Assembly: GCA_031259945.1 (NCBI GenBank)
Contig: JAIRKU010000024.1
Location: 1-40,914, forward strand
DNA from: Mycoplasmataceae bacterium
GTDB taxonomy: Bacteria > Bacillota_I > Bacilli_A > Mycoplasmatales > Mycoplasmoidaceae
Reading direction: 5' to 3'
Length of the DNA: 40,914 bases
Part shown: positions 1-40,914 of the stretch, in pieces
Position numbering within the stretch: position 1 is the first letter of the stretch
How the letters are laid out: every line of letters begins with the position of its first letter
Translations under genes and position numbers: made by a program
The notes under the pieces: model-generated
Told to the model about the DNA's origin: nothing
Seen by the model: only the letters and a program-made list of their open reading frames with translations
Database searches by the model: none

Positions 1-968
1 TCAAAAGCTTTGCGTTTAATTTTGTCAAATAAATCTACATTATTTAATAGAAAATTTTTGGTAGCATCACGACCTTGACCAATTTTTTCGTTCTCAAAAT
101 AGTATCAAGCGCCTTTTTTATCAATCACTCCTTTTTCTAAAGCAAAATCAATGATTTCAATTGTATGATCAATGCCCTTATCAAAATAGATATCGATAAA
201 AGCTTTATAAAGTGGTGGTGCTACTTTATTTTTAACAATTTTGGCACTAGTTTTAATACCAATACAATCATTGCCGTTTTTAATTAATTCTACTTTACGT
301 AATTCAATCCGCACTGATGAATAAAACTTTAGTGCTCTGCCGCCGGTAGTTGTTTCTGGATTACCAAACATTACTCCAATTTTTTCACGAATTTGATTAA
401 TAAAAATAATGGTAGTATTGTGTTGCGCCATAAGACTTTGAATAATTCTTAATCCTTTTGACATCATTCGCGCTTGTAAACCGATAGTTTGATCTTCAAA
501 TTCGCCGTTTAATTCAGCGTTAGGCACTAAAGCCGCAACAGAATCAACCACAATTAAATCAATCATACTAGTCTTAATTAATGCTTCAATTAATGAAAAA
601 GCTTGTTCGCCTGAATCTGGTTGCGCTAATAATAGTTTAGATAGATCAACACCATTCACTTCACAATATTTACCATCTAATGCATGTTCTAAATCTATAT
701 ATGCACATTTACCATTCAATTTTTGACATTGAGCAATTGCTTGTAAAGCTAAAGTTGTTTTACCACTAGATTCATTACCGTAAATTTCGATAACTCTACC
801 TTTAGGATAACCACCAATTCCCAATGCTCTATCTAGTTGAATACTACCAGAAGGAATGACTTCAATTTCAGAATAGTCATTACCAAATGTTGTTATACTG
901 CCTTTCCCAAACTGAATTTCAATTTGCTTAATAGCTTCATCAAATAATTTTTGTTCATTTACACTCAT
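1..968 (-). CDS. recA: RecA recombinase, C-terminal end cut by window edge
   Basis: Homologous-recombination ATPase that forms filaments on single-stranded DNA. The Walker A motif GNESSGKTT lies near residue 65 and the Walker B stretch LIVVDSVAALVP near residue 140; the loop region with NQIREKIG and the TTGGRALKF motif follow, as in all RecA proteins. The ATG at 966-968 is preceded by a strong GGAGG six to ten bases upstream, which fixes the start. A TGA at 105-107 is read as Trp, and the frame stays open to base 1, so about 322 residues are visible and the end lies outside the window. It follows the unknown membrane protein and dnaX on the same strand, so it may be co-transcribed with them, although the 53-base gap and its own ribosome site allow independent expression. 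Confidence 0.97.
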
Positions 969-1021
969 ATTTTATTTGCCTCCACTATATTAATTCAAGA
1001 AATAAATTAAATTTACCTAAA

Positions 1022-1687
1022 TTATTTTAATTTTTTTTGAAAATTTAAAGCCATTTGATAAAACATTTTTAATTGTAAATAATTTGAATTGTTTGATCAT
1101 TTGGTTGTGTATTTATCATTAAAAACAATAATATTCAATAATGTGCCTTCATAATCATTTTTATAGTTTTCCATCGATAAATTAATCATTTTACTATATT
1201 GCTCTAAATCAGAAACGTAACGAGCTGATCGTTTCTTGAAATTAATCAAATATGTATCAGATGGTTTATTTCGTTCTAATATTTCTAATAAAGATATGAA
1301 GTTTTCATCACGAAAATTACTAATCTGTTTTTTATTTCGATTGACATAAATTGGTATCAAACACATGATTAACAAATGCAAGCCGCTGGCTATCATTAAC
1401 CCCCATGACATAGGAATCATATAAATATTATTATCAAATAGATGGCTAACATCGGCATAGTGTAAAACAGTTAAAATTATGGCAATCACAATAAACAGAA
1501 AAAGTATTACACCCAAAAGTACATATGTTGTTGTTCTAACATTTAATTTGCTGTAAATTTTCATTTTGGCATTTTTATAAAAAGCGTAAGTAAATACAAA
1601 TACAGTTGCATATAACAAGTAACAAATAATATAAAATGTTAAAAAACCTGGTTGAAAATTCATTGGAACAATATCGTTTGCGAACAT
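1022..1687 (-). CDS. Hypothetical membrane protein, three transmembrane segments
   Basis: I do not recognise this 221-residue protein. It has three strongly hydrophobic segments at about residues 13-36, 51-75 and 90-112, then a mostly soluble C-terminal half of about 105 residues rich in Lys, Asn and Glu. The start chosen (MFANDIVP) has GGAGA about eleven bases upstream and lies just five bases after the dnaX stop. An ATG 42 bases further upstream would overlap dnaX and has no better ribosome site. A TGA at 1097-1099 is read as Trp, adding 25 residues before the true TAA. The position directly behind dnaX suggests co-transcription but says little about function. Confidence 0.75.
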
Positions 1688-1691
1688 TATT

Positions 1692-3404
1692 CTATGGTTC
1701 TCCAAAAATTTCATAAATGATTTGCTCAACTGAATTACTAGCCTTCAATATACTATTTAATGGTTCCAAATTAGGTTCATCAAAAGTTTGACCTTGTTTA
1801 TGTAATTTGATAAAATTTTGACCAAATTCTTTACTTTGCTCTTTAGTTAAACCGATAAAATATATTGGATGACCAAAAAATTTTTTAATTTCAATTAAAA
1901 AATCATAGGTATTGGTTTTGAAGTTTAAAAGTTGAGCATCGATTGAATCCTCAAATAGTAATACAACTCCATTTTTAGAAGCGATTAAAACACCAGTAGA
2001 TGAAGCAATTAAGGACAAAACCTTAATTTGATTATTTTCTTTAATTTCAATTAAAAAATTTCTAATTTTATCTTGAAATTTTTTACTATTGTTATGAGCA
2101 ATTTGATTAAATAACTCTGTTTGATTAAATTCCAGCGGTTTTTTTATTGTTGGAGATGAAATAGGTTGAGAAGAAACAACAGCTTTTGTTTCATAAGGTG
2201 TTACTTTAAACATTTGATTTAATGGTGGTAATTCTTTTATGTCTATAGAATTAGATTTTTTATCGTCTTCCTTAATTGGTTGTTTTGCTTCAATAGTTGG
2301 TATTGGTTGTGATGCAGAAACACTATTATCATTATTAATACTAAAAGTATTGAAGACAGCTAGTTTTAAATAGAAACTCAAATCAGTTGCATTACGCATC
2401 TTCATGTATATTTCTTGTCATACATTAATTATCTTAATGCAATCATTTTCACTTATATTAATTGCATCAACTGTAGTTTCGTTCAAAACTGTTAAAATTT
2501 TGATATTTTTGGTTTGAAGATATATTAATTTGTCGATAAGTATGGCGACTAGATCATTGGCTAATTGCATAAAATTAACACCATTTTGCTCATATTGATT
2601 TATTAATTCCATAATAGATTGAGTATCTTTATGCAACATTAAATTAATAAATTTGATTTTGTTATCTATGTCTATCAAACCAAAAACTTCATCAATATCA
2701 TTTCTAGTAATATTGTTATTTGTATACATTGCCATTTGTTCTAAAATGCTAATAGCATCTCTTGCAGAACCATCAGCTAAGGCAATAATCTTTTGTATTG
2801 CTTCTTCGGATAATGTAATATGCTCTTGCTTGGCAATATTATTAAGCATATTAGTTAGTTGATGAGTATTGAGACGAGTAAATAAGAAATGTTGCGCTCT
2901 AGACAGAATTGTGGAAGGAATTTTATGCATTTCAGTTGTGGCAAAAATAAAAATTACATGATTTGGTGCTTCTTCTACAGTTTTAAGCATGGCGTTCCAT
3001 GCTTGGGTAGTTAACATATGTGCTTCATCAATAATATAAACCTTTTTATTTAATGAGGTAGGCAAAAATCTAACGCCATCAATAATAATACGGACTTCAT
3101 CAACGCCGTTATTACTAGCAGCATCTAGTTCTAAAATATCGGTAGTTTGATTGTCACTAATGATTTTGCAATTAACGCATTCATTACAAGCATCGCCATT
3201 AACTGGGTGTAAACAATTAACAGCTTTAGCAAAAATCTTGGCAATCGTTGTTTTTCCTATACCTTTAGGGCCGGCAAAGATATAAGCATGGCTTACTTTT
3301 TGCTGTTTAATGCTATTGGTAAGTGTACGCACAATAAATTCCTGACCAGTAATGTCATGAAATAATTTAGGACGATATTTGCGGTACAAAGAGATATAAC
3401 TCAT
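1692..3404 (-). CDS. dnaX: DNA polymerase III subunits gamma/tau
   Basis: AAA+ ATPase of the replicative clamp loader. The protein has 570 residues. It shows the N-terminal signature YRKYRP, Walker A GPKGIGKTT (residues 45-53), the four-cysteine zinc finger C64/C73/C76/C79, Walker B IIDEAHML, and the sensor stretch ATTEMHKIPSTILSRAQ. Under the standard code it would appear as two genes, because an in-frame TGA at 2418-2420 (residue 329) must be read as Trp; the downstream part is in the same frame and is the C-terminal polymerase-binding region. That region is low in complexity around residues 350-420. The ATG has no Shine-Dalgarno sequence. A TATAAT at 3420-3425 on this strand would give a leader of only about ten bases. 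In Firmicutes dnaX is usually followed by ebfC (yaaK) and recR; here it is followed by the unknown membrane protein. Confidence 0.95.
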
Positions 3405-3419
3405 TAGAATATGCTAAAT

Positions 3420-3425
3420 ATTATA
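3420..3425 (-). promoter_or_regulatory. Putative -10 box for dnaX
   Basis: Perfect TATAAT on the minus strand, 15 bases before the dnaX ATG. A weak TTGCTA lies about 19 bases upstream. The expected transcript start leaves about ten leader bases and no ribosome site. Confidence 0.4.
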
Positions 3426-3602
3426 AATACTTATGTGTTTGTAATAGCAAAACTATAGATTTGTAATAGGATTTTGGAAAATATCGATTTGTATGAATGA
3501 TTTTTATATTGTCAATACCATAATTTGATTATTTTTCATCTTATTTGCTTCAAAGATAAAATGAATGATATTCTAAGAATTAATGGTATAGTGATGGGTA
3601 GT

Positions 3603-6600
3603 ATGTGAAACTTGATTAAAAACGTCTTTCGTTCACTCAAAAGAAATAAAGCGTCAGTTATTGGATTAACATTTCTTGTTTTCTTATCCATCGGTATTTT
3701 TACTGTTTTAAATAGTGTTTCATCTAATATTTCCAATGAATATGCTCGAATTACGACTTCTGGCAACATTCATGACTTTACTGTCTCTGAAAACTATGAA
3801 ATTGGTAATCCTAAATACGATTTTACCAATAATCCTTCATTTGATGATCCTGTCAGCCCAAATCAATATATGGGTAAATCTAGCGACAATAAAGATGTGC
3901 CGTGGCCATTGCAGCCAGAAACTCCTAATGGCAGACGCACATATATGGTAAGCCTTAATGCAAATGACCAAGCTAATTCCTTAATTAAGGCTTTTTATGA
4001 TTTACATAATAATCCTAGCGATTCTTATTATTCTGCTTTATTGCACCCCATTATTACGATTAACAATGAAAAAACAGATTTTCAAACACTATCTTACCTA
4101 AATGCTTCAACTGATCATATATCCGATAAAAGCTATGATCAAATAATGGAGGAATTGAGTGATGATAAATCTGGTGATTTGGCTTTATTAGGTGCAGAAG
4201 AAAACGCCATTGTAGCAGAACTTGTTAATACAGTTACCCAAACCGATACACCAATGGAAAAATATCTCGATAATGATATGAAAGATAAAGTGGCTTGACG
4301 AAACTTTAAGTCGCTGGATATAGATAATTCACCAGATGGCAAACTATATAAAATTGTTCAATCTAATCCAGAGGATAAGATTGACAAAATTGTTTTATTT
4401 AATGAGAATCAACATGAAAATTTTTCTACATCTCTTTTTGACCCAATGTATGGGAGTGGAGTAGATTTAAAAGAATTGTTCAAAGATGACGCCATTACAG
4501 ATCCGATTGAAGCATGTTTGTCTTATAACGATAAATTGCCAAGTGCTTTTAGCGATTTTCAAAAGGATCCTAAAGCAAAAGCATTTTTCAAATTATTAGC
4601 AAGAGGTGATGATGTTTCACAGATAAAAAGTGTAGATGAAAATCTATACAATTATATTAAAGGTTTGGCGGAAAATCCAACAGAAACTGAATATGAAAAT
4701 TATCTAAGCGCTTACAAGGAACATGCTTTGATACAAAATAAAGGTTATCGTTATTCTGTCAATTGGACTATTGAAACACCACAATCTTGGACATTAAGCG
4801 ATTGAACAGCAAGGTATGTAGTAATTTCGCCAGAATATTTGTCTCGCAACGGTTTAAGTGCTTATGCAATTAAAGATACAAACACTTTTGTGCAGGATCT
4901 TAATAGTGGTTATAGCAATAACATAGATGGTGAATACACAAATAACAAATGGAATGATTTTCTTAATGATAATCCCAAAAACGTTATTTTAAATTCAAAT
5001 GATAGTACCAAATTACCGTTTGTTGTTATTGGGTCAGGCGCTACGGCTGATTTTACTTATCCCATAATAAATTTACAGCACATCATACCTAATCCAAATA
5101 AAGAATGTGTCATTTTTGCTAATACCAATGCTTATAAAAGAGTTTTTGATTCATATCGTGGTAATCCAACTGAAAATTACTTAGTGGGAACCTTTAATAA
5201 GGGCGTTAATGCTACACAAACTTTAAATCAAATGAACCAAATTGCCGAACAGAAAATGAGTTGACCAAAAGGTATTAAAGCTTGTTATATGGCAAATGAT
5301 ACTAATAATGTTTTAAATGCTAGTGCTTTTAGAGTTGCTTTTATACCCGGATTAGTATCAAAAATACAATTGGTTGATATTGTACTTACATTTTTCATTA
5401 TTTTCTTAAGTTTATTTATTTGTATCATTGTTATCCATCGTTACATCAAAAATAGCCGGATGCAAATTGGTATTATCCAAGCTAATGGAATTAGCAAAAG
5501 AAAGATTGCTTTTTCCTTAGTTCCATTTGCCTTATTGCCTGCTGTTGTAGGCGGGATTGGTGGTTACTTGATAGGATTTTTCATACAGCGCCCAGCTATT
5601 AGTTTATTTGGTAACTATTGAATGTTACCTACCCCAATTGCTTCTTTTAATATTTGAATTATGATAATTTCTATTCTCTTACCATTTTTGATATTCCTAA
5701 TTGTTTCTATTATTGCTACCTTTGTTTTACTAAGAGAAAAAACAGTAGATTTAATGAAGAACGGTGGAGAATTTAAAGGTAATTTTATCGCCCGACATAT
5801 TAAGGAACCATTCCGCAGCTTTAGCATCATGACTAAATTTAGATTGTCAGCAGCTTTTAGTTCGATATGGAAATTATTTATCTTAGCTGTTATGGTTGCC
5901 ATGTCAATGTCAACATTAATTTTCTCTATTAACATGATAGGCAAATTCGAATATGCCGAGTCCAAAACTTTTGCTAGTCGTAATTATAGTTATGCCATAG
6001 ATTTGTATAGTCCTACTAGTCAAGGCGGACAATATGTTCCAGTAGATGCTGATGTTCTAGGTCAATCAGGTTTTATAGAATCGCCTGAAGGTAAAAATTG
6101 ACTACCAAATTTATATTTTGATAAAGATTCTGTGGTAGATCCAGGCAGTCATGATCTAGTCCCAGACAAAACCTATGAGACGATTTTTTGTTCTGCAAAA
6201 GCAGATGAAGATTATAAATATTATGGTATTCCTAAAATTTATTACTATGAAACTTATGCTGCTTATGATATAGGAATTCATGGCGTTACAACGTCAAATT
6301 ACGGAGACATCGAAAGAAGTTTTATCGAAACAACTGGTGACAATTCAAACGTTGTTCACGGCACAACATTCTATCCTATGATGGGAGATGCTGTCGGTGA
6401 GAATAACGACATTATGTTTTTAAAAAATCGCACTATGTTTAAATCGGGGATAGATTTTACCGTTGGGGCGTTAGGTATGACATCAAACCCATGATCAATC
6501 GCTGTTTCATTAATGCCGGAAAATAATAAAAATTTAGCTGATGGTAGAACAACTAACATAATTCAAGCTTTAGGAGAAGCTACTATGTGGGGCGATGGTA

Positions 6601-8345
6601 CTACGCCAGACAAAGACAACCCATATGGTATGTACTACAATAATGATAATTTTACTTCAGCTAGGGATAAAAAATTTTTCCAAGAAGATAAGGCACCTAT
6701 TACTAGAAACGATCCAAATTGTCCTATTAATTATTCATTTGATGAAAAAACATGTATTCCTAAAATTCCATACATAGGTATTTCTTTAGGAAATTTAGAC
6801 CCTACTTTTATGTCGTTTTTAAATTATGTTTATGACAATACTAATTTTTTAACTACTAGTCAAAATACGTTAATGGATAGTGATTATCAAATTTCGTACA
6901 ATAAAATTCCCTTAAAATCAGACGATGAAACTTATACATATTTAGATGCTACAAAAATAGGTGAAAATTCTAGTACACGAATTTTAGGTTTGAAAAATAA
7001 TAGTCAATATGTTAATCTAATAGATGCTGGTGGAATTAATCTAAATAACTTAATTGATGATCTACACACAACAAAAGCAATTAAAGACGGATACAACCCA
7101 ATTATTATTAATGCTTATGCCCAGCATAAGTACAAATTGAAGGTAGGCGATATCATCAAATTTAATATCAATAATAAAACTGATCGTATTGAACAACAAA
7201 TTACATCAAGTTCTATTGATTCCTCTATTCCTTTTAAGGTAGTTGGTATTAATACTACTTATCAAGGTGAAGAATATTTTACTAACCAACAATTGGCTAA
7301 TCAAATTTTGGGACTTAGAAATAATTTTTCTGACAGCTATAACTTGCATAATTATTATTTTAATTCTGAAAAACAAGATAGTGTGACAAAAACATGGTAT
7401 TCGGAAACGATTAATACAGAGAAAAATCCAGCCAGTGTGGTTTATGATTTAATGGATCTATCAGATATCAATAGCAATAATGAATATCTAAATCCTGCAT
7501 TAAATTACATCAATGACGGTGAATCACTTGGGAAAATTACACCTTTAGGATTCAATGGAGTGTTTACTAAAAAAACTAATGGTAGTAGTGTGCTCAATTG
7601 TGGACAGTATCTATATGCTCCATCTGGTATATATCCAGGTAATGATGCCTTAGATTCAGATGTTGTAAAAAATGTTCTTAGACAATCAGCTAATTTAGAA
7701 ATAGCTAACATAGTTAGTGGTTTGATTAAAACAGATATAGGCAAAAAAATTAATAATGATTTCCTAACATGACAGGCCAATCCTCATACAGAAGCAAATT
7801 TTAAAAATATGATTTCTGACGACAACATTAACGCTTTTATCAACAAATTAAAAGAAATTTATGGTACTACTTCTGTCGTATCTCTAGTTAGTGGTGCAAC
7901 TGATCGGAACTCTACTCATTTAATTTTTACCAACTTCTCTAATACTATTACCGAGGTAGAATCAACTGTATTGGCGATAATAGGATTAATGGTTGTTATC
8001 ATTGTCATGTTAATCACTGTAATGTTAATTAATGATTCTAAAAAATTAACCGCTATCTTAAAAGCCTTAGGTTATTCTGATAATGAAAATGCTCAATCCT
8101 TTTTAGCAATTTATGTACCAGTAATTCTTATAGGTCTATTATTGGCAATACCATTAAGCTTTGCTATTATCTATGTTTTCCAAGGCATAATCTTTGCTGG
8201 TGTAGGTATTTTGTTACCAGCAAGTATTAAATGATGATCATTTGTTGTTGGTGTCCTTGCTATTTTAGCTATCTTTACTGTTAGTGGATTTTGAGGATAT
8301 TATTCATTACGAAAAGATCGATTGATAGATATGATGAAAGAATAG
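3603..8345 (+). CDS. Giant ABC transporter permease (FtsX/MacB-like, MG468 type)
   Basis: A single 1580-residue membrane protein interrupted by many TGA-encoded Trp residues; the frame is continuous to a TAG at 8343-8345. It has a duplicated plan. One N-terminal membrane span (about 19-37) is followed by a large extracytoplasmic domain of about 540 residues, then three spans (about 586-613, 635-662, 687-712). A fourth span (about 750-778) opens the second half, followed by another exported domain of about 670 residues and three more spans at the C-terminus (about 1456-1476, 1501-1540, 1543-1570). This matches the FtsX/LolCE-like permeases that mycoplasmas pair with a MacB-type ATPase, and the ATPase gene follows ten bases later. 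The substrate is unknown; export or extraction of lipids or lipoproteins is the family expectation. ATG 3603 is chosen because TATAGT lies ten bases upstream; ATGs at 3561 and 3594 are alternatives, and none has a Shine-Dalgarno site. Confidence 0.85.
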
Positions 8346-8354
8346 GAGCATTTT

Positions 8355-9698
8355 ATGGAACATAAACATCAATTACTAATAGATCAATTAACAAATAGTT
8401 TGCAAAAATATAATAACACTATTGATGCGAACCAAACACTAATCAATAAAATTGAAGTACGTTTTGAAACATTCACACCTAAAACTCGCAAAGATTTTAA
8501 GCAATCGATTAAATTTACGCGTTCTTTAACTAAATTGATTAATGAAAATTATGAGTTATTAGCAAAAGCTACCAATTGCAAATATGCCATTAAAAAAGCA
8601 CAATTATCAACCAGTGATAATTACAATGATTTGTCTTTGGATCAAATGGCTGAATTTATTAATTACGTTGAAGAATTAAGCGAATCTGAATTATTCCCAT
8701 TTAAAATTCATACTGTGAATAAAATCAAAGGTGCTACTCGTAAATTTTATGCTTTACGACTAAAACATATTTATTTAAAAGATATTTTATTACCCATCTC
8801 TTTTGGGCCTAAAAAAATATATTTAAAAGTTCGTATAAAGCAATTATCAAAAAACATTGATTACTTTAGAGACTACATAAAAGGACTTAAATTAAGTTTT
8901 ACCAATAAATATGTTGCCGGTTTAATAAATCGCCTAGAGAACATTAGTAAAAAAACTAGTCCTAAAAAAATTACAAGTTCTTATATTATTGATTTTAAAA
9001 ATGTACTCAAATATTATAGTAATGGTTCTTTAGTCACTAAGGTATTAAAAGACGTTAAACTACAAATTAAATATGGTGAATTTGTTGTTATTTTAGGACC
9101 GTCAGGTAGCGGTAAAACAACATTACTTAATATTATTTCAGGTATGGATACTGCCACATATGGTCAGACTGTTGTTGCTAACCACAACCTTATCAGATTC
9201 AATTCCACTGAATTAACTAAATTTCGTCGCGATAATATTGGTTATATTTTTCAACAATACGGACTATTGCCAAATCTAACTGTAAGAGAGAATGTAGAAA
9301 TTGGGGAGAATCTACAAAAAGATCGTAAAAAACGTTTAGATATTGATGATCTTTTAAAAACAATTGATATTTATGATCAACGTAATAAATATCCGCGAGA
9401 GTTATCTGGCGGTCAACAGCAGCGTGTTTCAATTGCGCGCAGTATGGCTAAGAATCCGCGTCTCATTTTTGGCGATGAACCAACTGGGGCGATAGATGAA
9501 GAGATGTCTAAACAAATAATGCAATTATTTGTAGACATTAATAAACACTATAAAACCACTGTGATTATTGTAACTCATAATCCCATATTAGCCGAATTAG
9601 CTACTATGACTATCAAGGTAGCAAATGGTAAAATTAGTAATATTATCCGTAATCATCATCCTAAAACAGTTGAACAATTAAACTGGGGCAAAATTTAA
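8355..9698 (+). CDS. ABC transporter ATP-binding protein with long N-terminal extension (MG467 type)
   Basis: ATPase partner of the upstream permease. The C-terminal 230 residues form a complete nucleotide-binding domain of the MacB/LolD class: Walker A GPSGSGKTT near residue 250, Q-loop YIFQQYG, signature LSGGQQQRVSIARS, Walker B LIFGDEPTGAID and the switch His in VTHNP. Before it lie about 215 residues, rich in Lys, Asn and Leu and predicted helical, that do not resemble a second ATPase; ordinary LolD/MacB domains are about 230 residues long. The extension may contact the cytoplasmic side of the large permease. The ATG follows AGGAG, which overlaps the permease stop, so the two are translated from one message. 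Confidence 0.93.
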   Translation: MEHKHQLLIDQLTNSLQKYNNTIDANQTLINKIEVRFETFTPKTRKDFKQSIKFTRSLTKLINENYELLAKATNCKYAIKKAQLSTSDNYNDLSLDQMAEFINYVEELSESELFPFKIHTVNKIKGATRKFYALRLKHIYLKDILLPISFGPKKIYLKVRIKQLSKNIDYFRDYIKGLKLSFTNKYVAGLINRLENISKKTSPKKITSSYIIDFKNVLKYYSNGSLVTKVLKDVKLQIKYGEFVVILGPSGSGKTTLLNIISGMDTATYGQTVVANHNLIRFNSTELTKFRRDNIGYIFQQYGLLPNLTVRENVEIGENLQKDRKKRLDIDDLLKTIDIYDQRNKYPRELSGGQQQRVSIARSMAKNPRLIFGDEPTGAIDEEMSKQIMQLFVDINKHYKTTVIIVTHNPILAELATMTIKVANGKISNIIRNHHPKTVEQLNWGKI

Positions 9699-9760
9699 AA
9701 TTTATTTTTTAAACTACAATAATAACGTCAAATTGTGCCAAGTTATATTCCGGTTAGAAC

Positions 9761-9766
9761 TATAAT
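9761..9766 (+). promoter_or_regulatory. -10 box of a leaderless promoter
   Basis: TATAAT seven bases before the ATG at 9774, with no Shine-Dalgarno sequence and no clear -35 box. Same layout as before purF, alaS and others in this window. Confidence 0.6.
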
Positions 9767-9773
9767 TTAACAA

Positions 9774-10079
9774 ATGCGATCACGAAAATTGGATAGTCCC
9801 TTAAAAACAAGATTAGATATTAGATTTATTGCACAAAATAAAATCAATAAAATTATTAGTCGGGACAAATACCAAGTAGTGCAAATTTGTTGACATCATG
9901 TATATCGTCAAAATCACATACCTTTTGCCGTCCATTTTACTCCGATGAATTTTATCCATCAATATAAGAATAAATTAAATCTAGATAGTAAAATAGTTAT
10001 TGTAGGCAATTGAAAAAAAATGGTAAAGTTTTATCGTGTATTGGATTTTGCTAATTACAATGTTTATTTACTAAAGTAA
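9774..10079 (+). CDS. Small rhodanese-like protein, probably without catalytic cysteine
   Basis: A 101-residue protein with two TGA-encoded Trp residues. The middle resembles a rhodanese homology domain: a hydrophobic strand VVQIC, then the pattern RQNHIPFAVHF, which parallels the family's gHIpgAihi segment, then KIVIVGNWKKMVKFYRVLDF followed by YNVYLL, which parallels the active-site strand, helix and final strand. In active rhodaneses the strand is followed by a catalytic Cys in a C-x-x-G-x-R loop; here the loop reads VGNWKKM, so sulfur transfer by the usual route seems impossible. The assignment rests on pattern only. Its last 29 bases overlap the end of whiA on the other strand. It is transcribed from its own leaderless promoter. 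Confidence 0.6.
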
Positions 10080-10980
10080 ATAATTCTTTAATTTTAAGAA
10101 CGTAATGATTAATACCTGTTCTAGTGATTTGAATTTTATATTTATTTTTAAAAATAGACACTATCTCAGACAATGAACTATGAGGATTTTGTAATCTAAT
10201 TGAACAATAAAATTTAAATTTATCTGGTTGTGATTGGAATTCTTTAGTATGTCTAATTTGCTTAATCATTTTAATTTGAACAAATCCAGCTAAAGATGAT
10301 TTATGTAAATTAGCCATATCTAAATTATTTAGCCGTTGAATATTTGTGTAGTAGTCACGTGCAATAACCTTATCTTCCAATTCATACATGGAGTGATTAG
10401 CGCCTATTATTTTCAAAAAATCAGAGACATCAGCTGATTTTTTAATATACAAAACGTAATTAGATTTACGTTTAAGTAGAGAAATAGAAATATGAAATTT
10501 TTCTAATATTTTCTGGATGAGGCGTAAATAATTTATTTTAGTTGAACGGATTTCTAAATGATAAATACTTTTATCAATTGAACTAATACTACCGCCACTT
10601 AAAAAAGCGCCAACTAAATATGCTCTTTGATCAATGGTTTTTTTTAGAATATTTTTAGGGTAATTTATATTAAGTTCAAGATCGTTAGTAATTTGTTTAA
10701 AATTCCCTACGAGTGATAACTTATATGTACGATGACTATTTAATTTATTAATTGATGTATATGATAATGTTTGTTTAACACTATATAAATGTTTAAAAAA
10801 AGTGTCAATTAATTTAATGGTAGATAATGCTTGGCTCTTAATTTCTCAAACTTCACCATTAATGTCAAAAGAAATAATTAAATTATTAGTAAGAAAAGAA
10901 GACAAAATAGCTTTAGTTGAACTATTTTCATATTTATATTGAACAAGTTCTTGTTTTACTTTTTCGCTAAATGTTTGCAT
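10051..10980 (-). CDS. whiA: DNA-binding regulator WhiA
   Basis: A 309-residue protein of the WhiA family, which joins a LAGLIDADG-type fold derived from homing endonucleases to a C-terminal helix-turn-helix. The central LVGAFLSGGSIS corresponds to the conserved GxFLxxGS segment. The tract INRLNNLDMANLHKSS-like (seen here as IQRLNNLDMANLHKSS) matches the N-R-x-x-N-x-x-x-A-N signature, and the end SLSEIVSIFKNKY with GINHYVLKIKEL is the C-terminal HTH. In mycoplasmas WhiA has been linked to control of ribosomal protein genes. The start codon directly abuts the trxB stop, so whiA is the last gene of hprK-lgt-trxB-whiA, an order shared in outline with Firmicutes. One TGA Trp occurs near residue 42. 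Confidence 0.85.
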
Positions 10981-11928
10981 TTACTTTAATTTAATGTATT
11001 TGATAGCCGCTAGGGCAGCTAAAGCGCCATCGCCAACGGCAGTAGAAATTTGTCGATACATAGTTTTGGACACATCGCCCGCAGCAAATATACCAGGGAT
11101 TTTCGTTTGTTTATATTCATCAGTTTGAATAACTCCATTATTATCAATAATTTCACTGACGTTAGATAAAAAACCGCCCTCAGTATGAGAACCGATAAAA
11201 ACAAAAACATAATCCATTTTGAATGTTTGAATTTTATCTTTAATTTTAATATTGATACTTGTTACTTTTTGTCCATCGCCTTTAACATCTACACAAGTGG
11301 CATCATAAATGATTTCAATGTTCTTTTTATTTTTAATAGAATTTATTAAATTATCGTTGCCAATCATTTTATCTTCTTTGATGATTAAATAAATTTTGTT
11401 AGCAATATCTGTCAAATAAAGAGTGTCCTTAAAAGCAAGATCATTATTGCCAAATACTGTAATAGTTTTATTTTTAGTTAATAATCCATCACAAAGTGCG
11501 CAATAAGAGATTCCTTTATTTTTATATTCATCTTCACCAGGGACATTAAGTTTAATTTCTGTTGTACCAGTAGCGATGATTAAAGCTTTAGTAAAATAAT
11601 TAGCACCATTTTCTAAAAAAGCTACATGATAATCTTGTTTATGAATAATGCCAGTCACTTTACCATAAATGTATATTGCACCATTCTCAATGGCTTGTGT
11701 GTACATATTAAGAGCAAGATCGGCCCCAGGAATAGTTTTGTATCCTGGATAGTTGGTAACATCTGGTATGTTGACAACTTTACCACCCGGTATTTCTTGT
11801 TCGATAAAACCAACTTTTAAATTGGCTTTTCGTCCATACATAGCGGCTGTTAAACCAGCTGGGCCTGCTCCAATTATGAGAATATCAAATGTATTAGCAT
11901 CGCTTGCTGTAAGAGTTTCTAACGCCAT
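10981..11928 (-). CDS. trxB: Thioredoxin reductase-like flavoprotein with altered NADPH site
   Basis: A 315-residue FAD enzyme that would reduce thioredoxin through a redox disulfide. FAD motif IIGAGPAGLTAAMYGRK lies at 18-34, the active-site pair C143/C146 in YCALCDG, and the C-terminal FAD motif AAGDVS followed by RQISTAVGDGALAA. The pyridine-nucleotide domain departs from the norm: the usual GGGxSA is replaced by FGNNDLA, and the usual HRRxxFRA, which holds the 2'-phosphate of NADPH, reads IIKEDKMIG. NADPH may therefore not be the donor. Ferredoxin-dependent flavin thioredoxin reductases of clostridia also lack this motif, which would suit the nearby hydrogenase, but that is inference. The start is preceded by AGGTAGG inside the end of lgt. 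Confidence 0.9.
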   Translation of the reverse strand: MALETLTASDANTFDILIIGAGPAGLTAAMYGRKANLKVGFIEQEIPGGKVVNIPDVTNYPGYKTIPGADLALNMYTQAIENGAIYIYGKVTGIIHKQDYHVAFLENGANYFTKALIIATGTTEIKLNVPGEDEYKNKGISYCALCDGLLTKNKTITVFGNNDLAFKDTLYLTDIANKIYLIIKEDKMIGNDNLINSIKNKKNIEIIYDATCVDVKGDGQKVTSINIKIKDKIQTFKMDYVFVFIGSHTEGGFLSNVSEIIDNNGVIQTDEYKQTKIPGIFAAGDVSKTMYRQISTAVGDGALAALAAIKYIKLK

Positions 11929-11931
11929 AAT

Positions 11932-13017
11932 TTACCTACCTAAGTAATATAACATTTGATCATCTGTCTTGAGCGATATTTTTTTATTTTTAATGGTTGA
12001 TTTAAAACTATATTTACGTATTCTAGTAAATAATGTGTGATTGAGAATTATTAAAGCTATTGCAATAAACACTCATATTGATGACATGATATAAGTCGTA
12101 GCAAATGCAAACCTTGGCTCTCTTAATCCCTCTAAACATAAACGCAAAATACCATATCAAAGAAAATAAGCAAAACCCAAATCACCTAGTTTCTTTTTGG
12201 GAATTAATTCTCCAACAAAAAATATTAAGATTAAACCTATTCAATTTATACAACTTTCGTAAAAGAATAACGGCTGATAAATAAATCCGTTAATATTCAT
12301 TAAAGGGAATAGGTGTTGGACTATATTAGCGTAAGAATTATCTTTAATTATTTTTCCGTATAACTCTTGGTTTTGATAATTTCCATACCGTCCAATAATT
12401 TGTCCAATTAATATGGCCGGCACAATCGCATCAACATATGCTAAGAAAGAAACTTGTCTTACTTTATTCGGTTGAGTAGAAAAATCCCTTACTTGATATT
12501 TGGGATATTTCAAAATAAAAGGGAATCATCAACAAGCCAATAAAATAGTTAAAATTACGCCTCCCTCAACTGCTAATCCACCTTCTTTAAAATCAAAAAA
12601 GTGTGATCATGATGGATCGCCTTCACTTGCGTCACCAATAATATATGATCATATTCTTGCGCCTAAAATGGCAGTCGGTATACCCATTAAACAAAATCAA
12701 TAAAATGGATCAATAGGTATTTTATAAAGTTTTCAAAGCTTTACGCATCCAATTAAAATCGCTGAAAGAAAACCTATAAAAATAAAAATACCATATCATG
12801 CCACCCCATTACCAAAAATTTGAAAAGCAGTTGGATTGTATTTTGTTAGAACTAATGAATTAACTAAAAAAATTGTCAATGGGATCAAGATTGCAGTTGC
12901 ACCTGTGATAATCAATCATTTTCACATTCCAGTTCGATCATCTAATATAGAAAATGATTTAACTTCATTTTCCGTTTGATTTATTTGTGAGGTTGTTAAA
13001 TTCTTTGACGGATTCAT
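11932..13017 (-). CDS. lgt: Prolipoprotein diacylglyceryl transferase
   Basis: Membrane enzyme that moves diacylglycerol from phosphatidylglycerol to the lipobox cysteine of prolipoproteins. The 361-residue protein has about seven hydrophobic segments and the key signature GRYGNYQNQELYG (consensus GRxGNFxNxExxG). The upstream motif GGLAVEGGVI matches the GGLAIxGG segment, and the C-terminal RxxLEGLREPR matches the conserved R-E-PR end. About 60 residues before the first membrane span and a 35-residue tail are longer than in E. coli Lgt. Several conserved Trp codons are TGA. ATG and the hprK stop share one base (TAATG), so translation is coupled; trxB starts three bases after its stop. Confidence 0.93.
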
Positions 13018-13946
13018 TATTGGTTACGGTTTACTTTTTTATAGTTTGACATATAGTCATCGGCAGAACTATAACCATGTTGTTTAAGTTTTAGATCAAT
13101 AACAGCTGTTTCAATTAAATCTGACATTTTACGACCCGGTGTAATTGGCAACTTGTAATAAGGAATAATTACTTTTTCTAATTCCTTAGTTTTTAATTCA
13201 GCACCTAATCGTTCAAATTGTAAAGTTTTTTTGTCATCAATGACTAATTCAATAATAACATCTATGTTAGCTGAGTTTTGAGTTTTTTCAATACCTAACA
13301 TTCGAGGGATATTTAAAATACCTAAACCTCGTACTTCAATAAATTTGTTAGCAATAGCATTAGGCTTGCCAAATAATCGGTCTGCTAAATTAGCCACATC
13401 TACAGCATCATCAGCCACGAATAAATGGCCTTTACGAACAAGCTCTAAAGCTACTTCAGATTTTCCTACGCCTGATTCTCCTTGTAATAAAACACCAACA
13501 CCATAAACACTAATTAACGTACCATGTATGGTTTTGAATTCAGCCATTTGTTCGTTAATTCAAGCAGCAACTGTTACATAAAGTTGCGCTGATGGCATTG
13601 TGGAAAAAAGAATGGTGGTTGTATGTTTTTTAGATAATTTCACTAATAAATCAATATGCTTAAATGCTTTAGTCACAATAACCACAGGAGGTTTAAGCAT
13701 CAACACATTATTCATTGATTCTATGATTTTTTTCTTGGTTAATTGTGATAAGAATTTACTTTCATTACCACTTCACAATACTGCTGAAATCAAGTTATCA
13801 AAAACGCTATGTTTTGAGGCAAGTTCAATACCGGTTCGATTTAAACTAGGAATCAATATTTTATTACGAGAACTACCTTTATACAAAACCTCAAAATGAA
13901 ACTTATTAATTAAAGAATTTATTTTAATAGACTTGTCATGATTCAT
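13017..13946 (-). CDS. hprK: HPr kinase/phosphorylase
   Basis: Bifunctional enzyme that phosphorylates and dephosphorylates Ser46 of HPr and so links carbon supply to regulation in low-GC Gram-positives and mycoplasmas. The 309-residue length is typical. The P-loop GESGVGKSE lies near residue 156, the family signature VRGLGILNI near 205, and the K-rich loop FERLGAELK and C-terminal RKMSDLIE follow. The N-terminal half (about 133 residues) is joined to it through TGA-encoded Trp codons. ATG 13946 is chosen because TATAAT stands ten bases upstream and it gives the usual length; an ATG at 14006 would add 20 mostly hydrophobic residues and lies upstream of that box. First gene of the operon with lgt, trxB and whiA. 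Confidence 0.93.
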
Positions 13947-13956
13947 GATGATTATG

Positions 13957-13962
13957 ATTATA
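13957..13962 (-). promoter_or_regulatory. Putative -10 box for hprK operon
   Basis: TATAAT on the minus strand, ten bases before the hprK ATG; no Shine-Dalgarno site and no recognisable -35 box. Confidence 0.45.
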
Positions 13963-13992
13963 TAAACATATAAACACTCATTAATTAAATAT

Positions 13993-14008
13993 TTGTAACT
14001 ATTCACCG
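13993..14008 (+). repeat. First copy of the GTAACTATTCACCG motif
   Basis: TTGTAACTATTCACCG, sharing the 14 bases GTAACTATTCACCG with 17016-17029 in the same orientation and 13 of 14 with the inverted copy ending at 17082. It lies between the divergent hprK and glycosyltransferase promoters. Confidence 0.6.
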
Positions 14009-14076
14009 AAAATAGACAAGCTCACTACAAGACTGAATAATATTCAATCATTGGTAGGCACAAATGTTCATTATTG

Positions 14077-14082
14077 TATAAT
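14077..14082 (+). promoter_or_regulatory. -10 box of a leaderless promoter for the glycosyltransferase
   Basis: TATAAT directly preceded by TG, six bases before the GTG at 14089. The spacing decides the start: the upstream TTG at 14074 lies before the transcript would begin. Confidence 0.6.
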
Positions 14083-14088
14083 TCTCTT

Positions 14089-15819
14089 GTGTTCAAATCG
14101 GAGACCAAACATTTAGCAACTAAATTAGCTGTAATAAAATTAATTTGTAACATAATCTTGTTATCGCTTGTTTCCATTTTTGTATTAATACAATTAATAT
14201 TATTATTATTTTACGTTAATAAAGTAAATGCAAGTGTCGTAATCAATCGAATAGATTATTTATTGATTTTTATTTTTATAATATTATGTTTTAATTTAAT
14301 GTTTAGCGGTATTTCAAGGAGAACAATCAGAAATAAATATATTAAAGAAACTCTAAGAATTGTTCACCAAGCTAAAATACCCAAAAAACTTCCCAAAGTT
14401 GTTTATGTTTATACAGTACACAATGATTTTATGCCGGCTAGACTATTGCAAAATATGAAGCAGACATATAAAAATTTTGAAGTGTGAATCTCTGATGGAT
14501 CCGATAACACAGAAATAATCCGAGAAGTTAATAACTTTGCGCAAAAACATAAAATTAGACTGTACAGGTTGGGCGGTAAGGGGAGCATAAGTAAATCTGA
14601 TAATTTAAATCATTTTTTACAATATTCTGGCGCACATTTTGATTATTTAATGATTGGAGACGCGGACGAAATTTTTGATAAATATTTTGTAGAGTGTAAT
14701 ATACGTTTTTTTTATAGTGATAAATTTGAAAAGCTAGCCTTCGTTTCTCCTTTAAACCAATGTTATAAAACTCAAGGTTTGTATACAAACATAATGCGGA
14801 ACATTGACAATATAACCATGTTCAACCGCGATTTAATAAAATCTGTTCAATTACGTGATTACTCTAACTTATATAGCGCTTCATGCTTAATATCTAGTAA
14901 ATTTATTCAAAGTATGAACGGCAAATTTCCAGATAGTGTTTTAGAAGATTATTATTCGGAAAATATAGCTGTTATGAATGGTTGAATAGGTATTGTTTCT
15001 GGTTTAACAGTTTGCACGCAAGCTTATGATGTTACAATTAAAGCTCATTATGCTCGCGTAATGCGAATACTCGATTGAATTATTAAATTAAGAAAACATG
15101 ATCCATTTAAAGATTACAATGAAAAATATTCAAGATGATTTATGCGGAGTTTTGTTTTAATTATTTTGCCCTTATTATTAATGATAGGTTTCATTGCACT
15201 AACAGTAACGATTTGGCTTATAGTAATAAACTGAACAATACTAATTAATGATACTTTTTTTATTTGTACTATTTGTATAGGTATTGGTTTTATCATTATT
15301 TCATCTCTAATTGCTAACTACGATACATCTAAAATAATTAAATTTTCAAATGGAATTTTATTGTTTATATTTACAATTCTTTATTCCCTAAGTTTTATAT
15401 CTTACATGTGTAAACATTGAATTTTAACTATTTGTTTTAATAAATATTCAAATTTTCTTACAGGTACTCAAAAAAGATTTCTCAAAAATAAATTATCATC
15501 AGTCTTTAAAAAAATATTACCAGATATTCTTATGCTTTTATTATTTGGATTTTTTTTATTTGTATTCAATTGATTATTTTATGAATTTTTATTTCCATTA
15601 ACAAATTTATCATTAGTTTTTTTTATACTAGGTAATCTAATTTTGGGGATTTTTACTCTAAGTTTATTTTCCACAATTGTTCTTTATATGTTTTCATTGA
15701 TTAAAATTAACAGATATGATCCCAATAAACCAATTTATTTTAAAAACAATTACGTAGCATCTACAGAAATAAAAGACAAATTTTATTCACAGCATTCTGA
15801 TTTGAAAAGAATATGTTAA
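14089..15819 (+). CDS. Membrane-anchored family 2-type glycosyltransferase
   Basis: A 576-residue processive-type glycosyltransferase. Two N-terminal membrane spans (about 10-40 and 55-78) lead into a GT-A domain of about 270 residues with DGSDN at 136-140 (the usual DDGS position) and the metal-binding DADE at 191-194. A later acidic pair in VLEDYYSEN matches the catalytic ED of the family, and KAHYARVMRILDW near 319 could be the equivalent of the (Q/R)xxRW region. At least five hydrophobic segments follow (about 354-385, 390-410, 422-443, 475-503, 508-538). Sugar donor and acceptor are unknown; a cell-surface polysaccharide or glycolipid is the natural product. GTG is used as start, set by the promoter. 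It stands convergent to the acyltransferase gene. Confidence 0.8.
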
Positions 15820-15831
15820 TTAAATTAAAAA

Positions 15832-16929
15832 TTATTGTATTACCTTAGCGCTTGATTTTGAATAATATGAATTGATTGTTGAAATTAATACATTAAGCGG
15901 CTTAGCAAAAAAAGCGGAAATACTAAATGAAATAAAATAAATAATAAAAAAAGCGCAATTACTAAATCCATTAAATTTTGGTTCAATATAACAAAGCGAT
16001 ATTATGAGAACTTCATGAATTAAAAAGAATGGTACCGAGATTTCACCTAAATAATTAAAAAAATAGTCAATCTTCAATTTTTCTATTTTGTTTGCAAGAA
16101 ATTGTGAAGCACTTAAAACGAAAATCGTAATGGACATAGGAATATACATACGAAAGAACGCTACATCATTATTAAATTGAATAATATTCTCGACAAACCA
16201 ATTGTCGTGTGGAATTATGGGGTTTTCTCCTCAATTGTACAACAAATAAGGAATAAAAAGTAATATAAAGCTACCCAATGAAATTGTTAGAGTCCTTACT
16301 TGTTTTAGTTTAATATAAAAGCCTATCCATACACCAATCATATATCCTATTAATACACGAATAAAGTCTTTTTGGCTTAAAATGAAATTGTAATTAAATG
16401 GTTTAAAAATTAAAGTATTCATTGATATCATTACAATAATTAAACCCAATGTTCATCATTTATTAACTTGTGATAAAAATTTGTTTATCAACGGAGATAT
16501 CATTAAAATAATAGCATATATATATATGTATCATCAGGCGTAATCGTTACTAAAAAATAATGAATTTTTAATTCATTCTAATATAGTTTCATGACGTTGA
16601 TTAAGCGAAAAATATAAAATTAATGTTAGTAAAAACAAAAATAGCGAATACACAACTATCATTGTAACAGCAGTTCACCTATATTTTGTGTTATTTTTCA
16701 AAAAATAACCAGACACAATGGTAAATGCTACTACGCAAATCCCTCCGTTAAATATTTGAGATAAATAAATATCGCTGTTAACTTTACCCAGAATACTTTT
16801 ATCTAAAAAGAAGTGACAAATAAATACTATCGAGATTAATAAAAAGCGATAAACTTCAATTATTCCATTCCTTTGCCTACTTCTAAAAAAATTCGTATAT
16901 TTTTTATTCATTATTTTTTTATTCGCCAT
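15832..16929 (-). CDS. Acyltransferase 3 family membrane protein
   Basis: A 365-residue protein with about ten hydrophobic segments, fitting the integral-membrane acyltransferase-3 family (OafA/WecH type) that adds acetyl or other acyl groups to surface sugars. The N-terminal part shows RNGIIEVYRFLLISIVFICH, which corresponds to the family's R-x-x-x-x-D/E-x-x-R...H core, and ICVVAFTIVSGYFL, which corresponds to its characteristic F-x-x-SGY motif. A middle segment NDYAWWYIYIYAI fits the family's conserved WY region. Several of its Trp codons are TGA. The gene is divergent from the kinase gene and convergent with the glycosyltransferase. The acceptor is probably the product of the neighbouring genes, but that rests on context. 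Confidence 0.75.
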
Positions 16930-16947
16930 AATACTTTCAAGATAGGT

Positions 16948-16953
16948 TATACT
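16948..16953 (+). promoter_or_regulatory. Putative -10 box for the leader ORF and kinase gene
   Basis: TATACT on the plus strand, 16 bases before the small ATG at 16970 and 148 bases before the kinase ATG. If used, the message carries the whole (CA)10 and hairpin region as its leader. Confidence 0.35.
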
Positions 16954-16969
16954 TATCGGTAGGTTAATA

Positions 16970-17068
16970 ATGACAAGATTATACTTGATTAGACGCGCTC
17001 AAACAACTAACATTCGTAACTATTCACCGGGTTTGTTTGCGTCCACACACACACACACACACAAGTAG
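16970..17068 (+). pseudogene. Short leader ORF running through the CA repeat; possible histidine-phosphatase remnant
   Basis: A 32-codon frame opening MTRLYLIRRAQTTNI, with GGTAGG six bases before the ATG. The opening resembles the first strand and phosphate loop of histidine phosphatases (xxLYLIRHGQT), with the catalytic RHG read as RRA. After 15 codons the similarity stops at the base where the inverted repeat begins. The frame then crosses the (CA)10 tract as Thr-His repeats and ends at TAG. It could be a gene fragment cut by the repeat element, or a leader peptide whose end depends on the number of CA units. I cannot show that it is translated. Confidence 0.35.
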
Positions 17069-17084
17069 CGGTGAACAGTTACGA
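17014..17084. repeat. Inverted repeat enclosing the CA tract
   Basis: Left arm TCGTAACTATTCACCG (17014-17029) and right arm CGGTGAACAGTTACGA (17069-17084) pair over 15 of 16 bases with a 39-base loop that contains (CA)10. The arms are two of the three copies of the motif in the window. The structure could be an RNA hairpin in the leader of the kinase gene or the ends of a tiny insertion-like element. Confidence 0.7.
17044..17063 (+). repeat. (CA)10 dinucleotide microsatellite
   Basis: Ten perfect CA units, 38 bases before the kinase start codon. Long dinucleotide runs are prone to slippage during replication and are typical of contingency loci; this is the only such run I see in the window. 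Confidence 0.9.
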
Positions 17085-17101
17085 CTAAAAGGAATAATTC
17101 A

Positions 17102-18121
17102 ATGATTAAAAATAATTCATTTAATTCAACGAGATTTTTCAATTCCATTTCTGTCGTCGACAACGGTAAAAATGTTAAAAAAAAATCAATTTATTTATCT
17201 AAATTTAAAGACGAAATAAATTGATTTATTAACTTACCAAAATCGCTTACAAAATTTATCCCAAAAGTGAATAATTATTCACTAAAACCTACAATGTTTA
17301 TAAAATATGAAAATATTGCTGTGCCAACTATTCATTTTTTTTATGTAAATGGCGAAAATATTAATTGGTCTATTGTTAGAAAACTATATAGTTCATTATT
17401 GTCTAATTTCCATTCGTTTAAACCAAGAACCTTCAATCGAACTTATTGACATGATGCGCTAATTGACATCTATCTCGCAAAAACTATAACTCGATTATTA
17501 AAAATTTCACTTGATAATCGATTTCTGCCTTTTTTTAAGTCTAGAACTGTTAGAATCAACAATAAGTTATATCCCTCTGCTAACACTATTAAAAATTATC
17601 TATATTTAGAATTAAAAAAAATGCTAAATAATCAAGATATCAATCCGATTTTATTGGATATTTGTACTCCTAGAAAGAACAACATTTGTTTGTTTCATGG
17701 AGATTTATGCTTTTCTAATGTTTTTATTGATACTCATAAAAAAAGTATTAAGTGTATAGACCCCAGAGGTTCGTTTGCTAGTGACAAAATGTATGGAGAT
17801 ATATTATTTGATTACGCAAAAATTACTCAATCGGCCTTAGGTTTATACGATTTAGTAATTGAAGATAAATTCAAGTTGACGTACGATCATAAAAATATTC
17901 AATATAAAATTTTTCTGCCATCTAATTATTCTGTTATTCAAACTGAATTTACTAAATTTATACCCCAAAAATATAAAAAACAAATTCGCCTCATTGAATC
18001 TTTACAATTCTTGTCAATGATTCCGTGGCACAACGATAAGCCACAAAGACAAATTGTTTTTTTATGTATCGGTATTAAATTATTTTGCGAATATATTGGA
18101 GAAGATAAATGATGAAAATAA
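17102..18121 (+). CDS. LicA-like small-molecule kinase (APH/choline kinase fold)
   Basis: A 339-residue phosphotransferase. The Brenner-type catalytic motif HGDLCFSN lies at 199-206 (catalytic Asp201, metal ligand Asn206) and the metal-binding DPRG at 220-223, in the layout of aminoglycoside/choline kinases. The sequence HGDLCFSNVFID...IDPRG is the form I associate with kinases encoded beside sugar or polyol nucleotidyltransferases in capsule loci; the true substrate is unknown. Start ATG 17102 has AAAGGA eight bases upstream. The final codons include two TGA Trp before TAA, so the gene overlaps the nucleotidyltransferase start by 13 bases and the two are surely co-translated. The (CA)10 tract and hairpin in the leader may modulate its expression. 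Confidence 0.75.
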
Positions 18122-18837
18122 TCGTTACAGCTTCTGGGGGGGGGAGACGATTTTATGATTCTGGCTTTCAAACTCCAAAATATAAAATTATTGCCAATGG
18201 TCATAGTCTGTTTTATTGGTCGCTTCTTTCGCTTAAATCATTACGTAAATATTTTTTTTGTTTAATCTTTAATCGGCACAATTATGATAAACAATTTGTA
18301 GAAATTGAATTGCAAAAATTATCTATTAAAAACTACAAGATAATTGTTTTGCCTAAAATAACTGACGGACAAGCGACGACTGCGATGGCAGCTAATAAAT
18401 TTATGAAATCGAATGATAGTGTTGTTATTTATAACATAGACACATACATTAAACCTGGAATCATTAATAGAAATATTTTTAAATATGATGGTAATATTAC
18501 TACCGCAAAAGCAAAAGGAAATCATTGGTCTTTTGTAAAACTGGGCAAAAACGGCTTTGCAACTGCTACCTCTGAAAAAATAAGAATTTCCTCAAATTGT
18601 TCTATTGGTTCTTATTATTTCAAACGATGAAGTGACTTTAAAAATATTTATAAATGTTTTAAAAATAAAATTAAAACCCAATATAAAGAGGTTTACATTG
18701 CTCCAATGTATCAATTCATGATAAACCAAGGTAATAAAATTGGAATTAAAAATATAAAAATGAATAATATTGTTTCTTTAGGTACACCAAAAGAAGTTTC
18801 TAAATTTGATAAAAATTTTGTTAAAAATAATTACTAA
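18109..18837 (+). CDS. LicC-like nucleotidyltransferase with phase-variable G9 tract
   Basis: A 242-residue NTP transferase. The N-terminus KIIVTASGGGRRF...TPKYKI is a version of the nucleotide-binding signature (usually MAGxGSRFxxxG...PK), and VIYNIDTYIKPG near 105-116 holds the metal-binding acidic pair of the family. Such enzymes activate phosphocholine, sugars or polyol phosphates to CDP, UDP or dTDP forms; with the upstream kinase it would form a phosphorylate-then-activate pair like LicA/LicC. The run of nine G at codons 10-12 lies inside the nucleotide-binding loop, and gain or loss of one G gives early stops. GGAG stands about seven bases before the ATG. The stop overlaps the end of the opposing phosphatase gene by four bases. 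Confidence 0.75.
18136..18144 (+). repeat. G9 homopolymer inside the nucleotidyltransferase
   Basis: Nine consecutive G in a strongly AT-rich gene, encoding Gly-Gly-Gly of the active-site loop. In the present length the gene is in frame (ON). No other G or C run of this length was seen in the window. Confidence 0.9.
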
Positions 18838-19382
18838 ATTTTATATTTTATTGGGACACCGTTTTTTGGAGTAATTGCTATCGTAGATTTATCTTTATTT
18901 GAAAAATAGAAATTAAATAAACGACCTACTCAAGAATGGGCAACAACAACTATTGTTTTTTTAGAATGTATTTTAATAATTTGATCTATAAATGGTTTAA
19001 TTCGCTTAAAATACATGTCTTGGATTGTTTCAACACCATTATCTAAATCAGAATTTAAATCTCAGTTAGACATATCGTATATATCTTTACTTATTGTTGG
19101 TTTTAGTTCTAAACTACCAAAATTTCGTTCAGATAATCTTTCATCTATTATCACTTTTAATTTATGGCTCTTAGCTAATGGTGAAGCTGTTTTCCTTGCT
19201 CTAATAAGTGGCGAACTATAAATCACATCAATTCTAGTGTTCTTAAAAAAAACAACTAGTTCTTTAGATTGATGTAAACCAATTTTTGATAATGGTAAAT
19301 CTGTTTTTCCATTCCATATTTTTTTTACATTGGTTTCTGTTTGACCGTGACGAACAAAATAAATATTCATATTTTTATACAT
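18834..19382 (-). CDS. Histidine phosphatase (phosphoglycerate mutase-like)
   Basis: A 182-residue branch-1 histidine phosphatase. The phosphohistidine motif FVRHGQTETN lies near residues 9-18, the substrate loop SSPLIRARKTA near 56-66, the proton-donor region LSERNFGSLE near 83, and the second catalytic His is in VVVAHSWVGRLF near 145. The specificity cannot be told from sequence; small size fits a phosphatase more than glycolytic mutase. A TGA Trp at 19062-19064 joins the two halves. ATG 19382 is chosen because TATAAT lies six bases upstream; the second Met, four codons later, is the alternative. The TAG end overlaps the nucleotidyltransferase stop by four bases. Confidence 0.85.
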
Positions 19383-19388
19383 ATTTTC

Positions 19389-19394
19389 ATTATA
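19389..19394 (-). promoter_or_regulatory. -10 box of a leaderless promoter for the histidine phosphatase
   Basis: TATAAT on the minus strand, six bases before the ATG at 19382, without Shine-Dalgarno or clear -35 sequence. Confidence 0.6.
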
Positions 19395-19515
19395 AGTACA
19401 TAATAAAATAAGTATTTACTTTTCCAGCTAATTGACAAAACCCCATTGATAATTATAAAAATGGACAATGTTTATAACTTTTATGTGTAAACTTCTTGGC
19501 TAATTAATTTCTAAT

Positions 19516-20139
19516 CTAAACATTTAAAAAAGGATTTATTTTTTTAATCTCACTTAGTTTACCATTTTGTCCATGGCCAGGGAATATTCAATCATCGTCA
19601 TGATAATGTTGAAGGAATATTTTTATGGAATTTTTCATATCATTAATATTACTTAAAGCTAAATCTGTTCTGCCAATAGAGTCATAAAAAATAGTATCTC
19701 CGCTAAATACATAATGTTCATACTTTAAGGCAACTCCGCCTGGTGTGTGGCCTTTAAGTAATAAAACATCAAAAGTAAAACTACCGATTGTTAATTTACT
19801 ACCATTAAAATATTTAATTAAATCATATTGAATATTATGTGGAATATTAAGCTCTTGAGCATAATGATGCTTTTCAATGATTGGTTTTTCATCATTATGT
19901 AAATAAACATTAATATGCAAGTGTTTTGCCATTTCAAAAGTATTACCAATATGATCATAGTGAGCATGCGTGAGAATAATTCCTAGTAGTTTTATGTTAT
20001 TAGTATTTAGATAATTGGTAATTACTTCATCATTCAATCCCGGATCAATTAAAACTGCTTCATTATTTTTAATAACCAAATATGAATTCACCAAGAATTT
20101 ACGGTCGATAAATATTTTTAAGTCGTTGAATGTTTTCAT
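19516..20139 (-). CDS. Metallo-beta-lactamase-fold hydrolase (glyoxalase II-like)
   Basis: A 207-residue soluble metal hydrolase. The zinc motif THAHYDHIG (H-x-H-x-D-H) lies near 57-65, the third His is in LKGHTPGG near 129, the bridging Asp in FSGDTIF near 146, and the last His in PGHGQNG near 188. This is the compact glyoxalase II-like (YcbL/GloB) subgroup with no C-terminal extension. The substrate may be a thioester, but this subgroup has varied activities. The TGA at 19588-19590 is Trp; reading on to TAG recovers the PGHG metal motif. The gene is divergent from the hydrogenase operon across 49 bases. Confidence 0.88.
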
Positions 20140-20150
20140 ACTAATATTGT

Positions 20151-20158
20151 AGTATACT
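20151..20158. promoter_or_regulatory. Palindromic AGTATACT, candidate shared -10 element
   Basis: The octamer contains TATACT on both strands: 20153-20158 for the hydrogenase operon and 20156-20151 for the hydrolase gene. The distance to the two starts (30 and 11 bases) fits a ribosome-site leader on one side (AGGAG at 20174-20178) and a short leader on the other. Confidence 0.4.
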
Positions 20159-20188
20159 TAAGCAATTTTACATAGGAGTTCTAACATA

Positions 20189-20695
20189 ATGAACCAAACT
20201 GAAAATGAATCCTTATCTTGTAATGCATGTAAGACAAATGATGTGTTTGATGAATTTACTGGAATTGTAAAGTCAATTCAAGCAAAAAACGGTACCAAAT
20301 TAATGGCTCTACAAGAAGCCCAAATTAAATTTGGTTACCTAGATAAAGACGCAATGAATATTATTGCTAGGGTTTTTCAAACGACTACGAGTGAGATATA
20401 TTCCATTGCATCTTTTTATGCGCAATTTAAGTTTGTGAAACAAGGTAAATACCGTATTTCGCTTTGTTTAGGGACAGCTTGTTATGTTAGAGGTGCAGCT
20501 AATATTCAAAGGAAACTAGAAGAAGTATTGCAACTTAAAATGGGTGAAACATCTAAAGATGGCAAATTTACATTAGGTAGTGCACGTTGTGTTGGTTGTT
20601 GCGGTTTAGCTCCAGTAATGTTAATTAATGAAAAGGTTTACCCAGCCGTTAAACCTGATCAAGTACCTAACATTATTAATGAATATAAAGAATAA
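20189..20695 (+). CDS. hydC: [FeFe]-hydrogenase HydC / NuoE-like [2Fe-2S] subunit
   Basis: A 168-residue thioredoxin-like ferredoxin subunit of the trimeric hydrogenase, homologous to NuoE. The cluster ligands are clear: C93 and C98 in CLGTAC, C134 and C138 in CVGCCG, spaced as in the family. It passes electrons between the flavin subunit and the catalytic subunit in the cytoplasm. The N-terminus has an extra pair C11/C14 (SCNACK), which is not part of the normal cluster. AGGAG precedes the ATG and hydB follows after 11 bases with its own AAGGA. With hydB and hydA it forms a complete HydABC set, so assignment to respiratory complex I is unlikely: no membrane subunits are present. Confidence 0.93.
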   Translation: MNQTENESLSCNACKTNDVFDEFTGIVKSIQAKNGTKLMALQEAQIKFGYLDKDAMNIIARVFQTTTSEIYSIASFYAQFKFVKQGKYRISLCLGTACYVRGAANIQRKLEEVLQLKMGETSKDGKFTLGSARCVGCCGLAPVMLINEKVYPAVKPDQVPNIINEYKE

Positions 20696-20706
20696 GGAAT
20701 TTAACG

Positions 20707-22587
20707 ATGAGTAAAATTACTATAGAAAAATTAAATGAGATTAAAGATGAATTTAAAAAGAATATTGATCAACGTAAAATTCATCAAGAAGCTAGTTATC
20801 AAGGTAAATTTCAAGTATTAGTTTGTGCTTCGACTGGTTGTATTTCTAACAAATCGTTATTAGTGTTAGAACGATTTGTAAAAAAAGTAAAAGAAGTAGG
20901 CTTACAAGATCAAGTTGATGTAGTTCAAACTGGTTGTCATGGATTATGCGAAATGGGTCCGGTGGTAATCGTATACCCTCAAGGTGCTTTTTATGCAAAA
21001 GTAACTGTAGATGATGTTGATCAAATTGTGGAACAACATTTCAAAAATAATCAAATCGTAAAAGAAAAATTATTTTGAGAATCATTTCAGAATGATAAAT
21101 TAGTGCCGTTAAATCAGACGGGGTTTTATAAAAAACAAATTCGTATCGCTTTAAGAAATTCGGGCCTTATTAATCCTGAACGAATTGAAGAATATATTGG
21201 TACTGATGGATATCAAGCCTTATGAAAAGCTTTAAACATGAGTCGTGAAGAAGTAATAAAAATTGTAAAAGATTCTGGTTTAAGAGGACGTGGTGGCGGG
21301 GGTTTCTCCACTGGTACTAAATGAGAACTAGCTTACAAAGCTATTGGTAAAAAGAAATATGTTTGCTGCAATGGTGATGAAGGTGACCCAGGCGCTTTTA
21401 TGGATCGTTCCATATTAGAAGCTGACCCACATTCTATTATAGAAGCTATGGCAATTGCCGCTTATGCTATTGGTGCTGATGAGGGCTATATTTATGTGCG
21501 TGCTGAGTATCCGGTAGCGGTAAAAAGATTAGAAATAGCTATCAAACAAGCTAACAAAATGGGTTTATTAGGACGTAATATTTTTGGTAAGAATTTTAAT
21601 TTTAAATTAACCATTCGTCTTGGCAGTGGTGCCTTTGTTTGTGGCGAGGAAACTGCTTTAATGACTTCAGTCGAAGGTAATCGTGGTGAGCCTAGACCAA
21701 GACCGCCATATCCCGCCAATGAAGGTCTATATAAATGTCCTACGATTTTAAATAACGTAGAGACATATGCTAATATTACACAAATCATTAATAGAGGCGC
21801 AGCTTGATTTAGTTCTATCGGTACTGCTAAATCAAAAGGTACAAAAGTGTTTGCCTTAGGTGGTAAAATTAAAAATACTGGTTTGATTGAAGTACCAATG
21901 GGCATTACCTTAAAAGAAATTATTTATGAAATTGGTGGCGGAATACTTAACAACGGTAAATTTAAAGCAGCACAAACTGGTGGTCCTAGTGGGGGTTGCA
22001 TCCCTAACGAATTAATTGATATTCAAATTGATTATGATAATTTATTATCAATTGGTTCGATGATGGGCTCAGGCGGATTAATCGTTATGGATGAATCTTC
22101 TTGTATGGTAGATATTTGTAAATTTTATATGGAATTCTGTGCTGACGAGTCTTGTGGTAAATGTGTACCATGCCGTATTGGTAATAAACGTTTATTAGAA
22201 ATATTGACAGATATTACAGATGGTAAAGGCAAAGCAGGAGACATTGAAAGACTAGAATCATTATGTCAACACATTAAAACTACATCATTATGCGGCTTAG
22301 GTCAGACGGCGCCTAATCCTATTCTTTCAACCATTCGTTACTTTAGATCAGAATATGATGCTCACGTTTTAGAACATCGTTGTCCTGCCGGTGTATGTAG
22401 TAAATTACTACAATACCGCATTATTCCTGATATTTGTAAGAAGTGTTCGTTATGTTCGCGTGTTTGCCCTGTAATTGCTATTAGTGGTGAAATAGGTAAA
22501 ACACCTTATGTAATTGATCAAAGTAAGTGTATCAAGTGTGGCGCGTGCATGGGTGCATGTAAATTCAAGGCAATTGAAAGGAAATAA
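20707..22587 (+). CDS. hydB: [FeFe]-hydrogenase HydB / NuoF-like FMN and NAD(H) subunit
   Basis: A 626-residue flavoprotein of the NuoF family in its hydrogenase form. Domains in order: an N-terminal thioredoxin-like [2Fe-2S] domain (C40, C45, C77, C81); the FMN/NAD domain with [16 protein letters not shown] near 192-207 and [10 protein letters not shown] near 220; an SLBB domain; the helical [4Fe-4S] domain with SCGKCVPCR near 483-491 and a fourth Cys in SLCGLG; and a C-terminal two-cluster ferredoxin ([12 protein letters not shown] and [11 protein letters not shown]). This N- and C-terminal extension is what distinguishes HydB from complex I NuoF. It oxidises NADH and is the presumed site of electron bifurcation with ferredoxin. 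Four Trp residues are encoded by TGA, which would split the gene under the standard code. Confidence 0.95.
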
Positions 22588-22598
22588 AAGGAGAACTT

Positions 22599-24341
22599 AT
22601 GGAAAAGAAAATAAATTTAAAAATCGATGGTATTTCAGTTAGCGTTCCTAGTGGTTCGACTATTTTAGATGCAGCCAATGTTGCCAATGTCCGTATCCCT
22701 ACTTTATGTTATTTAAGAAAAATTAATGCGATAGGGGCTTGTCGTATTTGTTTAGTAGAAGTTAAAAATATACGTCCATTAGTAGCCGCTTGTGTTTATC
22801 CTGCTAGTGAAGGCATGGAAGTATTAACACACACTGATAGAGTCAATAAAGCTCGTAAAATTAATTTAGAATTAATTTTATCAGCCCATGTTAAAAATTG
22901 CTTATCATGTGCTAAATCCATGAATTGTGAATTACAGAAACTTTCTTTAGAATATGGTTGTAATGAAAATCATTTTAAAGGTGCAATGCCAAAACGAACA
23001 GTAGATAATTCTTCGCCATGTTTGATTCGAGATTCACAAAAATGTATTTTATGTAAGCGTTGTAAAGCGGCTTGTTATGAAACGCAAACAGTAAAAGTTA
23101 TTGCTGTAAATAATCGTGGGTTTGAAAGTTATTTAGGTTGTGCTTATGATGCAGAAATGAATGACACTGCTTGCGTCAGTTGTGGCCAGTGTACTTTAGT
23201 TTGTCCTACTGGAGCATTGATGGTAAAAAGTGATGTCGATAAAGTATTGAATGCTTTAAGTAATCCTGAATTAACTGTTGTAGTGGCTCCAGCCCCATCC
23301 GTACGTGTGGGCATTGCTGAAGAATTTGGCGAACCAGTCGGTACAAATGCTGAAGGTAGGTTAGTTACTGCCTTACGTATGTTAGGCTTTAATAAGGTAT
23401 TTGACATTGATTTTGCTGCAGACTTAACCATTATGGAAGAAGCTAATGAATTGGTAGAACGAATCCAAAATAAAGGTTTATTACCAATGATGACTTCATG
23501 TTCGCCGGGTTGAGTTAATTTTTTAACAGCTTATTATCCTGAAATGATACCGCATCTATCAAGTGCTAAATCACCACAAGGGATGTTTGGCGCCACTGTT
23601 AAAACTTATTGGGTTGAGAAAAATAAATTAGATCCAGCCAAAGTTTTTGTAACAACAATTATGCCTTGTACAGCTAAGAAACACGAAATTCTTCGTAAGA
23701 AAGATATGCATGATAACACACCAGATATTGATGCGGTATTAACTGTAAGAGAACTTGGCTTATTATTAAAACGTCAAGGTATTAATTTTACTAAATTATC
23801 CAACGGAACTTTCGATGATCCTTTAGGAGAATCTACTGGCGCCGGTGTTATCTTTGGTGTAACTGGTGGTGTTATGGAAGCGGCTTTAAGAACGGCTGCT
23901 GACACACTAACTGGTAAATCTTTGGATAGTGTTGATTATAAAAAAGTGCGAGGTACTAAAGGTATCAAGGAAGCGACTGTCGACATTAACGGCATGAAAA
24001 TTAACGTTTGTGCCGCAAGTGGATTAGCTAATGCTCGTCGCGTATTAGAAGATGTAAAAAGTGGTAAGAAACAATATCACTTTATCGAAATCATGGCTTG
24101 TCCTGGAGGCTGCGTCAATGGTGGCGGTATGCCAATTCACAATCCCAATGAGATATCTTTTGAAGAACGTGCTAAAGCTCGTGCTAAATCTATTTATAAA
24201 GAAGACGAACGTAAAACCATTCGTAAATCTCATGAAAACACCCAAATTATTCAACTGTATAAAGAATACTTTGGTAAGCCCGGTAGTCATAAAGCTCACG
24301 AAGTATTACATACCACTCACGATAAACGTAGATTTATATAA
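22599..24341 (+). CDS. hydA: [FeFe]-hydrogenase catalytic subunit HydA
   Basis: A 580-residue catalytic subunit of the trimeric, M3-type [FeFe]-hydrogenase. N-terminal [2Fe-2S] domain C37/C48/C51/C65; His-Cys3 cluster H97/C101/C104/C110; two [4Fe-4S] clusters (C149/C152/C155/C159 with C192, C195, C198, C202); then the H-cluster domain with P1 TSCSPGW (299-305), P2 MPCTAKKHE (C357) and P3 EIMACPGGCVNGGGMP (C501 and C505). All H-cluster motifs are intact, so the protein should reduce protons to H2, or oxidise H2, once matured. P1 has Ser where many hydrogenases have a second Cys. Trp305 of P1 is a TGA codon (23511-23513), showing the gene is adapted to this genetic code. AAAGGAG precedes the ATG. 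No maturase genes (hydE, hydF, hydG) are in the window. Confidence 0.96.
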
Positions 24342-24351
24342 CAATTTTAAT

Positions 24352-24357
24352 TATAAT
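24352..24357 (+). promoter_or_regulatory. Putative -10 box for the tsf operon
   Basis: TATAAT between hydA and tsf, 51 bases before the tsf ATG; the leader then contains AGGAG (24383-24387) and AAGGA (24396-24400). Confidence 0.4.
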
Positions 24358-24408
24358 TACATGCTCTAATTCGTGAATAAAATAGGAGCATATGTAAGGA
24401 TGTAATTT

Positions 24409-25290
24409 ATGGCAAATATGGATTTGATTAAGAAACTTCGTGGTATGACTCAAGCGGGAGTTATGGATGCTAAAAAAGCACTAGAAGAAAACGATGATGA
24501 TTTAGATAAAGCTGCACAATGATTAAGAGAAAAAGGTATTGTTAAAGCTGCTAAAAAAGCATCGGCTGTCGCGACAGAAGGAACTGTGAAAGTTATGATT
24601 CGTGGTGATAAGGCTTTATTAATTGAGATTAATTCTCAAACTGACTTTGTTGCAATGAGTGATAAATTTATTGAATTATCCAATGAAATTACTCAAGCTA
24701 TTTTTGATGCCAATACTACTACATTAAATGAAGCCTTAAAAGCAAAGACTACTAGCGGAATGACTGTTGAGGAAGTTTGCACAGAATTCACGGCTCGTAT
24801 TGGTGAAAAAACAGCTGTACGACGTTTTGAAATCATTAATAAAAAATCTGATGAAGTGTTTGCTCACTATGTTCATAACAATAATAAAATTGGTGTTCTT
24901 TTAGTTTTAACGAATGGTTCAAGCGAAACAGCTGGTCATGATGTAGCTATGCATGCAGCTGCAATGAATCCTAAGTTCTTAAATCAAAATGATGTTGACC
25001 AAGCTTGATTAGCTAACGAAACTAAAATTTTAAAAGAACAAACTATTGCTGAAGGTAAACCAGCTGATAAAGCTGAAATGATTGTAAAAGGACGTGTTAA
25101 AAAAATGTTGGCAGAAGTTTGTTTATTAGATCAACAATTTTTTAAAGACCCCACTAAATCAATTCAAGATTTTCTTAAATCTAACCATTCAACTGCTATT
25201 AAATATATCCGTTATGAAGTTGGCGAAGGAATTGAGAAAAAAGTAAATGATTTTGCTGCTGAAGTAGCTGCTCAAATGAAAATTAACTAA
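24409..25290 (+). CDS. tsf: Elongation factor Ts
   Basis: Nucleotide exchange factor for EF-Tu, 293 residues. The N-terminal UBA-like region has LIKKLRGMTQAGVMDAKKAL and the core begins with LIEINSQTDFVAMS, the family's TDFVA EF-Tu contact; HDVAMHAAAMNPKFL and the C-terminal AEVCLLDQQFFKDP also match. Two TGA-encoded Trp residues join three pieces. AAGGA stands nine bases before the ATG. rpsB, its usual partner, is not upstream; the hydrogenase operon is there instead. Its TAA and the pyrH ATG share one base. Confidence 0.96.
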
Positions 25291-26012
25291 TGGCTAAGGA
25301 ACGAATTATTTTAAAAATATCAGGAGCGGCTTTAAAGGAAAGTAAGAATGCTCATATCTTATCTTCGCTTAAATTGCAAAGTATCGCTACCCAAATTAAA
25401 ATCATCCATCAAAAATATGATATAGGTATTGTTGTAGGAGCTGGCAATATCTGGCGTGGCGGTACAAGTGATTTAAAACTTTATCGTGAAGAACAAGCAC
25501 ACTATATGGGCATGGTTGCTACTATTATTAACTCAGTAGCGTTAAAAGAAGCTTTACTAAAAAATGGCATTAAAGCTGAAGTACATTCTTTATTATCTTG
25601 TCCCAAAGTAGCTATTAATTATCATAAAGCAACTGCTAATAAAGCTTTAGACCAACATAAAGTTATTATTTTAGCCGGCGGTACTGGTAAACCATTTTTT
25701 AGTACGGATACTGGTGCTGCTAAGGATGCAATAGAATTAAATGCCCAATATATATTAATGGGTAAAGATGGTGTGGATGGTGTTTATTCGGATGATCCCA
25801 AACAAAATAAAAATGTCATTCGTTATTCACGTTTGACTTTTAAAACAGCTATTGATAAGAAATTAAAAGTAATGGATTTAAGTGCCATGAAATTATGTCA
25901 AAAAAATAACATAACTTTAGTTGTGTTTAACATGTTACGTAAAAACGCTATAACAAATGCAATAAATCGTAAAATACCAATTACAATTATTTCGAATATA
26001 GAAGGACCATAA
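25290..26012 (+). CDS. pyrH: Uridylate kinase (UMP kinase)
   Basis: Phosphorylates UMP to UDP in the cytoplasm. The 240-residue protein has the amino-acid-kinase fold: N-terminal ILKISGAALKE, GAGNIWRGG for the phosphate loop, AGGTGKPFFSTDTGAA for the UMP site, and MGKDGVDGVYSDDP near residue 160. The length is that of bacterial PyrH. Translation is coupled to tsf by a TAATG overlap, and frr begins five bases after its stop, with the frr ribosome site GAAGGA inside the end of pyrH. Confidence 0.96.
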   Translation: MAKERIILKISGAALKESKNAHILSSLKLQSIATQIKIIHQKYDIGIVVGAGNIWRGGTSDLKLYREEQAHYMGMVATIINSVALKEALLKNGIKAEVHSLLSCPKVAINYHKATANKALDQHKVIILAGGTGKPFFSTDTGAAKDAIELNAQYILMGKDGVDGVYSDDPKQNKNVIRYSRLTFKTAIDKKLKVMDLSAMKLCQKNNITLVVFNMLRKNAITNAINRKIPITIISNIEGP

Positions 26013-26017
26013 AAAAT

Positions 26018-26575
26018 ATGATACAGTGAAAGAATTTAGAAGAGGAATTTAAACTAGAAGCCGATGAAGTGATTGATTGATTAAACAATGAATATTTATA
26101 CATTCGTAGTGGTAGAGTAAGTTTAAATATTTTAGATGTCGTAAAGGTTGAAGCATATGGTGAAATGATGTCATTAAATCAGATTGCAAACTTACAAATT
26201 GTGGATGCTCGTCAAATTTTAATTAAACCATATGATCGCACACAATTACACGATATAGCTAAAGCTATTACTACAAGTCAATTAAATGTTAATCCACAAG
26301 TTAATGCCGATAATATTCGTATTATTTTCCCAAGTCAAACTGAAGAAAATCGTAAACAAAATGTCAAAAAAGCCAAGGAAATTTTAGAAATTGCTAAAAC
26401 TAAAATACGTAATGTTCGGAAAAATGTTCAAGATGAATATAAAAAAGCTAAGGATACTGTAAGTGAAGATTTAATTCATTATTTCGAAGATGAATTAAAT
26501 AAAATTACTAAAATCTACAACGATAAACTTTTAAACATTTATTCTCATAAAGAGCAAGAATTGATGCGGATTTAA
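26018..26575 (+). CDS. frr: Ribosome recycling factor
   Basis: Splits post-termination ribosomes together with EF-G. The full protein has 185 residues, the usual length, once the TGA Trp codons near the start are read. The N-terminal helix has LYIRSGRVSLNILDVVKVEAYG (seen as LYIRSGR and VKVEAYG), matching the R-x-GR...L...V-x-x-YG core; IKPYDRTQLHDIAKAI and the C-terminal YKKAKDTVSEDL match domains I and II. ATG 26018 has GAAGGA upstream. It lies between pyrH and uppS as in many Firmicutes. Confidence 0.95.
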
Positions 26576-26577
26576 GA

Positions 26578-27252
26578 ATGTCTAATCAAAAACCTAGGCA
26601 CGTTGCCATTATTATGGACGGTAATGGACGTTGAGCTCAAAAACAAAATAAAATGAGAATTTTTGGTCATCAAAAAGGTGCTGCAGTGATCAATGAAATC
26701 GTCAAAGCATCACTTAAAGAAAATATTAAAATTTTATCTTTATTTGCTTTTAGTTGTGAAAATTGAAATCGTTCTAAGGCTGAAGTTAATTTTCTATTAA
26801 AATTGTTAAATAAAAAACTAAGTCGTGAAACAATCAAATTTTTAATGGAAAATAATGTTAGATTCAAATGAATTGGATTTACTAAAAAAATACCGAAACG
26901 AATAATAACGAAGTTATTGTTAATTGAATCATCTACTAAAAATAATAGTAAATTGACATTAAATCTATGTTTCAACTATGGTGGACAGCAAGATATTTTA
27001 AATGCTGCTATTAAATTTAAAAAAGTAAAACATGGAAATTTTGAAAAATTTTTATTAACGGAAAATTTACCACCAGTGGATTTGTTAATACGAACAAGCG
27101 GCGAACAACGAATAAGTAATTTTTTCTTGTGACAATTGGCATATGCTGAAATTCTTTTTGAACACACATTGTGACCAGACTATAATTCCAAAATCTTTAG
27201 AAAAAATATATTAGAATTTACTGGTAGACAACGAAGGTTTGGCAATATTTAA
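26578..27252 (+). CDS. uppS: Undecaprenyl (or shorter-chain) diphosphate synthase
   Basis: Cis-prenyltransferase, 224 residues, that condenses isopentenyl diphosphate into a polyprenyl carrier. Motifs: IIMDGNGRWA at the start (catalytic Asp), FSCENWNRSKAEV, and RTSGEQRISNFFLWQLAYAE. The Trp in GRWA, ENW and LWQ are TGA or context-conserved, strong evidence for code 4. In a wall-less cell the product probably serves as lipid carrier for surface glycans or other uses; the glycosyltransferase cluster at 14089-18837 offers one possible use. It starts two bases after frr and shares TAATG with cdsA. Confidence 0.95.
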
Positions 27253-28388
27253 TGTTGATAAATAAACTTGACCAGAATGTGAAGAAAACAATGAATATCA
27301 GAGTACGCTCTGGTGTTTTAATGGCAGTTTATGGTTTAATTTTAATATACATATTTTCATTAACTGATAAAACATCTGATGGTTGAGCTTCATATTTGCC
27401 GGCAGATATTCATAATTACATATCATTTAGTTTTGCGATTTTTAGCGTATTAAGTGTTAGTTGAATTATTATTTTTGCGGCAAAAGAATTACATTATTGT
27501 TTTATTAACAACAATAGTAAAAAACAAATTATTTTTTTAGCAATAAGTATGTTATTAATTCAATTGGTACCAACATTAATTTGAATGATACCAAATTACT
27601 TTGATATTCCAATGCATGATAAGCAACCTTTAATTTGATTTTTATGTTTCTTTATTAGTGGGATTGTAATTGCTTTAATTTGTTTACCCATCTATATAAA
27701 AATGGTTAAAGGTGGCAAAAAAAATAATAAGTTTAATTTAATTGTATTTCCACTTACTGCAATAGGAATAGCTGTTGCCTTTGGTTGCATATATTATTTA
27801 TGTATCGTGCGCTATTGAGGGACGACGATTATTATTTTATTATCAGTCTGTGGTTGCGACATGATGGCTTATTTCACAGGTGTATTGTTTGCTAAACATA
27901 AGCTTGCTCCAGTTATTTCTCCTAAAAAAAGTTGAGAGGGAGCGATTTTGGGATCAATCATCACAGCCTCTTTGGCTGTTTTATTCATATATTTATCGAC
28001 TTTTATTCATCATGGTGATTTTACTTCAAAAGACATTCCTTACAATTTTTTCGGTATACAGTTTTTAAGCGCTGTTGATTGATATAAGGGGCCGGTTTGA
28101 TGGATATTAGTTGTGGTATTAGCGATGCTCTTAACTTTTTTTACAATTGTTGGTGATTTAATATTTAGCTTAATAAAACGACGTAACAATATAAAAGATT
28201 TTGGTAGGTCTATTCCGGGGCACGGAGGGTATTTAGATCGAATCGATTCGTTTGTAGTGGTTGTTTTCACTTTTACTGTTGTTATGTTTTTAACGTCGTT
28301 GGTTACAGCTATTTATAACAATATTAAATGGCACGATTTTCAAGGATTTAGAACAATATTTCCATGTTGAAACTGACTTAGTAATTAA
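27252..28388 (+). CDS. cdsA: Phosphatidate cytidylyltransferase (CDP-diacylglycerol synthase)
   Basis: Integral membrane enzyme making CDP-diacylglycerol from phosphatidate and CTP. The 378-residue protein has about eight hydrophobic segments. The C-terminal signature is complete: SLIKRRNNIKDFG followed by IPGHGGYLDRIDS, and PKKSWEGAILG upstream is also conserved. The gene contains many TGA Trp codons. A long poorly conserved N-terminal region and the loop around residues 255-285 are longer than in E. coli CdsA. It overlaps uppS by one base and dxr follows after three bases, giving the classic uppS-cdsA-dxr order. Confidence 0.94.
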
Positions 28389-28391
28389 ATC

Positions 28392-29468
28392 ATGCGAGTA
28401 TTGGTATTAGGTGCAACCGGAAGTATTGGGCAACAAACTATTGAAGTTATTAAAAAATTAAAATATCAATTAGTTGGTATTAGTTTTTACAAAAATTCTA
28501 AACTTGCATCCGAAATTAATGTTCATTATAAATATTCGCCACTTGACACAAACTTATCTAATGTTAAAAATTATGATGAATTAATTAAAAAAACAAAACC
28601 AGATATTGTTGTTAATGCAATTGTTGGTTTTGCCGGTTTAGATGCAACAATAGTCACAATTCAGAACAAAAAGACGCTATGTTTATCAAATAAAGAATCT
28701 TTAGTGGTTGCGGGGAGGTTTATAACTCAATTAGCTAAAGAAAACAGTACAAAGATTTATCCGATTGATAGCGAACATACTGCTTTGTTTCAAATTTTGT
28801 CGCAAAATAAAGGTTTTCTGTTTAAAAAATTATACATAACAGCTAGTGGTGGACCATTTTATAAATATTCTCAAAAACAATTAGAAAAAGTTACCTATAA
28901 ACAAGCTATTAATCATCCTGTTTGAAAAATGGGGGCAAAAATTTCTGTAGATTCTGCTACTTTAGTTAATAAATGCTTTGAAATTATTGAAGCCTATTGA
29001 TATTTTCATACAACTAAAATTGAAGCATTATATCATCCAACATCATTCATTCATGCAATTGTAAAATATCAGTTTAAAACTCTAATGTTTGGGTGTAAGC
29101 CAGATATGCGCACATCAATCATGCAATCTCTAACTTTATTTAAAAATTCTTCCCCCTATGTTTTACCATTGAAGCAAAAATATATTTTAGAAAAAATAAA
29201 TCGAAATAAATGAATTCCAATGAAATGAGCACATGTAGCGATTAAAAATCCTAAAAGTTCGCTGCCAATTATCATTAATGCAGCAAATGAAGAAGCGATT
29301 CATCTATTTGCTAAGAACTTAATTAGCTTTCCAACCATCATTAAAATAATCCAAAAATGTATAAAAAAATTTAGTGTATTTCAGGTTACAAAAATAGAAG
29401 ATGTTTATGCGATGGACTATAAAATAAGGGAATATATTCACTCTATCAAAATATTAAAACAACATTAA
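28392..29468 (+). CDS. dxr: 1-deoxy-D-xylulose 5-phosphate reductoisomerase
   Basis: Second enzyme of the MEP isoprenoid pathway, converting DXP to MEP with NADPH. The 358-residue protein has the N-terminal nucleotide motif LGATGSIGQQT, the LSNKESLVVAG segment, metal and substrate residues in PIDSEHTALFQ, the flexible-loop region ASGGPF, and HPVWKMGAKISVDSATLVNK, in which W is a TGA codon. The C-terminal domain with NAANEEAIHLF is present. It is last in the tsf-to-dxr unit. Only some mollicutes keep the MEP route; upstream supplier UppS is encoded two genes earlier, so the pathway and its consumer are linked. Confidence 0.95.
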
Positions 29469-29483
29469 AAATAGCGGAATATA

Positions 29484-29529
29484 TTGACATATTTTAATCA
29501 AAAATATACTTATCATTTTTTCATATAAT
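29484..29529 (+). promoter_or_regulatory. Putative polC promoter region
   Basis: TTGACA at 29484-29489 with TATACT at 29505-29510 (spacing 15), and a separate TATAAT at 29524-29529, eleven bases before the polC ATG. Either could serve; no Shine-Dalgarno sequence precedes the ATG. Confidence 0.4.
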
Positions 29530-29540
29530 ACCTTAACTTT

Positions 29541-32500
29541 ATGAAAAAATTTAGAAAGCTTTTTTCTCGATTAAATCTGTTAGATTCAGACCAAATTGAT
29601 GAATTTTTTAAACATGTATCGTTTAAAATTCATTTACCACCAAGTGAGTTAAGAGACCGTAATCCATCTATCATTAGCATAATTGTTAAAACCGCCATAC
29701 CGTTTGAACTTCTTACAACTCTTCATGAAAAAATTTTATCTATAAATGCCAATGTTATTTTTGAATTTTTAGGTAATCCAATAATTGTAGATGTCAATGA
29801 ACTTACCAAATATATTCAATATTTTTTAAGATTAAATGAGATTAATAATATTCTAATCAATAGTTTAATCCAAAGACAAAAATTAACTATTTCAGATTCA
29901 GGGGTGGTAATAATTACTTATCAAAATAAAACTGAACTATATGAATTTAAGCAAATTGAAAATCAATTACTTACTTTTTTAAAATCAATAAATTTATATG
30001 TAACAAGTTTTGATTATGATTTGGATGAGAATCATAAACAAATAGAAGCGATTAAAAAAGCTAAACAAGAGCAGATGTTTGTAAATTCAACGCCAATTAA
30101 TGTTGATGATTTACAATTGAGGAAAGTAGAACTATACAACCAAAATTTGTTCAAAAAAAAATTTAAGGAACCAATTGTAAAACTTTCCGACATTGTATAT
30201 ACAGGTGAAAATCAGTACATTAATGTTAGTGGAGAAATTTTTAAAATTACTAGTGATACATTGAAAAATGGAGCTCAAAAATTTGTCTATTACATTACGG
30301 ATTACGATGGTTCATTGGCAATTACAGTATTTGTTGGTAGTAAAAAAACCAATACTTCGTGAGGGACAGACTCAAACCTTCCTTTCTATTACCTTAATAG
30401 CTTTAAAAAAGGAGATTGGGTTAAAGCTAGAATTCGCGTTGACCAAAATAGATTTACGAACAATGACATTCAAGGGTTATCTAATTACATTGCAAAAATA
30501 AATCCACCAAAAGAATTCGTTCGTGAAGATGATGAAATTGAAACCAGGGTTGAATTATTGGCTCATACTAATATGTCCATGTTTGATGGCTTAATTGATC
30601 CAGAAAAATTAGTCCGTAGATCAAAAATTTTTAATTGGGCAGGAATAGGAGTAGCTGATCGCTTTAACGTCCACGCCTATCCAACTTTAATGAATGCTTC
30701 TAACAAATTTAAACAAAAAATTGCTTATGGTCTAGAGTGTAATGTAATTAATTTTAATATTGAAATTGTAACAAATCCTCGTGGCCAGGATTTAAATGAT
30801 AGTGAGATTGTTATTTTTGATATTGAAACTACTGGTTTAAATAATGAATTTGACGAAATAACAGAGTTTGGCGCTATTAAAATTAAAGATGGTATCATCG
30901 TTGATGAAGTTGATTGATTTGTAAGCATTAATCGCCCTCTGTCATACAAAATAAAAGAAAAAACTCATATGACTGATGAAATGTTAGCTGGGCAGCCAAA
31001 TATCAAGACAACATTAAATAAAATTGTTGATTTTTTTGGTGATGCTGTAATATTAGCTCACAATGCTTTAAATTTTGATATTCGTTTTATTAACAAAAAA
31101 TTACAACAAAATAATATGCCTAAATTAACAAATACAGTGATTGATACATTGCTTCTTTCACATGCCATTAATACGCATCTTACTCGGCACAATTTAGGTG
31201 TCATTTCGCGTGATCTTAAATTAAATTATGATGAATCAATTGCTCACCGTGCTAATTTTGATGCACGAATTTTAAATGAAGTTTGACAAGCTATGCGTCA
31301 TAAATTAAATACGCAAGATATTAAAAATATTAATGAAATAAATACTAAATTACAAAATAAGTATTTACACCATAACCAATTTGGTTATTTCATCCAAGTT
31401 TATGCACGAAATCAAAAAGGTATCAAAGATATTTATAAATTAGTATCTACATCACATACTAATAATTTGCATCGTCGTCCACGCGTCTATCGCGATGAAA
31501 TTAAAAACAATCGTTCTAATTTATTAATTGCTAACCATCCTACCGAAGGCGATATTTGAGATATTGCAATAAACGGCACCGACGAAGAATTAGCTCTAGC
31601 TATGATGTTTTATGATTATATTTTTATTGCGCCTATTAGTAATTTAGCGCATTTGATCCATCGTGGTGAAACCACTGAAATTGATATTAAAAAAACCATT
31701 ATTAAAATTATAGATGTGGCTAATAATCTTAATAAAAAAGTTATTGCTGTTAGTGACGCTTATTATCTAGATTCTAGCGATAAAATAGCACATAGTGTTT
31801 ATGTTCATACCAAACAAGTAGGTGGAGGTAGTCACCGATTTTATCGATATAGTGAAAGTAATGAAGTGATGCCTGATTTACATCTAAGAACAACTAAAGA
31901 AATGTTAAAAGAATTTACTTTTTTAAAAGATGAACAAAAAATTAAGGATATTGTTGTTAACAACTCTAAACTATTTCTGGAACAAATTAAACCAGATATT
32001 AAACCAATCAAAACTGGTTCATATCGGCCTAAATTGGGAGACGTTGCTACAAAACTAAAAGAATTGGTTAATCAACGTATTTATGAAGTTTATGGCGACA
32101 CAGTTCCGGCGATTATCATGGATCGTATTAACCACGAATTAAAAATGATTGTTGATAATGATTATTCAATCATATATTGAATATGTTATCTTTTAGTTAA
32201 AGAGACTCATGAAGCCGGATATATTGTGGGCTCAAGAGGTTCTGTTGGTTCTTCCATTATTGCTTTTCTTACAAATATTTCAGAGGTTAATCCTTTAAAA
32301 CCTCATTATTATTGTCAAAAATGTAAACATGTTAATTTTAACATTTCTAATCATGCTGATGGATTTGATTTACCGCCAAAAGTTTGCCCGAAATGTGGTG
32401 CGACAATGTCTGGTGATGGACATAACATTCCTTTTGAAACTTTCTTAGGGTTTCCTAACGATCCCAAAGTACCAGATATAGATTTAAATTTTCCAGGTGA

Positions 32501-33920
32501 GTATCAAATCCATGCGCACAATTACATTCGTAAAATGTTTGGCGAAACACATACTTTTAGAGCAGGCACCATTTCTACTGTGGCCGAGAAAACTGCTTTT
32601 GGTTGAGTGCGTAATTATTTTGAATTAACCAAACCTAATGAACAAATTAAAAGCTCTACCATTGAATGAATCGCTTCTAAATGTATTGATGTAAAACGAA
32701 CCACAGGGCAACACCCTGGCGGCATAATAATCGTTCCTAAAGAATATGACATATTAGATTTTACACCATACAATTTTCCGGCCGATAATCGTGAAATGAC
32801 TTGATATACCACTCATTTCGATTATGATAAAATCCATGATAATTTATTAAAATTTGATATTCTGGGTCATGAAGATCCGTCGTCTTTAAAGATGCTAGAG
32901 AATATCACTGGTGTAAAAATCAAAGATATTCCTTTTAATGATCATGATGTTCTTAAACTTTATTCTTCACTAGATTCGCTTAAAATTGACCCCAATTTAT
33001 TATTAGGTGAAAAAGTGGCATCCTTTGGTTTGCCAGAGTTTGCTACTCAATTTGTACGTAGTATGTTAATAACCGCTCAACCAAAGACTTTTGCTGATTT
33101 AGTACGTGTCTGTGGTTTGGCTCATGGCACCAACGTTTGGAAAAATAATGCTGAAAATCTTATTACATCTCATGGTATGAAATTATCAGAGGTCATTACT
33201 TGTCGCGATGACATCATGAATTACCTAATACATGTAGGAATTGACAATGAAAATGCTTTTAAAATCATGGAAGCTGTACGAAAAGGTAAAGGATTAACTA
33301 AAGAATGAATGGATTTAATGCGTAAAATGGGTGTTACTGAATGATACATTAATTCTTGTAACAAAATCAAATACTTGTTTCCTAAAGCGCATGCAACCGC
33401 TTATGTAATGATGTCTTATCGGATCGCATGATTTAAAATTCATTATCCTTTGGCTTTTTATGCCACTTATTTTAGCATTCGTCCCGCCGTGAGTGATTTG
33501 CCCACTTTATTAAAAGGTGCTGATGGTATTAGAAATAAATTAAATGATATTAAGACAAGATTGTCAGACTATAAGACTAAAGGTACTGTGAAAGTAAAAG
33601 AAGAAGATTTAATCCCCACTTATGAGTTAGCATTAGAAATGTTAGCTAGAGGGTATTCATTTACTAACATTGATTTACAAAAATCTGATGCTTTTAATTA
33701 TAAAATTGAGGGTAAAACACTTATTCCTCCATTTAAAGTCATAGATGGTATGGGCGAATTAGCTGCTCAATCTATTGTGGATGCTCGTAAAGCTAAACCG
33801 TTTACTTCTAAATTGGATTTAATTCAACGTACTAAAATAACAAAAACAATTTTAGCGACATTAAACAATATGGGAGTTACATCAAATTTAGATGAAGACA
33901 ATCAATTGAGTTTATTTTAG
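29541..33920 (+). CDS. polC: DNA polymerase III PolC-type alpha subunit
   Basis: Replicative polymerase of low-GC Gram-positives, 1459 residues. In order: an N-terminal domain, an OB domain (about 215-320), a PHP domain split by the exonuclease, the proofreading exonuclease with FDIETTGL (D427, E429) and [10 protein letters not shown], the PHP remainder, a polymerase with a Cys4 zinc site (YCQKCK...CPKCGATM), the catalytic acidic pair in [12 protein letters not shown] (D979, D981) and [14 protein letters not shown], then the C-terminal fingers and helix-hairpin regions. The PHP metal residues are changed: the usual HLHTxMS reads LAHTNMS and TDH reads ADR. Many TGA Trp codons fall inside. Its end overlaps the small coiled-coil gene by nine bases on the opposite strand. 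Confidence 0.96.
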
Positions 33921-34193
33921 ATTATTGCGTTTAAGAACGCTTTCTACATTTGTTAAACGAATATTGATTGTTTTAACTTCGTACTCTAGATTAGTCACTC
34001 GAGTTTTAACATCTTTAACGTCAGCTTGAACAACCTTCAAATTAGTCTGAACAACTTTTAAACCACTGGCAATCTGCAACAATAATTCGTGGTCGGTAGA
34101 AGCGTTAACAGATTTCGCTTGATGGAAAGAGCCAGTCTTATCTTTTTTAAGATTAAAACTAGCAAATTCCACTTTACGAACTACTTTTTTCAT
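33912..34193 (-). CDS. Hypothetical coiled-coil protein
   Basis: A 93-residue basic protein with no recognised domain. Residues 45-88 form a heptad-like repeat: GLKVVQTNLKVVQADVKDV (two near-identical LKVVQ units) continued by VTNLEYEVKTINIRLTNVE. This resembles the short coiled-coil proteins common in mycoplasmas, including those labelled DUF16, but I cannot prove homology. The N-terminus KKVVRKVEFASFNLKK is strongly positive. ATG 34193 is chosen because TATAAT stands six bases upstream; an ATG 15 bases earlier lies within the promoter. It is convergent with polC. Confidence 0.65.
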   Translation of the reverse strand: MKKVVRKVEFASFNLKKDKTGSFHQAKSVNASTDHELLLQIASGLKVVQTNLKVVQADVKDVKTRVTNLEYEVKTINIRLTNVESVLKRNNLK

Positions 34194-34199
34194 GTGAGC

Positions 34200-34205
34200 A
34201 TTATA
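34200..34205 (-). promoter_or_regulatory. -10 box of a leaderless promoter for the coiled-coil gene
   Basis: TATAAT directly after TG on the minus strand, six bases before the ATG at 34193; no Shine-Dalgarno site. Confidence 0.55.
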
Positions 34206-34257
34206 CAAGCGTTTGAACCATTTATATTTTTTCTACAATATAAGCAAAGCTTATTTT

Positions 34258-34290
34258 AAAATAAAAACTCCACACTATAGAGTTGGAGTT
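34258..34290 (-). terminator. Intrinsic terminator after tRNA-Gly
   Basis: On the minus strand, AACTCCA and TGGAGTT (34284-34290 and 34266-34272) form a seven-pair stem followed by TTTATTTT. It lies seven bases beyond the encoded CCA of the tRNA. Confidence 0.75.
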
Positions 34291-34296
34291 AATTTT

Positions 34297-34370
34297 TGGA
34301 GCAGGTAATCGGAATCGAACCGACAACCACAGCTTGGGAAGCTATTGTTTTACCACTAAACTATACCTGC
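34297..34370 (-). tRNA. tRNA-Gly, anticodon CCC
   Basis: The 74 bases fold completely: acceptor GCAGGTA/TACCTGC, D arm GTTT/AAAC with GG in the loop, anticodon stem ATAGC/GCTGT with loop TTCCCAA, four-base variable loop, T arm GTCGG/CCGAT with loop TTCGATT, discriminator T, and an encoded CCA. The anticodon read from the loop is CCC, which decodes GGG. Mycoplasmas usually rely on a tRNA-Gly with UCC, so another glycine tRNA must exist elsewhere in the genome. Confidence 0.93.
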
Positions 34371-34598
34371 ATGGTCTTAATAATATCATATGGGAATGTG
34401 TATTCCTAATTAAAGGTTTGTGTTGTATTTTAAGCGAGATTAAAAAAGTATTATCTGATAGGTGATTTTACCAACATTTATAGTTTAGCACTAATTAATG
34501 TCGTTCTTATGATTGAAAGTTATTAACAATTAGACATCTATTCACTTTTTTAGTGTCTTTAAATTTAGCGATTCTTGACTATAAGAACATTAATGTAG
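34371..34598. other. Intergenic region with imperfect inverted repeat
   Basis: No gene seen. ATTAATG...GTTCTTAT at 34494-34510 is answered by ATAAGAAC...ATTAAT at 34581-34594 in inverse orientation with a three-base gap, and a smaller hairpin GACA/TGTC lies between them. The role is unknown; it may be debris beside the decayed gene. Confidence 0.3.
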
Positions 34599-35112
34599 TT
34601 ATATTTTTTTACCTTTTATATAGTCAATATAAGCTTTTTTCATTTTTTCATAAGGCGAAGCATATTTATCGCGCCATCATGGTTCATTTTTAGATTTTGT
34701 TATACATATCAATACTTTTTCTGAAATGGATTTTTCATTATCGACTGATACATAAAAGATTTTGTTTGAATTCATTCAAACGTTCTCTATCGTTAGGATT
34801 AAGTAATTTACGATTTATCGGTATTGCTAATTCCTTTGGAATAAAAGCCATTTGTGAAATAGAAATATATTGATTGGGTTGTTTTTTAAATCTGTATCAT
34901 TCGATACGTTTATTATTCACATTTTCGTTTTGTTAAGAAGTATGTATCGTTTGTTCTTTAAAAAAATGTCCAATTTGTCCCCTCCTATAACTGGGCCTAT
35001 TCAATATCGATTGTCAATTTTTAAATGAGATGAATCTAATTCTTTTTTTAGAATAAATTCCGTTTTTCTCAAAATAATTTCTCGATAGTTTTCAGTATTA
35101 CATATTTATTGA
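34599..35112 (-). pseudogene. Decayed gene of unknown function, several frameshifts
   Basis: Three consecutive minus-strand segments in different frames read like one protein: first a part with YREIILRKTEFILKKELD and NRYWIGPVIGGDKLDIFL, then RIEWYRFKKQPNQYISISQM and AFIPKELAIP, and finally EKVLICITKSKNEPWWRDKY ending YIKGKKI before TAA. The pieces are rich in ordinary protein sequence, with TGA at likely Trp positions (NRYW, EWYRF, PWWRD), but are separated by at least two frameshifts. The 5' end has no start codon in frame. I do not recognise the family. It lies beside the fic gene and a small RNA candidate, in what looks like an accessory patch. Confidence 0.55.
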
Positions 35113-35139
35113 ATCATAGGATATTAAACACAATGTAAA

Positions 35140-35162
35140 GAAAAAACAGACATTACTGTCTG
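35140..35162 (-). terminator. Intrinsic terminator, minus strand
   Basis: CAGACA, four-base loop, TGTCTG (perfect six-pair stem, 35147-35162), followed on the minus strand by TTTTTT and C. It ends either the fic transcript or the small RNA candidate just upstream of it. Confidence 0.8.
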
Positions 35163-35230
35163 TTATCTACCACACTTTCCCGGAATCCCGGCTTGCAGTG
35201 ATTGCTCTTTCGTGTTGGTTACCCAACCCC
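35141..35230 (-). ncRNA. Candidate structured small RNA, about 90 nt
   Basis: On the minus strand an AT-rich promoter-like stretch (TATTAT and TATAAA at 35233-35243) is followed by GGGG at 35230-35227 and a much more GC-rich segment that can fold into three hairpins. These are GTTGG-GTAA-CCAAC with a GNRA loop; CCGG-GATT-CCGG, extended by an outer CACT/AGTG helix across an internal loop; and the terminator hairpin with its T run. No open frame of note is present. I compared it by eye with the conserved cores of SRP RNA, tmRNA, RNase P and common riboswitches and found no match. It could also be the 3' untranslated part of the fic message. Confidence 0.45.
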
Positions 35231-35317
35231 ATATTTATAATAAATTTTTTTAAAAAATATTTGTGAGCGTTCTACTTTAATGGGTGTATCTCAATTGGTC
35301 CCTTACGATGAAAGGAG

Positions 35318-36340
35318 TTATTTTAATATTTTTCAACTTCCTGTTTTATCGCTACCTATTCTTGAAATATAACCATTATCTTTTAATCGTTTCAATTCTC
35401 GTTTAACTGTAGCAATTCCTTTATTAAGTTTCTTAGAAAGAATAGCGGCTGTTATTTTATGATCTTCTTTAATCATACTAAGTACAGTTTCTTGTTTTGT
35501 ATACGGATTATCTTTAATATAAATTTTTAAATCTCGATTTTTAAGTTCATGCTTACTACCAAATAAAAGATTTTCAAAAAAATTATTTAAATATTTAAAA
35601 GTTGCATAAACATAATGTTTATGATCGTTGTAATTAGCACGAACAAGCGCATTTCTAAAATATCAACTATTTTTTCCAAAATATTCATTATTTATATCTA
35701 ATCCTAAAGCTCTTAAATATTTAATTATGAAAACTGCAATTGTTCGTGTATTTCCTTCGCCAAATGGGTGAATTTGTCAGAGGTTTGAAGTAAATTGAGC
35801 AATATGTTCAACCATATGTCTTTTATCTAAGTTTTTGTAGTCAAAACTTTTTTCTTGGTTAAAATCATATTCCAATGTAGGCATAATGCTATTAGCACTT
35901 GCATAACAAACGCTCGCTCCATTTAATACTCATTCTTCTTTAGAAATATTGTAATCACGAATTATGCCGGCCTTTGCTTTTGAATTTTGTCCGCCCAATA
36001 ATTCTATAAACAACTTTTTATGAATAGTAATAAGTTCAATGGGAGAGAAAGAAAAACTTTTATCGTTTAAAATCTCAATAATTCTAGCAGAAACTTTATC
36101 TGCTTCTTCGGTGTTGAGATTCGTGTTTTCTACAGGTTTTTCTTTATAGTATCTATTTAATCGCTCTTGGACCTCATAAATTGAAATATTACCATTAATG
36201 TTTTCTTTAGCTGTTTCCATCAAATATTTGCTAGGTTTCAAACCGTCTACTGCTTGTAGTCCGATGGCAGTTTGTCAATTTTCTCGCTTTCCTTTTTTAT
36301 TAGGTTCATTAAGTTTTTTATATTCTTTGAAGTCTTTCAT
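35318..36340 (-). CDS. Fic-domain protein with C-terminal winged helix
   Basis: A 340-residue Fic/DOC-family enzyme, which as a rule transfers AMP from ATP to a target protein. The active-site loop HPFGEGNTR (catalytic His) near residue 195 is intact, preceded by FTSNLWQ. The N-terminal part with YLMETAKENINGNISIYEVQ and VSARIIEIL is characteristic of the two-domain Fic proteins. The last 65 residues form a winged helix-turn-helix (ITAAILSKKLNKGIATVKRE, LKDNGYISRIG), suggesting DNA binding and self-control. Three TACAGTATCA repeats lie just upstream. Trp codons include TGA (36281 region and in NLWQ), so it is adapted to this genetic code. The ATG has AAAGG about twelve bases upstream. No separate antitoxin gene is adjacent. 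Confidence 0.87.
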
Positions 36341-36373
36341 ATTAATAACACACCTTTTATTCTGATAAAAAAA

Positions 36374-36416
36374 TACAGTATCATTTTTACAGTATCAATA
36401 TTATTTTACAGTATCA
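36374..36416. promoter_or_regulatory. Three TACAGTATCA direct repeats upstream of fic
   Basis: TACAGTATCA occurs at 36374, 36388 and 36407 (TGATACTGTA on the fic strand), spaced 14 and 19 bases, 34 to 76 bases before the fic ATG. Repeats like this are usual operators for a self-regulating winged-helix protein; the fic product has such a domain. Confidence 0.6.
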
Positions 36417-36503
36417 ATAATCTTTTATAACTTAATAAAATTATTTTCTCTAAGTAGTATGTAAATTCAGACTAGCGTATCTTAAAGATTATTTTTATTT
36501 CCT

Positions 36504-36509
36504 TATAAT
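36504..36509 (+). promoter_or_regulatory. -10 box of a leaderless promoter for purF
   Basis: TATAAT six bases before the purF ATG at 36516, with no Shine-Dalgarno sequence. Confidence 0.65.
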
Positions 36510-36515
36510 GTATGC

Positions 36516-37937
36516 ATGAATCATCAAGGGAGTTTTATTCAAAAGCCAAAAGAAGCTTGTGGAATCTTTGGAATTTTTTCTAAACGACCAATAGAAATTC
36601 CTTCATTAATATATTATGGTTTATTTTCATTACAACATCGTGGCCAAGAAGGAACGGGTATTACGGTGAGTAACTTTAAAACTGTAGACCAGTATAAAAA
36701 TGTTGGTTCAGTTGGTGAAATTTTTAATCGCGATGTAATTAATGATTTAAATAAAATAAAACCTTGTTTAGGAATTGGACATGTACGTTATTCCACAGCT
36801 GGAGCAAAAGGGGTTGAAAATGTTCAACCATTGCTAACTGACACTCGAATTGGTCCAATTGCGGTTGCGCATAACGGTAATTTGATTAATGCTGATTTAA
36901 TAAGAGATCAATTAGAAAGACGTGGTTCTAATTTTTATACATCTGTCGACAGCGAAGCCATTATTAAATTAATTTCCAAAAATTTAGTCGAATTTGACCT
37001 TATTAACGCTGTGAAAAAAACTATTTTGACCATCAAAGGCGCATTTAGTTTGTTGATTATGACTAAAGATAAACTAATTGGTGTACGTGATCCATATGGG
37101 ATTAGGCCATTATGTTTAGGTAGATTAAAAACAGGTGCCTATGTTTTATCATCTGAGTCTTGTGCATTAGATGTGATTGGCGCTACTTTTATAAAAGACC
37201 TTAATAAAGGTGAAATGGTAGTTATTACTAAATCTGGTATTAAATCAATTAATTATTCTAAAAATGAACCACAACATACATGTATATTTGAATATGTCTA
37301 TTTTGCAAGACCTGATTCTACAATTGATGGGATTAATTGTTATTTATCAAGAATCCGACAAGGGGAATTATTGTATAAAGAGCATCATTTAAAAGCTGAT
37401 ATGGTAATTTGTGCACCAGATTCTGGTGTCCATGCAGCAACTGGTTATGCGCAAGCTAGTGGCATTCCGTATGGTGTAGGATTAATTAAAAATCGTTATG
37501 TAGCAAGAACTTTTATTAAACCTACCCAAGAATTACGTGAGCATTCTGTTTATATTAAATTAAATCCTTTACGGGTTAATATCGCCAATAAAGATATCAT
37601 CTTAATTGATGATTCAGTTGTGCGAGGGACGACATCACATTATTTAGTAAAATCACTCAAACAAGCTGGTGCTAAAAAAGTTTATTTACTTTTAGCCAGC
37701 CCAGTAATTCAATATCCTTGTTTCTTGGGAATTGATACACCCAATAGGAATCATTTGTTAGCCAATAAATATTCCTTCAAAAAAATGCAACAATTCATTG
37801 GTTGTGATTATTTAGGGTTTTTAAGTTTGGATAATTTAATTCAAACTTGTGGTGGGCAGAATAAATTTTGTACAGGTTGTTTTAATGGTAAATACCCCGT
37901 TTGCCCTTCGAAAATAAAAAAAACAAGGTTCGCGTAA
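36516..37937 (+). CDS. purF: Amidophosphoribosyltransferase, iron-sulfur (B. subtilis) type
   Basis: First enzyme of purine synthesis, making phosphoribosylamine from PRPP and glutamine. The 473-residue protein has a 14-residue propeptide (ending KPKEA) before the catalytic Cys15 in ACGIFGIFS, the glutaminase motif SLQHRGQEGTG, and the PRPP loop IILIDDSVVRGTTS. Four cysteines at 256, 402, 452 and 455 (TCIFEY, YPCFLGID, CTGCFNGKYP) match the [4Fe-4S] ligands of the Bacillus enzyme, whose cluster is destroyed by oxygen. De novo purine synthesis is generally absent from mycoplasmas, and no other pur gene is in this window. The stop codon lies inside the terminator hairpin. Confidence 0.95.
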   Translation: MNHQGSFIQKPKEACGIFGIFSKRPIEIPSLIYYGLFSLQHRGQEGTGITVSNFKTVDQYKNVGSVGEIFNRDVINDLNKIKPCLGIGHVRYSTAGAKGVENVQPLLTDTRIGPIAVAHNGNLINADLIRDQLERRGSNFYTSVDSEAIIKLISKNLVEFDLINAVKKTILTIKGAFSLLIMTKDKLIGVRDPYGIRPLCLGRLKTGAYVLSSESCALDVIGATFIKDLNKGEMVVITKSGIKSINYSKNEPQHTCIFEYVYFARPDSTIDGINCYLSRIRQGELLYKEHHLKADMVICAPDSGVHAATGYAQASGIPYGVGLIKNRYVARTFIKPTQELREHSVYIKLNPLRVNIANKDIILIDDSVVRGTTSHYLVKSLKQAGAKKVYLLLASPVIQYPCFLGIDTPNRNHLLANKYSFKKMQQFIGCDYLGFLSLDNLIQTCGGQNKFCTGCFNGKYPVCPSKIKKTRFA

Positions 37938-37944
37938 CCTTGTT
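37911..37944. terminator. Terminator hairpin shared by purF and alaS
   Basis: AACAAGGTT (37922-37930) and AACCTTGTT (37936-37944) form a nine-pair stem with a five-base loop that contains the purF stop codon. On the minus strand it is followed by TTTTTTTTATTTT, a strong terminator for transcription from alaS; on the plus strand the T run (TTGTTTG) is weak. Between it and alaS (37945-38140) I see no gene. Confidence 0.75.
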
Positions 37945-38140
37945 TGAAGAATCATGGATGTAAATCATTATTGTTCTTTGGATTATTACGGTTAATGTTT
38001 TTAAGCATTAATCTTCTTATCTAACAATCCTAAGAATCTCAAACAACCTACATTTAATAATCTATCATAAAATTTTTTAAAATAAAAATATTTTTTCTAA
38101 ATTAATTTATTAATTTAAATTAATCATTAACTTTCAAATT

Positions 38141-40846
38141 TTATAAAGACTCAACTAATTTAATGATATCTGGTAATTTGGTTTTATCGGATGTACCACC
38201 TTGCGCAAATTCAGCACGACCACCACCACTACCTAGCGAAACTTTGTTCAACTGTTTTACAACATCATTAGCACTAAAATGATGTTTATCAACATAATTT
38301 TTACTAGCGGTTATGATATATTGTATTTTTCTCTCTATTTCGTTAATCAAAATGAAAGCATGTTCTTGGTCATTGTTAGCTAATTCTGTTAAGGCTTGGT
38401 TAATTACTTTATTGTTATTTCCTTGGTAAATAAAATATATAACTTTATGAGATGAACTATTTTTTCTATCTAATGATTTAATTACTTTAATTTCGTTTTT
38501 TGATGAATTTTTATGTGCTTGTAACATCAATGAATGATAAAGTGATTGAATTTGATTCAATCGAATATTTAATTTATGTAAATTGTCTTTAGATGCTTCA
38601 TAGTCGGTTTCTTTAACTAATGTTACAAAGTCATTAGTAATTACACTATGCTTAACAACATCTTCATACATGCGATTGATATCATTTTGAATAATGGCAA
38701 TTTGATTCGCAATATAGTTATTAATTGTATCATTAGAGGTTATACCCTCCAATCTTCATGAATTACCACCTTTATTTTCAATTCCTACAACATAGAACTG
38801 TTCAATATCTTTGGAGTTCAAAACATGTGTACCACCACATATTTCTTTAGAAACATCGCCAATACATACAACACGTAGCCTACCTTTTATTTTTTGATAG
38901 ACATCATCAAATCATGCTGTGGCTCCATCTTTTTTGGCTTCTTCTAAATTCATTAATTTAGTATGCACTATAAGCCCATGTTTAATATACTCATTAACTT
39001 TATTTTCAACTGCTGTAATTTGTTCGTTGGTTAGTTTTGCAGTGTGTTGAAAATCAAAAGTAACTTTTTCCGGTGATTTAAAAGCACCTTCTTGTTTAAT
39101 GTTTTGATTAATTATTGTTTGCAATGCGTGCTGAATTAAATGTTCAACAGAGTGGTTACGTGAAATCTTTAATCTTGTTTGGTCATCTATGTGTAAAACA
39201 GCAGGTAGGCCTAATGTTAATGGAATGTTAGCATCAATTTTATGAAAGTGTTGACCATTAGGGCCTTTGATTACATCGATAACTGCGAAATTATTTTGTT
39301 TGATATCAACTGTACCTAAATCATGCTGTTGCCCACCACTAGTTGCATAAAACACGGTATGATCAAAAACAACTCATCCTATTTTATTTAAAACTTCCAC
39401 AGGTTTAAAATTTTCATCAAACAATGCAATGATATTAGCTTTTATAGACAATTTAGTGTAATCAAAGGTAGATGGCGTTGTAAATTCAATTAATGCTTTA
39501 TTTTGCGATAGCATTCCTTTGACATGTAAATTAGCTCTAGATATTTTTTGATGAGATTGTAATTTTTTTTCATAAGCCGCTTCATCAATTTTCACACTTC
39601 GTTCATTAGCTAATTCCACAATAATTTCAAATGGAAAACCATAAGTATCAACTAACTTAAAAACATTATCAATATGTAATCCGTTTTTTAATACCAATTC
39701 ATCAAATAGTCTGAGGCCATTTTCTAAGGTTACTTTAAATAATTGTTCTTCTTTAGACAAAATTTCAACAATTTGCGTTTGTTTTTGTCTTAAATATGGA
39801 TAGTAATCATCCATACTGATGATTACATTGTTAACAACATCAGTAATGAAGTTATCTTTAATTTTAAGTGCCCGTGCACTAATCATGGCGCGACGAATTA
39901 GACGTCGTAAAACATAACCACGATCTTTGTTACCTGGAATAGCTCCATCGGCAATTGCGAATGTAGATGCTTTAACATGATCTGCAATAATTTTAAAATG
40001 ACGATTAATATTTAATTGTTTAACATCATTGTTAAAATAGGCATCAGAATCATATTTTTCATTAGTCAGTAACCCTATTGCAGCAATTATGGGTTGAAAA
40101 ATGTCGGTATCAAAGTCTGTTGGCACTTCTTGACTAATGCTTGCAAGTCTTTCTAGTCCTGCGCCAGTATCAATATTCTTACGTGATAATTCAGTGTAAT
40201 TGTTATTGCCATCATTATTGAATTGACTAAAAACAATATTTCAAATTTCTACATAACGATCATTTTCAATATCATCATAAAATAATTTAATACCTATGTT
40301 AGTAGGATCATATTTTATACCTCGATCGTAAAAGATTTCAGTACATGGCCCACATGGCCCTTGGCCGACATCTCAAAAATTACGATCTTTATTACCTTTA
40401 ACAATATGCGATTGGTTAATACCTAAATTTAATCACATATTGTATGCATCATTATCTTCTTGATAAACTGTGATATAAAGTAGACTAGGATTAATTAGAA
40501 AAACTTTTGTTAGTAATTGATAAGCTAATTTAATTGCTTCTGATTTAAAATAATCACCAATAGAAAAATTACCAAGCATTTCAAAAAAAGTATGATGTCT
40601 TGCAGTAACACCAACATTCATAATATCATTGGTTCGGATAGCTTTTTGACAATTAACTAGTTTTGGGCTTGGTGGATTTTCAATTCCTGAAAAGAACTTT
40701 TTAAGAGTTGCGATACCAGAATTAATTCATAACAATGAATTATCATTTATTGGTATTAAAGATTTTGACGGTAATTCAAAATGATCATGACTTTTAAAAA
40801 AATCCAATCATGATTGACGTATTTGATTAGTAGTCATTTTTTTCAT
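38141..40846 (-). CDS. alaS: Alanyl-tRNA synthetase
   Basis: Class II synthetase, 901 residues. Catalytic domain at the N-terminus ([61 protein letters not shown]), then the tRNA-recognition region with [10 protein letters not shown], then the editing domain with zinc motifs HSVEHLIQH and CGGTH, and a C-terminal domain with [13 protein letters not shown]. Under the standard code it would fall apart at several TGA Trp codons (39371 and 38909 regions among them). ATG 40846 is chosen because TATAAT stands seven bases upstream; an in-frame ATG three codons later (40837) is the alternative. Transcription probably runs to the hairpin at 37911-37944. Confidence 0.96.
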
Positions 40847-40853
40847 ACTTGTG

Positions 40854-40859
40854 ATTATA
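40854..40859 (-). promoter_or_regulatory. -10 box of a leaderless promoter for alaS
   Basis: TATAAT on the minus strand, seven bases before the ATG at 40846, no Shine-Dalgarno site. Confidence 0.6.
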
Positions 40860-40914
40860 AATCTCTACGGGATTTTAAATAATAATTTAAACACGATTAA
40901 TACACCAAGCTATT

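Follow-up and report, generated by a model that had tools for sequence, protein, structure and literature searches.

A putative poly-G contingency locus in the catalytic loop of a mollicute nucleotidyltransferase, and poly-G leaders in sister genomes

Background

Contingency loci of the licABC and capsule/LOS poly-G kind are known from Haemophilus, Neisseria and Campylobacter. The repeat-switched contingency genes of mycoplasmas include vaa of M. hominis and p78 of M. fermentans, both of which carry poly-A (as cited in PMC2831843), and MmyCI mod, which carries AG repeats (PMC3498834). The leader-peptide attenuator of the two S. gallolyticus pilus loci, pil1 and pil3, contains GCAGA repeats; repeat slippage alters the length of the leader peptide and hence terminator read-through (PMC3894217).

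Here we describe a run of nine G residues within a sugar-phosphate nucleotidyltransferase gene of an uncultured gut mycoplasma. Judged from its sequence the run is very probably a poly-G contingency locus which switches the enzyme ON and OFF. Taken alone, the locus is a further case of a known type of repeat switch; the genus-wide poly-G system to which it appears to belong is the more interesting result.

Genome, genetic code and relatives

The window, by which we mean the whole stretch of DNA analysed (41 kb), is contig C15 of a mollicute genome of 848 kb in 28 contigs with 88% completeness. Beyond the window, the sequence of this genome was read in stretches surrounding tracts and matches. 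The length of the G9 tract at this locus is known from one assembly. Translation of the ORFs of the window indicates that TGA specifies Trp, only table 4 giving long, conserved reading frames. The relatives within the genus comprise MAGs that bear the name "Mycoplasmataceae bacterium" (among them Pcl387_bin181 and Roe453_bin32), together with one uncultured Ureaplasma sp., RUG14531. We take isolate codes such as Pcl387 and Roe453 to come from surveys of termite guts, and RUG from surveys of the rumen. The features discussed below are collected in Table 1.

Table 1. Features of the window, and poly-G tracts elsewhere in this genome and in the nearest relative (G024)
Feature	Location	Strand	Remarks
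Membrane glycosyltransferase 2	window 14074..15819	+	neighbour gene in same island
Membrane acyltransferase (Acyl_transf_3)	window 15832..17013	-	counterpart in sister genome G024 bears G9
APH/choline-kinase-like small-molecule kinase	window 17102..18121	+	HGDxxxxN...DPRG motifs; overlaps nucleotidyltransferase start
Sugar-phosphate nucleotidyltransferase	window 18109..18837	+	242 aa with TGA=Trp; ATG 18109; ON in assembly (G9, in frame)
G9 tract	window 18136..18144	+	codons 10-12 of nucleotidyltransferase (Gly-Gly-Gly)
TAA closing G10 (and G7) frame	window 18183..18185	+	product 25 aa (24 aa for G7)
TAA closing G8 (and G11) frame	window 18263..18265	+	product 51 aa (52 aa for G11)
Histidine phosphatase	window 18834..19382	-	adjoins kinase-nucleotidyltransferase pair in most relatives
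Lipoprotein signal regions with tract	C11; C26		G9; G8
Lipoprotein near-copies	C7; C26		G9, frame broken (OFF); G7, frame intact (ON)
Third lipoprotein	C14		G9, OFF by one base
PMM-like phosphatase	C27		G10, OFF by one base
Alpha/beta hydrolase, PAP2 phosphatase, PTS permease, ABC permease			further coding tracts
G024 island L158	C101:5000-14200		kinase last codons G8; acyltransferase G9 (ON); NAD epimerase G10 (OFF)
G024 L133	C59		G9 in RmlA active-site loop, the equivalent catalytic loop of another nucleotidyltransferase

The nucleotidyltransferase

Because TGA is read as Trp in this organism, the nucleotidyltransferase gene ends at 18837, and termination at the TGA at 18628 was rejected. 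Its homologues, which begin at the following ATG (18112), are present in 8 of the 35 other genus genomes searched, with 44-73% identity. A contig scan of the genus genomes gave no match with the single protein as query and 14 loci with alignment A1. The best solved relative in a profile search was 4EVW, a nucleoside-diphosphate-sugar pyrophosphorylase of Vibrio cholerae (E 3.5e-45), and 4EVW was also the closest by fold (TM 0.87, E 8.9e-22) to an AlphaFold model computed from 11 aligned sequences (pLDDT 94.4). RmlA was matched as well, and the match to LicC (1JYK, TM 0.70) was weaker than that to 4EVW. The protein has the hallmarks of the 4EVW-like nucleotidyltransferase superfamily, namely a G-x-G-x-R loop after the first strand, followed by the PK(Y) lysine, within a Rossmann-like fold. 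The original prediction of a nucleotidyltransferase is thus borne out by profile and fold. Homology and the model likewise agree that the tract encodes the Gly-rich nucleotide-binding loop of the active site; in the model its residues connect strand 2-7 with helix 12-16.

In alignments of relatives the first Gly of this loop is invariant, the third nearly so and the middle position free. Among the 11 sequences compared GGG-GGG-GGG occurs in this one only; the other 10 homologues have mixed Gly codons and no tract, and conservation of the tract in the enzyme family was accordingly rejected. Conservation of one tract length in related species, named beforehand as evidence against a switch, was therefore not found. 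The loop already demands Gly, so that a switch placed here costs almost no change of sequence. The same requirement for Gly at positions one and three means that only the middle codon and the choice of codons need change for a neutral homopolymer to arise, that is, for three Gly codons to have drifted to GGG without selection for switching; on the evidence of the following sections we nevertheless consider this origin unlikely.

Length and frequency of the G tract

The nine Gs lie exactly where they had been reported. They form the single run of nine in the window, other runs of G or C reaching five at most: the spectrum of run lengths falls steeply to five and, after a gap, gives one nine. 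That run lengths leave a gap between 5 and 8-10 counts in favour of a switch. Such a leap from five to nine, without gradual decay, speaks against neutral drift, as does the codon usage, GGG making up 8.5% of Gly codons and the tract being the sole GGG-GGG-GGG. If the decay of run lengths within the window is extrapolated, runs of nine or more should number 0.002 in a stretch of its size and 0.04 in the 848-kb genome; the genome in fact has seven such loci, and six of these lie clear of contig ends or have coding sequence as flanks. Runs of eight or more number 13 in the genome versus 0.3 expected. The tract thus exceeds chance length, as in a contingency locus, and the claim that G9 is improbable by chance in such AT-rich DNA is upheld. 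Across the genus, runs of eight or more range from 0 to 69 per genome. Most genomes of the order contain a few G runs of this length (mostly 0-5, maximum 21, in 39 genomes sampled, including this one), which tells against taking such a run by itself as proof of a switch.

One G19 run stands at a contig end (C16:71-89), which might suggest that G9 too is an artefact of sequencing or assembly, for example of two-colour poly-G calling. We regard this as very improbable, since G9 is mid-contig and in frame, its coding flanks on both sides are conserved in eight relatives, and separately assembled relatives carry tracts of the same kind. The contig end itself (G000 C16:14-89, L006) has runs of seven C, eight C and nineteen G in succession and may represent a hairpin, or else an artefact of poly-G sequencing.

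Consequences of slippage

In silico, the reading frame is kept by tracts of G6, G9 and G12 and lost by G7, G8, G10 and G11. A change of one unit cuts the protein early, as is characteristic of contingency loci, and the original prediction that the G8 and G10 frames would reach TAA within about 60 codons was right (Table 1). The upstream kinase, whose final codons are TGA TGA AAA TAA (WWK-stop), has the same length at every tract length computed, which rules out that it is also switched by the tract. MutS was absent from all 36 genus genomes searched (control positive in 11 of 14), so slippage would escape correction by the MutS route.

Similar tracts in this genome and in G024

Elsewhere in this genome, the genes with tracts of eight or more include lipoproteins and a PMM-like phosphatase, and three genes are frame-shifted OFF. 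Two lipoprotein copies, on C7 and C26, are 95% identical over 389 nt and their sole indel is the tract (G9 versus G7); tract lengths therefore differ between gene copies at the level of DNA. This difference argues against the view that the tract slips in transcription or translation, RNA-polymerase or ribosomal slippage mixing the frames and lowering expression rather than switching it. The OFF genes do otherwise keep intact downstream frames in the assembly, and transcriptional slippage on homopolymers is established in reduced AT-rich genomes; even so, we rate this explanation as improbable, more so than neutral drift. As to the latter, several G7-G8 runs of this genome lie in genes resembling ligA, gatA and purL, and the presence of some such runs in housekeeping and transport genes means that a run of this length is by itself no proof of a switch. 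The OFF alleles, however, fall in lipoproteins and a sugar enzyme, and in the sister species the genes with tracts cluster in the same island.

The nearest relative, G024, has an enzyme 73% identical and without a tract; its tracts are found in other genes of the island and in the loop of RmlA (Table 1). Comparison of the sequences suggests that between species the tract has shifted position while the switched island is unchanged. The proposal of an ON/OFF slippage switch is therefore supported in substance, by the clean truncation, the lack of tract conservation, the OFF genes and length-variant copies elsewhere in the genome, and the tracts of the G024 island.

Also in G024, a G8/G10 run lies at the apparent acceptor start of a tRNA in two near-identical contig-end copies (L122 and L162) which differ in the number of Gs.

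The island and a proposed pathway

Most of the grouping of kinase, nucleotidyltransferase, phosphatase, glycosyltransferase and acyltransferase is found again in relatives. The similarity of the kinase to APH/fructosamine-kinase is weak, and its profile search against the PDB found no relative. The natural reading of the island is a pathway in which a small molecule would be activated and then put on a surface glycan or lipid, the surface role being suggested by the neighbouring genes.

We infer that slippage at the G9 locus would be reversible and would act as follows. During replication the tract would gain or lose one G, MutS correction being lacking. With G9 (or G6 or G12) the full nucleotidyltransferase would be made, with G8 a stub of 51 residues and with G10 one of 25. 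The enzyme, together with the upstream kinase, would activate a small molecule or sugar, from which the glycosyltransferase and acyltransferase encoded nearby may make a surface glycan or glycolipid. Through slippage, cells would then differ from one another in one surface decoration, switched off in some and on in others.

Other features of the window were noted. In the region 16970-17100, upstream of the kinase, (CA)10 at 17044-17063 lies within a short ORF starting MTRLYLIRRAQTTN, which by eye resembles the start of a histidine phosphatase and may be either the remnant of a gene or a further site of slippage. The motif GTAACTATTCACCG is dispersed: it occurs at window 13995-14008, 17016-17029 and 17069-17082 and at other sites in the genome, frequently at the ends of contigs. 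In many cases GGGTTTGTTTGCGTC(CA)n with variable n comes after it, and it also occurs upstream of several leaders in G024; it may be a mobile repeat or a site of recombination. Between 20189 and 24341 are genes resembling, by eye, NuoE/NuoF-type subunits and an [FeFe]-hydrogenase (TSCSPGW, MPCTAKKHE, ACPGGCVNGGG), which are unusual in a relative of the Mycoplasmataceae.

Poly-G leaders in sister genomes

At least 29 of the 50 tracts of G024 lie within one repeated 5' leader. A model of this leader (R1) matched 34 times in G024, 20 in G027, 11 in G023, twice in this genome and once in G006; its automatic RNA structure missed the terminator stem, and the hairpin was assessed apart from the model. 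The layout is a TATAAT box, a leaderless ATG, a tract of G7-G11 about 13 nt on, stops in two frames and a terminator hairpin (sister genomes G024, G027 and G023; examples are L119:1477-1598, L205 and L222). In the 52 leaders parsed the ATG follows TATAAT by 5-9 nt (6-7 nt in 48), a spacing resembling that of leaderless mRNA. All 54 leaders assessed have the hairpin, and 43 distinct stems occur among them. In each of the 52 parsed leaders at least one frame runs into the hairpin, in 49 of them exactly one, and the closed frames end 8-50 nt short of it; when the spacers were shuffled, exactly one frame was open in a mean of 25 and a maximum of 36 of the 52 (200 trials). The copies are related, so that the 49 do not count as independent events, but the pattern is shared by three species and by both hairpin spacings. 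As assembled, 17 leaders belong to the read-through class and 35 do not. The genes behind them code for lipoproteins or membrane-anchored proteins.

On this layout slippage would shift the leader stop with respect to the terminator hairpin, as in an attenuator. It is likely, in our judgement, that the switch in the window is part of a poly-G contingency system that spans the genus, forming one coding arm of it, the other arm being a regulon that comprises 52 or more genes for surface proteins in G024, G027 and G023 in which tract length would set the expression of each gene independently by translation-coupled attenuation. This genome has two weak copies of the leader (C4:13003-13115, with ACG in place of ATG, and C18:459-577); these being the only matches here, a leader in the intergenic regions of the window was rejected. 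An Rfam search with the leader gave no family and chance-level matches only, and neither poly-G leader attenuators nor poly-G contingency in these bacteria came up in a literature search of partial coverage, which leaves absence unproven. To our knowledge the leaders would form the largest set of phase-variable attenuators.

A mollicute lineage thus keeps poly-G tracts in AT-rich DNA and inside Gly-rich catalytic loops, in the window enzyme and separately in RmlA and the epimerase of a sister species. Candidate poly-G switches of this kind number in the dozens in its genus relatives, many lying before surface-protein genes, which points to surface variation in gut symbionts, beyond pathogens.

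Comparison with known systems

As in the licABC and capsule/LOS loci, a gene of surface-sugar biosynthesis would be switched, and the logic of kinase plus nucleotidyltransferase resembles that of LicA plus LicC. The suggestion that the locus mirrors these systems holds as an analogy of working and not as membership of the family. Unlike in licABC, the switch is in the nucleotidyltransferase and not in the kinase; the kinase gene lacks a CAAT tetranucleotide repeat at its 5' end, there being only (CA)10 upstream of it, and LicC chains are absent from the profile matches at E<=0.02, the likeness being one of fold. 4EVW differs from the window enzyme in having no comparable Gly-Gly-Gly loop (MAGMSSRF).

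The leaders of the sister genomes, as far as their sequences tell, would resemble pil1/pil3 in coupling repeat slippage, leader length and terminator read-through; they differ in having poly-G at no fewer than 52 surface-protein genes, and the device does not act on the window gene. With vaa, p78 and MmyCI mod the window locus has in common slippage of a 5' coding repeat, a frameshift switch and a mollicute host with TGA=Trp. It differs from these in that its tract is poly-G, and not poly-A or AG, in AT-rich DNA, and in that the target is a sugar-nucleotide enzyme whose catalytic loop is the tract itself.
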